From Bacteroidaceae bacterium (GTDB lineage Bacteria; Bacteroidota; Bacteroidia; Bacteroidales; Bacteroidaceae), in contig JAILBW010000229.1 of assembly GCA_024680695.1 (NCBI GenBank), forward strand, positions 1 to 55,097: a DNA stretch of 55,097 nucleotides, in the 5' to 3' direction. The translations under genes and the position numbers were made by a program. Below are positions 1 to 55,097 of this stretch, one piece after another (position 1 is the first letter of the stretch; the number at the start of each line of letters is the position of its first letter). A model generated the notes under the pieces. That model saw only the letters and a list, made by a program, of their open reading frames with translations, ran no database searches and was not told the DNA's origin.

Positions 1-1
1 C

Positions 2-58
2 AATATACACTATGCTTCATCCACCCATGAGGAGGGCGAAATAGATGAGCGTGAATAA
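2..58 (+). CDS. C-terminal end of an unidentified protein, cut by the window edge
   Basis: Frame 2 is open from the window edge and ends at a TAA at 56-58. It encodes an acidic tail ending EEGEIDERE. The next start codon (45-47) overlaps this tail, as in a tightly packed gene pair. Too short to identify. Confidence 0.3.
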   Translation, partial: NIHYASSTHEEGEIDERE

Positions 59-366
59 GTTGGTTGGCTTTCTCTGTGTTATAGGCATATGTAATAGCCC
101 AATGCTTTATTCCTATTAATGCTTGTACACCGACAGACAAACGTGTAAGTACTCATAATTATCGATGGGTTTCTTCTGAGGGTGAAGATTATTTTTTTCC
201 GTTGGAGAGTTGGTCCTGTTCCTAAAGCTGCTAATGGCGATTTCACTATTTATATAAATGAGGTTCCAACATCAAAGAAAGATTGGACGAAACAACAGAA
301 GATTCACTTGTGTTGAAGAGTCAAGTAACCTATAAGTTTGCTGTAGAGATAAATGGCGATGCTGAC
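45..366 (+). pseudogene. Frameshifted and truncated small secreted protein
   Basis: An ATG at 45 opens a signal-peptide-like stretch (MSVNKLVGFLCVIGICNS). It soon stops, but protein-like sequence continues in other frames: PINACTPTDKRVSTHNYRWV, then after the T-rich tract near 190-197 RWRVGPVPKAANGDFTIYIN, then DSLVLKSQVTYKFAVEINGD. At least three frame changes are needed to join these. Base composition is visibly more AT-rich than the rest of the window. The last piece stops making sense at about 366, exactly where the oppositely oriented BRO-N gene also loses its own sequence. I do not recognise the family. Alternatives are sequencing errors at a contig end or a chimeric junction; I favour a decayed gene because the frames change several times within 320 bases. 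Confidence 0.4.
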
Positions 367-796
367 ATTTTACCGTTCCTGCCTCCATGCTGTCTAAGAG
401 TCCGCTCTCAAACAGCGTGTAGGCCTTCTTGCGGCTCTGCCCGTCAATGCTGTTGTCGGAATAGGTGAACCAGTCAAGAAAGGCATGAGCCCGGTTGCTG
501 GGATAATGCTTCGCCAGCATCTGCACGCCCTCGGCATCCAGCACGTCCGCCTTACGCATCTTGCCGTCGGGAGCCTCGAACTTGAACTCGTGAGTGGCAC
601 TCACGAGTTGAATCCCCTCGCCTGACAATTTCTTTTTCAGCCATCGCCAATAGTTGCCTGCCTTGGCATAGTCTTCCTCATCGTTGATGGCGCGTACAAC
701 ATCGGTTGCAGAGAAGTACCATTTGCTCTCGGCATCACTCCATACAGCCCGCACCTTGCGGTCGTTGAAGAAACGGATGGATTTCTTGCTTGTCAT
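272..796 (-). pseudogene. BRO-N domain protein, C-terminally truncated (RM-associated type)
   Basis: The track ORF begins at 889, but the credible start is the ATG at 796 (MTSKKSIRFFNDRKVRAVW), preceded by AGGAAG. The product reads as a Bro-N domain: the FSATDVVRAI motif, then WRWLKKKL and the basic KMRKADVLDAEGVQML stretch. Family members found beside type I restriction genes normally continue past the KKAYTLFESGLLDSMEAGTVK stretch into a further C-terminal domain, Fic-like in some. Here homologous sequence ends at about residue 143 (position about 366), and the remaining ~30 residues are antisense to the degenerate gene on the other strand. Function is therefore probably lost. The gene lies 13 bases after an hsdM remnant, so both look like debris of one restriction-modification locus. 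Confidence 0.6.
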
Positions 797-809
797 TATA
801 TTCTTCCTG

Positions 810-935
810 CTAACGAAGCACCATGAACGGCAGGATGATCTTCTTGTAATCTCCTTTCTCGAAAGCATGTACCAACACATCGTTGGCAATGTTCCGGATG
901 AAGGAGAAGAGAGCGTTATATTGTTTGTTGTCCAT
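810..935 (-). pseudogene. hsdM: N-terminal 41-residue remnant of type I restriction methyltransferase HsdM
   Basis: Too short for the ORF track. The frame starts at ATG 935 and reads MDNKQYNALFSFIRNIANDV then LVHAFEKGDYKKIILPFMVL, ending at TAG 810-812. IANDVLVHAFEKGDYKKIILPFMVLR closely matches the N-terminal helical domain of HsdM, where intact proteins continue MVLRRLD and run on to about 500-600 residues with the SAM-binding NPPF motif. None of that follows. The fragment begins three bases after the stop codon of the SGNH hydrolase gene. The identification rests on recognition of the N-terminal signature. Confidence 0.72.
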
Positions 936-938
936 CGG

Positions 939-1763
939 TCAACGTTTTTGGGGCTTCAGCGCTTTCTCAGTAGCCAAGAAGTAGAGTTGGTAGAGGCCAA
1001 CATTGGCATAGCCGTTGTAGTTCATGTGGAGATTGTCCTTGAGATAGAAGCGGTCCTTCGTCTCGGGCGTGAGGATGGGGAGGGTGAACTGATCGAAGAA
1101 GCAGAGGCCATGCATCTCGGCGACCTGACGCTGCAGGTCGATGTAGTAGGCGAAGTTGTGGCCCGTCTTGTTCGTCTCCGTGCTGGCAGGGTCGTAGCCG
1201 CCGCTGTTCCACCAGAAGGGGAGGGAGCCGAAGACGTATATCGTAGCTTTGGGATTGAGCTGACGGAGATGGCGAATGCAGTAGTTCAGTCCGCCACACT
1301 GAGTGACGAGCTTCGACGCATCGTAGCCGTCGGCCTCGGTGTAGTCCTGCGGTGTGCCAGGCTCGCGGCTGTTGGTGTAGTCGTTGGTGCTGGCCCAGAG
1401 GATGTAGATGTCATGCTTTCGGGCACTGTTCACCTGGTCGAGCACAGAGCCTTGGAGCGACGAGAAGCCGTAGCCGCCGTGGCCGTAGTCGGTAACATGC
1501 ATGTCGAGGTACTCGCTCCACATGAGCTTGGCGGCCTGGCTCTCCTTGTTCACGGAGAGGCTACCGCCGAAGACGGCTACGGACTTGCCGCGGTTCTTAC
1601 TGTAGCGGCACTTCTTGGCGACCTTCGTCATGAGCGACGAGTCGGTAAGCTCGCAGCCGAGTGCCTTGAGCTGATGGATGTTGTGAATGTCCTGGGCATT
1701 GGCCGAAAGGACGGGTGCGATGAGCCAGAGGGCGCAAAGCAGGAGGGTGTGGATGGGTTTCAT
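939..1763 (-). CDS. Secreted SGNH/GDSL-family hydrolase
   Basis: 274 residues with a signal peptide (MKPIHTLLLCALWLIAPVLSANAQ). SGNH blocks are visible in order: VAVFGGSLS (block I, catalytic Ser) at about residues 63-71, GHGGYGF (block II Gly) at about 94, LWASTNDY (block III Asn) at about 122, and DNLHMNYNGY (block V His) near 250. This supports a serine esterase or acylhydrolase acting outside the cytoplasm; members of the fold deacylate polysaccharides or lipids, and the substrate here is unknown. It lies at the downstream end of a leftward run that includes an alpha-L-rhamnosidase, so a carbohydrate-esterase role is a reasonable inference only. An SGNH hydrolase is well supported; the specificity is not. 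Confidence 0.85.
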   Translation of the reverse strand: MKPIHTLLLCALWLIAPVLSANAQDIHNIHQLKALGCELTDSSLMTKVAKKCRYSKNRGKSVAVFGGSLSVNKESQAAKLMWSEYLDMHVTDYGHGGYGFSSLQGSVLDQVNSARKHDIYILWASTNDYTNSREPGTPQDYTEADGYDASKLVTQCGGLNYCIRHLRQLNPKATIYVFGSLPFWWNSGGYDPASTETNKTGHNFAYYIDLQRQVAEMHGLCFFDQFTLPILTPETKDRFYLKDNLHMNYNGYANVGLYQLYFLATEKALKPQKR

Positions 1764-1776
1764 AGGTTAGCGGGGA

Positions 1777-1826
1777 TTAAAGCCCCCTCCCAACCTCTCC
1801 GAGGGGAGTGGTTCGCAGGGCGGAGT
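1777..1826. repeat. REP-like CCCTCCCAACCTC/GAGGGGAG intergenic element
   Basis: The spacer between cvfB and the SGNH gene contains AGCCCCCTCCCAACCTCTCC then GAGGGGAGTGG, an imperfect hairpin (CTCTCC-GA-GGGGAG with one G-T pair). A close relative lies at 2703-2748, and a similar hairpin at 18972-18995. It may act as a terminator or simply be a dispersed element. Confidence 0.6.
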
Positions 1827-1828
1827 AA

Positions 1829-2692
1829 TTATGAATTGTGAATTGTGATTCCCTCGTCGCCGATGGTGATGAGACGGCGTTTGTAGAGGTCGCCGACGGC
1901 TTTCTTGAACACTTTCTTGCTGACGCCAAAGGTGTCGTAGATGAGCGTGGCGGGTGACTTGTCGCCCAGGGGAGCGTGTCCGTCATGGGCCTTCAGGTAG
2001 TCGAGGAGTACGGCAGAGAAGGAGTGTACGGCGCGTCCGCCTGTGGGCTGCAGGGCGAGGTCGAGCTTGCCGTCGGGACGAACCTGCGTCACGTAGGCCT
2101 TCGTGCGGTCGCCGGTCTGCAGGTGACGGAAGAGCTGGTCGTCATAGAGCAGTCCGCCATAGCGATTATCGACAATGGCTTTCAGGCCAAGGTCGGTCTT
2201 CTGCCACACAAGGATGTCCACCTCATCGCCTTCGCGGTAAGGGGGAAGGGAGGTAGAGAGGTAGCGCTCCACCTTGGCGCTGGCCATGATGCGGTAGGTC
2301 TCGGGGTCGATGTGGAGATGGACGATGTAGCGCTGCCCCTTCTGCATCTTCATCTTCTGTTCGCGGAAGGGGACGAAGAGGTCTTTCTGCGGCCCCCAGT
2401 GGAGGAAGGCACCGAAGTTGTTGACCCAAGACACCTCGAGATGGGCAAAGTCGCCGACCATAGCGAGCGGGCGGTGCATAGTGGCCACGAGGCGTTCTTC
2501 CTGGTCGAGGTAGAGGAAGACGTCGACAACAGCGCCCTCGGCAAGGGGCTGGGGCTGCGATTCGTCCACCTCGCTCGAGGGGAGCAGCACCTCGATGCGT
2601 CGTCCGCGTATCGCGCCCTCCAGATAGTATCCGAACTCCACCTGCTTCACTACGGGCAGGCTATTCATGCGTCCAAGTTGTAGTTCTGTCAT
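1829..2692 (-). CDS. cvfB: CvfB-like S1 RNA-binding protein
   Basis: 287 residues, cytoplasmic, no signal peptide. It matches the CvfB/YitL family: an N-terminal S1-like OB fold around VEVLL/ADVFLYLDQEERLVAT, a second S1 motif (VSWVNNFGAFLHWGPQKDLFVP, residues about 85-106), a third region (LGLKAIVDNRYGGLLYDDQLF), and a C-terminal winged-helix-like stretch (GVSKKVFKKAVGDLYKRRLI). Family members bind RNA and are pleiotropic regulators in Firmicutes; the role in Bacteroidales is unclear. The last codons fall inside an AATTGTG tandem repeat (ITIHNS, TTCACAATTCATAA on the coding strand), so the natural C-terminus may have been altered by repeat slippage. It follows lolD after 61 bases holding a REP-like hairpin. 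Confidence 0.85.
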   Translation of the reverse strand: MTELQLGRMNSLPVVKQVEFGYYLEGAIRGRRIEVLLPSSEVDESQPQPLAEGAVVDVFLYLDQEERLVATMHRPLAMVGDFAHLEVSWVNNFGAFLHWGPQKDLFVPFREQKMKMQKGQRYIVHLHIDPETYRIMASAKVERYLSTSLPPYREGDEVDILVWQKTDLGLKAIVDNRYGGLLYDDQLFRHLQTGDRTKAYVTQVRPDGKLDLALQPTGGRAVHSFSAVLLDYLKAHDGHAPLGDKSPATLIYDTFGVSKKVFKKAVGDLYKRRLITIGDEGITIHNS

Positions 2693-2702
2693 GTGATGAG
2701 GG

Positions 2703-2748
2703 TTAAGCCCCCTCCCAACCTCCCCGAGGGGAGGAGAAAGCCGGGAGG
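2703..2748. repeat. REP-like element with perfect 7-bp hairpin, possible terminator of lolD
   Basis: TAAGCCCCCTCCCAACC then CCTCCCCGAGGGGAGG (2719-2734), a 7-bp stem with a 2-base loop. It is the same element type as 1777-1826. It lies just 3' of the leftward lolD gene. Confidence 0.6.
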
Positions 2749-2753
2749 AGCAA

Positions 2754-3419
2754 TTATGTATTGCTCATTAGCATTCCGTCCTTCATGTGGATGGTTCGGT
2801 CGGTGGTTGCGGCAAGCGACTCGTCGTGGGTGACGATGACAAATGTCTGGCCGAAGCGGTCGCGCAGGTCGAAGAAGAGGCGATGCAGTTCTTCCTTGTT
2901 CTGACTGTCGAGGCTGCCGCTGGGCTCGTCGGCCATCACGACGGCGGGATTGTTCACCAGCGCGCGGGCCACTGCGACGCGCTGCTTCTCGCCACCCGAG
3001 AGTTCGTTGGGCTTGTGGGTGGCACGTTCCTCGAGTCCCATGAAGCGCAGCAGTTCGAGTGCGCGCTCCTGTGCCTCGCGCCGTCCGGTGCCGCCGATGA
3101 AGGCGGGAATCATGATGTTCTCTATGGCCGTGAACTCGGGCAGCAGTTGGTGGAACTGGAAGACGAAGCCGATGTGGCGGTTGCGGAACCGTGCCAGTCG
3201 GGCTTCGCCAAGCCGACTCACATCCTGCCCATCGATGAGTGTCTGCCCGCTGTCGGGGCGGTCGAGCGTACCCATAATCTGGAGCAGAGTGGTCTTTCCC
3301 GCACCGCTCGGCCCCACGATGGAGACGATCTCGCCGCGGGCAATGTCCAGGTCGATGCCACGCAGCACCTGGAGGGAGCCGAAGCTCTTGGTTATTCCTC
3401 GGAGTTGAATCATAGACAT
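2754..3419 (-). CDS. LolD-like ABC transporter ATP-binding protein
   Basis: 221 residues with every ABC ATPase motif: Walker A GPSGAGKT (about residues 36-43), Q-loop in [10 protein letters not shown], signature LSGGEKQR (about 140), Walker [10 protein letters not shown]-loop in VIVTHD. Length and the [17 protein letters not shown] stretch fit the LolD/MacB class, which drives lipoprotein release or efflux through FtsX-type permeases. No permease gene is adjacent in the window; Bacteroidetes often carry lolD apart from lolC/E. It lies 17 bases after the rhamnosidase gene and is probably co-transcribed with it. The ATPase class is certain; the LolD assignment rests on similarity. Confidence 0.85.
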
Positions 3420-3436
3420 ACTCTCCTCTCCCCTCT

Positions 3437-6166
3437 TTACTTCATTGTATAGATGAGCCGATGGCGTCCGCTGACGAGCACGATGGGCTGAGAGGCATCA
3501 AGGACGGTGTTTCTGTCGCCGGTGTCGGTGGACTGCTGTTTGTCGTCATAGACGAGGCCGCGGCGGGTGACGCGCTCGAAGGCCGTCTCGACCGTCTTGG
3601 GCTGGAAGGGCACCTCGACGGTGGCGGTGGTGCCTGCAGGCACGGAAACTTTCAGGTCGAAGGTCTTGCCCGAGAGCGTCCAGTCGATGACAATGTCTCC
3701 GTAGGGCGTGGGCTTGCAGCAGCGCACGAAGCGGATGCCGTCGGGAATCTGAGGACGGATGAAGAAGTGGCGATAGGCGGGAGCCTCCTCGTCGTTGACG
3801 ATACCGGCCAGCGCCTGATAGAACCACGAGCCGATGCCGTTGTAGCAGTTGTGGATGCGGCTGCGACGGGCATCCCAGTGTTCCCAGGTGGTGGTGGCAC
3901 CGTTCTCAATCATATAGAGGTAGCCGGGGAAGCTGCGTTTCTTGAGCATGTCGTACATCAGCTGTGCCTCGCCGGCGCGAGTGAGCCACTGCGTCAGGAT
4001 GGGGATGCCTACGAGGCCTGTGAAGAAGTGTCCGGCAAAGCGCTGGTAGGTGAGGTCGCGCAGCGAGTTGTTGACCTTCTCGCGCAGCTTCTCAGGCGTG
4101 GCACCCACGAAGAGCGGGAAGGCCAGGTCGAGCTGCAGGCCGTTAGAGTAGGTACTTTCCTTGGCATGGTAGAAGGTCTCGTGGATGCGGCTGTTGATGT
4201 CGGCCTGCTTCTGTGCGAAGACTTTCTGCTCGTCGGGCTTACCGAGGATGGCCGCCGTCTTGGCAATGATGCCATACACCCAGCTCATCGAGCAGGAGTT
4301 CACTATGTCGATGCTCGACTCGTCGTGCTGGTGCACCTCGTTGGGCAGTGCCCAGTCGCCCAGGAACCAATGGTGCTGGCGATTGTTGGGCCAGCGGTTC
4401 TTGATGGCAAGCAGTCCGTCGGGCATGTAGCCCTCGGCAAACTCGGCAAAGCGCTTCATGTAGGGATAGTAGTGAGCGAGGATGTCCTTGTCGCCATACT
4501 GCTGATAGGTCTGCCAGGGGGCATGGGCAATGAAGGCCAGCCAGTAGGGACCGCCACCGCAACGGGTATAGGAGGGAGCGGTGTGGGGCAGGTCGCCGTC
4601 GGGCGACTGTTCGTCGCCGTAGGCCTGCATCCAGTTCACGTAGAGCGGATAGAGGTCGTACATCAGCTGCGCCGCGAGGGTCGAGGAATTGCCGTCGCCG
4701 CCGTAGCCGCCGCGCTCGAGATGGGGGCAGTCCACCATGTAGCCGCTCTGGGTGAGACACTCGAAGGTGTAGTGTATCATGTTGTGGATGGCATTGATAT
4801 CCTCATCGTTGCAGATGAAGGACGAGCGGTTGTCGTAGCCTGTGTGGATGAGGTAGGAGGTCACATCGTCGAAGTCGGGCGCATGCGTCAGGCCGGTAAT
4901 CTTGATGTAGCGGTAGGCATGATAGTTAAACTTGTTCTCAAAGTATTCCTCACCCTCTCCACGGGCGATGTAACGGTCGGAGAAGACGCCGTACTCGAAC
5001 TCGCCGTTGAGTCCGAGCATGTCGCAGTAGCTGATGCCGATGGTCTGCCCCTTCTGCAAGTCCTTCATCCGAATCTTTGTCCATCCGACAACGCTCTTGC
5101 CCATGTCAATCATCCAGGTGCCGGGGCTGAGCTGGCGGATGCCTTGCGGCCGCAGGGCGTCCTTGATGCGGTTGGGTTCGCACATCATCGGGGTGATGGT
5201 GCGCGGGGGGATGCTGGCCTCGAAAGTCTCATCCCACTGAGCGGCGGCAAGTGTCTCGTGGGACATGTCGGGCAGTAGCTCCTCGGCCTTGACCACCTCG
5301 CCGTCGAAGCGATTGCGTGCCCAAGTGCCCGGCAGATAGTATCCGCTCTTGCGTGCCCGCCAAGTGCGGTCGGTGGCAACTGCGGTGGTCCATCCCGCGC
5401 CGTCCTGCACATCGATCTGTGCCATCACGTAAGGACCTTTGGCGATGCCTCCGGGGACTGCAGCGTCGTAGAATCCCTTGCCGAGCCAGACGACAATATC
5501 GTTCTCGCCGTCGCGAAGGAGGGAGGTCACATCGTAGCTCATAGCCTGGCTGCGCTTTGTGAATACCACCACCGAGGGGGCGAGCACATCGTTGCCCACC
5601 CGCCGTCCGTTGAGGTACACTTCATGGAAGCCGAGCGTGCTGATGTGCAGGAAGGCCTGCGCACCGCCATTCTTCGTGCAGCGGAAGGTCTTCCAGAGAA
5701 GGGGCGAGATGGTGGTGTCACTGCGCTCCATGCCGATGTAGCGACCGTGCCAGTCGGACTGCTCGAGGAGCCCCACGGTGAAGCGGGCCGTCGCACTCCA
5801 ACCCGACTCCTGGTTCTGCTCGTCCCACACCTTCACCTTCCAATACACCACACTGCGCGAGGTGAGAGGCTTGCCTTCGTAGCGTACCCAGATGGACTGG
5901 TCGGAGTCGATGCGTCCGCTGTTCCAGAGGTCGGCATCCTTCTCATTCAGTTTCTCGGGCGTGGATGCAGCCAGGATGTAGTAGGCCTTCTGTCCGATGC
6001 CTCGGCGTTCAGCAGGTATCTGCCAGCTGAGGTGGGGCTGCGTAGTACCGATGCCACAGGGGTTGTCGAGCATCTCACACTTCAGATTGTTCGTTCGAAT
6101 GGCGGACAAAGTGGTGCTGCAAAGCAGGCAGAGCAATGTGATGAGCGTTCTGGAGATTCGTTTCAT
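3437..6166 (-). CDS. Secreted alpha-L-rhamnosidase, GH78 family
   Basis: 909 residues with a signal peptide ([20 protein letters not shown]). Hydrolyses terminal alpha-L-rhamnose from glycans. Layout fits GH78: an N-terminal fibronectin-like domain ([26 protein letters not shown]), the jelly-roll accessory domain (about 150-330, with [19 protein letters not shown]), an (alpha/alpha)6 catalytic barrel, and a C-terminal beta domain. The acid region appears as [14 protein letters not shown] in place of the more usual DCPQRDERLGWTGD, so the conserved Glu and GD are kept in a variant frame. The second acidic motif is [12 protein letters not shown]. The gene starts 12 bases after the antiporter-protease gene. 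It is most likely periplasmic or surface-exposed. Confidence 0.9.
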
Positions 6167-6178
6167 GGGAGTATTGTG

Positions 6179-9100
6179 TTAATGTAAGATTTTCCGTGCC
6201 TTCCCGTCGGCGCGCCGGACGATGGAAATGCCATGCTGAGTGGTGGAAAGCGACATTTGCCGTCCGCTCAGGTCGTAGCGTGCCACGATGCGTCTCGGGC
6301 TCGACTCTTCCGTGTTCTCGATGCCTGCGAAGTGGTCGAGCACATATTGCAGGCCAGCCTCGGCATTGATTTCGCCATAGCCGTAGTCGTTGTTGGGATA
6401 GGTGATGCCAGACTCGGGCTGGCGACTGGTGGCGGCGATGGTTTCCAGGACTTGGTCGTGCGTCAGCGTAGGGCAGGCCTGGAGCCAAAGGGCGATGACA
6501 CCGGCGACTATGGGGCAGGCCATCGAGGTGCCCGACTGGGCGTTCCAGGCGTACTGGCGCCCAGCAAAGGGGAAGCGCGAGACGTCGAACCCGGTGTACC
6601 AGTCCTCGCCCTGCTGCTCGAGATAGTAGCTGCTCATGGCGGCAATGACATGCATGCCAGGGGCCATTACATCGGGCTTTGTCAGTCCCATGAGCGACGG
6701 CCCCGTACTGCTGGTGGCAGCCCGAAGTCCATCGGTGCCGGCATTCATTTCTTGCCATTCGTGCCGGTAGTTGAGGATGCCTGTGCGGTAGGCCGTGGAG
6801 CCCACGCAGATGACGCTTGATGCGGCTCCGGGCGAGTGGATGCTGTGGGTGAATTCGCCTTCGAGATAGTCGGGATAGGCCGTCGAATGGGCGAAGTGGC
6901 CGCCCGAGGCAATGGCTTCCACATCGGTCTCCTGTCCCATCAGGGTGAGCAGTACGCGATAGTCCTTGTTCTCCTCGCCCTCGAGGCTCTTCAGATACAG
7001 TTCCGTGGCCCACTGCGAAGAGTCGTAGCACGAAGGGTAGCTCGCCATCAGCAGTTGGTAACTCTTCGACTCGAAGCGGAGAGTGTCGATGAGCAGGCTG
7101 TCGGGGCAGGCCAGGATGTCCGCCGTAGCCACCTCGCGCGTGCCCAGAACCTGCTGGGGCGAATGGAAAAAGGTGAGCCTGACGGTCATCAAATCGGACG
7201 AGCGCAGGGTGTAATAGGCAAAATCAGGCTCGAACTGGAGCAGGACGGAACGTTCGGCCAGGCCGAGCGGCTTGTGCAGATAGGTGAGGTAGCGCCCCAG
7301 ATTGCCGGCCGAGGCGCAGAGGATGCGGCCAGGTCCGGCAGTCAGCGAGTCGAGAACTTCGAAGGTGAGCTGGTCGTCGCCGTAGAGGTCCTGATAGCGC
7401 CCCTCGCTGAAGGAGACGACGCAGGGCTTCCCCTGCTGCCGGGCGTAGTCGTAGATGTACTTGAAGCCCAGGAGGTCGGTAGCCGAAGTGAACTTGTACT
7501 GCGCCTCTTCAGGTACGAGCTCCATATCGCTGCCGACGGCATTGGCCACCAGGCAGAGGTCGGCCTCGGGGGCAAGTCCGACATAGGGCGAGTCGTAGCC
7601 ACTGCCGGCGGCGGTGGAGGCGGTGTGAGTGCCGTGGAACTGGATGAGTCCGTCGGCGGCATGCGCCTTCGCGAGGATGGCTTCACGACCGAGATACTCC
7701 TGTCCGACATAGAGTACGCTGTCGCCCGAGAAGTCGAGCTGGTCCCAGAAGGCGCGGATGCGGTAGTCCGACATGTCGCGCGAGTAGAAGGTGGGATGGG
7801 TGAGGTCGAAGCCGATGTCCACTACGCCCATCACCACGCCGCGCCCCGTATAGGCGGTCAACGTATCGGCCGCCGGGTTGTGCAGGCGTTCGGCACCGGT
7901 GATGATGAGTGCCGTATCGAGCGTTGCCGAGCATTGCCGGCCGGCCTCGATGCGCTGCACCGATGGCTGGGAGGCGAGGCTGACAAGGCCTTCGAGCGGG
8001 ATGTCGGCGATATGGATGTCGCCCCATGAGGCCAATATGCGGCTGCCATGCCGAGCGAGCAAGTCTTGGTCGGATGTCCGGACGAGGGCGCACAGAGTGC
8101 GGCTGCCACCTTCGCTGCGGCGGGCCACTCTCGCGGAGCGAGTCGCGTCCTCGGGAAGTGTCTGGCGCTGTCGTGCGGCATTGTCCATTGCGGCCTGCCG
8201 GACAAGGGGCGACATCTTACGCAGCACAGAAGCACTCTGCGCACCGGCCGGCAATGCGGCGCACAGCAGGGCAAGCACCGCAAAGGCAGGGAAGACATGG
8301 CGACGCAACCAGCCGAACAAGCCGTGCGACTGGCGGGTGACGGCCGTACCGTTGGGCGAGAAGACGGAGACGGAATCCATCGGGTCGCCCCACTGGTCGG
8401 GGAAGAGGAGCATGACGTTCGTATTGCCGAAGTGCTGGTGGAGCTGTTGGGGCAACAAGTCGAGGGCTGTGGTGTAGCTGATGAAACCCGGACGCGCCGA
8501 GACGACAACGAGCATCTTGTCCTCGCCCATCTTGTCGAAGAGTTGTTCGAAGTCGCTCCATCGCGGCATGGGCTGGTAAGTGGCGCGGACTCGGGGATGC
8601 TTCTGCGACATATAGCCCTGGATGTACCACATCGTGGCCGGGTGGGCACGGAACTCGAAGCGGCAGTCCGTCAGTTCGCCGATGCGGCACAGGTGTTCGA
8701 GCCACTTATAGAAGCCCACTTCGTATTCGGCCTTCTCGGGCACAACGACCACCACCTGGCGCAGTGTGCCGGGGGGCACGATGGCGCGGATGGCGATTAC
8801 CTCGCGGTGGGAGCCGTTCAAGACATCGTTGATGATGTTCCCGAGCGAGGGCTTCAGCATGCCTGTCTCGCGGTCGGCAAGGCTCATGATGATTTCGCCC
8901 GCCTCGTATTCGTGGAGGGTGTGGAGGATGCCTCGCGAGATGTTCGTACTCATGCGGCAGAGGGTGGACATCTGGACGTTGGCCGATGCAGCGATGGCCT
9001 TTGCCTGTTCCAGCAGCTCCTTGCCGCGACGGTGCGTCTCCTCGCTTTCCTCGTTGTCGTAGGAGACGGAGAGGCCCATGAGGCTGTCGGCGATGTAGGG

Positions 9101-10414
9101 ATTGCGGATGAGGATGGCCAGCTGTGTCATCACATCCACATCATCGGCCTGGGAATAGGTGATGACGCACTTTCCGTGATACGAGCCTCGGTTCTCCTCG
9201 AGCGTCGTGTCGCTCAGGGCCAGCTGCTTGGCGCCCTTGTTGGTGGCCAGCGAACTGATGATGCAAGAGAAGAGGATGAGCATCACCGTGCTGTTGAGGA
9301 GCGACGAGTCCATGAGGTTCACCTCGGGACTTGTGCCCACCATGACGATGGCCAAGGCTCCGGCTGCGTGGGCATTCGTAAGTCCGAACATCAGCCGAGT
9401 GCTGCCGTTACCCATCTGGGCGATGCGCGCCATGAGCCATGCAGCCAGTCCCTTCGAGGCGGTGGCTGCAATCACGATTGCCAGCATGCAAAGGGTATCT
9501 TCCATGTGGCGCATCACACTAATGTCGATAATCATGCCCACCCCAATCAGGAAGTAGGGAATGAAGAGGGCATTGCCCACGAACTCGATGTGGTTCATCA
9601 GAGGGCTGGTGTGGGGAATGAGGCGGTTCAGCACCAAGCCGGCCAGGAAGGCGCCCAGCAGTCCCTCGAGGCCTGCCAGCTCGGCCAAAGCGGCGCTGAG
9701 GAAGACGAGTGCCAGGATGAAGATGTATTGGAGCACACTGTCGTTGTTGCGACGCAAGAACCAGCGTCCCAGGCGCGGGAAGCCGAAGACGACGGCAGCC
9801 CCATAGACCGCACATTTCGCACCGAAGAACATCCAGGTGTATATTGTCGTCTCAGGGTCGAGACTGCTCACGGCAAACGTCAGCGTGAGCAGGGCGGCAA
9901 AGATGGCAAAGGCAGTAGCCACCACGCTGATCACCGCTACACGATGGCGCCCCAGTCCGTAGCGGTTCACGATGGGATAGGCCACCAGGGTGTGGGAGGC
10001 CAGAATGCAGCTGAGCAGGAGGCTCGAGAGCCAGCCGTAGCCCAGCACCGCATGGCCCACGAGCAGGCCGGCACCAAAGGGAATGCCGAAAGTGAGCAGG
10101 CCGAAGAGCAGGCCCTGGCGTCCGTAGCGCTGCACGCTGCCCATGTTCAGTTCGAGGCCTGCCAGGAACATGATATAGTAGATGCCCACCTTGCCAAAGA
10201 GCTCGAACGAGCTGTCGCGCTCCAGAACGTTAAAGCCGTACTGCCCCAGCAGCATTCCCGCCACGATGAGTCCGATGATGGGCGGAATGCGCAGGCGGCG
10301 CAGCAACAGGGGAGCTGACAATATGATGAGCAGTACGAGGAAGAATATCCACGTAGGGTCGGAGATGAGGGCTCCCGACGATGTCTGCAGGAGGTGGGCC
10401 ATGAGTGTGTGCAT
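6179..10414 (-). CDS. Single-frame fusion: CPA2 cation/proton antiporter plus subtilisin-like S8 protease
   Basis: The track ORF starts at 10480, but a TAAATTTG promoter box at 10439-10446 favours the ATG at 10414 (MHTLMAHLLQ), giving 1411 residues. Residues 1 to about 400 are a CPA2/KefB-type exchanger with about 12 membrane segments (RRLRIPPIIGLIVAGMLLGQ; LEGLLGAFLAGLVLNRLIPH). Residues about 410-700 are cytoplasmic USP-like domains ending near FPDQWGDPMDSVSVF. A secretory-signal-like segment (WLRRHVFPAFAVLALLCAAL, ending PAGAQ) then leads into a complete S8 protease: Asp in VVDIGFDLTHP, His in FHGTHTAS, oxyanion Asn in CASAGNLG, Ser in SGTSMACP. The tail YDLSGRQM... resembles Bacteroidetes sorting tails. 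No stop codon separates the halves. Possible readings: a true tethered fusion, two genes whose stop was lost, or internal initiation at TTG (L of GLFGWLRR). A sequencing error is not excluded. Confidence 0.85.
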   Translation of the reverse strand: MHTLMAHLLQTSSGALISDPTWIFFLVLLIILSAPLLLRRLRIPPIIGLIVAGMLLGQYGFNVLERDSSFELFGKVGIYYIMFLAGLELNMGSVQRYGRQGLLFGLLTFGIPFGAGLLVGHAVLGYGWLSSLLLSCILASHTLVAYPIVNRYGLGRHRVAVISVVATAFAIFAALLTLTFAVSSLDPETTIYTWMFFGAKCAVYGAAVVFGFPRLGRWFLRRNNDSVLQYIFILALVFLSAALAELAGLEGLLGAFLAGLVLNRLIPHTSPLMNHIEFVGNALFIPYFLIGVGMIIDISVMRHMEDTLCMLAIVIAATASKGLAAWLMARIAQMGNGSTRLMFGLTNAHAAGALAIVMVGTSPEVNLMDSSLLNSTVMLILFSCIISSLATNKGAKQLALSDTTLEENRGSYHGKCVITYSQADDVDVMTQLAILIRNPYIADSLMGLSVSYDNEESEETHRRGKELLEQAKAIAASANVQMSTLCRMSTNISRGILHTLHEYEAGEIIMSLADRETGMLKPSLGNIINDVLNGSHREVIAIRAIVPPGTLRQVVVVVPEKAEYEVGFYKWLEHLCRIGELTDCRFEFRAHPATMWYIQGYMSQKHPRVRATYQPMPRWSDFEQLFDKMGEDKMLVVVSARPGFISYTTALDLLPQQLHQHFGNTNVMLLFPDQWGDPMDSVSVFSPNGTAVTRQSHGLFGWLRRHVFPAFAVLALLCAALPAGAQSASVLRKMSPLVRQAAMDNAARQRQTLPEDATRSARVARRSEGGSRTLCALVRTSDQDLLARHGSRILASWGDIHIADIPLEGLVSLASQPSVQRIEAGRQCSATLDTALIITGAERLHNPAADTLTAYTGRGVVMGVVDIGFDLTHPTFYSRDMSDYRIRAFWDQLDFSGDSVLYVGQEYLGREAILAKAHAADGLIQFHGTHTASTAAGSGYDSPYVGLAPEADLCLVANAVGSDMELVPEEAQYKFTSATDLLGFKYIYDYARQQGKPCVVSFSEGRYQDLYGDDQLTFEVLDSLTAGPGRILCASAGNLGRYLTYLHKPLGLAERSVLLQFEPDFAYYTLRSSDLMTVRLTFFHSPQQVLGTREVATADILACPDSLLIDTLRFESKSYQLLMASYPSCYDSSQWATELYLKSLEGEENKDYRVLLTLMGQETDVEAIASGGHFAHSTAYPDYLEGEFTHSIHSPGAASSVICVGSTAYRTGILNYRHEWQEMNAGTDGLRAATSSTGPSLMGLTKPDVMAPGMHVIAAMSSYYLEQQGEDWYTGFDVSRFPFAGRQYAWNAQSGTSMACPIVAGVIALWLQACPTLTHDQVLETIAATSRQPESGITYPNNDYGYGEINAEAGLQYVLDHFAGIENTEESSPRRIVARYDLSGRQMSLSTTQHGISIVRRADGKARKILH

Positions 10415-10438
10415 GTTCCGAATCGGCGCTTTGCGATG

Positions 10439-10446
10439 CAAATTTA
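10439..10446 (-). promoter_or_regulatory. Promoter -7 box (TAAATTTG) of the antiporter-protease gene
   Basis: TAAATTTG on the minus strand matches the Bacteroidetes TAnnTTTG box and lies 25 bases before ATG 10414. No TTTG is found at the normal -33 distance. The shared promoter block just upstream (10482-10518) has lost its own TACCTTTG. Confidence 0.5.
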
Positions 10447-10481
10447 CATAAAAATCGCGATTTGTAAGCCAGTACGACAAA

Positions 10482-10518
10482 GAAAACGCAAATGTATTTG
10501 CAGTTTTCTGAGCGAGAG
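10482..10518 (-). repeat. Copy of dispersed promoter block with 27-bp palindrome
   Basis: Read leftward this is CTCTCGCTCAGAAAACTGCA then AATACATTTGCGTTTTC, matching 34 of 37 positions in the block upstream of gpmI and of the calpain gene. The palindrome GAAAAC-GCAAAT/ATTTGC-GTTTTC (10482-10508) is intact; its only change is in the two-base centre. The downstream GCTCACTTATTCGTACCTTTG part is degraded here. Just upstream on the same strand lies TTTGACCTTCGGTC, as in the gpmI copy. Confidence 0.7.
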
Positions 10519-10609
10519 GACCAAAGACCGAAGGTCAAAGACACAAATAAACCTCCGAAGGACCCAAAAAGTTGTGCCTTTCTTCGACAACTGTAACGAA
10601 AGACTTTGT

Positions 10610-10710
10610 GACAGCAAGCAGGAACTTCTGCGACAGCAAGCAGGAGCTTCCGCGACAGCAAGCAGGAGCTTCCGCGACAGCAAGCAGGAGCTTCCGCGAC
10701 AGCAAGCAGG
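10610..10710. repeat. Tandem array of 22-bp unit GACAGCAAGCAGGAGCTTCCGC
   Basis: GACAGCAAGCAGG begins at 10610, 10632, 10654, 10676 and 10698, an exact 22-base period. The three units starting at 10632, 10654 and 10676 are identical; the first differs slightly (GAACTTCTGC) and the last is partial. Read leftward the unit is GCTTGCTGTCGCGGAAGCTC, the same as at 40391-40470. It lies in the spacer between the GH3 gene end and the antiporter-protease start. There are no unique spacers, so it is not a CRISPR. Confidence 0.9.
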
Positions 10711-10778
10711 AGGCATCGTCTGCGGTCGCTCTGCCGGATGTAAGAAGTATCGTTCTCGGCCGAAGACAGAAGAAGCGG

Positions 10779-13046
10779 CTACTTCACATAGACGCGGCCT
10801 TCCAGAATCTTCTCTGCGGCATTGCGTCCCAGCCACACCTGATACCAGCCTTCCTCGACACGGAAGTGCATATCGGCATCCCACAGGCAGAAGGTGCGAT
10901 GGGGCACCATGAGCTCCACCCGTTTTGTCTCGCCAGGCTCGAGTGTCACTCGCTTGAAGGCAGCCAGTTCCCGCATGGGGCGAGCCACGGAGGCCAGCTC
11001 GTCGTGCACATAGAGCTGCACCACCTCGTCGCCTGCCATCTGTCCGGTATTTGTCACACTGACGCTGACGCGCAGCGAGTCCTCGCCCTGCAACTCGTCG
11101 TCCATCGCGAAGTCGCTGTATTCGAAGGTCGTATAGCTGAGTCCATATCCGAACGGATAGAGGGGACTGCCGTCGTTCTCCACATATCCGTAGCCGCGGC
11201 CGCTGGGCTTGATGGAGTAGTACATGGGATTCTGGCCAATGCTGCGCGCCCAGCTCATGGGCAGTCGTCCGCCGGGGCAGTACTTTCCCGTCAGCACATC
11301 GGCGATGGCCGTACCGCCCTGCTCGCCGGGATACCACGCTTCGAGGACTGCAGCTGCGCCGTCCACCCAGTCGGAGATGTCGATGACCGCTCCGTTGTGG
11401 AGCACCACGATGACGGGCTTGCCGGTGGCAATAAGGTCGCGCACCATCTGCTCCTGGTCGATGCGCACCTTCACCGCCTGCTGGTCGGCAATGATTTGCG
11501 CGCCGGTCTTGGCTCGCAGCTGCGCTACGCGGCTCGACGGCAGGTGGAAACTGCTGCGGTCGCTGCCCTCTTCCTCGGTGATGGAGGGGAAGAAGATGAG
11601 TACATCGCACGTTCTGGCCAGCGGGTTCACGTCCTGACCGGTCGTATTCAGCACCACCTCGGCCTTGCCCTCGAAGGCTTTCTTCAGTCCGTCGAGAGGT
11701 GTCACTCCACCCTCGCCGCGCCAGCCTCCGCGCCCGCCGCTGTAGTCGCCGAGGTTGAGAATGTCTGCGGCAGGACCATAGAGGCCTATCCGTCGCACAC
11801 TGCCCGGCTGCAGGGGCAGGATTCCGTTGTTCTTCAGCAAGGTCATGGTCTTACGGGCACACTCCTCGGCCAGGCGGCGATGTTCGTCGCTGCGCACGAT
11901 GGCGCCTGCCGCTTCCGGGTCCACATAGGGGTTGTCGAAGAGGCCCAGCTCGAACTTTATGCGCAGGACGCGCCGCACGCTCTCGTCGAGCGTCTTTTCG
12001 CTGATTCTGCCGTCGCGCACCAGTGCGGCCAAGCTGTCGCTCGTACTCGCCAACTGCAGGTTGAGTCCGTTGTTCATGCAGAGCGCCAAGGCATCCTCGG
12101 GCGAGGCGGCCATGCCATGCTGCGAAGCCACGATATTCACACCGCCATAGTCCGATACGACGTATCCATCGAAGTGCCATTCGTCCTTCAGTATGTCCTT
12201 CAGCACTTGGCTGTTGCAGCTCATCGGCACCCCATCCACCGAGTTGTAGGCAGCCATTACGGCGCGCGCTCCGCCCTCCTGGATGCAGGCGCGGAAAGGC
12301 TCCAGATACACCTCGCGCAGCTCGCGCCACGACATTGTGGAGGCGTAGGAATCGTGTCCGCCCGCGCCATAGTTGTCCACAAAATGCTTCGGAGTGGCCA
12401 CCACTCCGCCTTCCTCGAGCGCCTTCACATAGGCCACTCCCATGCGGGAATTGAGCAAGACGTCCTCGCCGTAGCTCTCCTGGCCGCGTCCCCAGCGCTG
12501 GTCGCGGGTGATGTTCACCACCGGTGCATACACCTGGCGGACACCGACGGCACGCAGTTCCTCGGCCACTATGCGGCCCATCTGGTGATAGAGGCTGTCG
12601 TCGAACGTAGCCGCCATCGCAATGCTCTGGGGGAAACAGGTGGCATTGCCCCACTGCGCCCCGTGGAGCGCCTCGCCGTGCTGCAGCACCGGGATGCCCC
12701 ATCGGCTGGCCTCGACGGAGCGGCGGGTATCCTCGTTGATGTGCTCCGCCACCGACTTTGCATCGTTGGGGATGTTTCCCTCCCACAGGAAGTGCCCAAT
12801 GTTGCGGATATGCCCCTTCGTGTAGTCGCGCTTCGCATGGAACTGCTTGTAGAAAAGCAGCTGTGCGCTCACCTGGCTGACCTTCTCCTCGAGCGTCATG
12901 CGGCGCATGAGGTCGTCCACTCGGCGCTCGACGGGCAAGTCACTGTTCTGGTAATCACACTTGTCGGACTTCTCCGTCTGACAGGAAAGCACTGCGAGAC
13001 ATGCCAAGAGGGGAAGGCATCGGCGGACTGAAGGAAAGGAATGCAT
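10779..13046 (-). CDS. GH3 family beta-glucosidase/beta-xylosidase lipoprotein
   Basis: 755 residues. The N-terminus is a lipoprotein signal (LACLAVLSC, Cys about residue 22), placing it in the envelope. GH3 layout: an N-terminal (beta/alpha)8 domain with RMTLEEKVSQ, APVVNITRDQRWGRGQESYG and the nucleophile region FDGYVVSDYGGV (Asp at about residue 295); an alpha/beta sandwich domain with the KNNGILPLQPG start; and a C-terminal fibronectin III domain (VSVTNTGQMAGDEVVQLYV). Acts on terminal beta-linked glucose or xylose in plant oligosaccharides; specificity cannot be read. Length and motifs are complete. A TAATTTTG promoter box lies at 13102-13109. Together with the GH78 gene it indicates plant glycan use. 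Confidence 0.92.
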   Translation of the reverse strand: MHSFPSVRRCLPLLACLAVLSCQTEKSDKCDYQNSDLPVERRVDDLMRRMTLEEKVSQVSAQLLFYKQFHAKRDYTKGHIRNIGHFLWEGNIPNDAKSVAEHINEDTRRSVEASRWGIPVLQHGEALHGAQWGNATCFPQSIAMAATFDDSLYHQMGRIVAEELRAVGVRQVYAPVVNITRDQRWGRGQESYGEDVLLNSRMGVAYVKALEEGGVVATPKHFVDNYGAGGHDSYASTMSWRELREVYLEPFRACIQEGGARAVMAAYNSVDGVPMSCNSQVLKDILKDEWHFDGYVVSDYGGVNIVASQHGMAASPEDALALCMNNGLNLQLASTSDSLAALVRDGRISEKTLDESVRRVLRIKFELGLFDNPYVDPEAAGAIVRSDEHRRLAEECARKTMTLLKNNGILPLQPGSVRRIGLYGPAADILNLGDYSGGRGGWRGEGGVTPLDGLKKAFEGKAEVVLNTTGQDVNPLARTCDVLIFFPSITEEEGSDRSSFHLPSSRVAQLRAKTGAQIIADQQAVKVRIDQEQMVRDLIATGKPVIVVLHNGAVIDISDWVDGAAAVLEAWYPGEQGGTAIADVLTGKYCPGGRLPMSWARSIGQNPMYYSIKPSGRGYGYVENDGSPLYPFGYGLSYTTFEYSDFAMDDELQGEDSLRVSVSVTNTGQMAGDEVVQLYVHDELASVARPMRELAAFKRVTLEPGETKRVELMVPHRTFCLWDADMHFRVEEGWYQVWLGRNAAEKILEGRVYVK

Positions 13047-13101
13047 GGCGGAACGTTTTTTAATATTGTACGCAGAATGATGAAAGCCGCAATTGGCACG
13101 A

Positions 13102-13109
13102 CAAAATTA
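13102..13109 (-). promoter_or_regulatory. Promoter -7 box (TAATTTTG) of the GH3 gene
   Basis: TAATTTTG fits TAnnTTTG and lies 56 bases before the GH3 start. A weak -33 (TTGG) is 18 bases upstream. Confidence 0.5.
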
Positions 13110-13167
13110 CGAAATATTTCTGCAAATCCAAGGAATTGTGCCACATAATTCATTTTTCGGTGTGCAT

Positions 13168-13201
13168 TTTGTCTGTATTCCGCGTAAAATGGCTACCTTT
13201 G
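13168..13201 (+). promoter_or_regulatory. Promoter of asd
   Basis: TTTG at 13168-13171, a 22-base spacer, then TACCTTTG at 13194-13201; about 50 bases of leader precede ATG 13257. Confidence 0.6.
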
Positions 13202-13256
13202 CAGCGCAATTGGAAAGAACAAGAAGAACGACTCGAACTTAGCACAAAAGGACGGC

Positions 13257-14279
13257 ATGAAAATAGCAATTGTAGGCGCCAGCGGCGCAGTGGGGCAGGA
13301 ATTTCTGCAAGTACTGGAGGAGAGAGCGTTTCCCATCGACGAGCTGCTGCTCTTCGGCAGCCAGCGCAGTGCGGGACGCACTTACGTATTTCGCGGCAAG
13401 GAGCATGAAGTGAAGCTCCTGCAGCACAACGACGACTTCCGCGGAGTGGATATCGCCTTCGTAAGCGCAGGCAGCGGCACAAGCAAGGAGTTTGCCGAGA
13501 CCATCACGAAGCACGGCACGGTGATGATAGACAACAGCAGCGCCTTCCGCATGGACGAGGATGTGCCTCTGGTCGTGCCCGAATGTAATGCCGAGGACGC
13601 GCTCTGCCGTCCCCGCGGCATTATTGCCAACCCCAACTGCACCACCATCATGATGGTTGTCGTGCTGCAGTGCCTGGAGCGGCTGAGCCACATCCGTCGC
13701 ATTCATGTGGCTTCGTATCAGGCAGCCAGCGGTGCAGGTGCTGCCGCCATGGCCGAACTGGAGCAGCAATATCGTGAAGTGCTCGACGGACGGCCCGTCA
13801 CGGTGGACAAGTTCGCCTATCAGCTGGCCTACAATGTCATTCCGCAGATAGACGCCTTCACGGACAACGGCTACACGAAGGAGGAAATGAAGATGTTCAA
13901 CGAGACGAAGAAAATCATGCATACCGACGCGCTGTGCTCGGCAATGTGTGTGCGCGTCCCCAGCCTGCGCAGCCATAGCGAAGCCGTTTGGGCCGAGACG
14001 GAAGAGCCCGTCAGCCCCGAAGCATTTGCCGAGGCCATCCGTCAGGGACAGGGCGTACAGCTGATGGACGACCCTGCGAACAAGGTGTATCCGATGCCTC
14101 TCTTCCTGGCTGGCAAGGACGATGTCTATGTGGGCCGCATCCGCAAAGATCTGGCCAACGAGAACGGCCTCACCTTCTGGCTCGTAGGCGACCAGATAAA
14201 GAAGGGGGCCGCACTGAATGCCGTACAGATAGCCGAATGGCTGCTCGCTCACGACAAGCGCTTCTGCTCCGTCGGCTGA
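13257..14279 (+). CDS. asd: Aspartate-semialdehyde dehydrogenase
   Basis: 340 residues, cytoplasmic. Reduces aspartyl phosphate to aspartate semialdehyde with NADPH, the branch point to lysine, threonine and methionine. Visible motifs: N-terminal Rossmann [13 protein letters not shown] (residues 6-18), [16 protein letters not shown], the catalytic Cys in NPNCTT (about residue 128), and the substrate-binding region [14 protein letters not shown]. Length and motifs match the bacterial enzyme. It is the only rightward gene between the GH3 gene and lrp, convergent with metF. Supplying the aspartate-derived carbon for homoserine makes it a natural neighbour of the methionine genes that follow. Confidence 0.95.
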
Positions 14280-14341
14280 GAAGGGAGGGACTGCCTTAAG
14301 AAAGCCTTAGAGCAGTTCAACGCTATTCTTTCAGAACCCAC

Positions 14342-15298
14342 CTAAAACACGCTTTTTACAATCTGGCACACATTGTCAGTCTTGGCCATCGTATAGAAAT
14401 GAATGGCAGGCACGCCATTTGCCAGTAGCTCGCGACTTTGGCGGATAGCCCACTCGATACCAGCCTGATAGGCATCCTCGGCCGTCTTCGCCTCTTGCAT
14501 CAGTGCGACGAGTTCCTGCGGCAAGTCTATATGGAAGGCGCGCGGTAGGAGGTCTATCTGTCGCGGCGAGGAGAGGGGCTTCAGGCCTGGGATGATGGGG
14601 ACGGTGATGCCAGCCTCGCGGCAGCGCTGTACGAAACGGAAGTACCGGCTATTGTCGAAGAACATTTGCGTGACGATATAGTCGGCCCCCGATGCCACCT
14701 TCTGCTTCAGGTACTGGATGTCTGTATCCAGATTCGCTGCCTCGTAGTGCTTCTCGGGATAGGCCGCTACGCCCACACAGAAGTCCGTGGCGAGCCCCTT
14801 CTTGACCGTCGGGTCGAGATATTGTCCCCGATTCAGCCGGGCGAGCATGTCCACCAGCTCGGAACTGTGACTGAAGCCGTCTCGCTCTGGGATGAAATAG
14901 CGCTGTCCGGGCAGTGCATCGCCACGCAGAGCCATCACATTGCGAATGCCGAGGAAATGCAGGTCGAGCAGTTCGCTCTCCACCCTCGAACGCGAAGCCC
15001 CGCCACAGATCACATGCGGTACGATCTCCAGTTCCGGATAGCGGCGCATGATGGCAGCCACGATGGCGATAGTGCCAGGGCGCTTGGCCAGCGTCATCTT
15101 CGTGAAGGTGCCGTCGGCATTGGGTATATACTCTATCTCATCGCGATGGCATGTCACGTTGATGAACGGCGGACAGAACTGCATCAGCGGGTCGATGCTC
15201 TGATAGAGCAGGCTCACATCGCTGCCCTTCAAGGGCGGCACCAGCTCGAAGCTGGCAAATGGGCGCTTGGCAGTGCGCAGGATATCAATGACTTTCAT
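14342..15298 (-). CDS. metF: Methylenetetrahydrofolate reductase
   Basis: 318 residues, flavin-dependent TIM-barrel enzyme that reduces 5,10-methylene-THF to 5-methyl-THF, the methyl donor for MetH. Motifs: FASFELVPPLKG (residues about 15-26), PFINVTCHRDE, MALRGDALPGQ (FAD-binding region, about 138-148), YPEKHYEA, and ADYIVTQMFFDN. It begins 19 bases after the stop of metH, so the two are almost certainly one operon, coupling production and use of methyl-THF. The start codon gives a clean N-terminus MKVIDILRTAKRPFASFEL. Confidence 0.95.
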   Translation of the reverse strand: MKVIDILRTAKRPFASFELVPPLKGSDVSLLYQSIDPLMQFCPPFINVTCHRDEIEYIPNADGTFTKMTLAKRPGTIAIVAAIMRRYPELEIVPHVICGGASRSRVESELLDLHFLGIRNVMALRGDALPGQRYFIPERDGFSHSSELVDMLARLNRGQYLDPTVKKGLATDFCVGVAAYPEKHYEAANLDTDIQYLKQKVASGADYIVTQMFFDNSRYFRFVQRCREAGITVPIIPGLKPLSSPRQIDLLPRAFHIDLPQELVALMQEAKTAEDAYQAGIEWAIRQSRELLANGVPAIHFYTMAKTDNVCQIVKSVF

Positions 15299-15317
15299 AA
15301 TCTTGAGCTTCTTCCCT

Positions 15318-18300
15318 TCAGGGGAGGTCTTCCTTAATATATTTCGAGAGCAGTTGCTCGCCGTCCTCGGGCGAGATGCCCCTGCGTTGGCAGTAGTCGG
15401 TCAGCTGTGAGCGGTCGATGCGTCCCACAGGGAAATAGCGTGCCTCGGGATGCGCGATGAGCAGGCCGCAGACAGAGGTGGAGGGCTGGATGGAATAGTG
15501 GTCGGTGAGCGTGATGCCAAGTTGCCGCTCGGCTTCGATGCGGTCGAAGACGATGCGCTTGAGCGAATGGTCGGGACAGGTGGGATAGCCGAAGGCTGCC
15601 CGCAGGACATGTGCCTCGCCATAGCACTCGCGCTGCAACCATTCGGCAGCGGCCTCGGCCAGACGGGCACACAGTGCATGCTGCATCAGTCGCTCCGTAT
15701 CGTCGGCGGGAGCGCTCAGTGCATCGGCCGTGACGACAAACATCCCCAACTTGCTTGGACGCTCCGGGTCGAAGTAGTCGGCCAGGCAGCAGAAGTGTCC
15801 CGACGGACTTTGGCTGCGCAGCATGGGCAGCAGCGTGCCATCCGGCTGGAGCACTATGTCATTGCCTCTGCGCACAGCCGGCTCGAAGCGCACCAGCGAA
15901 CGCACCCGCAGACTTCCCTCGCTGATGGCCTTTTGGAGGTACTGCTGACCTTCGTGCAAAGTACGCTCGGCCTCGGGATTCACCAAGAGCTGGGGCAGGC
16001 TCTCGCCCTTGAAGCCCCAGAAGAGCAGGAACATGCGCCAATCGACGAGTGCAGAGAGGCGGGCGCAGAGCGTGGGAGGTTGAGGAGCGGCGGCAGGCTC
16101 GGCGGAGAACCACTGATAGCGCGGCGCGCGGCTGTTGGCCTCGGCGTATGCAACCAGCTCGGAGTGATGCGCTTCGTAGGCCGTGCGCAGCAAGTGCTGT
16201 TCCTCTTGTGCCTCGGCAGCTACGGCAGGCAGGTCGAGTTCCATGCGCTTGGCCAGCACCGAGGTCTGCGAGGCATCGCCGCCATACACCACCAGCGCAT
16301 CATAGAGTGGAGCCAGACGGACGGCAGTGTGCACGGCCGAGGTGGTGGCACCGCCCACCAAGATGGGAGTTCGCAATCCTTCGCGCTGGAAGAGTTGGCA
16401 CAGCTGCTCCATCTCCTTCAGCGACGGGGTGATGAGTCCGCTCACTCCGACAAAGACGGGCCGATAGCGACGCACGGCCTCGAGGATGGCTTCGTTGGCC
16501 ACCATCACACCCAGGTCCTGCACATCGAATCCGTTGCAAGCCAACACGATGCCCACAATATTCTTCCCGATATCATGTACGTCTCCGTTGGCCGTTGCCA
16601 GCACTACGCAGGGGCGTTCGCGACCGCCGTCGGCCTCGCTCGCCGCATCGATGTAGGGTTGCAGCAAGGCCACAGCCTCCTTCATCACCTGGGCCGACTT
16701 CACGACCTGCGGCAGGAACATCCGTCCCTCGCCAAAGAGCTGGCCGATGTGCTTCATCGCCTCCATCAGCGGTTTCTCGATGACTTCGATGGGCTTCCCA
16801 TACTTCGCCAGCGCCTCGGGCACGTCCTCCGCCAGATGTTCGCCGATGCCCTTCGTCAAGGCATACGACAGACGTTCCTCGACGCTTCGGCCTCGCCAGT
16901 CGGGCAAGGTGTCCGGCGACTGTGGAGCGGCAGACGCAGTGCCCGTCGCTTGCTGAACCTCGGCGGCAAGCGCAATGAGCCGTTCGGTGGCCTCATCGTC
17001 CGTGTTGAGGATGACATCCTCGACCGTGCGCAGCAAGCGGGGCTCGATATCATCATAGACCTGCAGCATGGTGGGATTCACGATGGCCATGTCCAGCCCC
17101 TTGCCGATGGCATGATAGAGGAACACACTGTGCATCGCCTCGCGCACCTTGTTGTTGCCGCGGAAGCTGAACGACAGGTTGCTCACTCCGCCACTCGTCT
17201 TGGCCAGCGGCAGGTGGTGCTTTATCCACTCCACGGCACGGATGAAGTCGATGGCATAGGCCTCGTGTGCCTTGATGCCTGTGGCCACGGAGAGGATATT
17301 CGTATCGAAGATGATGTCCTGAGGCGGGAACCCAATGCCCGTCAACAGTCGATAGGCGCGCTGGGCAATGGATGTCTTGCGCGCGAACGTGGTGGCCTGT
17401 CCCTCTTCGTCGAAAGCCATCACCACCACTGCGGCTCCCAGTCGCCGCAATTCCCGCGCCTTGCGGATGAAGTCCTCTTCGCCGGCTTTCAGGCTTATGG
17501 AGTTCACGATGCACTTGCCCTGCGCGTTCTTCAGTCCGGCCACCACGGTGGGCCAGTCGCTGCTGTCAATCATCAGCACGGCGCGTGCCACAGACGGGTC
17601 GCCCGAGACATAGCGGCAGAAGGCCTGCATCTCCTCGCGGCTGTCGAGCATCGCATCGTCCATGTTGATATCGATGATGTGTGCGCCGCCCTCTATCTGA
17701 TGCCGCGCCACCGTGAGCGCCTCGTCATACTTCTTCTCAGCGATCAGACGGGCAAATTTCCTCGAACCGGCCACGTTAGTGCGCTCGCCGATGGGTATGA
17801 ACCCTCCCCCGCCCCCTTCCGTCGAGGGCACGGCAAGCGCTTCGAGTCCTGCCAGCCATAGGCGGGTGTCGGCCTCGACTGGCCGGCGCGGCTCGATGCC
17901 TCGCAGGGCTTCGCTGATGGCCTGAATGTGGCATTCGTCGGTACCGCAGCAGCCTCCCGCAATGTTCAGCAGGCCTGCCTCGGCCATCTGGCGCAGGTGG
18001 CTGGCCGTGTAGTGGGGCACTTCCTCGTATTCGCCCATTTCGTTGGGCAGTCCGGCATTGGGATGAATCGACACGAAGACTGGCACTCGCGCCGAGATTG
18101 CCTCAGCCAGAGGGCGCAGGTCGGCCACGCCGAACGAGCAGTTCAGGCCGAAGCTCAGCAAGTGGGGATAGTGGGCAATGCTAACGTAGAAGGCCTCCAG
18201 CGTCTGCCCCGTCAGGGTTCGGCCGCTGCGGTCGTTCACGGTGGCCGAGACCATCACGGGTGTCTCTCTTCGCAGCCGTTCGTTCAGGCGCTGAATGGCA

Positions 18301-18887
18301 TAGAGGGCAGCCTTCGTGTTCAGTGCATCGTAGCATGTCTCGAGCAGCAGCACGTCTGCACCGCCCTCGAGCAGTGCTTCGGCCTGCTCCTCGTATGCGG
18401 CAGCCATCTCGTCGAACCCTACGCTGCGCATCGCCGGCCGACTCATGTCCGAGGCCAGCGTGAGCGACTTCGAGGTGGGGCCCATCGAGCCTGCCACCCA
18501 GACTCTCCTGCCGCTCTCATGGAGTGCCTCGTCGGCCACCCGCTTTGCGATTTGCGCACCGGCCAATGCCATTTCGCGGGCATGTGCCTCGCATCCGTAC
18601 TCCTTCTGGCTGATACGGTTCGAGGAGAAGGTGTTCGTACTGATTATGTCGGCACCGGCCTGAACATACGTGCGATGTATGCCGGCAATCATATCAGGAG
18701 CCGTAAGCGACAGCACATCGTTGTTGCCCACAAGCGAAACCGGCCACGCAGCAAACCGGCCGCGATGGAAATCATCGGCGGTCGGTCGCAGCGACTGTAT
18801 CTTCGTGCCCATCGCGCCGTCGAGAATCAGAATCCGCCGGCGCAAGGCTTCGTATATATCGTTCATTACATCACACGAGGGGTTCAA
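15318..18887 (-). CDS. metH: Cobalamin-dependent methionine synthase
   Basis: 1189 residues, all four MetH modules present. Homocysteine domain (DGAMGTKIQ near the start; zinc ligands GLNCSFG and GGCCGT, about 250-320). Methyl-THF domain (IGERTNVAGSRKF, about 365; EGGAHIIDINMDD). Cobalamin domain (DVHDIGKNIVGIVL, His ligand, about 770). AdoMet reactivation domain at the C-terminus (FGYPTCPDHSLK). Transfers methyl from methyl-THF to homocysteine and requires B12, which this organism must import or make. The start may be M1 (18887) or M8 (18866, MNDIYEALRRR). Oddity: the linker between the first two domains contains a five-glycine run (VPSTEGGGGGFIP) encoded by C/G-rich DNA resembling the intergenic REP-like element. 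Confidence 0.95.
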   Translation of the reverse strand: MNPSCDVMNDIYEALRRRILILDGAMGTKIQSLRPTADDFHRGRFAAWPVSLVGNNDVLSLTAPDMIAGIHRTYVQAGADIISTNTFSSNRISQKEYGCEAHAREMALAGAQIAKRVADEALHESGRRVWVAGSMGPTSKSLTLASDMSRPAMRSVGFDEMAAAYEEQAEALLEGGADVLLLETCYDALNTKAALYAIQRLNERLRRETPVMVSATVNDRSGRTLTGQTLEAFYVSIAHYPHLLSFGLNCSFGVADLRPLAEAISARVPVFVSIHPNAGLPNEMGEYEEVPHYTASHLRQMAEAGLLNIAGGCCGTDECHIQAISEALRGIEPRRPVEADTRLWLAGLEALAVPSTEGGGGGFIPIGERTNVAGSRKFARLIAEKKYDEALTVARHQIEGGAHIIDINMDDAMLDSREEMQAFCRYVSGDPSVARAVLMIDSSDWPTVVAGLKNAQGKCIVNSISLKAGEEDFIRKARELRRLGAAVVVMAFDEEGQATTFARKTSIAQRAYRLLTGIGFPPQDIIFDTNILSVATGIKAHEAYAIDFIRAVEWIKHHLPLAKTSGGVSNLSFSFRGNNKVREAMHSVFLYHAIGKGLDMAIVNPTMLQVYDDIEPRLLRTVEDVILNTDDEATERLIALAAEVQQATGTASAAPQSPDTLPDWRGRSVEERLSYALTKGIGEHLAEDVPEALAKYGKPIEVIEKPLMEAMKHIGQLFGEGRMFLPQVVKSAQVMKEAVALLQPYIDAASEADGGRERPCVVLATANGDVHDIGKNIVGIVLACNGFDVQDLGVMVANEAILEAVRRYRPVFVGVSGLITPSLKEMEQLCQLFQREGLRTPILVGGATTSAVHTAVRLAPLYDALVVYGGDASQTSVLAKRMELDLPAVAAEAQEEQHLLRTAYEAHHSELVAYAEANSRAPRYQWFSAEPAAAPQPPTLCARLSALVDWRMFLLFWGFKGESLPQLLVNPEAERTLHEGQQYLQKAISEGSLRVRSLVRFEPAVRRGNDIVLQPDGTLLPMLRSQSPSGHFCCLADYFDPERPSKLGMFVVTADALSAPADDTERLMQHALCARLAEAAAEWLQRECYGEAHVLRAAFGYPTCPDHSLKRIVFDRIEAERQLGITLTDHYSIQPSTSVCGLLIAHPEARYFPVGRIDRSQLTDYCQRRGISPEDGEQLLSKYIKEDLP

Positions 18888-18919
18888 GGGTTCAAGGGTT
18901 CAAATGTTCAAGGGTTCTT
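18884..18919. repeat. GGGTTCAA octamer repeat upstream of metH
   Basis: GGGGTTCAAGGGTTCAAGGG then TTCAAATGTTCAAGGGTT: about four copies of an 8-base unit directly 5' of metH. A related run occurs at 53792-53836. Confidence 0.7.
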
Positions 18920-18971
18920 CGCACTAAAGGCGAAGCGGCAGAGCCGAGCGCAAGACCTCGCCGCCGGTACT

Positions 18972-18995
18972 CCCCTCTCCCGAAGGGGAGAGGGG
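18972..18995. terminator. 10-bp hairpin with 4-base loop between cysK and metH
   Basis: CCCCTCTCCC-GAAG-GGGAGAGGGG, perfect 10-bp stem, 30 bases past the stop of leftward cysK. No clear T tract follows. It belongs to the same C-rich/G-rich hairpin family as 1777-1826 and 2703-2748. Terminator function is inferred. Confidence 0.5.
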
Positions 18996-19024
18996 GATGT
19001 GTGTGAGGCTTGGTGAGGCTCTGT

Positions 19025-19972
19025 TCACAAAGGATACTCCTCGAAGGCATAGAGGACGGTCGAGAGGTAGCGTTCGCCGGTATCGGGCAGCAGGACGACC
19101 ACCTTCTTGCCCTTGTTCTCCGGCCGCTTGGCCACCTGGATGGCTGCATAGAGGGCTGCACCGGCCGAGATGCCGACCAGCAGTCCCTCCTGCCGGGCTA
19201 TCTCGCGCCCGGTGCGGATGGCATCATCGTTCTCTACATCAAACACTTCGTCGACAAAGTCGGGACTATAGGTCTTCGGCACGAATCCCGCACCGATGCC
19301 CTGAATCTTGTGGGGACCGCTCTGTCCGCCGTTCAGTACGGGGCTCGACTTGGGCTCCACGGCAATCACCTTCACGTTGGGGTTCTGCTCCTTCAGGTAT
19401 TTGCCCGCGCCGCTGACGGTGCCGCCAGTGCCTACGCCAGCCACGAAGATATCGACCTGCCCCTCCGTCTGTGCCCAAATCTCGGGTCCGGTGGTGGCAT
19501 AGTGCTTGGCGGGGTTGGCGGCATTCTCGAACTGCTGCAGGATGACGCTTCCGGGAATCTCGTCGCGCAGTGCTTCGGCGGCTCGGATTGCGCCCGGCAT
19601 TCCCTCCTTGCCCGAGGTCAGCCGCACCTCAGCGCCGTAGGCCTTCACCAGGTTGCGACGCTCGATGCTCATCGTTTCGGGCATTGTCAGGATGAGTTTG
19701 TAGCCCTTCACGGCGCTGACGAGTGCCAGTCCCACGCCAGTGTTGCCGCTGGTAGGCTCGATGATGGTGGCACCGGGCTTCAGGATGCCCTGCTTCTCGG
19801 CATCCTCTATCATTGCCAGCGCGATGCGGTCTTTCACGCTGCCGCCGGGGTTGAAGAACTCCACTTTGGCTATCACCGGGGTCTCCAGCCCGTTGGCCTT
19901 TGAATACTTGTTGAGCTCCAGAAGGGGCGTGTTGCCGATGAGCTCGGTCAGTTGTCTTGCTATCTTGCTCAT
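19025..19972 (-). CDS. cysK: Cysteine synthase (O-acetylserine sulfhydrylase)
   Basis: The track ORF starts at 20101, but the family N-terminus is [20 protein letters not shown], so the start is ATG 19972, giving 315 residues, normal for CysK. PLP enzyme forming cysteine from O-acetylserine and sulfide. Motifs: the PLP lysine in [10 protein letters not shown] (about residue 42), substrate loop [13 protein letters not shown] phosphate loop [10 protein letters not shown], and the C-terminal [10 protein letters not shown]. It lies between the SDR gene and metH in the sulfur amino acid block. The upstream 40 bases are an ACAAATCA-type octamer repeat, translated as [10 protein letters not shown] in the over-long ORF, which argues further against the longer start. 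Confidence 0.95.
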
Positions 19973-19980
19973 AGTTGTTG

Positions 19981-20020
19981 TCTTTTTTTGTGTGATTTGT
20001 GTGATTTGTTTGATTTGTGT
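19981..20020. repeat. TGTGATTT octamer repeat upstream of cysK
   Basis: TTTTGTGTGATTTGTGTGA then TTTGTTTGATTTGTG: tandem octamers in the 5' region of the leftward cysK gene. Slippage here would change leader length but not the protein. Confidence 0.65.
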
Positions 20021-20039
20021 TATTGAAGAATGAATCCAC

Positions 20040-20756
20040 TTACTTTTCCTCGACGATCGGATACAGTTCGATGAACTCGCCCTGATGGTTTCGGCCGTCA
20101 TTAATCAGTTCGGCCACCTTCTGCCCCACCGTCTCTGTGTCGTGAAATCCGGGCAGCGCCATGTTGCCGTTCAGGTCGGTGGTCGTAGGGCCCGGGTGGA
20201 TGGAGAAGATCTCCAGCGGCGTGCCGCTTTGGGCGAACTCGGTGGCCATCACGCCCATCATGGCGTTCTGCGCAGCCTTGCTGGTCACGTAGGCCAAGGG
20301 GTGCCAGTAGGGGCTCACCTCCGAGGGGACGGTGATGTTTGCGATGCGTCCGTGATTCCGGGCGAGCAGTGGGATCAGCGCCTTCGTGAGGGCGAAGGTG
20401 CCGACGAAGTTCACCTCGAGTGTCTCCCTGATGTCTCGTATCTCCGTGTGAGCGCTGTCCACGCTCATGTCTCCGGGTATTCCGGCATTGTTCACGAGCA
20501 GCGACAGCTTCGGGTAGCGCTTGCCCAGCTCGCTGGCAGCCTGCGCAATGCTGGCGGGGTCCTTCAGTTCGACGCTCACCCATCCGAGCACCTCGATGCC
20601 CTCCGCCTTCAGCGCTTCGATGGCTTTCGCCGCCCGCTTTTCGTCGCGCGCGCCCACGATGACCTGCCAGCCTGCGAGGCCCAGATGCTTCGCGATGCCA
20701 AAGCCGATTCCCTTGTTGGCACCCGTCACAAAGACCGTCTTTTCCTCCATCTTCAT
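20040..20756 (-). CDS. Short-chain dehydrogenase/reductase
   Basis: About 238 residues if started at ATG 20756 ([20 protein letters not shown]). The track start at 20771 falls inside the promoter box and is unlikely. Classical SDR: cofactor loop TGANKGIG (about residues 10-17), [11 protein letters not shown] (NNAG motif), catalytic Ser in [11 protein letters not shown], and YVTSK (Tyr and Lys, about 155-159). NAD(P)-dependent oxidoreductase of unknown substrate, cytoplasmic. It sits between metY and cysK, but nothing in it indicates a role in sulfur metabolism. The carbonyl-reductase-like TGANKGIG pattern resembles plant and bacterial menthone/carbonyl reductases. Confidence 0.85.
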
Positions 20757-20768
20757 GCAAATTTTCTG

Positions 20769-20776
20769 CAAAGGTA
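20769..20776 (-). promoter_or_regulatory. Promoter -7 box (TACCTTTG) of the SDR gene
   Basis: TACCTTTG ends 13 bases before ATG 20756, implying a leader of under ten bases. No TTTG at -33 is visible. Confidence 0.5.
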
Positions 20777-20805
20777 ATTAATTATTGTGAATTACGCGCC
20801 ATGAA

Positions 20806-22095
20806 TCAGGCATTATCTAACGCTTGCGACAAATCTGCGATGATATCGTCGATGTGTTCCGTGCCGACGGACAGGCGGATGGTCGAGGGCGTGATGTGCT
20901 GCTCGGCCAGTTCCTCGGGCGAGAGTTGCGAGTGGGTGGTGGTGTAGGGATGAATCACCAGGCTCTTCACATCGGCCACGTTTGCCAGCAGCGAGAATAT
21001 CTGCAGGCTGTCGATAAAGCGCCAGGCCGCCTGCTGCCCGCCCTTGATTTCGAAGGTGAAGATGGAGCCGGCTCCGTGGGGGAAGTACTTCCGGTAGAGG
21101 TCGTGGTCGGGATGGCTCTCGAGGGCGGGATGGTTCACCCGTTCCACCTTTGGATGACGGGCCAGGAAGTCGACCACCTTCAGGGCGTTTTCCACATGGC
21201 GCTCCACACGCAGGCTCAGCGTCTCGACGCCCTGCAGCAGGATGAAGGCATTGAAGGGCGAGATGGCCGCACCGGTATCGCGCAGGATGACGGCACGGAT
21301 GCGGGTGACGAAGGCGGCAGCGCCGACCGCCGCGGCAAAGACAATGCCGTGGTACGAGGGGTCGGGCTTGGCCAAGGTGGGGAACTTGTCGGGGTCGGCC
21401 TGCCAGTCGAACTTCCCGCCATCCACCACTACGCCTCCCAGGCTCGTACCGTGTCCGCCCAGAAACTTCGTGGCAGAGTGCACCACAATGTCGGCTCCGT
21501 GCTCCAGCGGACGGATGAGGTAGGGCGTGCCGAACGTGTTATCGACGATGAGGGGGATGCCGTGCCGGTGGGCCACCTCGGCCACGCCCTCTATGTCGAG
21601 CACATCGCTGTTGGGATTTCCGAACGTCTCGGCAAACACCACCTTCGTGCGGGGCTGTATTGCGGCCTCGAGTGCGGCGAGGTCGTTCACCCGCACGATG
21701 GTGTGGTCGATGCCCTGCGAGGCCAGTGTGTGGGTGATGAGGTTGTACGAGCCGCCATACAGGTTGTCGGCTGCCACGATATGGTCGCCTGCCTGCGCGA
21801 TGTTCTGCAGCGCATAGGTGATGGCGGCAGCGCCGGAGGCGACAGCCAGTCCGGTCACTCCGCCCTCGAGGGCTGCCACTCGGTCCTCGAAGACGCCCTG
21901 TGTCGAGTTGGTCAGTCGGCCATAGATGTTACCCGCATCGCGCAGCCCGAAGCGGTCGGCAGCGTGCTGCGAATTGCGAAACACATACGAAGTGGTTTGA
22001 TAGATGGGCACGGCGCGCGCATCTGTGGCGGGGTCGGCCTCTTCCTGCCCCACATGTAGCTGCAGGGTCTCAAAACGATAATTTTTCTTTTCCAT
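20806..22095 (-). CDS. metY: O-acetylhomoserine sulfhydrylase
   Basis: 429 residues, PLP-dependent Cys/Met metabolism family. Forms homocysteine from O-acetylhomoserine and sulfide, giving MetH its substrate. Motifs: N-terminal ETLQLHVGQ and [29 protein letters not shown], the cofactor region [12 protein letters not shown], and the PLP lysine in [12 protein letters not shown] (about residue 211). The long form (about 430 residues, with the [13 protein letters not shown] insertion) is typical of MetY rather than MetB/MetC. It has its own strong promoter, back to back with that of lrp. Confidence 0.93.
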
Positions 22096-22130
22096 ACACT
22101 CTTTAACTTTAAACTTTATTACTAACTGTC

Positions 22131-22214
22131 TTTAAACTTACAACCTCATAAACTCATAACCTCATAACCTTACAACCTCATAACCTTACAACCTCATAAC
22201 CTCACAACCTCACC
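22131..22214. repeat. ACAACCTC/ATAACCTT octamer repeat in the metY leader
   Basis: About ten degenerate octamers (TTACAACCTCATAAC, ACCTTACAACCTCATAACCT) lie between the metY promoter and its start codon, so they would be transcribed in the metY leader as GGTTGTAAGGTTATGA-type repeats. Confidence 0.75.
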
Positions 22215-22226
22215 CTTTTCCCGCTG

Positions 22227-22259
22227 CAAAGGTACGGCGATATGGAGATATCCTCCAAA
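22227..22259 (-). promoter_or_regulatory. Promoter of metY
   Basis: Minus strand TTTG (22256-22259), 21-base spacer, TACCTTTG (22227-22234). Leader of about 130 bases containing the octamer repeat. Confidence 0.75.
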
Positions 22260-22262
22260 TTT

Positions 22263-22294
22263 CTTGCAGAATTCGGAAAATCACACTACATTTG
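22263..22294 (+). promoter_or_regulatory. Promoter of the Lrp/AsnC regulator
   Basis: CTTG at 22263-22266, 20-base spacer, TACATTTG at 22287-22294. It is only four bases from the -33 of the divergent metY promoter, so one bound regulator could control both. Confidence 0.6.
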
Positions 22295-22365
22295 CAGCTG
22301 AAACAGAAAATCTTTCCTCGGCGCACCGAGAAAAAGTACGCCAAGGAGAATAAAACACCAAAAAG

Positions 22366-22815
22366 ATGGCAAGCGAACTCGACGAAATCGACCTGCAGAT
22401 ACTGAAAACGCTGCAAAGGAACGCAAAACTGACCACAAAAGAGCTGGCCGCGGCCGTAAATCTCAGCTCCACGCCCGTCTTCGAGCGCCAAAAACGCCTG
22501 GAGCGGAGGGGCTACATCCGAAAATACGTGGCCGTGGTCGACCCCGAGAAGATGGGGCTGGGACTGCTCGTCTTCTGCAAGGTGAAGCTGAAGCAGATAA
22601 ACACCGCGATAGCCGAGGCCTTCGTCTCCCGCGTCCGCTTCATCCCCGAGGTCATCGAGTGCTACAACATCAGCGGTGCCTACGACTATCTGCTGAAGGT
22701 ACGCGCGCGCGACATGAAGCACTATCAGGAATTCGTGCTCACGAAGCTTGGCGATATCGACAGCGTAGGCGCCATCGAAAGCACATTCGTGATGAGCGAG
22801 GTGAAACACCCTTGA
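22366..22815 (+). CDS. Lrp/AsnC family transcriptional regulator
   Basis: 149 residues. N-terminal winged helix-turn-helix (LDEIDLQILKTLQRNAKLTT, then KELAAAVNLSSTPVFERQKRLERRGYI) and C-terminal RAM ligand-binding domain (LLVFCKVKLKQ, FIPEVIECYNISGAYDYLLKV). Family members bind amino acids such as leucine, lysine or methionine and form octamers. Divergent orientation from metY with abutting promoters makes metY and its own gene the likely targets; this is inference. Complete and of normal length. Confidence 0.93.
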   Translation: MASELDEIDLQILKTLQRNAKLTTKELAAAVNLSSTPVFERQKRLERRGYIRKYVAVVDPEKMGLGLLVFCKVKLKQINTAIAEAFVSRVRFIPEVIECYNISGAYDYLLKVRARDMKHYQEFVLTKLGDIDSVGAIESTFVMSEVKHP

Positions 22816-22816
22816 C

Positions 22817-22841
22817 CATTGAACATTGAACATTGAACATG
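22817..22841. repeat. CATTGAA heptamer repeat ending in the start codon of the dipeptidase gene
   Basis: CATTGAACATTGAACATTGA then ACATG: three heptamers run straight into ATG 22839. Slippage in steps of seven would change the distance from the lrp stop codon to this start. Confidence 0.75.
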
Positions 22842-23510
22842 CTCCGCCACGAATTTCTTTTCCTCGCCCTGCTTCTGAGCCTGACGCTGCCGGCACAGAC
22901 GAGCCCCACCGCCCAGCAGATGGCGCGGCTGGGATTCGTAGACGTCCGCCAGCAAGACTCCACCATCCACGTAAGCCTGATGTACAGCCGCCCCGACAAC
23001 TTCACGGGCCGCACGCTCTATGCCGACCTGCGCGAGGCATACCTCCATCCCAAGGCCGCACGGGCACTGCTGCGCGCACAGCAGCTGCTGCGTGCCCGAC
23101 GCCCCGACCTCGCGCTGAAGGTGTTCGACGCAGCCCGTCCCATGCACATCCAGCAGGCGATGTGGAACACGGTGAAGGGCACTCCGCAGCAGGACTACGT
23201 GAGCAACCCGCGCAACGGCGGCGGACTGCACAACTACGGGCTGGCCGTCGATATCTCGCTCTGCGACGCACAGACGGGCGACACGCTCGACATGGGCACC
23301 GTCGTGGACCATCTGGGCCCCGAGGCACACACCGACCGCGAGGAGGCGCTGGTGCGGCAGGGCACCATCAGCGCGCAGGCATTGGCCAACCGGCTGCTGC
23401 TGCGCGACGTGATGCGCCAGGCAGGCTTCACTCCCCTGCGCACCGAGTGGTGGCACTTCAACCTCGTCTCCCGTGCCGAGGCCCGCGCCCATTACAAGCC
23501 CATACCGTAG
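22839..23510 (+). CDS. Secreted D-Ala-D-Ala dipeptidase, VanX/DdpX type (M15)
   Basis: 223 residues from ATG 22839; the track start at 22833 is a TTG inside the repeat. Signal peptide MLRHEFLFLALLLSLTLPAQ. Zinc dipeptidase motifs of the M15D family: GRTLYADLREAYL, FDAARPMHIQQAMW, the SxHxxGxAxD zinc motif seen as GGGLHNYGLAVDIS (about residues 127-140), and TEWWHFNL with the catalytic Glu and third zinc His (about 204-211). In glycopeptide-resistant Gram-positives VanX removes D-Ala-D-Ala; in Bacteroidetes, periplasmic relatives probably recycle cell-wall D-Ala-D-Ala. No vanH/vanA genes are near. It follows lrp after 23 bases and is probably co-transcribed. Confidence 0.9.
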   Translation: MLRHEFLFLALLLSLTLPAQTSPTAQQMARLGFVDVRQQDSTIHVSLMYSRPDNFTGRTLYADLREAYLHPKAARALLRAQQLLRARRPDLALKVFDAARPMHIQQAMWNTVKGTPQQDYVSNPRNGGGLHNYGLAVDISLCDAQTGDTLDMGTVVDHLGPEAHTDREEALVRQGTISAQALANRLLLRDVMRQAGFTPLRTEWWHFNLVSRAEARAHYKPIP

Positions 23511-23660
23511 TCCGCACACGCGCACACGACAAACACACCCCCATGTGCAATGCAACACAACAAGGTGTACCCACTCTCGCGAGAGGCTAAGTTGTGGAAA
23601 GTAAGAAGAGAGAACGAAGTGAGGAAAAAAGCGTGCTTCCGCGCAGCGCTTCAGGGACAC

Positions 23661-24440
23661 TCAGACGGAGGCGACGATGCGGGTGCCGCCCTCGCCGTCG
23701 AGGTGGTCGGCGCGGGTGATGACGACCTCGCGCACTCCGCGACGGAGGGCGGCAAAGGCGTTTTCGAGCTTGGGAATCATGCCGCCGGAGACGATGCCTT
23801 CGGCCTGCAGGCGCTGGAAGGCGGATGCGTCGATGACGGAGATGGCGCTCGACTCGTCGTCGGCATCGCGCAGCACGCCGCGCTTCTCGAAGCAGAAGGT
23901 CAGCGTGACATCGCAGTCGCGGGCCAGCGCACAGGCGACCTCGCTGGCAATGGTGTCGGCATTCGTGTTGAGTATGTGGCCTTGGCCGTCGTGGGTGAGG
24001 GGCGCAATCACGGGCACGAAGCCGTCGTCGATGAGGCGGCGCAGCGCATTGTTGTCCACATGGTCCACATCGCCCACCCAGCCGTAGTCGATGCCATCCC
24101 TGAGCGGGCGGCGGTGGCTGCGGATGATGTTCATGTCGGCACCGGTGAGGCCCACGGCGTTCAGTCCCTGTTGCTGCAGGCCAGCCACGACCTGCTTGTT
24201 CACCAGTCCGCCATAGACCATCGTGACGATATCGAGCATGGCTGCGTCGGTGATGCGACGACCGCCCACCATGCGGGTTTCAACGCCCAACCGCTCGGCC
24301 ATGCGAGTGGCACTGCGTCCGCCGCCATGCACCAGCACCTTCGCGCCTGGCAGCACGGCGAAGTCGGACAATAATCGGGATAGCGCCGCGGCATCCTCCA
24401 CCACGCCGCCCCCCACCTTTATCACATTGATTGGGTTCAT
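23661..24440 (-). CDS. argB: N-acetylglutamate (or N-succinylglutamate) kinase
   Basis: 259 residues, amino acid kinase fold. Phosphorylates the acylated glutamate in arginine synthesis; Bacteroidetes use the N-succinyl form in species where this has been tested. Motifs: VIKVGGGVVED (residues 6-16), VLVHGGGRSATRMAERLG, GLNAVGLTGADMN, LNTNADTIASEVACAL, and the C-terminal VSGGMIPKLENAFAAL. It follows the four-gene unknown module after 33 bases. From memory, topA-aroK-speA-argB is a recurring Bacteroidales order, so the module appears to sit inside that order. Confidence 0.93.
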   Translation of the reverse strand: MNPINVIKVGGGVVEDAAALSRLLSDFAVLPGAKVLVHGGGRSATRMAERLGVETRMVGGRRITDAAMLDIVTMVYGGLVNKQVVAGLQQQGLNAVGLTGADMNIIRSHRRPLRDGIDYGWVGDVDHVDNNALRRLIDDGFVPVIAPLTHDGQGHILNTNADTIASEVACALARDCDVTLTFCFEKRGVLRDADDESSAISVIDASAFQRLQAEGIVSGGMIPKLENAFAALRRGVREVVITRADHLDGEGGTRIVASV

Positions 24441-24473
24441 ATTCTAATTATTCAGAGGAGCCGGCAGCTTCCG

Positions 24474-25643
24474 TTATGTGTAATGGCGCCGAGCTCTCTT
24501 GACGACAACACGACGGCTGATGGAATCCTTCTCCGAGTATTCGCGCACATGACCACACTCGGGACAGGTAACCCTGTAGCGGGTGGTCTTTGTGGAAGAC
24601 ATCTCGTGCTCCACCTGCTTGTCGCCGTCGCCCCAGGTGGTGGTAATCTCGTCGGTCTTTCCACCCGAATAATGGTGACCTATTTCCTCGACATCGCAAT
24701 CTCGGTGGTGGCATTTCACGCAGCGGAAGTGGTCTTCGTTCTGGATGGATGCAGGGAAGAGGGCGAAGAGGGCGAGAAGGAAGAACAACCAGGCGAAGAA
24801 GCTGTTCAGGCCAAAGAGCATGATGGGAACACAGAGGGCCAGGAATATCATCCATGCAAAGCCTCCAGCTTCATTGTTGCCGAGTGGGCGCAAGTAGTAT
24901 GGCAGGACGGCCACATCCTTGGCCAGCCAGAATGTGACGGGCCAGAACACAATATTGGTAACCAGCCACATAATGAAGGCGAAGATAACGCCCAGCCAGC
25001 CAGAACAACGCAGCCAGGCTGGCAGGCTATACTCGTTCCAGAACGTGCATTTGGGATAGAGTGCATAGCCGCCATTCACTACATCGGGCTGCATCTTAAA
25101 TGCGATTCTTATGGCTCGCGAGTGACCCTTGCGCACTTTGCGCGAAAGTTTCTTGAACCATCCGTCGTCGGCCTTTGCCTTGCTGTCGATGATGGAATCG
25201 ACTTTGGCCAGCGGACGCAGCACCGTAGTCACGGGCAGATATACCTGCACCTTCTTGCTGTGTATGAACATGCTATCCACAAGTGCCTCGTCCTCGGCAA
25301 TAAAGGGAAGATTGGCGCAGCCCATGGTGCCATCGTCCAGGCGGATGGCATAGTAGCGGTCGGGGGTGATAGTGCGCGGCGATTCGCTTTCCACATATTG
25401 CTGGATGCCCATCAGCTTCACATTTGTGCCGGCAGCTATGCTGCGCTCCTTGCCGTCAACATAGATTTTTGCAGCCTGCTTCAACCGGATGGTCGGTGCT
25501 TGCTCCAACGCCTTTTCCTCGCTCAGAGGACTATAGGTCAGGAAGACGAGCATCTGAGCGTAGGGCAGGAATGTGACGAAAGCCACAAGGGCCAAAACGG
25601 CCATTTTGATGAGATGTAGTTTCATAGGCTTCTTATTATTCAT
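24474..25643 (-). CDS. Multi-pass membrane protein with C-terminal zinc ribbon (module gene 4)
   Basis: The track ORF opens at a GTG (25655). ATG 25643 or ATG 25625 (MKLHLIKMAVLALVAF) are likelier; 25625 follows the previous stop and an AAGAAG. About 385 residues. Visible parts: one membrane segment near residues 15-35; an extracytoplasmic domain with KIYVDGKERSIAAGTNVKLM, SH3-like in appearance; a cluster of three or four membrane segments (WLGVIFAFIMWLVTNIVFWP, MIFLALCVPIMLFGLNSFFAW); then a soluble tail with CVKCHHRDC and CPECGH, which can form a zinc ribbon. I do not recognise a named family. Overlap or near-overlap with the upstream lipoprotein gene points to coupled expression. Confidence 0.75.
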   Translation of the reverse strand: MNNKKPMKLHLIKMAVLALVAFVTFLPYAQMLVFLTYSPLSEEKALEQAPTIRLKQAAKIYVDGKERSIAAGTNVKLMGIQQYVESESPRTITPDRYYAIRLDDGTMGCANLPFIAEDEALVDSMFIHSKKVQVYLPVTTVLRPLAKVDSIIDSKAKADDGWFKKLSRKVRKGHSRAIRIAFKMQPDVVNGGYALYPKCTFWNEYSLPAWLRCSGWLGVIFAFIMWLVTNIVFWPVTFWLAKDVAVLPYYLRPLGNNEAGGFAWMIFLALCVPIMLFGLNSFFAWLFFLLALFALFPASIQNEDHFRCVKCHHRDCDVEEIGHHYSGGKTDEITTTWGDGDKQVEHEMSSTKTTRYRVTCPECGHVREYSEKDSISRRVVVKRARRHYT

Positions 25644-26478
25644 ATTTTTCTTCACCGATACTCTTATAATTGGTGGCGAGGTTGAAGAGGTTGTCGGCGT
25701 AGTGGACTTTCTCGAGTGCCTGCATGCCTGCCTGGCGGTCGCCTACCTGATTGGCCAGCCGGATGGCTTGGTTGTACGACTCGGTGGCGCGCTTCAGTAA
25801 CATCTGTTTTGAGTGGGTGATTTCCATGCTCTGATTGCCCACGAAGATGCCCGTATTCGCCCGGGGTATCATGCGAGCGGCCTCGATCAGTTCGTCTCCG
25901 GCCGTCAGCCAGGCATTGCGCTCTTCCTGTCGCCGCAGCTTGATTGTGGATTCCAGGCGTTTGTTCTCTTCGGTTTGCTTTTGATTCTCCTCCGCCAATT
26001 CGCCTTGGATGCGCACCAGTTCTTCGGCAGTCCGCATGGTCTCTTGGTCTATCACCTCTATGTCGGTGTGCAGACGGGATATCTCCCGTTCCTTCGCCTC
26101 GAACGAGTGCTGCAGTGCATCGATTTCGGCCAGCAGTTCCTTGTTCTGTGCAGCGTCCTGACGCGCCTTGTCCAGCTCCTCTCTCAGCATTTTCATTGCC
26201 GTGAAGAGTTGCTCCGACATGTTCGTGCCGTTGATGGAACCGCTGCGTTCGCGCTCACCCTCGAGCTGCAAGGTGTAACCCGTCACTTTGTTCATCAGCA
26301 ACAGGATGCGGAAGAGTTCCTTGCGCTCCTCCATCAGGGTGCCGGCCATCTCGTTCTTGTTCTTTACCGCCGTCTCCAGCTCGCTGGCGTCCATCGTCAC
26401 CTTCTCTTGGCCCGGGCTGCAGGCACTGGCAGCCAGAGAGACGATGGTCAGCAGTATGTAAAACTTCTTTCTGTACAT
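25636..26478 (-). CDS. Coiled-coil lipoprotein (module gene 3)
   Basis: 280 residues. Lipoprotein signal: MYRKKFYILLTIVSLAASAC, Cys at residue 20. The middle (about 95-190) is a long heptad-rich coiled coil (ELDKARQDAAQNKELLAEID, EEnQKQTEENKRLESTIKLR). The C-terminal 80 residues look tetratricopeptide-like (KRATESYNQAIRLANQVGDR), ending in TNYKSIGEEKYE. It resembles the neighbouring lipoprotein in plan: Cys-anchored, MEERK/MEQRK.L.RIL near residue 50, coiled coil, then an alpha-helical tail, so the two are likely distant paralogues. Probably in the periplasm or at the outer membrane. Function unknown. Confidence 0.8.
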   Translation of the reverse strand: MYRKKFYILLTIVSLAASACSPGQEKVTMDASELETAVKNKNEMAGTLMEERKELFRILLLMNKVTGYTLQLEGERERSGSINGTNMSEQLFTAMKMLREELDKARQDAAQNKELLAEIDALQHSFEAKEREISRLHTDIEVIDQETMRTAEELVRIQGELAEENQKQTEENKRLESTIKLRRQEERNAWLTAGDELIEAARMIPRANTGIFVGNQSMEITHSKQMLLKRATESYNQAIRLANQVGDRQAGMQALEKVHYADNLFNLATNYKSIGEEKYE

Positions 26479-26496
26479 TGTAGCGCTGTGTCTTGG

Positions 26497-27294
26497 TTAT
26501 TCGCCTTCCAGTTGCCTGAGCTTCGCGTTGGCGTTGCTGATTTTCTGACTGGCCGATGGGGCGCCCATGCTGCCGGCTGTTTCGTAGCACTTGATGGCTC
26601 GGCGCAGGATGCGCTTGTTGGCCTCGCGGACGCCTTTCACCAGCTTTCCCCGTTTCTTCACCACCTGGGTCTCGTCGGCGCTTTCCACCAGCTTGTCTCC
26701 CACATCCAGCCATGTCTGGCGGCGAATGTCATCGATCTTGTCTTCCTCGCCGAGCAGGCGTTCGTGCGTGGCACGAAGGGTTGCCTGGGCATCCTGCAAG
26801 TCGGCATTCTTCTGCCGCAACTCATGGATTTTCCGGTCCAGCTCGTCCTTTTTCACCCATTTCACCGTGCGCAGGCGCGCAATCTCGGCCTCGCGCTCGC
26901 TCACCGTGCGTTTCAGTTCGTCGAGCATCTCCAGCAGTTGCACATTGTCAGCCGCCAGTTCGCGCGCCTCGTCAATTTCGCGTCCGATGGCCTTGAGCTT
27001 CGCCGTGATACGGTTGGCCATCGAGGTGTCCCGCAGCGACTGGTTTTGCTCGCGGTCGTTCTCCAAGGCGTAGGCATCACTGGAGAGTTCGTCGAGGCTC
27101 CGAAGTATCCGATACATGGTCTTGCGCTGCTCCATCGTAGCGCTGGCCAGTATGTCCGTCTCGTCTGCCAAACTGGAGAGAGTGGCCGAGTCCACCTTCA
27201 CGGAGCCCGCCTTACGGCCGCAGCCGGCCAACAGGCCAAGGGTGCATGCCCAGAGGAGGAGGTGTCGTGCTAAAGTCCTTTTTCCAACAGCCAT
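26497..27294 (-). CDS. Coiled-coil lipoprotein, probable paralogue of the next gene (module gene 2)
   Basis: 265 residues. Lipoprotein signal MAVGKRTLARHLLLWACTLG then LLAGC, Cys at residue 25. Then ATMEQRKTMYRILRSLDELS, parallel to LMEERKELFRILLLMNKVTG in the downstream gene, a coiled coil (LEMLDELKRTVSEREAEIAR, KDELDRKIHELRQKNADLQD), and a helical tail with KRILRRAIKCYETAGS, comparable to KRATESYNQAIRLA next door. Its start overlaps the end of the 705-residue gene by 25 bases, a strong sign of translational coupling. Function unknown; an envelope-spanning spacer or sensor is an inference from the coiled coil and lipid anchor. Confidence 0.8.
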   Translation of the reverse strand: MAVGKRTLARHLLLWACTLGLLAGCGRKAGSVKVDSATLSSLADETDILASATMEQRKTMYRILRSLDELSSDAYALENDREQNQSLRDTSMANRITAKLKAIGREIDEARELAADNVQLLEMLDELKRTVSEREAEIARLRTVKWVKKDELDRKIHELRQKNADLQDAQATLRATHERLLGEEDKIDDIRRQTWLDVGDKLVESADETQVVKKRGKLVKGVREANKRILRRAIKCYETAGSMGAPSASQKISNANAKLRQLEGE

Positions 27295-29387
27295 CCGTCA
27301 AATATCATTTTAATCTTAAACGCTTTCTTGTCCTGCTCCACCCGGCCAATGCCCAACTGGGGCGAGCTGAGGCTGCCCGTGGCACGGTCGTAGGTGATGT
27401 CCACCGTCTGGAGGTTGGCATTGTTGTCGAGCACAACCATCCGGAGCCGAGTGCCGTCGCCGTCTGTGGCATGCACCTCGGCGCCTGTGGTGCCAAAGGG
27501 GATTTCCGCATCGTTCATCCGAACCACGAGCCACGAGTTGCCCTCCAGCGAGGGGTATTGCATATCCGCGACGGCCGAAGAGGGCGCATCGGCGGACGAG
27601 TTGCAACTGCGGGCAGCGAGGAAGAGCACAAAGGCGACCAGCACGGCGCAGAGCACCCATCCGTAGAGTGCCTTGCCCTTCGGGAGGTACTGCGTCCAAC
27701 CCTCTTTGGATGGTTTGTGCTCGGACGTTGGTGGTGGCGGTGGCGGCAGAGACGGCTTTTTGCGCAGCGTCACCATCACCTGGCGGGTGAGGCTGCCATC
27801 GGTCGGCTCCACCTTGGTCACGCTCTCGTATCCCTCGGCCGAGAACGCAAAACTGATATTGTCAGCAAGCGCCTCTTTGCGGAATGCAATCGTGACGGCC
27901 TCCCGCTTTCCGTTCTGCAGGCGGCTGACTGCCCGTCCCTGCTTCGTGCCGGATGTCCACACGATGAGAATATCCTCCGCTGCATGGCCTTGCAGCTCGG
28001 CAGCAATGAGGAAGTTGATGGTCTCCGATGGCGGTGGGGGCGGCGGAGTCTGCTTTTTTCGCAGTGTCATCCGCACCTGATGTGTGGGAATGCCATTGTA
28101 TTTCTCCACCTTGATTGCTTCCTCGTATCCCTTGGCCGAGAAAACGAAACGGATGTCATCGCCGACTTCCTCCTTCGGCAATTGGATTGTCACCTGCTTC
28201 CTCTCCCCGTTCTGGAAGTGGCTAATCTCCTGTCCGCCATTCCTGCCGGAATTCCACTTTATGAGAATGTCGCCGGTGGCATGGTCGTCCAATTCCGCCG
28301 CAATGTGGAAGGAGACGAGGTCGTCCGCCTTCTTCTCATCGGGATTCTCATCGGTCGAACTATCCGCGGATTTGTCAGTTGACTTGTCGGTCGTCTTGTC
28401 GGTTGACTTATCGGTCGTCTTGTCAGTTGACTTGTCGGTCGTCTTGTCGGTTGACTTGTCGGTCGTTTTGTCGGTTGACTTGTCAGCCGTTTCAGACAAG
28501 TTTATCCAAATGAGATTTGTTGAAAACTGCTCATCCTCCCCGATGTTTACATTGAAATCGCCACGCTTGACTGGCTTTTTCACCTCGGCACTGGCAAAGC
28601 CTGCCACGGCCTGTATGGTCAGTTCGATAGAAGCTTCATTACCAAAGGCCGTCTTTTTTATGGCACGATACAAAGGAGTATATATCTTGGAAGACCCTGT
28701 CTCGATGATTTCGCCATTTACGATAAACTTGAAGTTCACATGGCCTTTAATCTTCGTCTTCTTCTTTAGCACAGGCTTAATGCAGATGCCTGCAGCAAAC
28801 GGCTCCAGATTACGGGCAATGATGGTGCCCACAAAGAAGGAACGAATGTATGTCCTGAGAGTATCGAGAGAATCGTTTCCTCCGGGATGCGAGGCCTTGT
28901 TTCTTACTTCACGACCGCGTTCAAGATACTCTGTCGCTTGTAATGTCTGCTTGTTGTAATAGCTACGCTTCTTCAGTTCCTGAATGCATTTTCCGATCAT
29001 CCACTTCTTATTCCCGGACAGCTTCTCCGGAGAAAAGGAAACGGAGTCGATATGGTGCAGCAAGCACTGGAGAAACTCCTCGTACGTTCTCGCGGTTATC
29101 TGATCTTCCGATTCAAAAGTCAAGCACGGAACACCATCCACTTCAACGCAGTTTTTCTCAATGTCGTTGCAGAAATTTTTCAAGGTGTCTTTACTGCTCT
29201 CAAGTGGAGTATTCCTGAGAATATCAAAGCATGACTCCCATACCGCGATGATGTGCTCACGACTCTTCTGCTGATTGTCGGAAAAGTATTTCTTAAAGAG
29301 TTCTTCGACCTCTCCCTGACTGGTGAAGTCCGACTTGTTGCTGGCAATATAGTCTGCCAAGACGCGTATGATATCTTTTTCTTCCAT
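27270..29387 (-). CDS. Large membrane-anchored protein with HEPN-like N-terminus and repeat linker (module gene 1)
   Basis: 705 residues, no signal peptide. Residues 1-200 are helical and contain GREVRNKASHPGG; R162-N-K-A-S-H167 fits the HEPN RNase motif (R, polar residue, H after four). About 200-295 is beta-rich. About 299-338 is a Thr/Asp/Lys tandem linker (STDKTTDK). Two related beta-sandwich, PEGA-like domains follow (DDLVSFHIAAELDDHATGDI; SETINFLIAAELQGHAAEDI), each ended by a poly-proline hinge (QTPPPPPP, PSLPPPPPP). One membrane segment (WVLCAVLVAFVLFLAARS, about 575-593) and a C-terminal extracytoplasmic domain (SLEGNSWLVVRMND...) complete it. Lysines before the membrane segment suggest a cytoplasmic N-terminus. 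First gene of the module, 75 bases after speA. Confidence 0.8.
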   Translation of the reverse strand: MEEKDIIRVLADYIASNKSDFTSQGEVEELFKKYFSDNQQKSREHIIAVWESCFDILRNTPLESSKDTLKNFCNDIEKNCVEVDGVPCLTFESEDQITARTYEEFLQCLLHHIDSVSFSPEKLSGNKKWMIGKCIQELKKRSYYNKQTLQATEYLERGREVRNKASHPGGNDSLDTLRTYIRSFFVGTIIARNLEPFAAGICIKPVLKKKTKIKGHVNFKFIVNGEIIETGSSKIYTPLYRAIKKTAFGNEASIELTIQAVAGFASAEVKKPVKRGDFNVNIGEDEQFSTNLIWINLSETADKSTDKTTDKSTDKTTDKSTDKTTDKSTDKTTDKSTDKSADSSTDENPDEKKADDLVSFHIAAELDDHATGDILIKWNSGRNGGQEISHFQNGERKQVTIQLPKEEVGDDIRFVFSAKGYEEAIKVEKYNGIPTHQVRMTLRKKQTPPPPPPSETINFLIAAELQGHAAEDILIVWTSGTKQGRAVSRLQNGKREAVTIAFRKEALADNISFAFSAEGYESVTKVEPTDGSLTRQVMVTLRKKPSLPPPPPPTSEHKPSKEGWTQYLPKGKALYGWVLCAVLVAFVLFLAARSCNSSADAPSSAVADMQYPSLEGNSWLVVRMNDAEIPFGTTGAEVHATDGDGTRLRMVVLDNNANLQTVDITYDRATGSLSSPQLGIGRVEQDKKAFKIKMIFDGWLLEKGL
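28371..28495. repeat. 12/24-bp coding tandem repeat (STDKTTDK linker)
   Basis: On the plus strand the unit is TTGTCGGTTGACTTGTCGG then TCGTC (24 bases), about five near-identical copies. The period is a multiple of three, so copy-number change keeps the frame and only alters linker length in the module gene 1 protein. Confidence 0.85.
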
Positions 29388-29462
29388 CTTACATCTTACT
29401 GAATTGAAAAATTGCTATTTCGGAAATGGAGGTGCCGATATGCGTTGGCGATTGGACGGAGA

Positions 29463-31355
29463 CTATTCCAGATAAGTATATCCGTAGAGTCCCGAACGGT
29501 AGTTGCTGATGAATTCCTTACCCTCGGCTGCGGTAATCTTGCCGTCCTTGATGGCGCGGCTCACCCAGATTTCGAGGCGGCGCACCAGTTTCTTGGGGTC
29601 GTACTGAACGTACTCGAGCACATCGGCTACCGTCTCGCCATCGATTACCTGCTCAATCTCGTAGCCATCCTCGTTGACGGAGATGTGCACGGCATTCGTA
29701 TCGCCGAAGAGGTTGTGCATGTTGCCCAGGATTTCCTGATAGGCTCCGACAAGGAAGACGCCGACATAGTAGTGCTCGTCGGACCTGATGGGATGCAGGG
29801 GGATGTAGCTCGTCTGCTGCCCGCCGTTCACGTAGGCCGAAATCTTTCCGTCCGAGTCGCAGGTGATATCCTGAAGCATTGCGCTGCGCGTAGGCTGTTC
29901 GTTCAGTCGGTCGATGGGCATGATGGGGAAGAGTTGGTCGAGGGCCCACGAGTCGGGCATCGACTGGAAGAGGCTGAAGTTGCAGAAGTACTTGTCGGCC
30001 ATCTGGCGGTCCAGCTTGCGCAATTCGTCGGGGACATGCTTCTGGTGGTGGGCCAGTTCGGCAATCTCATGACTAATGGCCCAGTAGAGCGACTCGATCT
30101 GGGCGCGCGTCTTGAGGTCGATGATTCCGTGGCGGAAGAGGTCGAGGGCCTCCTCGCGAATGTCCTCAGCATCGTGCCAGTCCTCGAGCATCGAGCGGCT
30201 GCTGAGCTTGTCCCAGATTTCCGTCAGTTCGTGGACGAGTTTGTGGTCGTCGGCGCCTGGCTGGAAGTCCTCGGGCATCTGCGGTGCCGACACGCTTTCG
30301 AGCACATCGATGATGAGCACGCTGTGGTGGGCTGTCAGCGAGCGACCGCCCTCGGTGATGATGTTCGGATGGGGAATCTGATTCTTGTCGGCGGCCTCGA
30401 CAAGTGTATAGATGCAGTCGTTCACGTATTCCTGAATGCTGTAGTTCACGCTGCTCTCGCTGTTGCTGCTTCGAGTGCCGTCGTAGTCAACGCCCAGTCC
30501 TCCTCCGCAATCGACAAACTCGATACCGAACCCCATTGCGTGGAGCTGGACATAGAACTGTGCCATCTCGCGCAGAGCGGTACTGATGCGGCGTATCTTG
30601 GTAATCTGGCTGCCAATGTGGAAGTGAATCAGCTTCAGGCAATCGCGCATGCCCATCTCGTCGAGCATCTGCAGGGCCGTGAGCAGTTCGCTGGAGTTGA
30701 GGCCGAACTTGCTGGCATCGCCGCCGCTCTCTTCCCATTTGCCTGCGCCGCTGCTGGCCAGCTTGATGCGGATGCCCAGATTGGGACGGATGCCCAGTTT
30801 CTCGGCCGTCTCGGCAATAATCCTCAGTTCGGGAAGCTTCTCGATAACGAGGAAGACGCGCTTGCCCATCTTCTGGGCGAGCAGTGCAAGTTCGATGAAG
30901 TTCTGGTCCTTGTGGCCGTTGCAGACAATCAGGCTGTCCGAATCCATGTTGGTGGCCAGGACGGCATGCAGCTCAGGCTTCGAGCCTGCCTCAAGACCGA
31001 GGTTGTAGCGCTTGCCGTGACTGATGATTTCCTCAACAACGGGGCGCATCTGGTTCACCTTGACGGGAAAGATGATGAAGTGCTCGCCGTGGTAGTTGTA
31101 TTCCTTCGATGCCTTGCGGAAGCATTCGTCGGTCTTCTCGATACGGTTGTCCAGAATATCGGGGAAACGCAGCAGCATGGGAGCCGTTACATGACGCGAG
31201 GCAAGGTGATCGACCACCTCCTTGAGGTCCACCTGGACACTGTTCTTCTTCGGTGTCACAAAGACGTGTCCCTTCTCGTTGATGCCAAAGTAGTTCACAC
31301 CCCATCCCTTGATGTTGTAAAGCTCCTCAGAGTCTTCAATTCGCCACTTTCTCAT
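29463..31355 (-). CDS. speA: Biosynthetic arginine decarboxylase
   Basis: 630 residues, PLP-dependent fold III decarboxylase, the usual length for SpeA. Makes agmatine from arginine for polyamine synthesis. Motifs: N-terminal WRIEDSEELYNIKGWG, the PLP lysine in IFPVKVNQMRPVVEEI (about residue 98), HFHIGSQI (about 245), VDCGGGLGVDYDG (PLP phosphate loop), and the C-terminal LVRRLEIWVS. It shares its strand with aroK and topA upstream; the gap to aroK is 19 bases. The pathway link to argB, separated here by the unknown module, is arginine supply. Confidence 0.95.
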   Translation of the reverse strand: MRKWRIEDSEELYNIKGWGVNYFGINEKGHVFVTPKKNSVQVDLKEVVDHLASRHVTAPMLLRFPDILDNRIEKTDECFRKASKEYNYHGEHFIIFPVKVNQMRPVVEEIISHGKRYNLGLEAGSKPELHAVLATNMDSDSLIVCNGHKDQNFIELALLAQKMGKRVFLVIEKLPELRIIAETAEKLGIRPNLGIRIKLASSGAGKWEESGGDASKFGLNSSELLTALQMLDEMGMRDCLKLIHFHIGSQITKIRRISTALREMAQFYVQLHAMGFGIEFVDCGGGLGVDYDGTRSSNSESSVNYSIQEYVNDCIYTLVEAADKNQIPHPNIITEGGRSLTAHHSVLIIDVLESVSAPQMPEDFQPGADDHKLVHELTEIWDKLSSRSMLEDWHDAEDIREEALDLFRHGIIDLKTRAQIESLYWAISHEIAELAHHQKHVPDELRKLDRQMADKYFCNFSLFQSMPDSWALDQLFPIMPIDRLNEQPTRSAMLQDITCDSDGKISAYVNGGQQTSYIPLHPIRSDEHYYVGVFLVGAYQEILGNMHNLFGDTNAVHISVNEDGYEIEQVIDGETVADVLEYVQYDPKKLVRRLEIWVSRAIKDGKITAAEGKEFISNYRSGLYGYTYLE

Positions 31356-31374
31356 AATACATGGATCCTAAAAT

Positions 31375-31902
31375 CTACACTCCCAGCTCCCGGCGCAGGA
31401 GGTCGATGGTTAAAGCTATTTTCTCGAAGTTGTCCAAGAGGTCTACGTTGATGACATGTTTCGCCTGCATGTAGAACGGCTCGCGCTCCGACAGTGACTC
31501 GCGAATGTAGGTCAAGAGTTCCTCGCCACTCTTGTTCTTGATGAGCGGCCGCTCGACGCGAGCCATCTTCAGGTGGGCGGCAAGCACTTCGGGGCTGGCC
31601 TTCAGATAGACGGTTTCGCCAAGCGAGTTCATGTACTGCATATTGTCGAAGTAGCATGGCGTACCGCCGCCGCAAGAGAGCACTACATCCTCGAACTCGG
31701 CCACCTCATGGAGCATGTTGTACTCCAATTGGCGGAAATGTTCCTCACCGTCCTCGCGGAATATTTGGGACACCGAACGCCGGTAGCGTATCTCGATATA
31801 CCAGTCGAGGTCGTAGAACGACACGCCCAATGCCATCGCCAACTGGCGACCTACGGTGGTCTTGCCAGACCCCATATATCCGACGAGGATGATGCGTGTC
31901 AT
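31375..31902 (-). CDS. aroK: Shikimate kinase
   Basis: 175 residues. Phosphorylates shikimate with ATP in aromatic amino acid synthesis. Motifs: Walker A GYMGSGKTTVG (residues 8-18), FYDLDWYIE (shikimate-binding Asp), VSQIFREDGEEHFRQLE, and VVLSCGGGTPCY (Walker B-like GGG). LIKNKSGEE and lid residues VERPL are present. It starts ten bases after the topA stop codon and ends 19 bases before speA, so it is co-transcribed with both. Confidence 0.95.
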   Translation of the reverse strand: MTRIILVGYMGSGKTTVGRQLAMALGVSFYDLDWYIEIRYRRSVSQIFREDGEEHFRQLEYNMLHEVAEFEDVVLSCGGGTPCYFDNMQYMNSLGETVYLKASPEVLAAHLKMARVERPLIKNKSGEELLTYIRESLSEREPFYMQAKHVINVDLLDNFEKIALTIDLLRRELGV

Positions 31903-31912
31903 TAGTTATTGG

Positions 31913-34264
31913 TTATTGCTTCTTTTTCGGGAAATACCGGCGTTTGGCAGCGGGTTTCTCACCCGTCTCCTTATCCTGCTGCTCGTGAATCAGCTTCATG
32001 CATTCTTCAAGCGTGATTTCGGAAACGTGTTCATGCACGGACTTCGGCAAACGGTAGTTGGCACCCTTATAATTAATGTAGGGTCCATAGCGCCCGTTCA
32101 GGATTTCGAGGTCGGGTGCTTCGGCGAAGGTCTTGAGCTGTCGCTTCTGCTCGGCTTGCTGCTTTTCCACAATCAGGCGGATGGCTTCGTCGAAACTGAT
32201 GGCCATCGGATCAGTGCCTTTGGGCAGTGAGGCGAACATTCCGTTGCAAGCCACGTATGGACCATAGCGCCCGGATGCGACTGTCACCTCGTGGCCTTCG
32301 TGCTCGCCGAGCAAGCGAGGAAGGCGGAAGAGGTCGAGTGCCTCCTCGAGGGTGATAGTGTCTATGCTCTGCTCCTTCTTTAGTTGTGCAAAGCGGGGCT
32401 TCTCGCCGAGTTCGGAGTTGCCAATCTGCACCACAGGACCGAAGCGGCCAATCTTGACACTCACCGGGAAGCCCGTCTTCGGGTCATCGCCCAGCATGCG
32501 CTCGCCCACCCGATGTTCGCCGCGCATCTTCAGCGACTGTTCGACCATCGGATTGAAGTTGGCATAGAAGTCGCTGATGACATGCGTCCACTCGGTGCGT
32601 CCTTCGGCAATCTCGTCAAACTCCTTTTCCACATCGGCCGTGAAGTTGTAGTCCATGATGCTGGGGAAGTTTTCCAGCAGGAAATCGTTCACGACGGTGC
32701 CTACATCGGTGGGGACCAGTCGGGCCCGTTCGGCACCAAGCGTAACCTCGCTGGTCGAAGCCAGAATATCGTCGCCCTGCAGTACGAGCGTCAGGCAGTC
32801 GTGTGTGTCGCCGGGTTTGTCGCCCTTGGTCACGTATTCGCGCTGCTGTATGGTGGTGATGGTGGTAGCGTAAGTGCTGGGGCGGCCAATGCCCAGTTCC
32901 TCCAACTTGCGCACGAGGCTCGCCTCGTTGTATCTCGGGGGATGCTGGGAGAATCGCTGGGTGGCAGTCACGGTCTGGCGTGTGAGCATTTCGCCGAGAT
33001 ACGTCTCAGGCAGCTGTGCACTGCGCTCCTCTGCGTTTTCGTCCTCTTGCGGCTGAGCGTCGCGATAGAGGCTGAGAAAGCCGTCGAACTTCACCACTTC
33101 GCCCATAGCCACAAATGTTTCCTCTTGACCGGAGATTCCGATAACCACCTGTGTCTTCTCGATCTCGGCATCAGCCATCTGGCTGGCGATGGATCGTTTC
33201 CAGATAAGTTCGTAGAGGCGGCGTTCGGGGAGTGTACCCTCGATGTGCGTCTGGTCCATATAGGTAGGACGGATGGCTTCGTGGGCCTCCTGTGCACCCT
33301 TCGAGTGGGTGTGATAGTGGCGTATCTTTACATATTGTTCGCCCATCTGTTCGGTAATCACTTTCTTGCTGGCATTGAGGCAGAGGTCGCTCAGGTTCAC
33401 GCTGTCGGTACGCATATAGGTAATGCGTCCGCTCTCGTAGAGGCGCTGGGCCACGGTCATTGTCTGGGCCACGGTGAAGCCGAGCCGATGAGCTGCTTCC
33501 TGCTGGAGCGTACTCGTCGTGAAGGGAGGTGCGGGGACACGTTTCTGCGGTTTCGTGGTGATGTCCTGCACGGTAAATTCTGCACCGCGGCAACGCTTAA
33601 GGAAGTCCTCGGCCTGCTCGCGCGTGGTGAACTTGCGGCTCAACTCTGCACGAATCTCACTGCCGTCAGGTGTCGTGAAAACGGCGATCACACGATAGTT
33701 GTCCTCAGACTGGAACAGTTGTATCTCTCGCTCGCGATCGACAATTAGCCTGACGGCTACGCTCTGCACTCGTCCAGCACTGAGTGACGGCTTCACGCGT
33801 CGCCACAGGACGGGACTTAGCTTGAAGCCTACAATGCGGTCGAGAACTCGACGCGCCTGCTGGGCATTGACCAGGTTCAGGTCGATGTTGCGCGGATGGT
33901 CGATAGCGTTCAGGATGGCCGACTTCGTGATTTCGTGAAACACGATGCGGCGGGTATGCTCCGGACTCAGATGGAGCACCTCCGAGAGGTGCCAGCTGAT
34001 AGCCTCTCCCTCGCGGTCTTCATCGGATGCCAGCCATACGGTCGATGCCTCGCTGGCCGCTTTTTTCAGCTGCGCTACCACCTTGGCCTTGTCCGTCGGT
34101 ATTTCATACACAGGCGAGAAGGTGTCTATATCAATGCTGAAGGAATGTTTCTTCAGGTCGCGAATGTGTCCATAGCTGGAGAGTACGGTATAGTCCTTTC
34201 CAAGAAATTTCTCAATTGTTTTTGCCTTGGCGGGACTCTCCACGATAACCAGATTTTCTTTCAT
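31913..34264 (-). CDS. topA: DNA topoisomerase I (type IA)
   Basis: The track start at 34306 is too long. The family N-terminus MKENLVIVESPAKAKTIEKF begins at ATG 34264, giving 783 residues. Relaxes negative supercoils. TOPRIM acidic motif DEDREGEAISWHL (about 105), active-site Tyr in RITYMRTDSVNLS (about 290), GRPSTYATTI further on, and a C-terminal pair of repeats with RYGPYVACN and RYGPYINYK in place of Cys4 zinc ribbons. The tail KPAAKRRYFPKKKQ is basic. This Cys-less C-terminal repeat form is usual for Bacteroidetes TopA. A TACCTTTG box lies at 34293-34300. Confidence 0.96.
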   Translation of the reverse strand: MKENLVIVESPAKAKTIEKFLGKDYTVLSSYGHIRDLKKHSFSIDIDTFSPVYEIPTDKAKVVAQLKKAASEASTVWLASDEDREGEAISWHLSEVLHLSPEHTRRIVFHEITKSAILNAIDHPRNIDLNLVNAQQARRVLDRIVGFKLSPVLWRRVKPSLSAGRVQSVAVRLIVDREREIQLFQSEDNYRVIAVFTTPDGSEIRAELSRKFTTREQAEDFLKRCRGAEFTVQDITTKPQKRVPAPPFTTSTLQQEAAHRLGFTVAQTMTVAQRLYESGRITYMRTDSVNLSDLCLNASKKVITEQMGEQYVKIRHYHTHSKGAQEAHEAIRPTYMDQTHIEGTLPERRLYELIWKRSIASQMADAEIEKTQVVIGISGQEETFVAMGEVVKFDGFLSLYRDAQPQEDENAEERSAQLPETYLGEMLTRQTVTATQRFSQHPPRYNEASLVRKLEELGIGRPSTYATTITTIQQREYVTKGDKPGDTHDCLTLVLQGDDILASTSEVTLGAERARLVPTDVGTVVNDFLLENFPSIMDYNFTADVEKEFDEIAEGRTEWTHVISDFYANFNPMVEQSLKMRGEHRVGERMLGDDPKTGFPVSVKIGRFGPVVQIGNSELGEKPRFAQLKKEQSIDTITLEEALDLFRLPRLLGEHEGHEVTVASGRYGPYVACNGMFASLPKGTDPMAISFDEAIRLIVEKQQAEQKRQLKTFAEAPDLEILNGRYGPYINYKGANYRLPKSVHEHVSEITLEECMKLIHEQQDKETGEKPAAKRRYFPKKKQ

Positions 34265-34292
34265 TGAACCGATTGATTGGTGAATTTGGGCG

Positions 34293-34300
34293 CAAAGGTA
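34293..34300 (-). promoter_or_regulatory. Promoter -7 box (TACCTTTG) of the topA-aroK-speA operon
   Basis: TACCTTTG 29 bases before ATG 34264; no TTTG at the -33 distance. It may drive topA, aroK, speA and possibly the unknown module and argB. Confidence 0.55.
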
Positions 34301-34323
34301 GTGCAAAAATTCCTTTCCTTACC

Positions 34324-34863
34324 TTAGTTTAATAAGAAATTTTTCAAAAAAAGTTTCTCCACACCCTTCCTGACAGAGGTTAGGCCAAAGGCCTCGGGGT
34401 GAATCTGCGCGATAGGCGTCCATGCAATCTCGGCCGCATCGTCCATCGCATGGGCCTCGCGACCCTCATCGACCCGACAGGCAAAGAACATGTCCATCGT
34501 ATGAATGTCCATCCCACTGTAGCGGTAGATGTTCGGAATGGAAAACAGGTAGCGGCTCTCCTGCACACGAAGTCCCGTCTCCTCAAGTACTTCGCGCGCC
34601 ACCCCTTCCTCGGCCGTTTCGCGGCAGTCGCAGAAGCCGCCGGGCAGGTCGAGCGTCCCTCGGGCAGGTTCCTTAGCCCGCCTCACCGTGAGCAGTTCGT
34701 TGTACGCGTTCAGGATGACAGCCACGGTGGCTGCACAGGGATTCAGAAAAAAGACAAAGCCGCAATCCTGGCACCGCTTGCTCTTCTCGCTGTCGATGAC
34801 GAAACGGGACGAGCCACAAACAGGACAATGCCGGAACACGGACAGCAGATGACTCTCTCTCAT
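34324..34863 (-). CDS. Nudix hydrolase with N-terminal zinc ribbon
   Basis: The ORF opens at 34884, but the promoter box TACTTTTG at 34889-34896 would place that ATG at the transcript's first bases. ATG 34863 (MRESHLLSVF) leaves a normal short leader and 179 residues. Zinc ribbon CPVCGSSRF...CQDCGFVFF (about residues 13-40), then the Nudix box GFCDCRETAEEGVAREVLEE then TGL, which satisfies GX5EX7REUXEEXGU. Members with this ribbon include NADH pyrophosphatase-like enzymes; the SQPWPFPxS NudC motif is absent, so the substrate is open. Stands alone, divergent from the NfeD gene. Confidence 0.88.
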   Translation of the reverse strand: MRESHLLSVFRHCPVCGSSRFVIDSEKSKRCQDCGFVFFLNPCAATVAVILNAYNELLTVRRAKEPARGTLDLPGGFCDCRETAEEGVAREVLEETGLRVQESRYLFSIPNIYRYSGMDIHTMDMFFACRVDEGREAHAMDDAAEIAWTPIAQIHPEAFGLTSVRKGVEKLFLKNFLLN

Positions 34864-34888
34864 GGTCGCTATTGTTAAGTTCATGTTG

Positions 34889-34919
34889 CAAAAGTACGAA
34901 AAAAACTTCTATTCGCAAG
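34889..34919 (-). promoter_or_regulatory. Promoter of the Nudix gene
   Basis: Minus strand CTTG (34916-34919), 19-base spacer, TACTTTTG (34889-34896). It decides against the ORF-track start at 34884. Confidence 0.55.
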
Positions 34920-34960
34920 AAAAACCGGCTTTTCTGCATGCAGGAATGAAAAATAAAACG

Positions 34961-34968
34961 TATTTTTG
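34961..34968 (+). promoter_or_regulatory. Promoter -7 box (TATTTTTG) of the NfeD-flotillin operon
   Basis: TATTTTTG fits TAnnTTTG, 28 bases before ATG 34997. Confidence 0.5.
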
Positions 34969-34996
34969 CAGAGAAAACCCTTAACAAGAGACAGAC

Positions 34997-35599
34997 ATGA
35001 CTTCTTTCATTACATGGTACAACGGCTTGGAGCCCGCACTGCGCGCTTATTGGACGATTGCGCTGCTGACGACTTTGGTATTTGCCATACAGATGGTACT
35101 GACCCTTATTGGCATTGGTGACACTGACGGCGGCCTGGATGCCGACACAGATTTCGGCGATGCAGATGCAAGCGGTGACACGATGGACACGGGCGGAGCC
35201 ATCCAGCTCTTCACCATCCGCAATATGGTGAACTTCCTGCTCGGCATCGGCTGGGGCGGTGTATGTTTCTACTCGTCCATCCCCAACAAACTGCTGCTGG
35301 CAATAGTGGCACTGATTTGCGGCGCGCTGATGGTCACAGCCTTCCTGTTCATGTTCCGCCAGCTGATGAAACTCGAGTCGAACGGCGCTTTCCGTATCGA
35401 GGACTGCATCGGAGCCACATGCGATGTCTATCTGCGCATTCCCGGCGAACGCAAGGGGCAGGGCAAGGTGCAGGTGAGTTTCGAAGGTTCGGTGCAGGAG
35501 CTCAGCGCTGTCACCGACGGCGACCCGATACCAAGCGGCACTAAGGTACGCATCGTGGAGCTCATCGGCAGCAACCTTCTCCGCGTGGAGCGCCTCTGA
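34997..35599 (+). CDS. NfeD-like membrane protein (YqiJ type), flotillin partner
   Basis: 200 residues. Two or three membrane segments (AYWTIALLTTLVFAIQMVLT at residues 16-35; LLLAIVALICGALMVTAFLF, about 97-116) with an acidic loop (GGLDADTDFGDADASGDTMD) between, then an OB-fold C-terminal domain (IGATCDVYLRIP, GSNLLRVERL) typical of NfeD proteins. Genes of this class sit with flotillins and are thought to help membrane microdomain assembly; the next gene, 62 bases on, is a flotillin. Complete. Confidence 0.85.
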   Translation: MTSFITWYNGLEPALRAYWTIALLTTLVFAIQMVLTLIGIGDTDGGLDADTDFGDADASGDTMDTGGAIQLFTIRNMVNFLLGIGWGGVCFYSSIPNKLLLAIVALICGALMVTAFLFMFRQLMKLESNGAFRIEDCIGATCDVYLRIPGERKGQGKVQVSFEGSVQELSAVTDGDPIPSGTKVRIVELIGSNLLRVERL

Positions 35600-35661
35600 G
35601 ACATGCCATCGGGCTGAAAGTGCAAAACCCTACATTATTAACATCATAAACAGACAGAACT

Positions 35662-37029
35662 ATGGGAGCATTCTATTTTACCGTTATCGGCGTTATCGCG
35701 CTGGTTTTCCTCTTCATGGCATTGATTAACCGCTACCGCCGTTGTCCGAGCGACAAGATTCTGGTCATCTACGGCAACAAGGGGTCGAAGGCCAGCGCCA
35801 AGTGTGTGCATGGCGGTGGCGCCTTCGTATGGCCTATCATCGAGGACTATGCCTACATGAGCCTGACACCCATCAGCATCGACGCAAACCTGACCAACGC
35901 CCTGAGCCGCCAGAATATCCGTGTCGATGTGCCCTGCCGCTTTACTGTCGGCATCAGCACCGAGCCCGACAGCATGCTTGCCGCCGCCGAACGACTCCTC
36001 GGACAGTCGGCTCAGCAGATACAGGAACTCGCGCGCGACATTCTCTTCGGCCAGCTGCGTCTTGTCATCGCCACGATGAGCATTGAAGAACTGAACAGCG
36101 ACCGCGACAAGTTCCTCGAGGCCATCAGCGCCAACGTTGAGGTGGAACTCAAGAAGATAGGTTTGCGCCTCATCAACGTGAATGTCACCGATATCAAGGA
36201 CGAGAGCGGATACATCGAAGCCCTCGGTCAGGAAGCAGCCGCCAAGGCCATCAACGAGGCTAAGGTGCGCGTTGCCGAGCAGGAGAAACTGGGAGAGATT
36301 GGTAAGGCCGAAGCCGTCCGCGAGACGCGCGTCCGTACTGCCGAGGCCAACGCAGAGGCCGTCAAGGGCGAGAACGAAGCAAAGATAGCCATTGCCAACT
36401 CCGATGCAATTCGTCGCGAACGTGAGGCTGAGGCACAGCGCAAGGCTGTTGCAGCCGAAAAGGTTGCCAACGCACAGGCACTCGAAGAGGCATACGCAGC
36501 CGAACAAAAGGCCGAGGAGGCGCGCGCCGACCGTGAGCGTTCCACGCAGAATGCCAATGTCATCGTGGCACAGGAGATAGAGAAAAAGCGCCTCGTCATC
36601 GAGGCTGAGGCTGCCGCAGAACAGAAGCGCGTCAATGCCAAGGGTGAGGCTGATGCAATCTTCGCCAAGATGGAGGCCGAGGCAAAGGGTCTATTCGAAA
36701 TCCTCACCAAGCAGGCCAGTGGCTACGACAAGATGATTCAGGCTGCCGGTGGTGATGCCACAAAAGCATACACTCTGCTGCTGCTCGAGAAACTGCCCGA
36801 GCTCGTAAAGACGCAGGTGGAGGCCATCAAGGGCATCAACATCGACAAGGTGACCGTCTGGGACAATGGCAGCGGCGACGGCAAGACGAGTACGGCCAAC
36901 TTCCTGAGTGGGCTCATGAAGAGTGTGCCTCCTCTGGCTGAACTCTTCGACCAGGCTGGCATGGCATTGCCCGAATACCTCGCCAAGCGAAAGGAAGAGG
37001 AGACTCCCACAAGCGAAGAGGCCGAGTAA
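35662..37029 (+). CDS. Flotillin-family protein (YqiK type)
   Basis: 455 residues. N-terminal membrane anchor (FYFTVIGVIALVFLFMALIN), then an SPFH/band 7 domain (about 30-200, with KILVIYGNKGSKASAKCVHG, then GGAFVWPIIEDYAYMSLTPI), then a long Ala/Glu-rich coiled coil (about 205-345, AKVRVAEQEKLGEIGKAEAV), and a C-terminal part ending in a Glu-rich tail. Flotillins scaffold membrane microdomains. With the NfeD gene in front, this is the standard two-gene flotillin operon. No protease domain is present. Confidence 0.92.
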   Translation: MGAFYFTVIGVIALVFLFMALINRYRRCPSDKILVIYGNKGSKASAKCVHGGGAFVWPIIEDYAYMSLTPISIDANLTNALSRQNIRVDVPCRFTVGISTEPDSMLAAAERLLGQSAQQIQELARDILFGQLRLVIATMSIEELNSDRDKFLEAISANVEVELKKIGLRLINVNVTDIKDESGYIEALGQEAAAKAINEAKVRVAEQEKLGEIGKAEAVRETRVRTAEANAEAVKGENEAKIAIANSDAIRREREAEAQRKAVAAEKVANAQALEEAYAAEQKAEEARADRERSTQNANVIVAQEIEKKRLVIEAEAAAEQKRVNAKGEADAIFAKMEAEAKGLFEILTKQASGYDKMIQAAGGDATKAYTLLLLEKLPELVKTQVEAIKGINIDKVTVWDNGSGDGKTSTANFLSGLMKSVPPLAELFDQAGMALPEYLAKRKEEETPTSEEAE

Positions 37030-37064
37030 ACCCGAGTCGGGGACAACATAAAAACGAGACTGCC

Positions 37065-40000
37065 ATGAAGAAGAAAGGATTGAGTCTTCTCCTGCTGGCG
37101 TTTCTGTGCCTCGTGGGAAGCAGTGGGGCGCAGGAGGCGAGCCGCCTCACCTTTGGTGTAATCAGCGACACACACTTCGAAAACAACACGGGCGAAGGAG
37201 CGATGGTGAAGGTTCCTCGCGCACTTAGGAACCTGACTTCGCAAGCAACGCTTGATGCGCTTGTGGACGTAGGCGACATTGTGAATGTGGGTACGTCTGA
37301 CGAATACGCGATGCTGAACCGCGTCTTCGGTGATGCCTCGAACTACACCAATCCTGTAGGCGAGCTGATTTTCGTCATGGGCGGACATGAGTACCTGAAG
37401 CCCGCCGGCGATGCACTCTCGAACTACCAGCAAGGATTAAAGACCTTCAACGGCGGCGAACCCTATCCGCTCGACCAGTACAAAGTCATCAAGGGCTACC
37501 CCTTCATTACGGTGGCCATGCGAAATTCGAATGCCCAAGACACCAGTTCCCCGTCGGCGGGCCTTGCCGTCTATCCCACGGAGACTCAGGAGTGGCTACG
37601 GGCGGCCCTGGACCGAGCCAGTCAGGAGTGTCCGGGCAAACCCATCTTCGTCTTCACACATATTCCGCCCCGATGGACCGTTTATGGCTCGTGGCCCGAG
37701 TTCGAGTCGGGAAACGCCTGGTGCATGAAGGTACTGAACCCCATACTGAACAAGTATCCGCAGGTGGTACTCTTTGCCGGTCACAGCCACTACCCCATCG
37801 GAGACCCACGCAGCATCCATCAGGGCACGCATGCCAATTCGCCCCACCAGAACTACTACACTGTCATCAACACCGGCTCTACCACCTACTCCGAGGTGAA
37901 CCCCGGAGTCGTTGATGCCGGCATCCATCCCGAGAATTTTCAGTATGTGACCGAGGGCCTGATTCTGTCCGAGTTGGAGAATGGTGACTTCGAGATTCGT
38001 CGCTACGACACCTATCGCAATCTGGAAATAGGTGCCGAAAGGCGATGGGTGCTGAAGGCGCCCTTCGACGGCAGCCAGTTCCAGTATGCCGACCTGCGCG
38101 ATGCCGACGATAATCCCAACAATGTGCCTCTGCGCGACGGACTTCCCGCACCCAGCTTTGCCGAAGAGGATGCCATCACGGTAGAGGCCTCCTCGTATTC
38201 GGCCAAACTGACCATCCCGCAGGCTGCGGACGACGAATGTGTATTCCGTTACAGGATCCGCTCCGGCAAGGGAGGGATGGTGACGGAGGAGAAGTTCGTC
38301 TTCTCGCAATTCTACCTCAACGCCGACATGCCCAAGACGCTGACCTACAGAATGTCCGAACTGAAGCCCAGCACCGAATACAGGGTGGAGGTGGTGGCCT
38401 ACGACTCTTACGATAATATGTCGCAGTCGCTCGTCGTTAGTTTCAAGACACCCGAAGTGGGCGGGACGGAGAGTTCGCAGCCCGATGCCCAATGGACATT
38501 TGACACCCCCGAGGACCTGCTCAGAGTCTCATCGGGCAGCTTCGTGCTGCAACCCATCGCGATAGGGAAAAAATCCGTCACCGTCAAGGAGCGTTTGGAC
38601 GAGGTTGGGATTACCGCAGCCGAAGGGACGACCGACTCCGACGGTGCTGCATTTATCCCCAAGAATGCGGGCTTCAAGGTGGTGCGCCCAAACGGCGGGC
38701 TCACCAACGATTGGACCGTACTGATGGACGTCAAGATGAAGGATGCAGCCGCCTACAACAGCCTCATCCAGACCAACAAGACGAATAGCAACGACGGCGA
38801 CCTCTTCGTCTATCGCAACCAGATAGGCATGGGCGCAATGGGGGGCTATTTCGGCAAGATACAGAACGGTACATGGTATCGAATCGCACTGATGAACCGC
38901 AATGGGACGGTGCATGTCTATGTGGATGGTGTCCTCACCATCACCTGCGCCGGAGAGGGGCGCTGGGAGATAGACCCCTGGGGCTTCTACCTCTTTTGCG
39001 ACGAGGACGGCGAGATGTCCGACACTTATGTGAGCGAGGTGGCCTACTGGGAGAGGAGCCTCTCCGAGGACGAAGTGCGCGCTCTCTCGGGCCTTGCTCC
39101 TCAGGAGGTTACTCCCGAAGAGCCCTACGCAAGGCTGCTGACACCGAGCGTCAGAGTGACGGACGATCTGGATTTCACCATCACGGTGGAGGCCAACGAG
39201 CCTTTCACCTTCGAGGTGCCGGAATGGATAGAGGCCATCGATGTAATGCCGTTCGTAGGCAAGAGAAACTACCGGTTCCGTGCCCAGCCGATGAAGGAAG
39301 GCAGCAATCGCAGCGGCATCATCCTTCTCAAGGCTGCCGGACAGGACGACCAGCAGGTGATAATAGACCAGATAAATGCCGAGGGAGCAACCCCCGAACC
39401 CGTCAGTGTCTGGACCTTCGATGACGAGAACGACCTCCTCGCAGGCAGCGGGCCGGCCGTGTTGCGAGCCGCAGAACGAGGGAGCAATGGCATCCCTCGG
39501 GTAATACAGAATCCGGCGAAAGCAGGCATTGTACCCATTCCGGGACCGACGGAAGGGAACGGCGCCATAACCGTACCCATCAACAGCTACCTGCAGATGG
39601 CTCACAATCAGGCCGAACCCAACCAGAATACGTTCACCATCCTGATGGATATCCGACCAAAGAGCCTCGCGGGCTACAATGCCTTGTTCCAGAGCTATGA
39701 GTACAACGAAAAGGACGGCGCCCTATTCACTCTGAACACGACAATCGGCATCAGCACCAGCGGGCTCGGCTATGGCGGCCATCTGGTGGAAGGCCAATGG
39801 CACCGCATCGTCTTCGTGGTGGAAAACAACTGCATGACGGCATATATTGATGGCAACAAGGCTGTATCGACAAACACCCCGAGCGTCGAGAAATGGACGC
39901 TTCGCAAGGTCTGCTACTTCTTTGCCGACGAAGACGGCGAGGAGGGACAGATAGACATCGCCGAACTTCGTTACTGGAATCAGGCCATCTACTCGCCACA

Positions 40001-40181
40001 AGTGAGGCGGATGGGCAATCCCAATACGGCCGTGGGGGTCGAGTCCGTCCAAGCCCTCAACGCTTTTCCCCGAAACGGAGCCTACGACCTGTCGGGGCGA
40101 AAGATTTACCACGATTCAAACGCCAAACCCCGAAAAGGACTGTATATCGTCAGCGGGAAGAAAGTTGTTGGTGGGTTCTGA
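37065..40181 (+). CDS. Secreted metallophosphoesterase with LamG and BACON-like modules
   Basis: 1038 residues, signal peptide MKKKGLSLLLLAFLCLVGSS. Calcineurin-type phosphoesterase domain to about residue 300: VISDTHFENN, VDVGDIVN, MGGHEY, FTHIPP, FAGHSHYPIG, all metal-binding blocks visible. A fibronectin-like domain follows (KLTIPQAADDECVFRYRIRS). Two LamG/concanavalin-like modules (QWTFDTPEDLLRVSSG...; VWTFDDENDLLAGSG...) are separated by a BACON-like Ig domain (DLDFTITVEANEPFTFEVPE). The C-terminus YDLSGRKIYH...KGLYIVSGKKVV looks like a Bacteroidetes secretion tail. LamG and BACON modules are shared with the 934-residue protein at 46684. Substrate unknown. Confidence 0.85.
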   Translation: MKKKGLSLLLLAFLCLVGSSGAQEASRLTFGVISDTHFENNTGEGAMVKVPRALRNLTSQATLDALVDVGDIVNVGTSDEYAMLNRVFGDASNYTNPVGELIFVMGGHEYLKPAGDALSNYQQGLKTFNGGEPYPLDQYKVIKGYPFITVAMRNSNAQDTSSPSAGLAVYPTETQEWLRAALDRASQECPGKPIFVFTHIPPRWTVYGSWPEFESGNAWCMKVLNPILNKYPQVVLFAGHSHYPIGDPRSIHQGTHANSPHQNYYTVINTGSTTYSEVNPGVVDAGIHPENFQYVTEGLILSELENGDFEIRRYDTYRNLEIGAERRWVLKAPFDGSQFQYADLRDADDNPNNVPLRDGLPAPSFAEEDAITVEASSYSAKLTIPQAADDECVFRYRIRSGKGGMVTEEKFVFSQFYLNADMPKTLTYRMSELKPSTEYRVEVVAYDSYDNMSQSLVVSFKTPEVGGTESSQPDAQWTFDTPEDLLRVSSGSFVLQPIAIGKKSVTVKERLDEVGITAAEGTTDSDGAAFIPKNAGFKVVRPNGGLTNDWTVLMDVKMKDAAAYNSLIQTNKTNSNDGDLFVYRNQIGMGAMGGYFGKIQNGTWYRIALMNRNGTVHVYVDGVLTITCAGEGRWEIDPWGFYLFCDEDGEMSDTYVSEVAYWERSLSEDEVRALSGLAPQEVTPEEPYARLLTPSVRVTDDLDFTITVEANEPFTFEVPEWIEAIDVMPFVGKRNYRFRAQPMKEGSNRSGIILLKAAGQDDQQVIIDQINAEGATPEPVSVWTFDDENDLLAGSGPAVLRAAERGSNGIPRVIQNPAKAGIVPIPGPTEGNGAITVPINSYLQMAHNQAEPNQNTFTILMDIRPKSLAGYNALFQSYEYNEKDGALFTLNTTIGISTSGLGYGGHLVEGQWHRIVFVVENNCMTAYIDGNKAVSTNTPSVEKWTLRKVCYFFADEDGEEGQIDIAELRYWNQAIYSPQVRRMGNPNTAVGVESVQALNAFPRNGAYDLSGRKIYHDSNAKPRKGLYIVSGKKVVGGF

Positions 40182-40242
40182 AGAGAGCAGAACCAAATCA
40201 CATTTGAGCTATGCCGAGCGGAAGCCGGCTCGAACGAAGTCA

Positions 40243-40270
40243 TTTGCAAAATGCAAAATGCAAAATGCAA
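40243..40270. repeat. GCAAAAT heptamer repeat
   Basis: TTTGCAAAATGCAAAATGCA then AAATGCAAAA: four 7-base units downstream of the phosphoesterase gene. Confidence 0.75.
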
Positions 40271-40390
40271 AAAATCGTGTTTTCCAGAGTGAATTTCTTC
40301 GACCAGCAAAGCGGCATAGCTGAGTAGAATGGATTACGCTTTGAATCTGAAGGGGTTGAACTTTGTTTCGCTTAGCCCTTCTGAGGATAG

Positions 40391-40470
40391 AATTTCTGCT
40401 TGCTGTCGCGGGAGCTTCCGCTTGCTGTCGGGGGAGCCGGTGCTTGCTGTCGCGGAAGCCGGTGCTTGCT
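40391..40470 (+). repeat. 22-bp tandem array (GCTTGCTGTCGCGG...), second locus
   Basis: GCTTGCTGTC recurs at 22-base steps: units GCTTGCTGTCGCGGGAGCTT.., GCTTGCTGTCGGGGGAGCCG.., GCTTGCTGTCGCGGAAGCCG.., then GCTTGCTGTCG. This is the reverse complement of the 10610-10710 unit. Orientation relative to the downstream gene (array first, then promoter block, then gene) is the same at both loci. Confidence 0.85.
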
Positions 40471-40608
40471 GTCGTATTTTTGCTCGCTACCCGCAATTGT
40501 TTTGCCTTTTGCATTTATCTTTTTTATTCGCACCTTTGACCTTTGGTCGAACTTTGTCACGACTCAACAAATGAAATGCAGCATTTCTTTGTATTCGCTG
40601 CTCCAAAA

Positions 40609-40640
40609 TTTGCGTTTTCGCTCACTTATTCGTACCTTTG
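40609..40640 (+). promoter_or_regulatory. Distal promoter unit upstream of gpmI
   Basis: TTTG (40609-40612), 20-base spacer CGTTTTCGCTCACTTATTCG, TACCTTTG (40633-40640). The same unit is repeated at 40683-40714. Confidence 0.7.
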
Positions 40641-40653
40641 ACTTTGTCGAAGA

Positions 40654-40716
40654 GTACTCTCGTTCGGAAAACTGCAAATAAATTTGCGTTTTCGCTCACT
40701 TATTCGTACCTTTGCA
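40654..40716 (+). repeat. 63-bp promoter block with palindrome, gpmI copy
   Basis: GTACTCTCGTTCGGAAAACT then GCAAATAAATTTGCGTTTTC, GCTCACTTATTCGTACCTTT, GCA. It matches 43705-43767 at 62 of 63 positions. It contains the proximal gpmI promoter (TTTG 40683-40686, 20 bases, TACCTTTG 40707-40714) and the palindrome GAAAAC-T-GCAAAT-AA-ATTTGC-GTTTTC (40667-40693) overlapping the -33 box. Confidence 0.9.
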
Positions 40717-40745
40717 GCCCGAATTTGAAATCAACATAAAGAATT

Positions 40746-42263
40746 ATGGCAAAGAAAGCTCTGCTGATGATCCTCGATGGATGGGGAATCGGCAATCAAG
40801 GTAAAGGTGACGTAATCTTCAACACTCCCACTCCCTACATGGACATGCTGCAAAGCACATATCCCTGCTCGCAACTGTTGGCAAGCGGCGAAAACGTAGG
40901 CCTGCCCGACGGACAGATGGGTAACTCGGAGGTTGGACACCTGAACATCGGTGCCGGACGCATCGTATACCAAGACTTGGTGAAGATTAACCGCGCCTGT
41001 GCCGACGGCAGCATCCTCAAGAACCCCGAAGTGGTATCGGCCTACGAATATGCCAAGGTGAACGGCAAGAACGTCCATCTGATGGGACTCACGAGCAACG
41101 GCGGTGTGCACAGCAGCCTCGACCACCTGTTCAAACTGATTGAAATCTCGGGCGAATATGGCATTGAGCACACCTACGTACACTGTTTCATGGACGGCCG
41201 CGACACCGACCCGAAGAGCGGCAAGGGCTTCATCAGCCAGGTGACAGAGAAGTGTGCCGAAGTGCCGGGCGCTGCAATCGCCAGCATCGTGGGACGCTTC
41301 TACGCAATGGATCGCGACAAGCGCTGGGAGCGCGTGAAGATGGCCTACGACCTGCTCATCGACGGACAGGGCAACCAGGCCACCAACATGGTGGAAGCCA
41401 TGCAGGACAGCTACGACGAAGGAGTGACCGATGAGTTCGTGAAACCCATCAACAACAAAACCGTCGACGGCACCATCAAGGAGGGCGATGTGGTCATCTT
41501 CTTCAACTACCGCAACGACCGCGCCAAGGAGCTCACCATCGTACTGACACAGCAGGACATGCCCGAACAGGGAATGAAGACGATCCCCGGATTGCAGTAC
41601 TACTGCATGACACCGTATGATGCCTCGTTCACCGGTGTCCACATCCTCTTCCCCAAGGAAAACGTGATGAACACCTTGGGCGAATACATCAGCAGCAAGG
41701 GCCTGAAGCAGCTGCATACGGCCGAGACGGAGAAGTATGCCCATGTGACCTTCTTCTTCAACGGCGGTCGCGAAATGCCCTACGAGGGCGAGGACCGAAT
41801 CCTCGTGGCCAGCCCCAAAGTGGCGACCTACGACTTGCAACCAGAGATGAGTGCCTTCCTGGTGAAGGACAAACTGGTGGCAGCCATCAAGGAAGACAAG
41901 TACGACTTCATTGTGGTGAACTTTGCCAACGGCGACATGGTGGGTCATACGGGCGTCTATGAAGCCATCGAGAAGGCTGTGGTGGCCGTCGACAGCTGCG
42001 TGCATGACGTAATCGAGACCGCTAAAGCCGTAGGATACGAGGCAATTATCATCGCCGACCACGGCAATGCCGACAATGCCATCAACCCCGACGGCACTCC
42101 CAACACGGCACACTCCCTGAATCCCGTCCCCTTCATCTATGTGACGGAGAAGAAGGACGCCAAAGTGGAGAACGGCGTACTGGCCGATGTGGCTCCCAGC
42201 ATTCTGCACATCATGGGACTGGAGCAGCCCAAGGAGATGACAGGCAAGTGCCTTATCAAGTAA
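40746..42263 (+). CDS. gpmI: 2,3-bisphosphoglycerate-independent phosphoglycerate mutase
   Basis: 505 residues, dimanganese enzyme of the alkaline phosphatase superfamily interconverting 3- and 2-phosphoglycerate. Motifs: N-terminal [11 protein letters not shown] (metal Asp), catalytic Ser in [16 protein letters not shown] (about residue 62), [53 protein letters not shown], and [12 protein letters not shown]. Normal length. Unusually, this central glycolytic gene is preceded by two near-identical promoter units and repeat arrays shared with unrelated genes. Confidence 0.96.
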
Positions 42264-42325
42264 GCCACTACTCCTCCCCACCCCACTTGGACTCTCCACA
42301 CTGGACTAAGACCTAAAAAAGAAAG

Positions 42326-42988
42326 ATGACCGTTCGTATCGAAGAAAGTTGGGGAGTGCGCCTTGCCGAAGAGTTCGACAAGCCATACTTCCAGGCTCTG
42401 ACGCAATTTGTGCGGCAGGAGTACGGACAGGGTCAGTGTTTCCCGCCCGGACGCCTCATCTTCAACGCCTTCGACCAGACACCCTTCGAGCGGGTGCGGG
42501 TCGTCATTCTGGGACAGGATCCCTATCATGGACCGGGACAGGCCCACGGTCTCTGCTTCTCGGTAAACGACGGTGTGGCCTTTCCCCCATCGCTTGTGAA
42601 CATCTTCAAGGAGATACAGGCCGAGACTGGTGCGCCCATCCCGCAGAGCGGCAACCTGACACGCTGGGCACAGCAGGGCGTATTCCTGCTCAACACTTGC
42701 CTCAGCGTGCGGGCTCATCAGGCCTTCAGCCACAGCGGACACGGCTGGGAGACATTCACGGATGCCGTCATCCGCACGCTCTCGGCCGAGCGCGAAGGTT
42801 TAGTGTTCCTGCTCTGGGGGGCACCAGCTGGACGTAAGGCGGCCCTCATCGATGCCTCGCGCCACCTCATCCTGCAAAGCGCTCACCCAAGCCCCCTGAG
42901 CGCCCATCGCGGTTTCTTCGGCAATAATCACTTCAACCTCTGCAACCAATACCTTCAACAGCATGGACAGCCAGCCATCATTTGGTAG
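42326..42988 (+). CDS. ung: Uracil-DNA glycosylase, family 1
   Basis: 220 residues. Removes uracil from DNA to start base excision repair. Signature VVILGQDPYHGPGQAHGLCF (about residues 62-81, catalytic Asp in GQDPYH), FPPSLVNIFKEIQ (DNA-intercalation region), GVFLLNTCLSVR, and HPSPLSAHRGFFG with the catalytic His (about 187). Complete. The C-terminus QYLQQHGQPAIIW is the normal end. The next gene overlaps or abuts it. Confidence 0.96.
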   Translation: MTVRIEESWGVRLAEEFDKPYFQALTQFVRQEYGQGQCFPPGRLIFNAFDQTPFERVRVVILGQDPYHGPGQAHGLCFSVNDGVAFPPSLVNIFKEIQAETGAPIPQSGNLTRWAQQGVFLLNTCLSVRAHQAFSHSGHGWETFTDAVIRTLSAEREGLVFLLWGAPAGRKAALIDASRHLILQSAHPSPLSAHRGFFGNNHFNLCNQYLQQHGQPAIIW

Positions 42989-43568
42989 TATGCTCATGGT
43001 GGGCGATGTGGTGGTACACACCGACATCCTGACTGAGTACTTCTGCTGCGACCTCGCTGCCTGCCACGGACGCTGTTGTGTGGAAGGCGATGCAGGTGCA
43101 CCTGTCACAATGGATGAAGTGGCTCGACTCGAGGAATGCCTCGACACGGTGTGGCCCCAGCTGACGGCACAGGCTCAGAGCATCATCGACCGCCAAGGCG
43201 TAAGCTATGTGGATCGCGAAGGCGAACTCGTTACAAGCATCGTGAGCGGCAGGGACTGTGCCTTTGTCGTACAAAAAAACGACTGCGCACTCTGTGCACT
43301 CGAATGTGCCTTCCGCGACGGACGCACACGATGGAGGAAACCCATCAGCTGCGCGCTCTATCCCATCCGCGAGAAGAAACTCGGAGCCTACGTGGGCCTC
43401 TCGTACCATCGCTGGGACATTTGCCGAGAAGCCGTACAGCGCGGCACAGAGATGCGTCTTCCTCTCTACCGATTCCTGCGCGAGCCTCTCATCGAACGCT
43501 TCGGCCAAGCGTGGTACGAAGAACTGGAGACAGCAGTCGGCGAGATGCAGGCACAGGGACTATTGTAA
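42963..43568 (+). CDS. DUF3109-like Cys-rich protein
   Basis: Up to 201 residues. The start is either ATG 42963 (overlapping ung by 26 bases) or ATG 42990, one base after the ung stop, giving MLMVGDVVVHTDILTEYF, which I slightly favour. Eight or more Cys in a characteristic pattern (FCCDLAACHGRCC near the N-terminus; DCALCALECAF; ISCALYPI; RWDICREA) suggest a metal or iron-sulfur cluster site as in YkgJ/DUF3109 proteins. The family is widespread in Bacteroidetes without known function. Cytoplasmic, probably translated together with ung. Confidence 0.8.
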   Translation: MDSQPSFGSMLMVGDVVVHTDILTEYFCCDLAACHGRCCVEGDAGAPVTMDEVARLEECLDTVWPQLTAQAQSIIDRQGVSYVDREGELVTSIVSGRDCAFVVQKNDCALCALECAFRDGRTRWRKPISCALYPIREKKLGAYVGLSYHRWDICREAVQRGTEMRLPLYRFLREPLIERFGQAWYEELETAVGEMQAQGLL

Positions 43569-43572
43569 GGAA

Positions 43573-43604
43573 TTTGGTGTTTACCTCACTTATCCGTACC
43601 TTTG
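43573..43604 (+). promoter_or_regulatory. Distal promoter unit upstream of the calpain-like gene
   Basis: TTTG (43573-43576), 20 bases, TACCTTTG (43597-43604), same CTCACTTATCCG spacer ending as the proximal unit. Confidence 0.6.
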
Positions 43605-43704
43605 ACTCCGTCGGAAGTACTCTCGTTCGGAAGTTCGAGAAGAAAATCGTCTTTTCTTTTTGCACTTCGCTCGCTTATCCGTGCCTCTGACCTATGGTCG
43701 AAGC

Positions 43705-43767
43705 GTACTCTCGTTCGGAAAACTGCAAATAAATTTGCGTTTTCGCTCACTTATCCGTACCTTTGCA
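43705..43767 (+). repeat. 63-bp promoter block with palindrome, calpain copy
   Basis: Differs from 40654-40716 at a single base (ATCCG for ATTCG). Contains the promoter TTTG (43734-43737), 20 bases, TACCTTTG (43758-43765), and the 27-bp palindrome at 43718-43744. Upstream are TTTGACTCCGTCGGAAGTAC and a hairpin AGAAAA-TCGTC-TTTTCT (43641-43657). Confidence 0.9.
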
Positions 43768-43816
43768 ACTCGTAACAGGATAATCCACGAAGAAAGAATA
43801 ATCAACACACACAATT

Positions 43817-45301
43817 ATGAGAAGAAAACTACTCGCCAGCATTGCCCTGATGGCAATCTGCATCATCCGGCTGAATGCCCAGGGCATTGTCATTCACCAA
43901 ACCGACGGCAACGTCTATGTATTCCCCTCGGCTAAGGTGGAAAGCATCACCACAGTCACTGAGGAGAACACCTACATCTTCGGCACTTGGTATCTGGGCT
44001 TCTACAAGAACGGCTCGAGCGTCATCCACTACGAAGGCACGGAGTACCTCACCTTTGCCGGCTCGGAGCTCTTCTGGGGCAAGGCAGACGGAAAGGTGGG
44101 CACCTACTCGCTGCGCTTCTTCCCGAAGAACAACTACTTCATGGCACTGGGACGCAACGGCACTTCGGGCACGCTGCGATGGAGCGTTACGAGAAACACT
44201 GAGGATATGCTCATCCTTCAGGACGGTACCATCTATCGCTACTTCTACCCCACCAAGGAGGCTGCAGCGAATGCCATGTTTGAGCTCGACCCGCCCTCGC
44301 ACAAGGAGACCACGAGCATCACCACCATATTAAAATACGCGTCGGGCAAGTCGAACTCGACCATAACGCCGATGGGCAAACATTTCGAGGGCAAGCACCA
44401 GACAACCGAGAGCGACCGCACCTGGCTGGCAAACGCAGCCAACGAACCCGACAAAGTGGCCGGCCTAACGCAATGGGTGGCCAAGACCGTGAAGCTGTAC
44501 CCATACACGAATCCAGTGCCCGCGGACGTGAACCAACACGCCATCGGCGACTGCTGTGCCTGCGCCGTATTCGCCTCGATGGCCTACCTGTACCCCGACT
44601 ATATCAAGCAGATTATCAAGAACAACGGGAACAACAGCTACACCGTCACGATGTACGACCCGCAAGGAAATCCCGTGGACGTTTGTGTGTCGAACAAGAT
44701 TCTCTGCGACGGCAACGGCAACATCGGCCAGGTCACCGGAAAGAACAATGCCGTGACATGGGCCACGATACTGGAGAAGGCGATGATGAAGTACATGACC
44801 ATCTACAAAACCAACGGCATCGAAGGCATCGGCACAGAACATGTAGCGCCCCTCTTCACGGGATGCGGCGACAGCTTTGCCTTCTCGCCCAATTCGCTCT
44901 ACACCTCCGAACTGAAGCTCGCCATCGAATACTGCCTCGCACAGGGCAAGATTTGCGTGGGCGGATTCAACGTGGGCGACATCCCATGCGGCGTACTGAA
45001 GACTGTCACCGGACACGCTTTCACCTTCATGCTCTCGACGAAAGAGAGCTCCATCTTCGCCATGCGCAATCCTTGGGGCATCGAATCGGTGGACGGCCTG
45101 CTAGAAATTCCCGACGTGCGCACCACGGTGCAGACCATCGATGCCCGCATCGTCGATCCCGGTGCTGCAGCACCTTACCTGCGTGCCGACCTGTCGCCCT
45201 ACACGCCGCCCGCATTCATCCGCCGTCCGACCGACCTTGGCGTATCGCCGCGACTGCTGAACCGAGTGTTTAACGAATCGAACAAAGACGAATTATGGTA
45301 A
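43817..45301 (+). CDS. Secreted calpain-like (C2) cysteine protease
   Basis: 494 residues with a signal peptide (MRRKLLASIALMAICIIRLN). Residues about 23-45 (GIVIHQTDGNVYVFPSAKVE) are the N-terminal motif common on secreted Bacteroidetes proteins. The protease domain fits the calpain pattern: Gln/Cys region QHAIGDCCACAVFASMAYLY (compare GxLGDCW; Cys at about 247), His in VTGHAFTFML (about 401), Asn in AMRNPWGIE (about 418). Tpr of Porphyromonas gingivalis is a known Bacteroidetes relative of this class. The last four codons overlap a small secreted protein gene by seven bases (ATGGTAA). Substrate unknown; exported by signal peptide. Confidence 0.85.
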   Translation: MRRKLLASIALMAICIIRLNAQGIVIHQTDGNVYVFPSAKVESITTVTEENTYIFGTWYLGFYKNGSSVIHYEGTEYLTFAGSELFWGKADGKVGTYSLRFFPKNNYFMALGRNGTSGTLRWSVTRNTEDMLILQDGTIYRYFYPTKEAAANAMFELDPPSHKETTSITTILKYASGKSNSTITPMGKHFEGKHQTTESDRTWLANAANEPDKVAGLTQWVAKTVKLYPYTNPVPADVNQHAIGDCCACAVFASMAYLYPDYIKQIIKNNGNNSYTVTMYDPQGNPVDVCVSNKILCDGNGNIGQVTGKNNAVTWATILEKAMMKYMTIYKTNGIEGIGTEHVAPLFTGCGDSFAFSPNSLYTSELKLAIEYCLAQGKICVGGFNVGDIPCGVLKTVTGHAFTFMLSTKESSIFAMRNPWGIESVDGLLEIPDVRTTVQTIDARIVDPGAAAPYLRADLSPYTPPAFIRRPTDLGVSPRLLNRVFNESNKDELW

Positions 45302-45708
45302 GACATATTTTCACCGCTCTCCTGCTGTGCCTTTGCACGATGGCCAAGGCGCAGCAGCAGCTGAACCTCTACACGACTACCCAGGGCGTGCTCACCTTCA
45401 GCTTTGCCGACGATCCCAAGGTCACCTTTCCCACGAGCGAGACTCTGGCAGTGACCAGCGCAACGCTCAGCGTCGAGTTTCCCTTCAGCGAGATAGAGAA
45501 GATGACGCTCGAGGATGGCGTAACACCCGTGGAACAGCTCACGGCAAGCGAGAACGAGGGTGGCATCACCATCTACGACCTCGGAGGTCGCCAAGTGCTG
45601 CAGATCGCTCCCCGTCGGGGTGGCACTCGCGTGGATTTCTCGACACTCCCCGTCGGCACATACATTGTGAAGGACGGACATCGCTCATACAAGATAATGA
45701 GGAGGTAG
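45295..45708 (+). CDS. Small secreted protein overlapping the calpain gene, possible partner or inhibitor
   Basis: 137 residues, signal peptide MVRHIFTALLLCLCTMAKAQ. The middle reads LNLYTTTQGVLTFSFADDPK and FPFSEIEKMTLEDG, the same kind of N-terminal domain as in the protease. The C-terminus GITIYDLGGRQVLQI...LPVGTYIVKDGHRSYKIMRR resembles the Bacteroidetes secretion/sorting tail. Start ATG 45295 lies within the end of the protease gene, so translation is coupled. Secreted cysteine proteases are sometimes encoded with a dedicated small inhibitor (staphopain/staphostatin, SpeB/Spi); that role here is inference. An alternative is that it carries a sorting tail for a complex with the protease, which itself lacks one. 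Confidence 0.75.
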   Translation: MVRHIFTALLLCLCTMAKAQQQLNLYTTTQGVLTFSFADDPKVTFPTSETLAVTSATLSVEFPFSEIEKMTLEDGVTPVEQLTASENEGGITIYDLGGRQVLQIAPRRGGTRVDFSTLPVGTYIVKDGHRSYKIMRR

Positions 45709-45712
45709 GACG

Positions 45713-46336
45713 ATGCGCGTACTATTGATCAACGGAAGTGCCCGTCGCAACGGGAATACGTTTCTGGCACTGAGCGAGGTGGCAAAGACACTGGGCCGAC
45801 ACGGCATCGAGACGGAGATCATCCAGATAGGCACCAAAGCCGTCCGCGGTTGCGTTGCCTGCAACCTGTGCAAGACCAAGCAGCTGAGCCATTGCATTTT
45901 CGACGACGACATCTGCAACATAGTGGTCGAGAAACTGGCAGCAGCCGATGCGCTTGTAGTAGGTTCGCCCGTCTATTACGGACAGCCCAACGGCACCGTA
46001 CTTTCACTCATTCAGCGCGTATTCTACTCGAACCCCAAGGGAGCACAGAACAAGCCCGCCGCAGCCGTTGCAGTGTGTCGGCGTGGCGGCGGCTCAGCCG
46101 TGTTCCAGACACTGACTATGCCGTTCCAGATGATGAACATGCCCGTAGTGACATCTCAGTACTGGAACATGGTCTATGGACGCGAGGAGGGGCAGGCGGC
46201 ACTCGACACCGAGGGCATGCAGACAATGCGCACGCTGGCCAACAACATGGCCTGGCTGCTCAGGAAGATTCATGCCGACGGCCAACCCGACTATCCCGAA
46301 CGCGAGGAGTGGCAGCCGATGAACTTTATCCGCTAA
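45713..46336 (+). CDS. NADPH-dependent FMN reductase / flavodoxin-like oxidoreductase
   Basis: 207 residues, cytoplasmic. Flavodoxin fold: FMN phosphate loop LLINGSARRNGNT (residues 4-16), CVACNLCKTKQ (Cys cluster, about 46-56), DALVVGSPVYYGQPNGTVLS, and CRRGGGSAVFQTL. The Cys pattern recalls iron-sulfur flavoproteins, but a full cluster-binding set is not evident. It starts four bases after the small secreted protein gene, so it is in the same operon as the calpain-like protease. The link between a reductase and an exported thiol protease is unexplained. Confidence 0.85.
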   Translation: MRVLLINGSARRNGNTFLALSEVAKTLGRHGIETEIIQIGTKAVRGCVACNLCKTKQLSHCIFDDDICNIVVEKLAAADALVVGSPVYYGQPNGTVLSLIQRVFYSNPKGAQNKPAAAVAVCRRGGGSAVFQTLTMPFQMMNMPVVTSQYWNMVYGREEGQAALDTEGMQTMRTLANNMAWLLRKIHADGQPDYPEREEWQPMNFIR

Positions 46337-46417
46337 GCCCGCAGGAAAAGCGACAGTCCCATTCTCACTGCAAGTCATTTTCAGCGGACTGCAATAACAA
46401 TTAGTAATCATAATCCC

Positions 46418-46494
46418 AGCAGCAAGCGGAGGCTCCAGCTACAGCAAGCAGAGACCTCCGCTTGCTGTAGTTTTGACCGCTGCTTGCTGTAGCA
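46418..46494. repeat. 22-bp repeat units in inverted arrangement, third locus
   Basis: AGCAAGCGGAGGCTCCAGCT, ACAGCAAGCAGAGACCTCCG, then CTTGCTGTAG in reverse. CAGCAAGCGGAGG (46420-46432) pairs exactly with CCTCCGCTTGCTG (46455-46467), and CTACAGCAAGC (46439-46449) with GCTTGCTGTAG (46460-46470), so two alternative hairpins are possible. Confidence 0.75.
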
Positions 46495-46519
46495 GACCGA
46501 GAGGCTTAAGCAAGAAAGG

Positions 46520-46557
46520 CAGATAGCCCGCCGGCGAGAATGCCGACGGGCTATCTG
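46520..46557. terminator. Strong bidirectional terminator-like hairpin
   Basis: CAGATAGCCCG-CCGGC-GAGAAT-GCCGA-CGGGCTATCTG: 11 perfect pairs, one mismatch, four more pairs, 6-base loop. It sits between the 3' ends of the flavin reductase gene and the convergent LamG protein gene. Confidence 0.8.
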
Positions 46558-46683
46558 TCTAATTCAGTTTATTCCGCTCTCTCGATTCCCCCGCCTATGA
46601 GCAAAGGGGAAATCGAACAAGGAGACTATTCTCCCGCAAGCTCATTGTAATATGGCATTGCATAGCAAGGGGGAAAGTCCCCC

Positions 46684-49488
46684 TTACTTCACCACAACCT
46701 TGCGTCCGTTCACGATGTAGAGACCCTTCTGAGTCTTCTCTACGCGGCGACCGCTGAGGTTATAAACAGTTCCTTCGCTTGCGGAGAAGGCCGGAGCGAG
46801 GCTTTCAATGCCTGTAGCATTACCGAAAGTATAGACCTTCACCGTCGGCTCGGGAATCTCCAGATAAGCCTTGTATTCGGCAATCTGAGTGCCAGCCTCG
46901 GCCTTGAAGAATCCCACAACGCCATCCTTCTCGGCCAGTACATACTGCGTGCCGGTGGCCTCAACAGCCTGAAGGATTCCCTTCAGTTCGTTCGAAGAGT
47001 CGCTGTTGCCTGCATTCTCCACGGGCTTCAGCTCGTAAACGCCGGCAGCGCCCTTCAGGATGACACCGACCTTGGCGGGCACATTACCCTCGACAGCCGT
47101 CAGCTTCACGCTGTTGTTTTCCACCTTGCCGGTATAAGCCTCAACGCCCTCGGGCAGAGCCACATTGGCAGGACTGAAGAAGGTGGCATAGCCTGCGTTG
47201 CCGATTTTCACGGGGAATGTGAATTCCATTGCGCCCAGTTCCTTTACCTGCTTCTCGGTCAGCGAGGTGTTCCATACACGGAGCTCGGCAATGTCCACAA
47301 CGCCCTCTTCGCCATCCTCGTCGGCAAAGAAATAAGCCACATCATGGAGCGTCCAACGGTCGCTGGGCGTGTAGGTGATGCTAATCCGTTCACCGTCGAT
47401 ATAGGTGGCCATGCAATTGTCGGAAACCGAGAATACGATGCGATGCCAGATGCCCTGCACTACTTGGCCGCCATAGCCCAAGCCGCTAAGATTGATGCCC
47501 AGCTTGCTCGACTTGTTCAGGAAGAGGTCGGCATCGCTTTGGTTCGTGGCGTCACTCTGGAAGAGTGCATTGTACACCGACACATTCTTGGGCCGGATGT
47601 CCATCAGCACGGCGAAGGAGTTCTGGTCGCCGCCTTGGTTGTGAGCCAGCTTCAGATAGGTATCCTTGGGCACGGTCACAGCACCGTTGCTTGCTGAGGG
47701 ACCCACTGCGAGTACAATTCCTGCGGCAGCAATATCGCTGGCGGGCTCAGGTCCCTCGGCTCCCTTGACAGCTGCGGTCCGAGCGGCTGTACCAGTACCG
47801 GCCAGCAGGTTGGCAGCATCGTCGAAGGTCCAGACGCCGATGGGGTCGGCAAGGGGTTCTTCGGCAGCCGTCTGCTTCACGGCACCGAGAAGCGTCACGA
47901 GCTCATTAGTCAGGGGCACATCCCAGAAACGAATCTCAGCCACCGAGTTGTAGCCATCCTCGTCGTCGTTGTCGGCAAAGAAGAGTGCTTCGGGCTTCAG
48001 AGTCCACAGGGCGTTGGGCGATGCACTGCTGCCCACCGATTCTCCGTCCAGATAGGTGAATGCAAAGCCATCCTTGACCACGAAGACAATGCGGTGCCAG
48101 GTATTCTCCTGCATGCTGCCCTTATAGCCCAGTCCGCTGTTGTTGAGTCCGATTGCGCCGTTCTTGATGAAGAAGCTGCCGTCCGCCTGGTTCGTCGGGT
48201 CAGTCTGGAAGAGTGCGTGGTATCCACCCAGCGTCGTGGGCTTCACGTCAAGCATGATCGTGTAGTTCTTTGTCTCGGGAACCCCTAGGTTGGTGGTCAA
48301 CTGGAGGTAAGCCTCGACGGGCATGCCTACGGCACCGTTCTTCTCCGTAGGTCCGTCGACAGGAACGATTCCAGCCGTTACGGCATCAACTGTAATTTCG
48401 GGACCTTGTGCTCCCTTTTTGGCTGCCTTCAGCGTGGCCGTACCAGTGCCAGCCAGCAGGTCGGCGGCATTGTCAAACGTCCAGCAGCCAGCAGCCTCGG
48501 GCACATCGTTGCCCATGAACACCTGTGTTACCGGCACCTCGACAGCCTCGAGGCTGCCACCCTTCACAATGATGGAGCCGCTGCGACTGCCTGCCTCGGT
48601 CATCTCCTTGAAACGGAAGGCGTAGTCCTTCTCGCCCGAGAACGGAGTCACATCCACTGCCTCGACCCATTCGGGCAGAGTGAACGTCACGTTTGTGTTC
48701 GTATTCACGGTCACGATAAAGTCCAGCTCGTTGAACTTCTTGACGGACTCGGTGGTGACGGTCATATATTCGTCACGATCGATACCACCCACGGCTGCAA
48801 TCTGCTCCTCGGTGAGCGCCGACTCCCAGAAAGCCACTTCGGCTACGTAAGTGTCGTTAGCCTCGCCGTCCTCGTCGCAGAAGAGATAGAAACCCCACGG
48901 GTCGATCTCCCAGCAGCCCTGACGGCTGGTGCTGGTGCTCAGCAGCTTGCCATCTACGTACACGCTGAATGCGCCATCGCGGTTGATGAGCATAACGCGG
49001 TACCAAGTGTCATCGAGAATGGTGCCGTTGTATCCCAAGCCGCCCGTCCGGATACCAATCTGGTGGTCGTTGATGAAGATGTCTCCGTCGTTGGTGTTCG
49101 ACTTATTCGTCTGGAAGAGGCCATCATAGACGCTGGCATCATTCACCTTGATGTCCATCATGATGGTGTAGTTCTCCGTGGCAGCCTCGGCATTGCGAGC
49201 CACCATCAATGCCGAATTCTTGGGCACAAAGATTGCCTTGTTCTTGGACAGAGGTCCATCCGTGGCGTAGATGCTTGCCTCGTTGAGCGTCTCCACAAGG
49301 GTGATGCTCTTTTTTCCGATTGTGGCAGGAGTAAGGGTCAGGCTACCCTCGGAGGTTGCCAGCAGGTTTTCGACATTGTCGAATGTCCAACGGCCAGCTG
49401 CCTCGGGCACCTTCTCGGCCCGTGCCACTGTACTCGTTCCCAGCATGCATGCCAATGCTGCAAGAATTAGTGTAAAGCTCTTTTTCAT
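46684..49488 (-). CDS. Large secreted protein of LamG and BACON-like modules, no catalytic domain seen
   Basis: 934 residues, signal peptide MKKSFTLILAALACMLGTST. Three LamG/concanavalin-like modules, each opening with a RWTFDNVENLLAT / CWTFDNAADLLAGTG / VWTFDDAANLLAGTG pattern and containing YTIMMDIKV.., WYRVMLINRDG.FSVYVDGK. A BACON-like domain (ELDFIVTVNTNTNVTFTLPE) lies between the first two. The C-terminal 150 residues form a beta-rich domain (GNAGYATFFSPANVALPEGV) and end in YNLSGRRVEKTQKGLYIVNG then RKVVVK. Modules match those of the phosphoesterase at 37065. Probably surface-exposed and glycan-binding; no enzyme motif found. Confidence 0.82.
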   Translation of the reverse strand: MKKSFTLILAALACMLGTSTVARAEKVPEAAGRWTFDNVENLLATSEGSLTLTPATIGKKSITLVETLNEASIYATDGPLSKNKAIFVPKNSALMVARNAEAATENYTIMMDIKVNDASVYDGLFQTNKSNTNDGDIFINDHQIGIRTGGLGYNGTILDDTWYRVMLINRDGAFSVYVDGKLLSTSTSRQGCWEIDPWGFYLFCDEDGEANDTYVAEVAFWESALTEEQIAAVGGIDRDEYMTVTTESVKKFNELDFIVTVNTNTNVTFTLPEWVEAVDVTPFSGEKDYAFRFKEMTEAGSRSGSIIVKGGSLEAVEVPVTQVFMGNDVPEAAGCWTFDNAADLLAGTGTATLKAAKKGAQGPEITVDAVTAGIVPVDGPTEKNGAVGMPVEAYLQLTTNLGVPETKNYTIMLDVKPTTLGGYHALFQTDPTNQADGSFFIKNGAIGLNNSGLGYKGSMQENTWHRIVFVVKDGFAFTYLDGESVGSSASPNALWTLKPEALFFADNDDEDGYNSVAEIRFWDVPLTNELVTLLGAVKQTAAEEPLADPIGVWTFDDAANLLAGTGTAARTAAVKGAEGPEPASDIAAAGIVLAVGPSASNGAVTVPKDTYLKLAHNQGGDQNSFAVLMDIRPKNVSVYNALFQSDATNQSDADLFLNKSSKLGINLSGLGYGGQVVQGIWHRIVFSVSDNCMATYIDGERISITYTPSDRWTLHDVAYFFADEDGEEGVVDIAELRVWNTSLTEKQVKELGAMEFTFPVKIGNAGYATFFSPANVALPEGVEAYTGKVENNSVKLTAVEGNVPAKVGVILKGAAGVYELKPVENAGNSDSSNELKGILQAVEATGTQYVLAEKDGVVGFFKAEAGTQIAEYKAYLEIPEPTVKVYTFGNATGIESLAPAFSASEGTVYNLSGRRVEKTQKGLYIVNGRKVVVK

Positions 49489-49959
49489 AGGGATTGATGT
49501 TTAAAAGTTGTTGTTTACGCTTGTTGTGGCGTAAAATTACACATTTTCCTTCAAGCGCAATACATTATTATATATAATCCCGCGCGATTTAACACTTTTT
49601 AGTAATTGCGTTTTCGGAAGTTTCACTTGTTTGAAATAGAAAGGAAACTTTTCGCTCGGCATCCGAAAGAACTGCACCTGATTTGTCGCGCTTGATTACT
49701 TGGGAAGCTTCTTCGAGCATAGCTACTCAAAAGAACGCCAGCTCCGGACAAAGTTGGGAGTAGAGACATCAGAATAGGCCCATGCCAAGGTTCATTCATA
49801 TTCAAGCAAAGTGACGGCAGCGTTTATGCTTTCCAAAAAGTACGCTCCTCGCTGGCAAGAATAGTTCTTAGCTCGGCAAGCCAAGTTCTTCGTGTGGAAA
49901 AGAATGTAAGTACACGTTGTGCGGGCAACGTGCGAAAGTTGAGTTACCGACGGTTGGAT
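49489..49959. other. Spacer, mostly featureless, with a possible gene relic
   Basis: 471 bases. The 5' part is AT-rich leader of the LamG gene. On the plus strand an open stretch around 49795-49850 reads FIFKQSDGSVYAFQKV, similar to IVIHQTDGNVYVF of the calpain-like protein, but no start, signal peptide or full domain accompanies it. Confidence 0.4.
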
Positions 49960-50904
49960 TTACTGAAAGCCCCATGCCTTGGGCGTGCAGTTGCTCTCTA
50001 CTACTTTTTCGATGTCGTCGGGCAGGTTGCAGAAGAAGTCGATGCCCGTAAGTGTCTCCAGTGAGTCGATGCTGATGACATATTTCTTCAGGTCGTTGCC
50101 CGAAGTGCGGTCGGTGCCGTTGGTGTGCTCCACCCAGAAGGCGATGGCCTTGTATCCGCCCTGCGATGCCTGAGTGTTTTTGTAAAGAAAGGCCATGAAG
50201 AAGTATTTCGGCACGATGAGCCCCTTTGCCGTCCGCATCAGGATCTGATCGTCGGGGGCGATGGAACCGCCCTGAGTGCCGATAGTACCGCCCTTGACGG
50301 CATAGATGGTGTCCTGTGCATTTTTCTTCGGTGTCCAGTTCAGATAGAACCTTCGCACGTAGTTCTCCATGTTTCCCCACACGAATGGGCTTGCGTTGAA
50401 GCTGTTATACTGCGGGTGGATATTGCTCATCAGAAAAGTCTGGGCATTAGCCTCCCTTGAATTCTGCCTGTCCTCACTGGCCAGCATATGCCCGCGGTCG
50501 AAGCCGTTGCTTCGGTGGTCATCGAGCGTGACGCGATAGGGTTCGGGAATCTGGGTATCCTCGTCCCACATCTCCGAGCGTCCGATGTTGTTGTCCACGC
50601 TGTTGTCGATGTCCCATCGAAAGGCAATCCATCGTGTGGCCCGCTGCAGGCAGTCGAATTCGTAGCAGTAGTTTACGCCATAGGTCGGTACCGTTTTCAC
50701 GCGGAAGAGGCTCATGGCGTCGCCCTGCAGGCGAGGCATCTCCATTCGTCGCGAGTAGTTGGTGAACGCAGTGTTTGCATTCGCGTTGTTGTTGTTGCCT
50801 TCTTGTCCCGAGGGGGGGGGCTTAGGCATGTCATCGTCGCTGTTGTTGCAGGCGGTCAGCACCAGACCGACAGCGAGTAGCGTGAGCAGTCGTCTTACTT
50901 TCAT
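49960..50904 (-). CDS. Secreted DNA/RNA non-specific endonuclease lipoprotein (NUC family)
   Basis: The ORF opens at 50988, but ATG 50904 gives a clean lipoprotein signal (MKVRRLLTLLAVGLVLTAC, Cys 19) and 314 residues. After a low-complexity Asn/Pro linker comes the beta-beta-alpha-metal nuclease domain: DHRSNGFDRGHMLASEDRQN with the catalytic DRGH His, then NIHPQYNSFNASPFVWGNME containing the metal-binding Asn and Glu. The family cleaves DNA and RNA without sequence preference using magnesium. Surface-anchored, it could scavenge nucleotides or degrade extracellular DNA. Confidence 0.9.
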   Translation of the reverse strand: MKVRRLLTLLAVGLVLTACNNSDDDMPKPPPSGQEGNNNNANANTAFTNYSRRMEMPRLQGDAMSLFRVKTVPTYGVNYCYEFDCLQRATRWIAFRWDIDNSVDNNIGRSEMWDEDTQIPEPYRVTLDDHRSNGFDRGHMLASEDRQNSREANAQTFLMSNIHPQYNSFNASPFVWGNMENYVRRFYLNWTPKKNAQDTIYAVKGGTIGTQGGSIAPDDQILMRTAKGLIVPKYFFMAFLYKNTQASQGGYKAIAFWVEHTNGTDRTSGNDLKKYVISIDSLETLTGIDFFCNLPDDIEKVVESNCTPKAWGFQ

Positions 50905-50983
50905 GGGAGGGTAGGATTCAGGATTCAAAAAGCAAGGAGAAGCTGGAGAAAAAAAATTAGGAGCTAAGAACGCGGAGTACAAC

Positions 50984-51013
50984 TCCACACTCCTAACTCC
51001 TAACTACTAACCA
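50984..51013. repeat. CTCCTAA heptamer repeat
   Basis: CACACTCCTAACTCCTAACT then ACTAACCACT in the spacer between rpmE2 and the nuclease gene. Confidence 0.65.
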
Positions 51014-51026
51014 CTATGTTTCGTAC

Positions 51027-51278
51027 TTATTTCTTCGAGCGTGCGTAGCGGCTCATGAACTTGTCGACACGACCGGCAGTATCGACGAGCTTGCTCTTAC
51101 CCGTATAGAAGGGGTGAGATGTGTTCGAGATTTCCAGTTTCACGAGTGGATAGGTCTCGCCCTCAAACTCGATGGTTTCATTTGTCTTACAGGTCGAGCG
51201 GCTCAGGAACATGTCGCCGTTGCTCATATCCTTGAACACTACGGGACGATAGTTCTCGGGATGAATTCCTTGTTTCAT
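51027..51278 (-). CDS. rpmE2: 50S ribosomal protein L31, type B
   Basis: The track start at 51416 runs through the promoter. The family N-terminus [20 protein letters not shown] begins at ATG 51278, giving 83 residues. [20 protein letters not shown] and VDKFMSRYA are diagnostic. It lacks the CxxC zinc ligands of type A L31, so it is the zinc-independent form used generally in Bacteroidetes. About 70 bases of leader separate the promoter from the start. Confidence 0.95.
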
Positions 51279-51352
51279 TGCAGTATTGTTTTTGTTCTTT
51301 TTTGCCTTAATTGATACTCTCTTGGTAACGATGTATGGGTGTAAATGGCGTG

Positions 51353-51383
51353 CAAAGGTACGAATAAGCGGGGACATGGCAAA
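51353..51383 (-). promoter_or_regulatory. Promoter of rpmE2
   Basis: Minus strand TTTG (51380-51383), 19 bases ending GCTTATTCG, TACCTTTG (51353-51360). The GCTTATTCGTACCTTTGC core is the same as in the dispersed promoter units. Confidence 0.75.
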
Positions 51384-51406
51384 GAAAAACGGGAAGTTTT
51401 TTTTGT

Positions 51407-51516
51407 TTTGCCTCACTTATTCGTACCTTTTACTTCGTCGAAAGTACTTTCGTTCGAAGGTGCGAAAAGAAAATCGTCTTTTCTTTTTGCACTTCGCTTA
51501 CTTATTCGTACCTTTG
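51407..51516 (+). promoter_or_regulatory. Tandem promoter units with hairpin upstream of the Sel1 gene
   Basis: Distal unit: TTTG 51407-51410 and TACCTTTT 51424-51431 (imperfect, 13-base spacer). Proximal unit: TTTG 51486-51489, 19 bases, TACCTTTG 51509-51516. Between them is the hairpin GCGAAAAGAAAA-TCGTC-TTTTCTTTTTGC (51462-51490), whose right arm contains the proximal -33 box. Confidence 0.7.
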
Positions 51517-51545
51517 CGGCGGAGAATATATATAAGACAGAGACA

Positions 51546-52112
51546 ATGAGAACAATTATCACCCTCTTGCTGCTCGTTCTCGGCGGGGCAGCGATGGCAC
51601 AGGATGCCGAACGGATTTACGCCGAAGGCAAGGCGTACTACGACAGAAAGAACTACACGCAGGCTGTTTCCAGATTGAAGGAAGCTGCAGACTTGGGTCA
51701 TAAGAAGGCACAGTACCGACTGGCCAAGTGCTACGACAAAGGTCTGGGTACGAAGGAGAACGACCATCTGGCCTTCCAATGGTACATGAAGGCTGCCGAG
51801 CAGGGATATGCCAAGGCACAGTACGAGGTGGGCAAGTGCTACAAGAACGGCGAAGGCACGAAGGAAGACCGTGCCAAGGCTGTGGAGTACTTCAAGAAGT
51901 CGGCCGAACAGGACAATGCCGAGGCGCAATTGGCACTCGGAAAGTGCTACATGAAGGGTAAAGGCGTGCCCGAAGACTTGAAAAAGGCCAAAGAACTCTT
52001 CAAAAAGGCTGTTGCGAACGAGAAGGACGGCGCGGAGGTCATGCTGGAGCTGCGTGCCGAGGCCAAACAAGGCGACATGGATGCAAAGCGAATCTTGGAA
52101 ATGGTAAAATAG
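51546..52112 (+). CDS. Secreted Sel1-repeat (tetratricopeptide-like) protein
   Basis: The track start at 51345 crosses the promoter. ATG 51546 gives a signal peptide (MRTIITLLLLVLGGAAMAQ) and 188 residues. Four Sel1-like repeats of 36 residues follow: AVSRLKEAADLGHKKAQYRL, AFQWYMKAAEQGYAKAQYEV, AVEYFKKSAEQDNAEAQLAL, AKELFKKAVANEKDGAEVML, each pair joined by GKCYxxGxGTKED-type loops. Such solenoids bind partner proteins; the role is unknown. A strong terminator follows. Confidence 0.9.
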   Translation: MRTIITLLLLVLGGAAMAQDAERIYAEGKAYYDRKNYTQAVSRLKEAADLGHKKAQYRLAKCYDKGLGTKENDHLAFQWYMKAAEQGYAKAQYEVGKCYKNGEGTKEDRAKAVEYFKKSAEQDNAEAQLALGKCYMKGKGVPEDLKKAKELFKKAVANEKDGAEVMLELRAEAKQGDMDAKRILEMVK

Positions 52113-52137
52113 CGCAGGGAGAATCCCCTGTATACTA

Positions 52138-52185
52138 TTATCCCGGCATTCCGTTTTTATAACAGGATGCCGGGATAACTTTTTT
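52138..52185 (+). terminator. Rho-independent terminator of the Sel1 gene
   Basis: TTATCCCGGCAT...ATGCCGGGATAA, a perfect 12-bp stem with CTTTTTT immediately after; 25 bases past the Sel1 stop. Confidence 0.92.
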
Positions 52186-52202
52186 AGACCATCCAGCATT
52201 CC

Positions 52203-53645
52203 TCAGAAGCTAAGATTCGCACCGATTCCGAATACTCTATTGCTGCGATAGTAGTGATCGTGTTTCGTGCCGGCTGCTGTTGTCATGTCCACATTGCGCG
52301 TCTGGTAGAAGTTGTGCATATAGCCGAAGTCGAGGGTGAGGTGTTCGCTGGCATTGAAGCGGAGTCCCACGCCGATGGCGTTGCTGCTGAGGTTGAAACT
52401 GAGGTCGTTCATGTATTCGTCGCTCAGACGATAGCGAGTGCACTGCCACGAGGCGCTCAGCGTGAGGCGGCGCATTACGTCATATTCGGCACCGGCACTG
52501 AATTCGAGGGTTCCCTTGTCGATGAGTTCTTGCTTGTCACCCTCCTTCTTGGCTTGGCAGTCCATGTAGTAGTGCCATCCGGCCATGAGGCGCAGACGGT
52601 CGCAAGCCTTATACTGTGCGCCGGCTGCAATGATGCCGGGTACGTCCTCACGCACGCTACGTCCGTCGGCAAACTGTCCCAATGTGGGATTCGTCTGTGC
52701 CACAGCTGCGGTGTAGGCGTTCATTTCTGTCTTGTTCTTGAGCGACAGGTGCGTGGGCAACTCGAACTTGAAGGCCAGATTCCAATGCGAGTCAACCTGC
52801 CAGTCCATGCCGATAATCGGCGTGACGCCGAAGCCCGTCTGGTCGGCATTCAGGTCGAGGCTGTTGGCCGACAGGTCGGTCGTAGCCATCTGTCCGTCGG
52901 CGGGATTCTGGTAGTAAGCCTTGACATCGGTGACCCATCCGTTGTAGTTGTTGGTGGCAAACACCCCGCGCAGGCCCACGAAGGCCGAAAGGTTGTCCAT
53001 AATCTTATAGGTACCGCCCAAGGTGAGGCCAAACTGATAGGAACGCCCCTTCATGTATGCGTTCAGGTCATAGCCGCGAAAAGCTGCTGTTGCAGCGGCC
53101 TGTGCCTGTGTGGACACTTGTGCGACAGGCACTCCGGCCGCGATAAGGCTGGGTGCGATGGCTGTGGCCAGGTCGCTGACTACACCCGAATAAATCTGGC
53201 TGGCATAGAGTGCCTCGAAGGTACCGAGTCCCTGGTCGAACTCACACTTGCCGCCTCCGCCGCCCAAGGCAAAGGCTGCGTTTACGCTCCAACGCGAGTC
53301 CCAATTGTACGACAGCTGCAGCGAGGGAATCACCGGAGCCAATGCGTCACCGTCGAAGCGGTGAGTAGCCTGTGGGTTCTGGCGGTTGTAGGCAAAGAGG
53401 GGGAACGACGTGGTGATGTCGCGACTTTGCTTGGCACTTTGGATGTTCAGGCTCAGGTGCAGACCAGGTGAAAGGAATGCCGTGCCGGCGGGATTGGCGT
53501 AGAGGCCCGTGATGTCGATGATGCCGTCCTGACTCATTTGGCGCAGGAACGAGGCGTTCTGATTCGTGTTCGTGAGCAGGCCACCAGCCATCATGGAGGC
53601 CGAGGCGAGAGTTGCCGTAAGGGCAAGAATGATTTTCTTCTTCAT
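52203..53645 (-). CDS. FadL/OmpP1-like outer-membrane transport protein
   Basis: Started at ATG 53645 (MKKKIILALTATLASASMMA), 480 residues with a signal peptide. Family features: LTNTNQNASFLRQMSQDGII then DITGLYANPAGTAFL, the N-terminal hatch of FadL-type barrels, then amphipathic beta strands and a C-terminal strand ending in Phe (GIGANLSF). The barrel is expected to pass hydrophobic compounds through the outer membrane. Bacteroidetes members are often annotated as hemin or aromatic transporters without proof. A TACCTTTG box lies at 53672-53679. Confidence 0.85.
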   Translation of the reverse strand: MKKKIILALTATLASASMMAGGLLTNTNQNASFLRQMSQDGIIDITGLYANPAGTAFLSPGLHLSLNIQSAKQSRDITTSFPLFAYNRQNPQATHRFDGDALAPVIPSLQLSYNWDSRWSVNAAFALGGGGGKCEFDQGLGTFEALYASQIYSGVVSDLATAIAPSLIAAGVPVAQVSTQAQAAATAAFRGYDLNAYMKGRSYQFGLTLGGTYKIMDNLSAFVGLRGVFATNNYNGWVTDVKAYYQNPADGQMATTDLSANSLDLNADQTGFGVTPIIGMDWQVDSHWNLAFKFELPTHLSLKNKTEMNAYTAAVAQTNPTLGQFADGRSVREDVPGIIAAGAQYKACDRLRLMAGWHYYMDCQAKKEGDKQELIDKGTLEFSAGAEYDVMRRLTLSASWQCTRYRLSDEYMNDLSFNLSSNAIGVGLRFNASEHLTLDFGYMHNFYQTRNVDMTTAAGTKHDHYYRSNRVFGIGANLSF

Positions 53646-53671
53646 ATCGTTTTGCAAATAAAAATCGGCCG

Positions 53672-53679
53672 CAAAGGTA
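53672..53679 (-). promoter_or_regulatory. Promoter -7 box (TACCTTTG) of the FadL-like gene
   Basis: TACCTTTG, 26 bases before ATG 53645; no clear -33. Confidence 0.5.
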
Positions 53680-53791
53680 GGGCAAAGATTCGATATGGAC
53701 GATAAAATCCTATAAAATCTTCATGTTTGAGGCGCGATTCGCCCCTTTTATCCTACGTGCGTCCGATTTTCTCCTATGGAAGACGAAATGT

Positions 53792-53836
53792 TAAAAGGTT
53801 CAAGGGTTCAAGAGATCAAGAGATCAATGGTCAATG
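53792..53836. repeat. Octamer repeat (AAGGTTC / GAGATCAA) after the esterase gene
   Basis: AAGGTTCAAGGGTTCAAGAG then ATCAAGAGATCAATGGTCAA: degenerate 8-base units running up to, and slightly into, the 3' end of the esterase gene. Confidence 0.6.
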
Positions 53837-54985
53837 TTCCTTCAAGCTAACAGTAATCTTTGCGGGAAAACAATAGCGAGGGTCGCCTCGTTCGGCGAGT
53901 GAGGCTTGCATGTTCGCTTCCGTGCGTGGAATGCGCCCACGGAAGAGTGTCCGTTTGCCGCTCTTCACCGTCACCTTCTTGTCGAGGTTGAGTAGGTCGT
54001 CGTTCAGCCAAAGCGTGATCGAGGTGTAGTCGCAGCGAGTGAGCAGGATGGTGTTGTCCACGATGGTGACGTCCACCCGGCGTCCGCGCACCTGTTCTCC
54101 AGCGGGTGCCTGAAGCCAATAGAATGTGGGGCGCACCACTTCCTCCTGCTGCCAGACGACAGACTTCGGGTAGGGATTGCGTATGTGGCGGCGCATCCAG
54201 GGCAGTGCGATGCGGTCCTCACGATCCATCCAGTGTCCCTTGCCCTGCATGATGTGCGTCTGATGGATGTATCCCTCGGGACAGTCGCGTTGCAGCGAGT
54301 CCATCTGCTCGCCTCGCTGGGCGCAGAGCACATTGCGCTGATAGGCTGCGTCGTTGGCACCGCACCATATCATGAACGGCATATTGCGCAGGTTCACGAG
54401 CGAGACGTCGCCCGGATGTCCTGCCATCATGGAGGCTGCGGCCCAGTGGTCGGCCATACGCGGAGCCTCACGCCACACTCCGTCGCCGCCTGCCGAATAG
54501 CCCATCAGATAGACGCGGTCGGGATCGACACCCTCGCAGGCCACCATTAGCCGGATAAGTTGCTCGTAGAGTTCGTCGATGGGCTCCTGGCACCACATAT
54601 TCCATGCATTCCACGGTGCGCGAGGCGCCACATAGACCCCCTCCTCGGGCTGGTAGAGCCGCTTCTGATTATCCCACTGTCCGTCGTTCACCTCCTGTGG
54701 CACTCCGCCACCGCCGTGCAGGGAAATCCACAACGTACGCTTTCCCTTTGGTGCCGAGCCATAAACCTTGTACCAGAAAGGCATTGTGGCCAGCGACGAA
54801 CTGACGGCGCGCGCCGAATCGGGCAATGCCAGTATCGCATTTCCCGCCTCGCGCTCTCGTGCCATCCATGAGTTAATTACCTGTTCCTGTACCTCTACGC
54901 ACTCCTCGCGCGAAAGTCCTCTTCTTGCCGAAAAGGACGGCAATGTCGCCATCGCCATGAGAATGAGAAAGACTCCTTTTTGCAT
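53831..54985 (-). CDS. Secreted alpha/beta-hydrolase (PHB depolymerase/esterase type)
   Basis: The ORF opens at 55090, upstream of the promoter. ATG 54985 gives a signal peptide (MQKGVFLILMAMATLPSFSA) and 384 residues. Oxyanion loop LWISLHGGGGVP (about residue 85), nucleophile GYSAGGDGVWR (about 165), and catalytic His in MQGKGHWMDRED. A C-terminal beta domain follows (VRGRRVDVTIVDNTILLTRC). The best match is the carboxylesterase/feruloyl-esterase-like clan with polyhydroxybutyrate depolymerase features. The substrate is not readable; a plant polysaccharide ester would fit the GH78 and GH3 genes elsewhere in the window. Confidence 0.85.
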   Translation of the reverse strand: MQKGVFLILMAMATLPSFSARRGLSREECVEVQEQVINSWMAREREAGNAILALPDSARAVSSSLATMPFWYKVYGSAPKGKRTLWISLHGGGGVPQEVNDGQWDNQKRLYQPEEGVYVAPRAPWNAWNMWCQEPIDELYEQLIRLMVACEGVDPDRVYLMGYSAGGDGVWREAPRMADHWAAASMMAGHPGDVSLVNLRNMPFMIWCGANDAAYQRNVLCAQRGEQMDSLQRDCPEGYIHQTHIMQGKGHWMDREDRIALPWMRRHIRNPYPKSVVWQQEEVVRPTFYWLQAPAGEQVRGRRVDVTIVDNTILLTRCDYTSITLWLNDDLLNLDKKVTVKSGKRTLFRGRIPRTEANMQASLAERGDPRYCFPAKITVSLKEH

Positions 54986-55009
54986 ACTGTCAAACCATTT
55001 TTGCAAGTG

Positions 55010-55040
55010 CAAAATTAGTGTTTGTAGGGCAAAGGACAAA
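55010..55040 (-). promoter_or_regulatory. Promoter of the esterase gene
   Basis: Minus strand TTTG (55037-55040), exactly 19 bases, TAATTTTG (55010-55017), 24 bases before ATG 54985. Confidence 0.7.
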
Positions 55041-55097
55041 GCAGCACACACTTTTTTTTCCTTAATAGGCATCTGTTTGTAAAAAAACATCTAACTT

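Follow-up and report, generated by a model that had tools for sequence, protein, structure and literature searches.

A secreted calpain-like protease gene overlapping the gene of a small tail-bearing protein: a candidate split T9SS cargo in Bacteroidaceae

Why should the gene of a secreted protease without a T9SS tail overlap that of a small secreted protein that has one? The question is raised by a locus in a 55,097-nt stretch of a Bacteroidaceae genome (contig JAILBW010000229.1 of assembly GCA_024680695.1), referred to here as the window. A preliminary description had noted the overlap, the signal peptide and Cys/His/Asn set of the protease, and a sorting-like tail on the small protein that the protease lacks, and had proposed that the small protein is either an inhibitor or a tail donor. 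These observations are all borne out, and comparative genomics supports the second proposal: the partners of the small-protein family are diverse and tailless, the family is found in T9SS genomes apart from two incomplete metagenome-assembled genomes (MAGs), and pairs contain no lipid anchor or fused tail. The source genome measures 3.16 Mb and is 83% complete, its nearest matches being rumen Bacteroidaceae/Prevotellaceae MAGs; much of the comparative data likewise derives from MAGs.

The two overlapping genes

The features of the locus are listed below; signal peptides were judged throughout by eye or by hydrophobicity.

43817-45301, + strand: secreted calpain-like (C2) protease gene, 494 aa (ORF; Pfam PF00648, 9.7e-9; calpain-core fold match)
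43817-43879, + strand: predicted Sec/SPI signal peptide of the protease, residues 1-21, cleavage between LNA and Q (by eye)
43880-43957, + strand: N-terminal protease module with the sequence QGIVIHQTDGNVYVFPSAKVESITTV, akin to the small-family N-domain (HMM E 0.003; hhalign P 5.9e-6, prob 85%)
43979-44251, + strand: lipocalin-like beta domain, about residues 55-145, between N-terminal module and protease core (AlphaFold2 and Foldseek)
44513-45088, + strand: calpain catalytic core, residues 233-424 (Pfam match)
44552-44554, 45014-45016 and 45068-45070, + strand: catalytic residues C246, H400 and N418 (invariant in 36 homologues)
45295-45301, + strand: ATGGTAA overlap of protease stop and small-gene start (overlap in 21/25 loci)
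45295-45708, + strand: gene of the small secreted T9SS-tail protein, 137 aa (ORF; TIGR04183; AlphaFold2 pLDDT 84)
45295-45351, + strand: predicted signal peptide of the small protein, residues 1-19, cleavage between AKA and QQQ (read from sequence)
45352-45522, + strand: six-stranded N-domain of the small protein, at about residues 20-76 (model secondary structure; profile; common to partner N-termini)
45526-45705, + strand: T9SS type-A C-terminal domain (CTD) of the small protein, about residues 78-137 (TIGR04183; RgpB CTD-like fold)

Judged by sequence and by predicted structure, the 494-aa protein is a true member of the C2 (calpain) family. The Peptidase_C2 match scores 35.1 bits against a Pfam cut-off of 23.8, the catalytic residues and Q240 are unchanged across 36 homologues, and calpain cores are the top PDB matches (calpain-1 core, E 1.5e-9) of an AlphaFold2 model with a mean pLDDT of 90 and low confidence at the C-terminal residues 487-494. 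The Gln at +1 after the predicted cleavage site fits the Bacteroidetes Q-rule (PMC5837995). Two parts of the protease were absent from the preliminary description, namely the N-terminal module and the lipocalin-like domain. The latter, with bounds taken from strands 56-144 of the model, is predicted with a pLDDT of about 94, and its best Foldseek likeness is to 4qrl (BACUNI_01346, E 7e-4, TMt 0.68). The only biochemically studied bacterial C2 calpain is Tpr of Porphyromonas gingivalis (PMC4631099); Tpr, likened here by description, and other bacterial C2 calpains share with the window protease the Cys/His/Asn core and the nature of a secreted Bacteroidales protein, whereas the lipocalin-like domain, the N-terminal module and the T9SS-tail partner are additions of the window protease.

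The tail of the small protein matches TIGR04183 at 26.9 bits, above the cut-off of 23, and Pfam Por_Secre_tail (PF18962) at 21.6 bits, under that model's own cut-off of 27. TIGR04183 found no match in the protease, which by this test has no T9SS tail of its own. Within the CTD, motif B is represented by Gly98, motif D by L118/G121/Y123 and motif E by K133; among 87 members of the small family G98 and K133 are invariant and L118, G121 and Y123 occur in at least 90%, and the motif residues agree with CTD descriptions from Prevotella intermedia (PMC11969387). The tail folds like CTDs of the RgpB/NucA type, with 5ag8 (RgpB CTD, E 0.023) as the top PDB match followed by 7pq4, 5hfs and 8glk, all with weak E-values, and Foldseek with the N-domain gave weak beta-propeller-like matches only. 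PDB sequence searches with the protease and the small protein as queries yielded nothing useful. Genes for SprA (2661 bits) and PorU (1028 bits, cut-off 420) are present in the source genome. The small protein thus shows the sequence-level attributes of a T9SS type-A cargo, namely TIGR04183, motifs B, D and E, the CTD fold and T9SS genes in the same genome.

The closest known counterparts are the 'short CTD' type-A cargo of P. intermedia (PMC11969387), which likewise combine a signal peptide with motifs B (Gly), D (GxY) and E (basic). With about 60 residues, the tail is longer than the short CTD class (about 40-55) and shorter than the long one (69-82) reported in PMC11969387. Known type-A cargo carry tail and functional part in one chain; in the window pair the two are divided between a tail protein with hardly any cargo and a separate, tailless enzyme. 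An NADPH-dependent FMN reductase gene (45713-46336) begins 4 nt past the small gene and may be part of one operon with it; in locus L094 a similar reductase is found 150 nt upstream of a small gene.

Small genes and their partners across genomes

The small gene directly follows the protease gene in 25/25 orthologous loci (protease identity at least 57%), with one count per contig to allow for overlap between the two genome collections. The 7-nt ATGGTAA overlap is used in 21 of these loci; the other four have a gap of 23-48 nt, and two of them retain the ATGGTAA string with the small gene starting further downstream. Conservation of the pair, which had been put forward as a check, therefore holds among close orthologues and fails beyond them: five SPI-type proteases of the same genus (L010, L012, L013, L014 and L016; 40-50% identity) have no adjacent small gene on either side, their N-termini aligning with the N-module, and more distant calpain homologues are mostly lipoprotein-type and unpaired. 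Pairing is, judged by gene order, a stable trait of one protease clade and not of all relatives; obligatory pairing is ruled out by the same-genus proteases. A close relative (G010, L062 3144-5882) has a second small-protein/partner pair directly upstream of the calpain pair.

When 301 genomes of the taxonomic family, among them the source genome of the window, were searched with the small protein, 118 gave matches. The resulting family, with an N-domain of about 55 aa followed by a T9SS tail, occurs in T9SS-bearing Bacteroidaceae; 73/77 members pass a hydrophobicity test for a signal peptide and 82/87 match TIGR04183, a count that selection by similarity favours. Gene context was examined for 77 small genes. 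A co-directional secreted gene starts between -12 and +30 nt downstream of 57 of them, at exactly -4 nt in 35 cases, compared with 51/194 and 3/194, respectively, for other secreted genes in the same loci (p 1e-12 and p 3e-19). Two further small genes have their partner upstream at 11-12 nt, the gene order of the window, and 20/77 have no close secreted downstream neighbour.

None of the 59 complete partners carries a TIGR04183 tail (0/59). Their families, which are non-independent draws, include Cthe_2159 carbohydrate-binding proteins (24), FISUMP proteins (7), C10 peptidases with LRR (5), GDSL lipases (3), C39-like (3) and SusD-like proteins (3), pectate lyases (2), fasciclin proteins (2), GH26 (1) and others. 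Protease families are thus represented by the window calpain, five C10 and up to three C39-like proteins, and most other partners are not proteases. In many Cthe_2159-paired sets (L084, L088, L105, L117, L132, L133, L137 and similar loci) a third gene lies upstream, so that sets of three genes recur; its product, of about 280-300 aa, resembles an outer-membrane barrel. At L087 several FISUMP-like proteins with N-modules surround one small gene, and one tail protein might serve several partners.

The association was also approached from the partner side, using the 30 best Cthe_2159 proteins picked regardless of small genes. SPI-type proteins were paired in 22/24 cases (17 at -4 nt) and lipoproteins in 0/6 (p 5e-5), and none of these best 30 had a tail of its own (0/30). 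Among C10 proteases, 18 complete proteins with their own fused tail had no adjacent small gene of the family (0/18), and the five C10-LRR partners of small genes are without a tail. The 28 FISUMP proteins drawn from the partner side were all lipoproteins and none was paired; they form a negative group and are no test of pairing. In these sequence sets a lipid anchor, a fused tail and a small tail partner look like mutual alternatives. Interpain/streptopain-type C10 enzymes are, like the window protease, cysteine proteases secreted by these bacteria, and some C10-LRR members are paired with the small family; the difference is that most complete C10 proteins examined have their own fused tail.

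Distribution of the family follows that of T9SS genes. SprA is present in 115 of the 118 genomes with small-protein matches and PorU in the other 3. The N-domain profile occurs in 181/301 genomes, of which 175 have SprA and 4 more have PorU; the remaining two are incomplete MAGs (77% and 63%) with neither SprA nor PorU above cut-off. The profile is missing in 62/68 SprA-negative genomes (Fisher p 1e-23, uncorrected for relatedness), a co-occurrence that is partly phylogeny because SprA-positive genomes are related.

A tail lent in trans and its alternatives

The small proteins and their partners have a domain in common. At E<=0.1, an HMM of the small-protein N-domain matched 22/60 partner N-termini, including that of the window protease, and none of about 150 controls from which small proteins, partners and calpains had been left out. 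Profile comparison (hhalign) of the small N-domain with partner N-termini gave P 9e-11 and prob 97% over 52 columns, and the 25 calpain orthologues matched over 24 columns, the window protease having only the first half of the module; eight random control sets all stayed below 1%. Because this N-domain is common to both, the small protein is in effect a partner minus its functional middle, plus a T9SS tail.

We consider it somewhat probable that the pair is a split T9SS cargo module in which the small protein acts as tail donor for the tailless protease. Both proteins would cross the inner membrane by Sec, and the small protein would bind the protease in the periplasm through the related N-terminal modules. 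Recognition of its CTD by the T9SS (PorV/SprA) would then take the protease through the outer membrane as well, or would keep it on the cell surface after PorU has processed the small protein. Synthesis of the two proteins may be matched by the overlap, or in other loci by the 4-nt coupling. Binding, passage as a complex, anchoring and stoichiometry are steps that we infer from gene order and domain content. The tail-donor reading explains pairing, missing tails, the common N-domain, restriction to T9SS genomes and mutual exclusion. Counting against it are the unpaired same-genus proteases, the partnerless small genes, the half module of the window protease, and the precedent of the small CTD proteins PorA and Fjoh_0547, which get outside without the T9SS translocon (PMC7712824). 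The wider proposal, that Bacteroidaceae have a widespread split T9SS system in which adaptors made of N-domain and CTD lend a tail in trans to tailless proteins bearing the N-domain, usually with one adaptor per linked partner gene, seems to us evenly balanced on the genomic data.

Partnerless small genes, together with the several module-bearing secreted proteins around one small gene at L087, would also suit an account in which the two proteins are co-expressed and separate. The small protein would then be an ordinary surface T9SS cargo (e.g. an adhesin or matrix protein) and the partner would be periplasmic or take another exit route, with no complex formed. We regard this as improbable though credible, since it leaves unexplained the common N-domain, the tailless partners and the lack of lipid anchors and fused tails in pairs.

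Assembly at the surface, where the N-domains would meet outside or at the outer membrane and the small protein would be an anchor or docking base only, draws on the same genomic evidence as the tail-donor reading and on the covalent surface anchoring to which type-A tails lead in P. gingivalis and P. intermedia (PMC11969387). It is a rather remote prospect in our estimation, because the partner would need another way across the outer membrane and the sequences show no such route.

Staphostatins are cytosolic and protease-specific, and the staphopain gene is followed by the small gene in the same operon. The order of the window, a cysteine protease gene and then an overlapping small gene of inhibitor-suited size, recalls this arrangement and had suggested an inhibitor; a folding chaperone of the protease may be considered alongside. 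Such a role is now very improbable. The small protein is secreted and bears a tail, where a staphostatin-type protein would be cytosolic without secretion signals, and the family, rather than being paired only with cysteine proteases, adjoins carbohydrate-binding proteins, lipases, pectate lyases, FISUMP and fasciclin proteins. A secretion tail is also unexpected on a protective inhibitor, and the nearest same-genus proteases manage without the small gene. From these sequence comparisons a protease-specific inhibitor role appears unlikely, and inhibition was dropped as the main reading because the family stands mainly beside non-protease partners.

There is, finally, only a slender chance that the small protein is exported independently of the T9SS translocon and acts as a signal or sensor in the manner of PorA of P. 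gingivalis: PorA (246 aa) and Fjoh_0547 (112 aa) are likewise small and recognisable mainly by a T9SS CTD, are exported without Sov/SprA and, in the case of PorA, affect PorXY-SigP signalling, but PorA homologues are reported from Porphyromonas only, PMC7712824 describes no tailless partner gene for either protein, and no regulatory gene stands out near the small-family loci.

Implications and other features of the window

In the open-licence literature searched, T9SS cargo always has its own C-terminal signal, cargo lists are built from tail searches, and no account of a T9SS tail provided in trans came to light. The patterns described above suggest that lending an export tag to another protein would be an unreported route. 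If tails are lent in this way, the inventory of surface or secreted proteins in rumen and other Prevotella-like bacteria would grow by proteases, lipases, pectate lyases, GH26 enzymes and carbohydrate-binding proteins that are at present omitted, and the small proteins could be used to attach enzymes to the cell surface.

Two further features of the window were observed. A 20-nt motif, CTYACTTATYCGTACCTTTG, has 8 copies in the window compared with 0.01 expected, at 43571-43604, 43656-43689 and 43732-43765 and also at 40621, 40695, 51353(-), 51412 and 51497. Two to three tandem copies about 75-90 nt apart occupy gaps before genes, the protease gene included, and the TAnnTTTG that ends the motif resembles the Bacteroidetes -7 promoter element. 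On the reverse strand, 46684-49488 encodes a protein of 934 aa that has three laminin-G-like domains and carries a short tail of another kind, YNLSGRRVEKTQKGLYIVNGRKVVVK, which matches the T9SS tail model only weakly.
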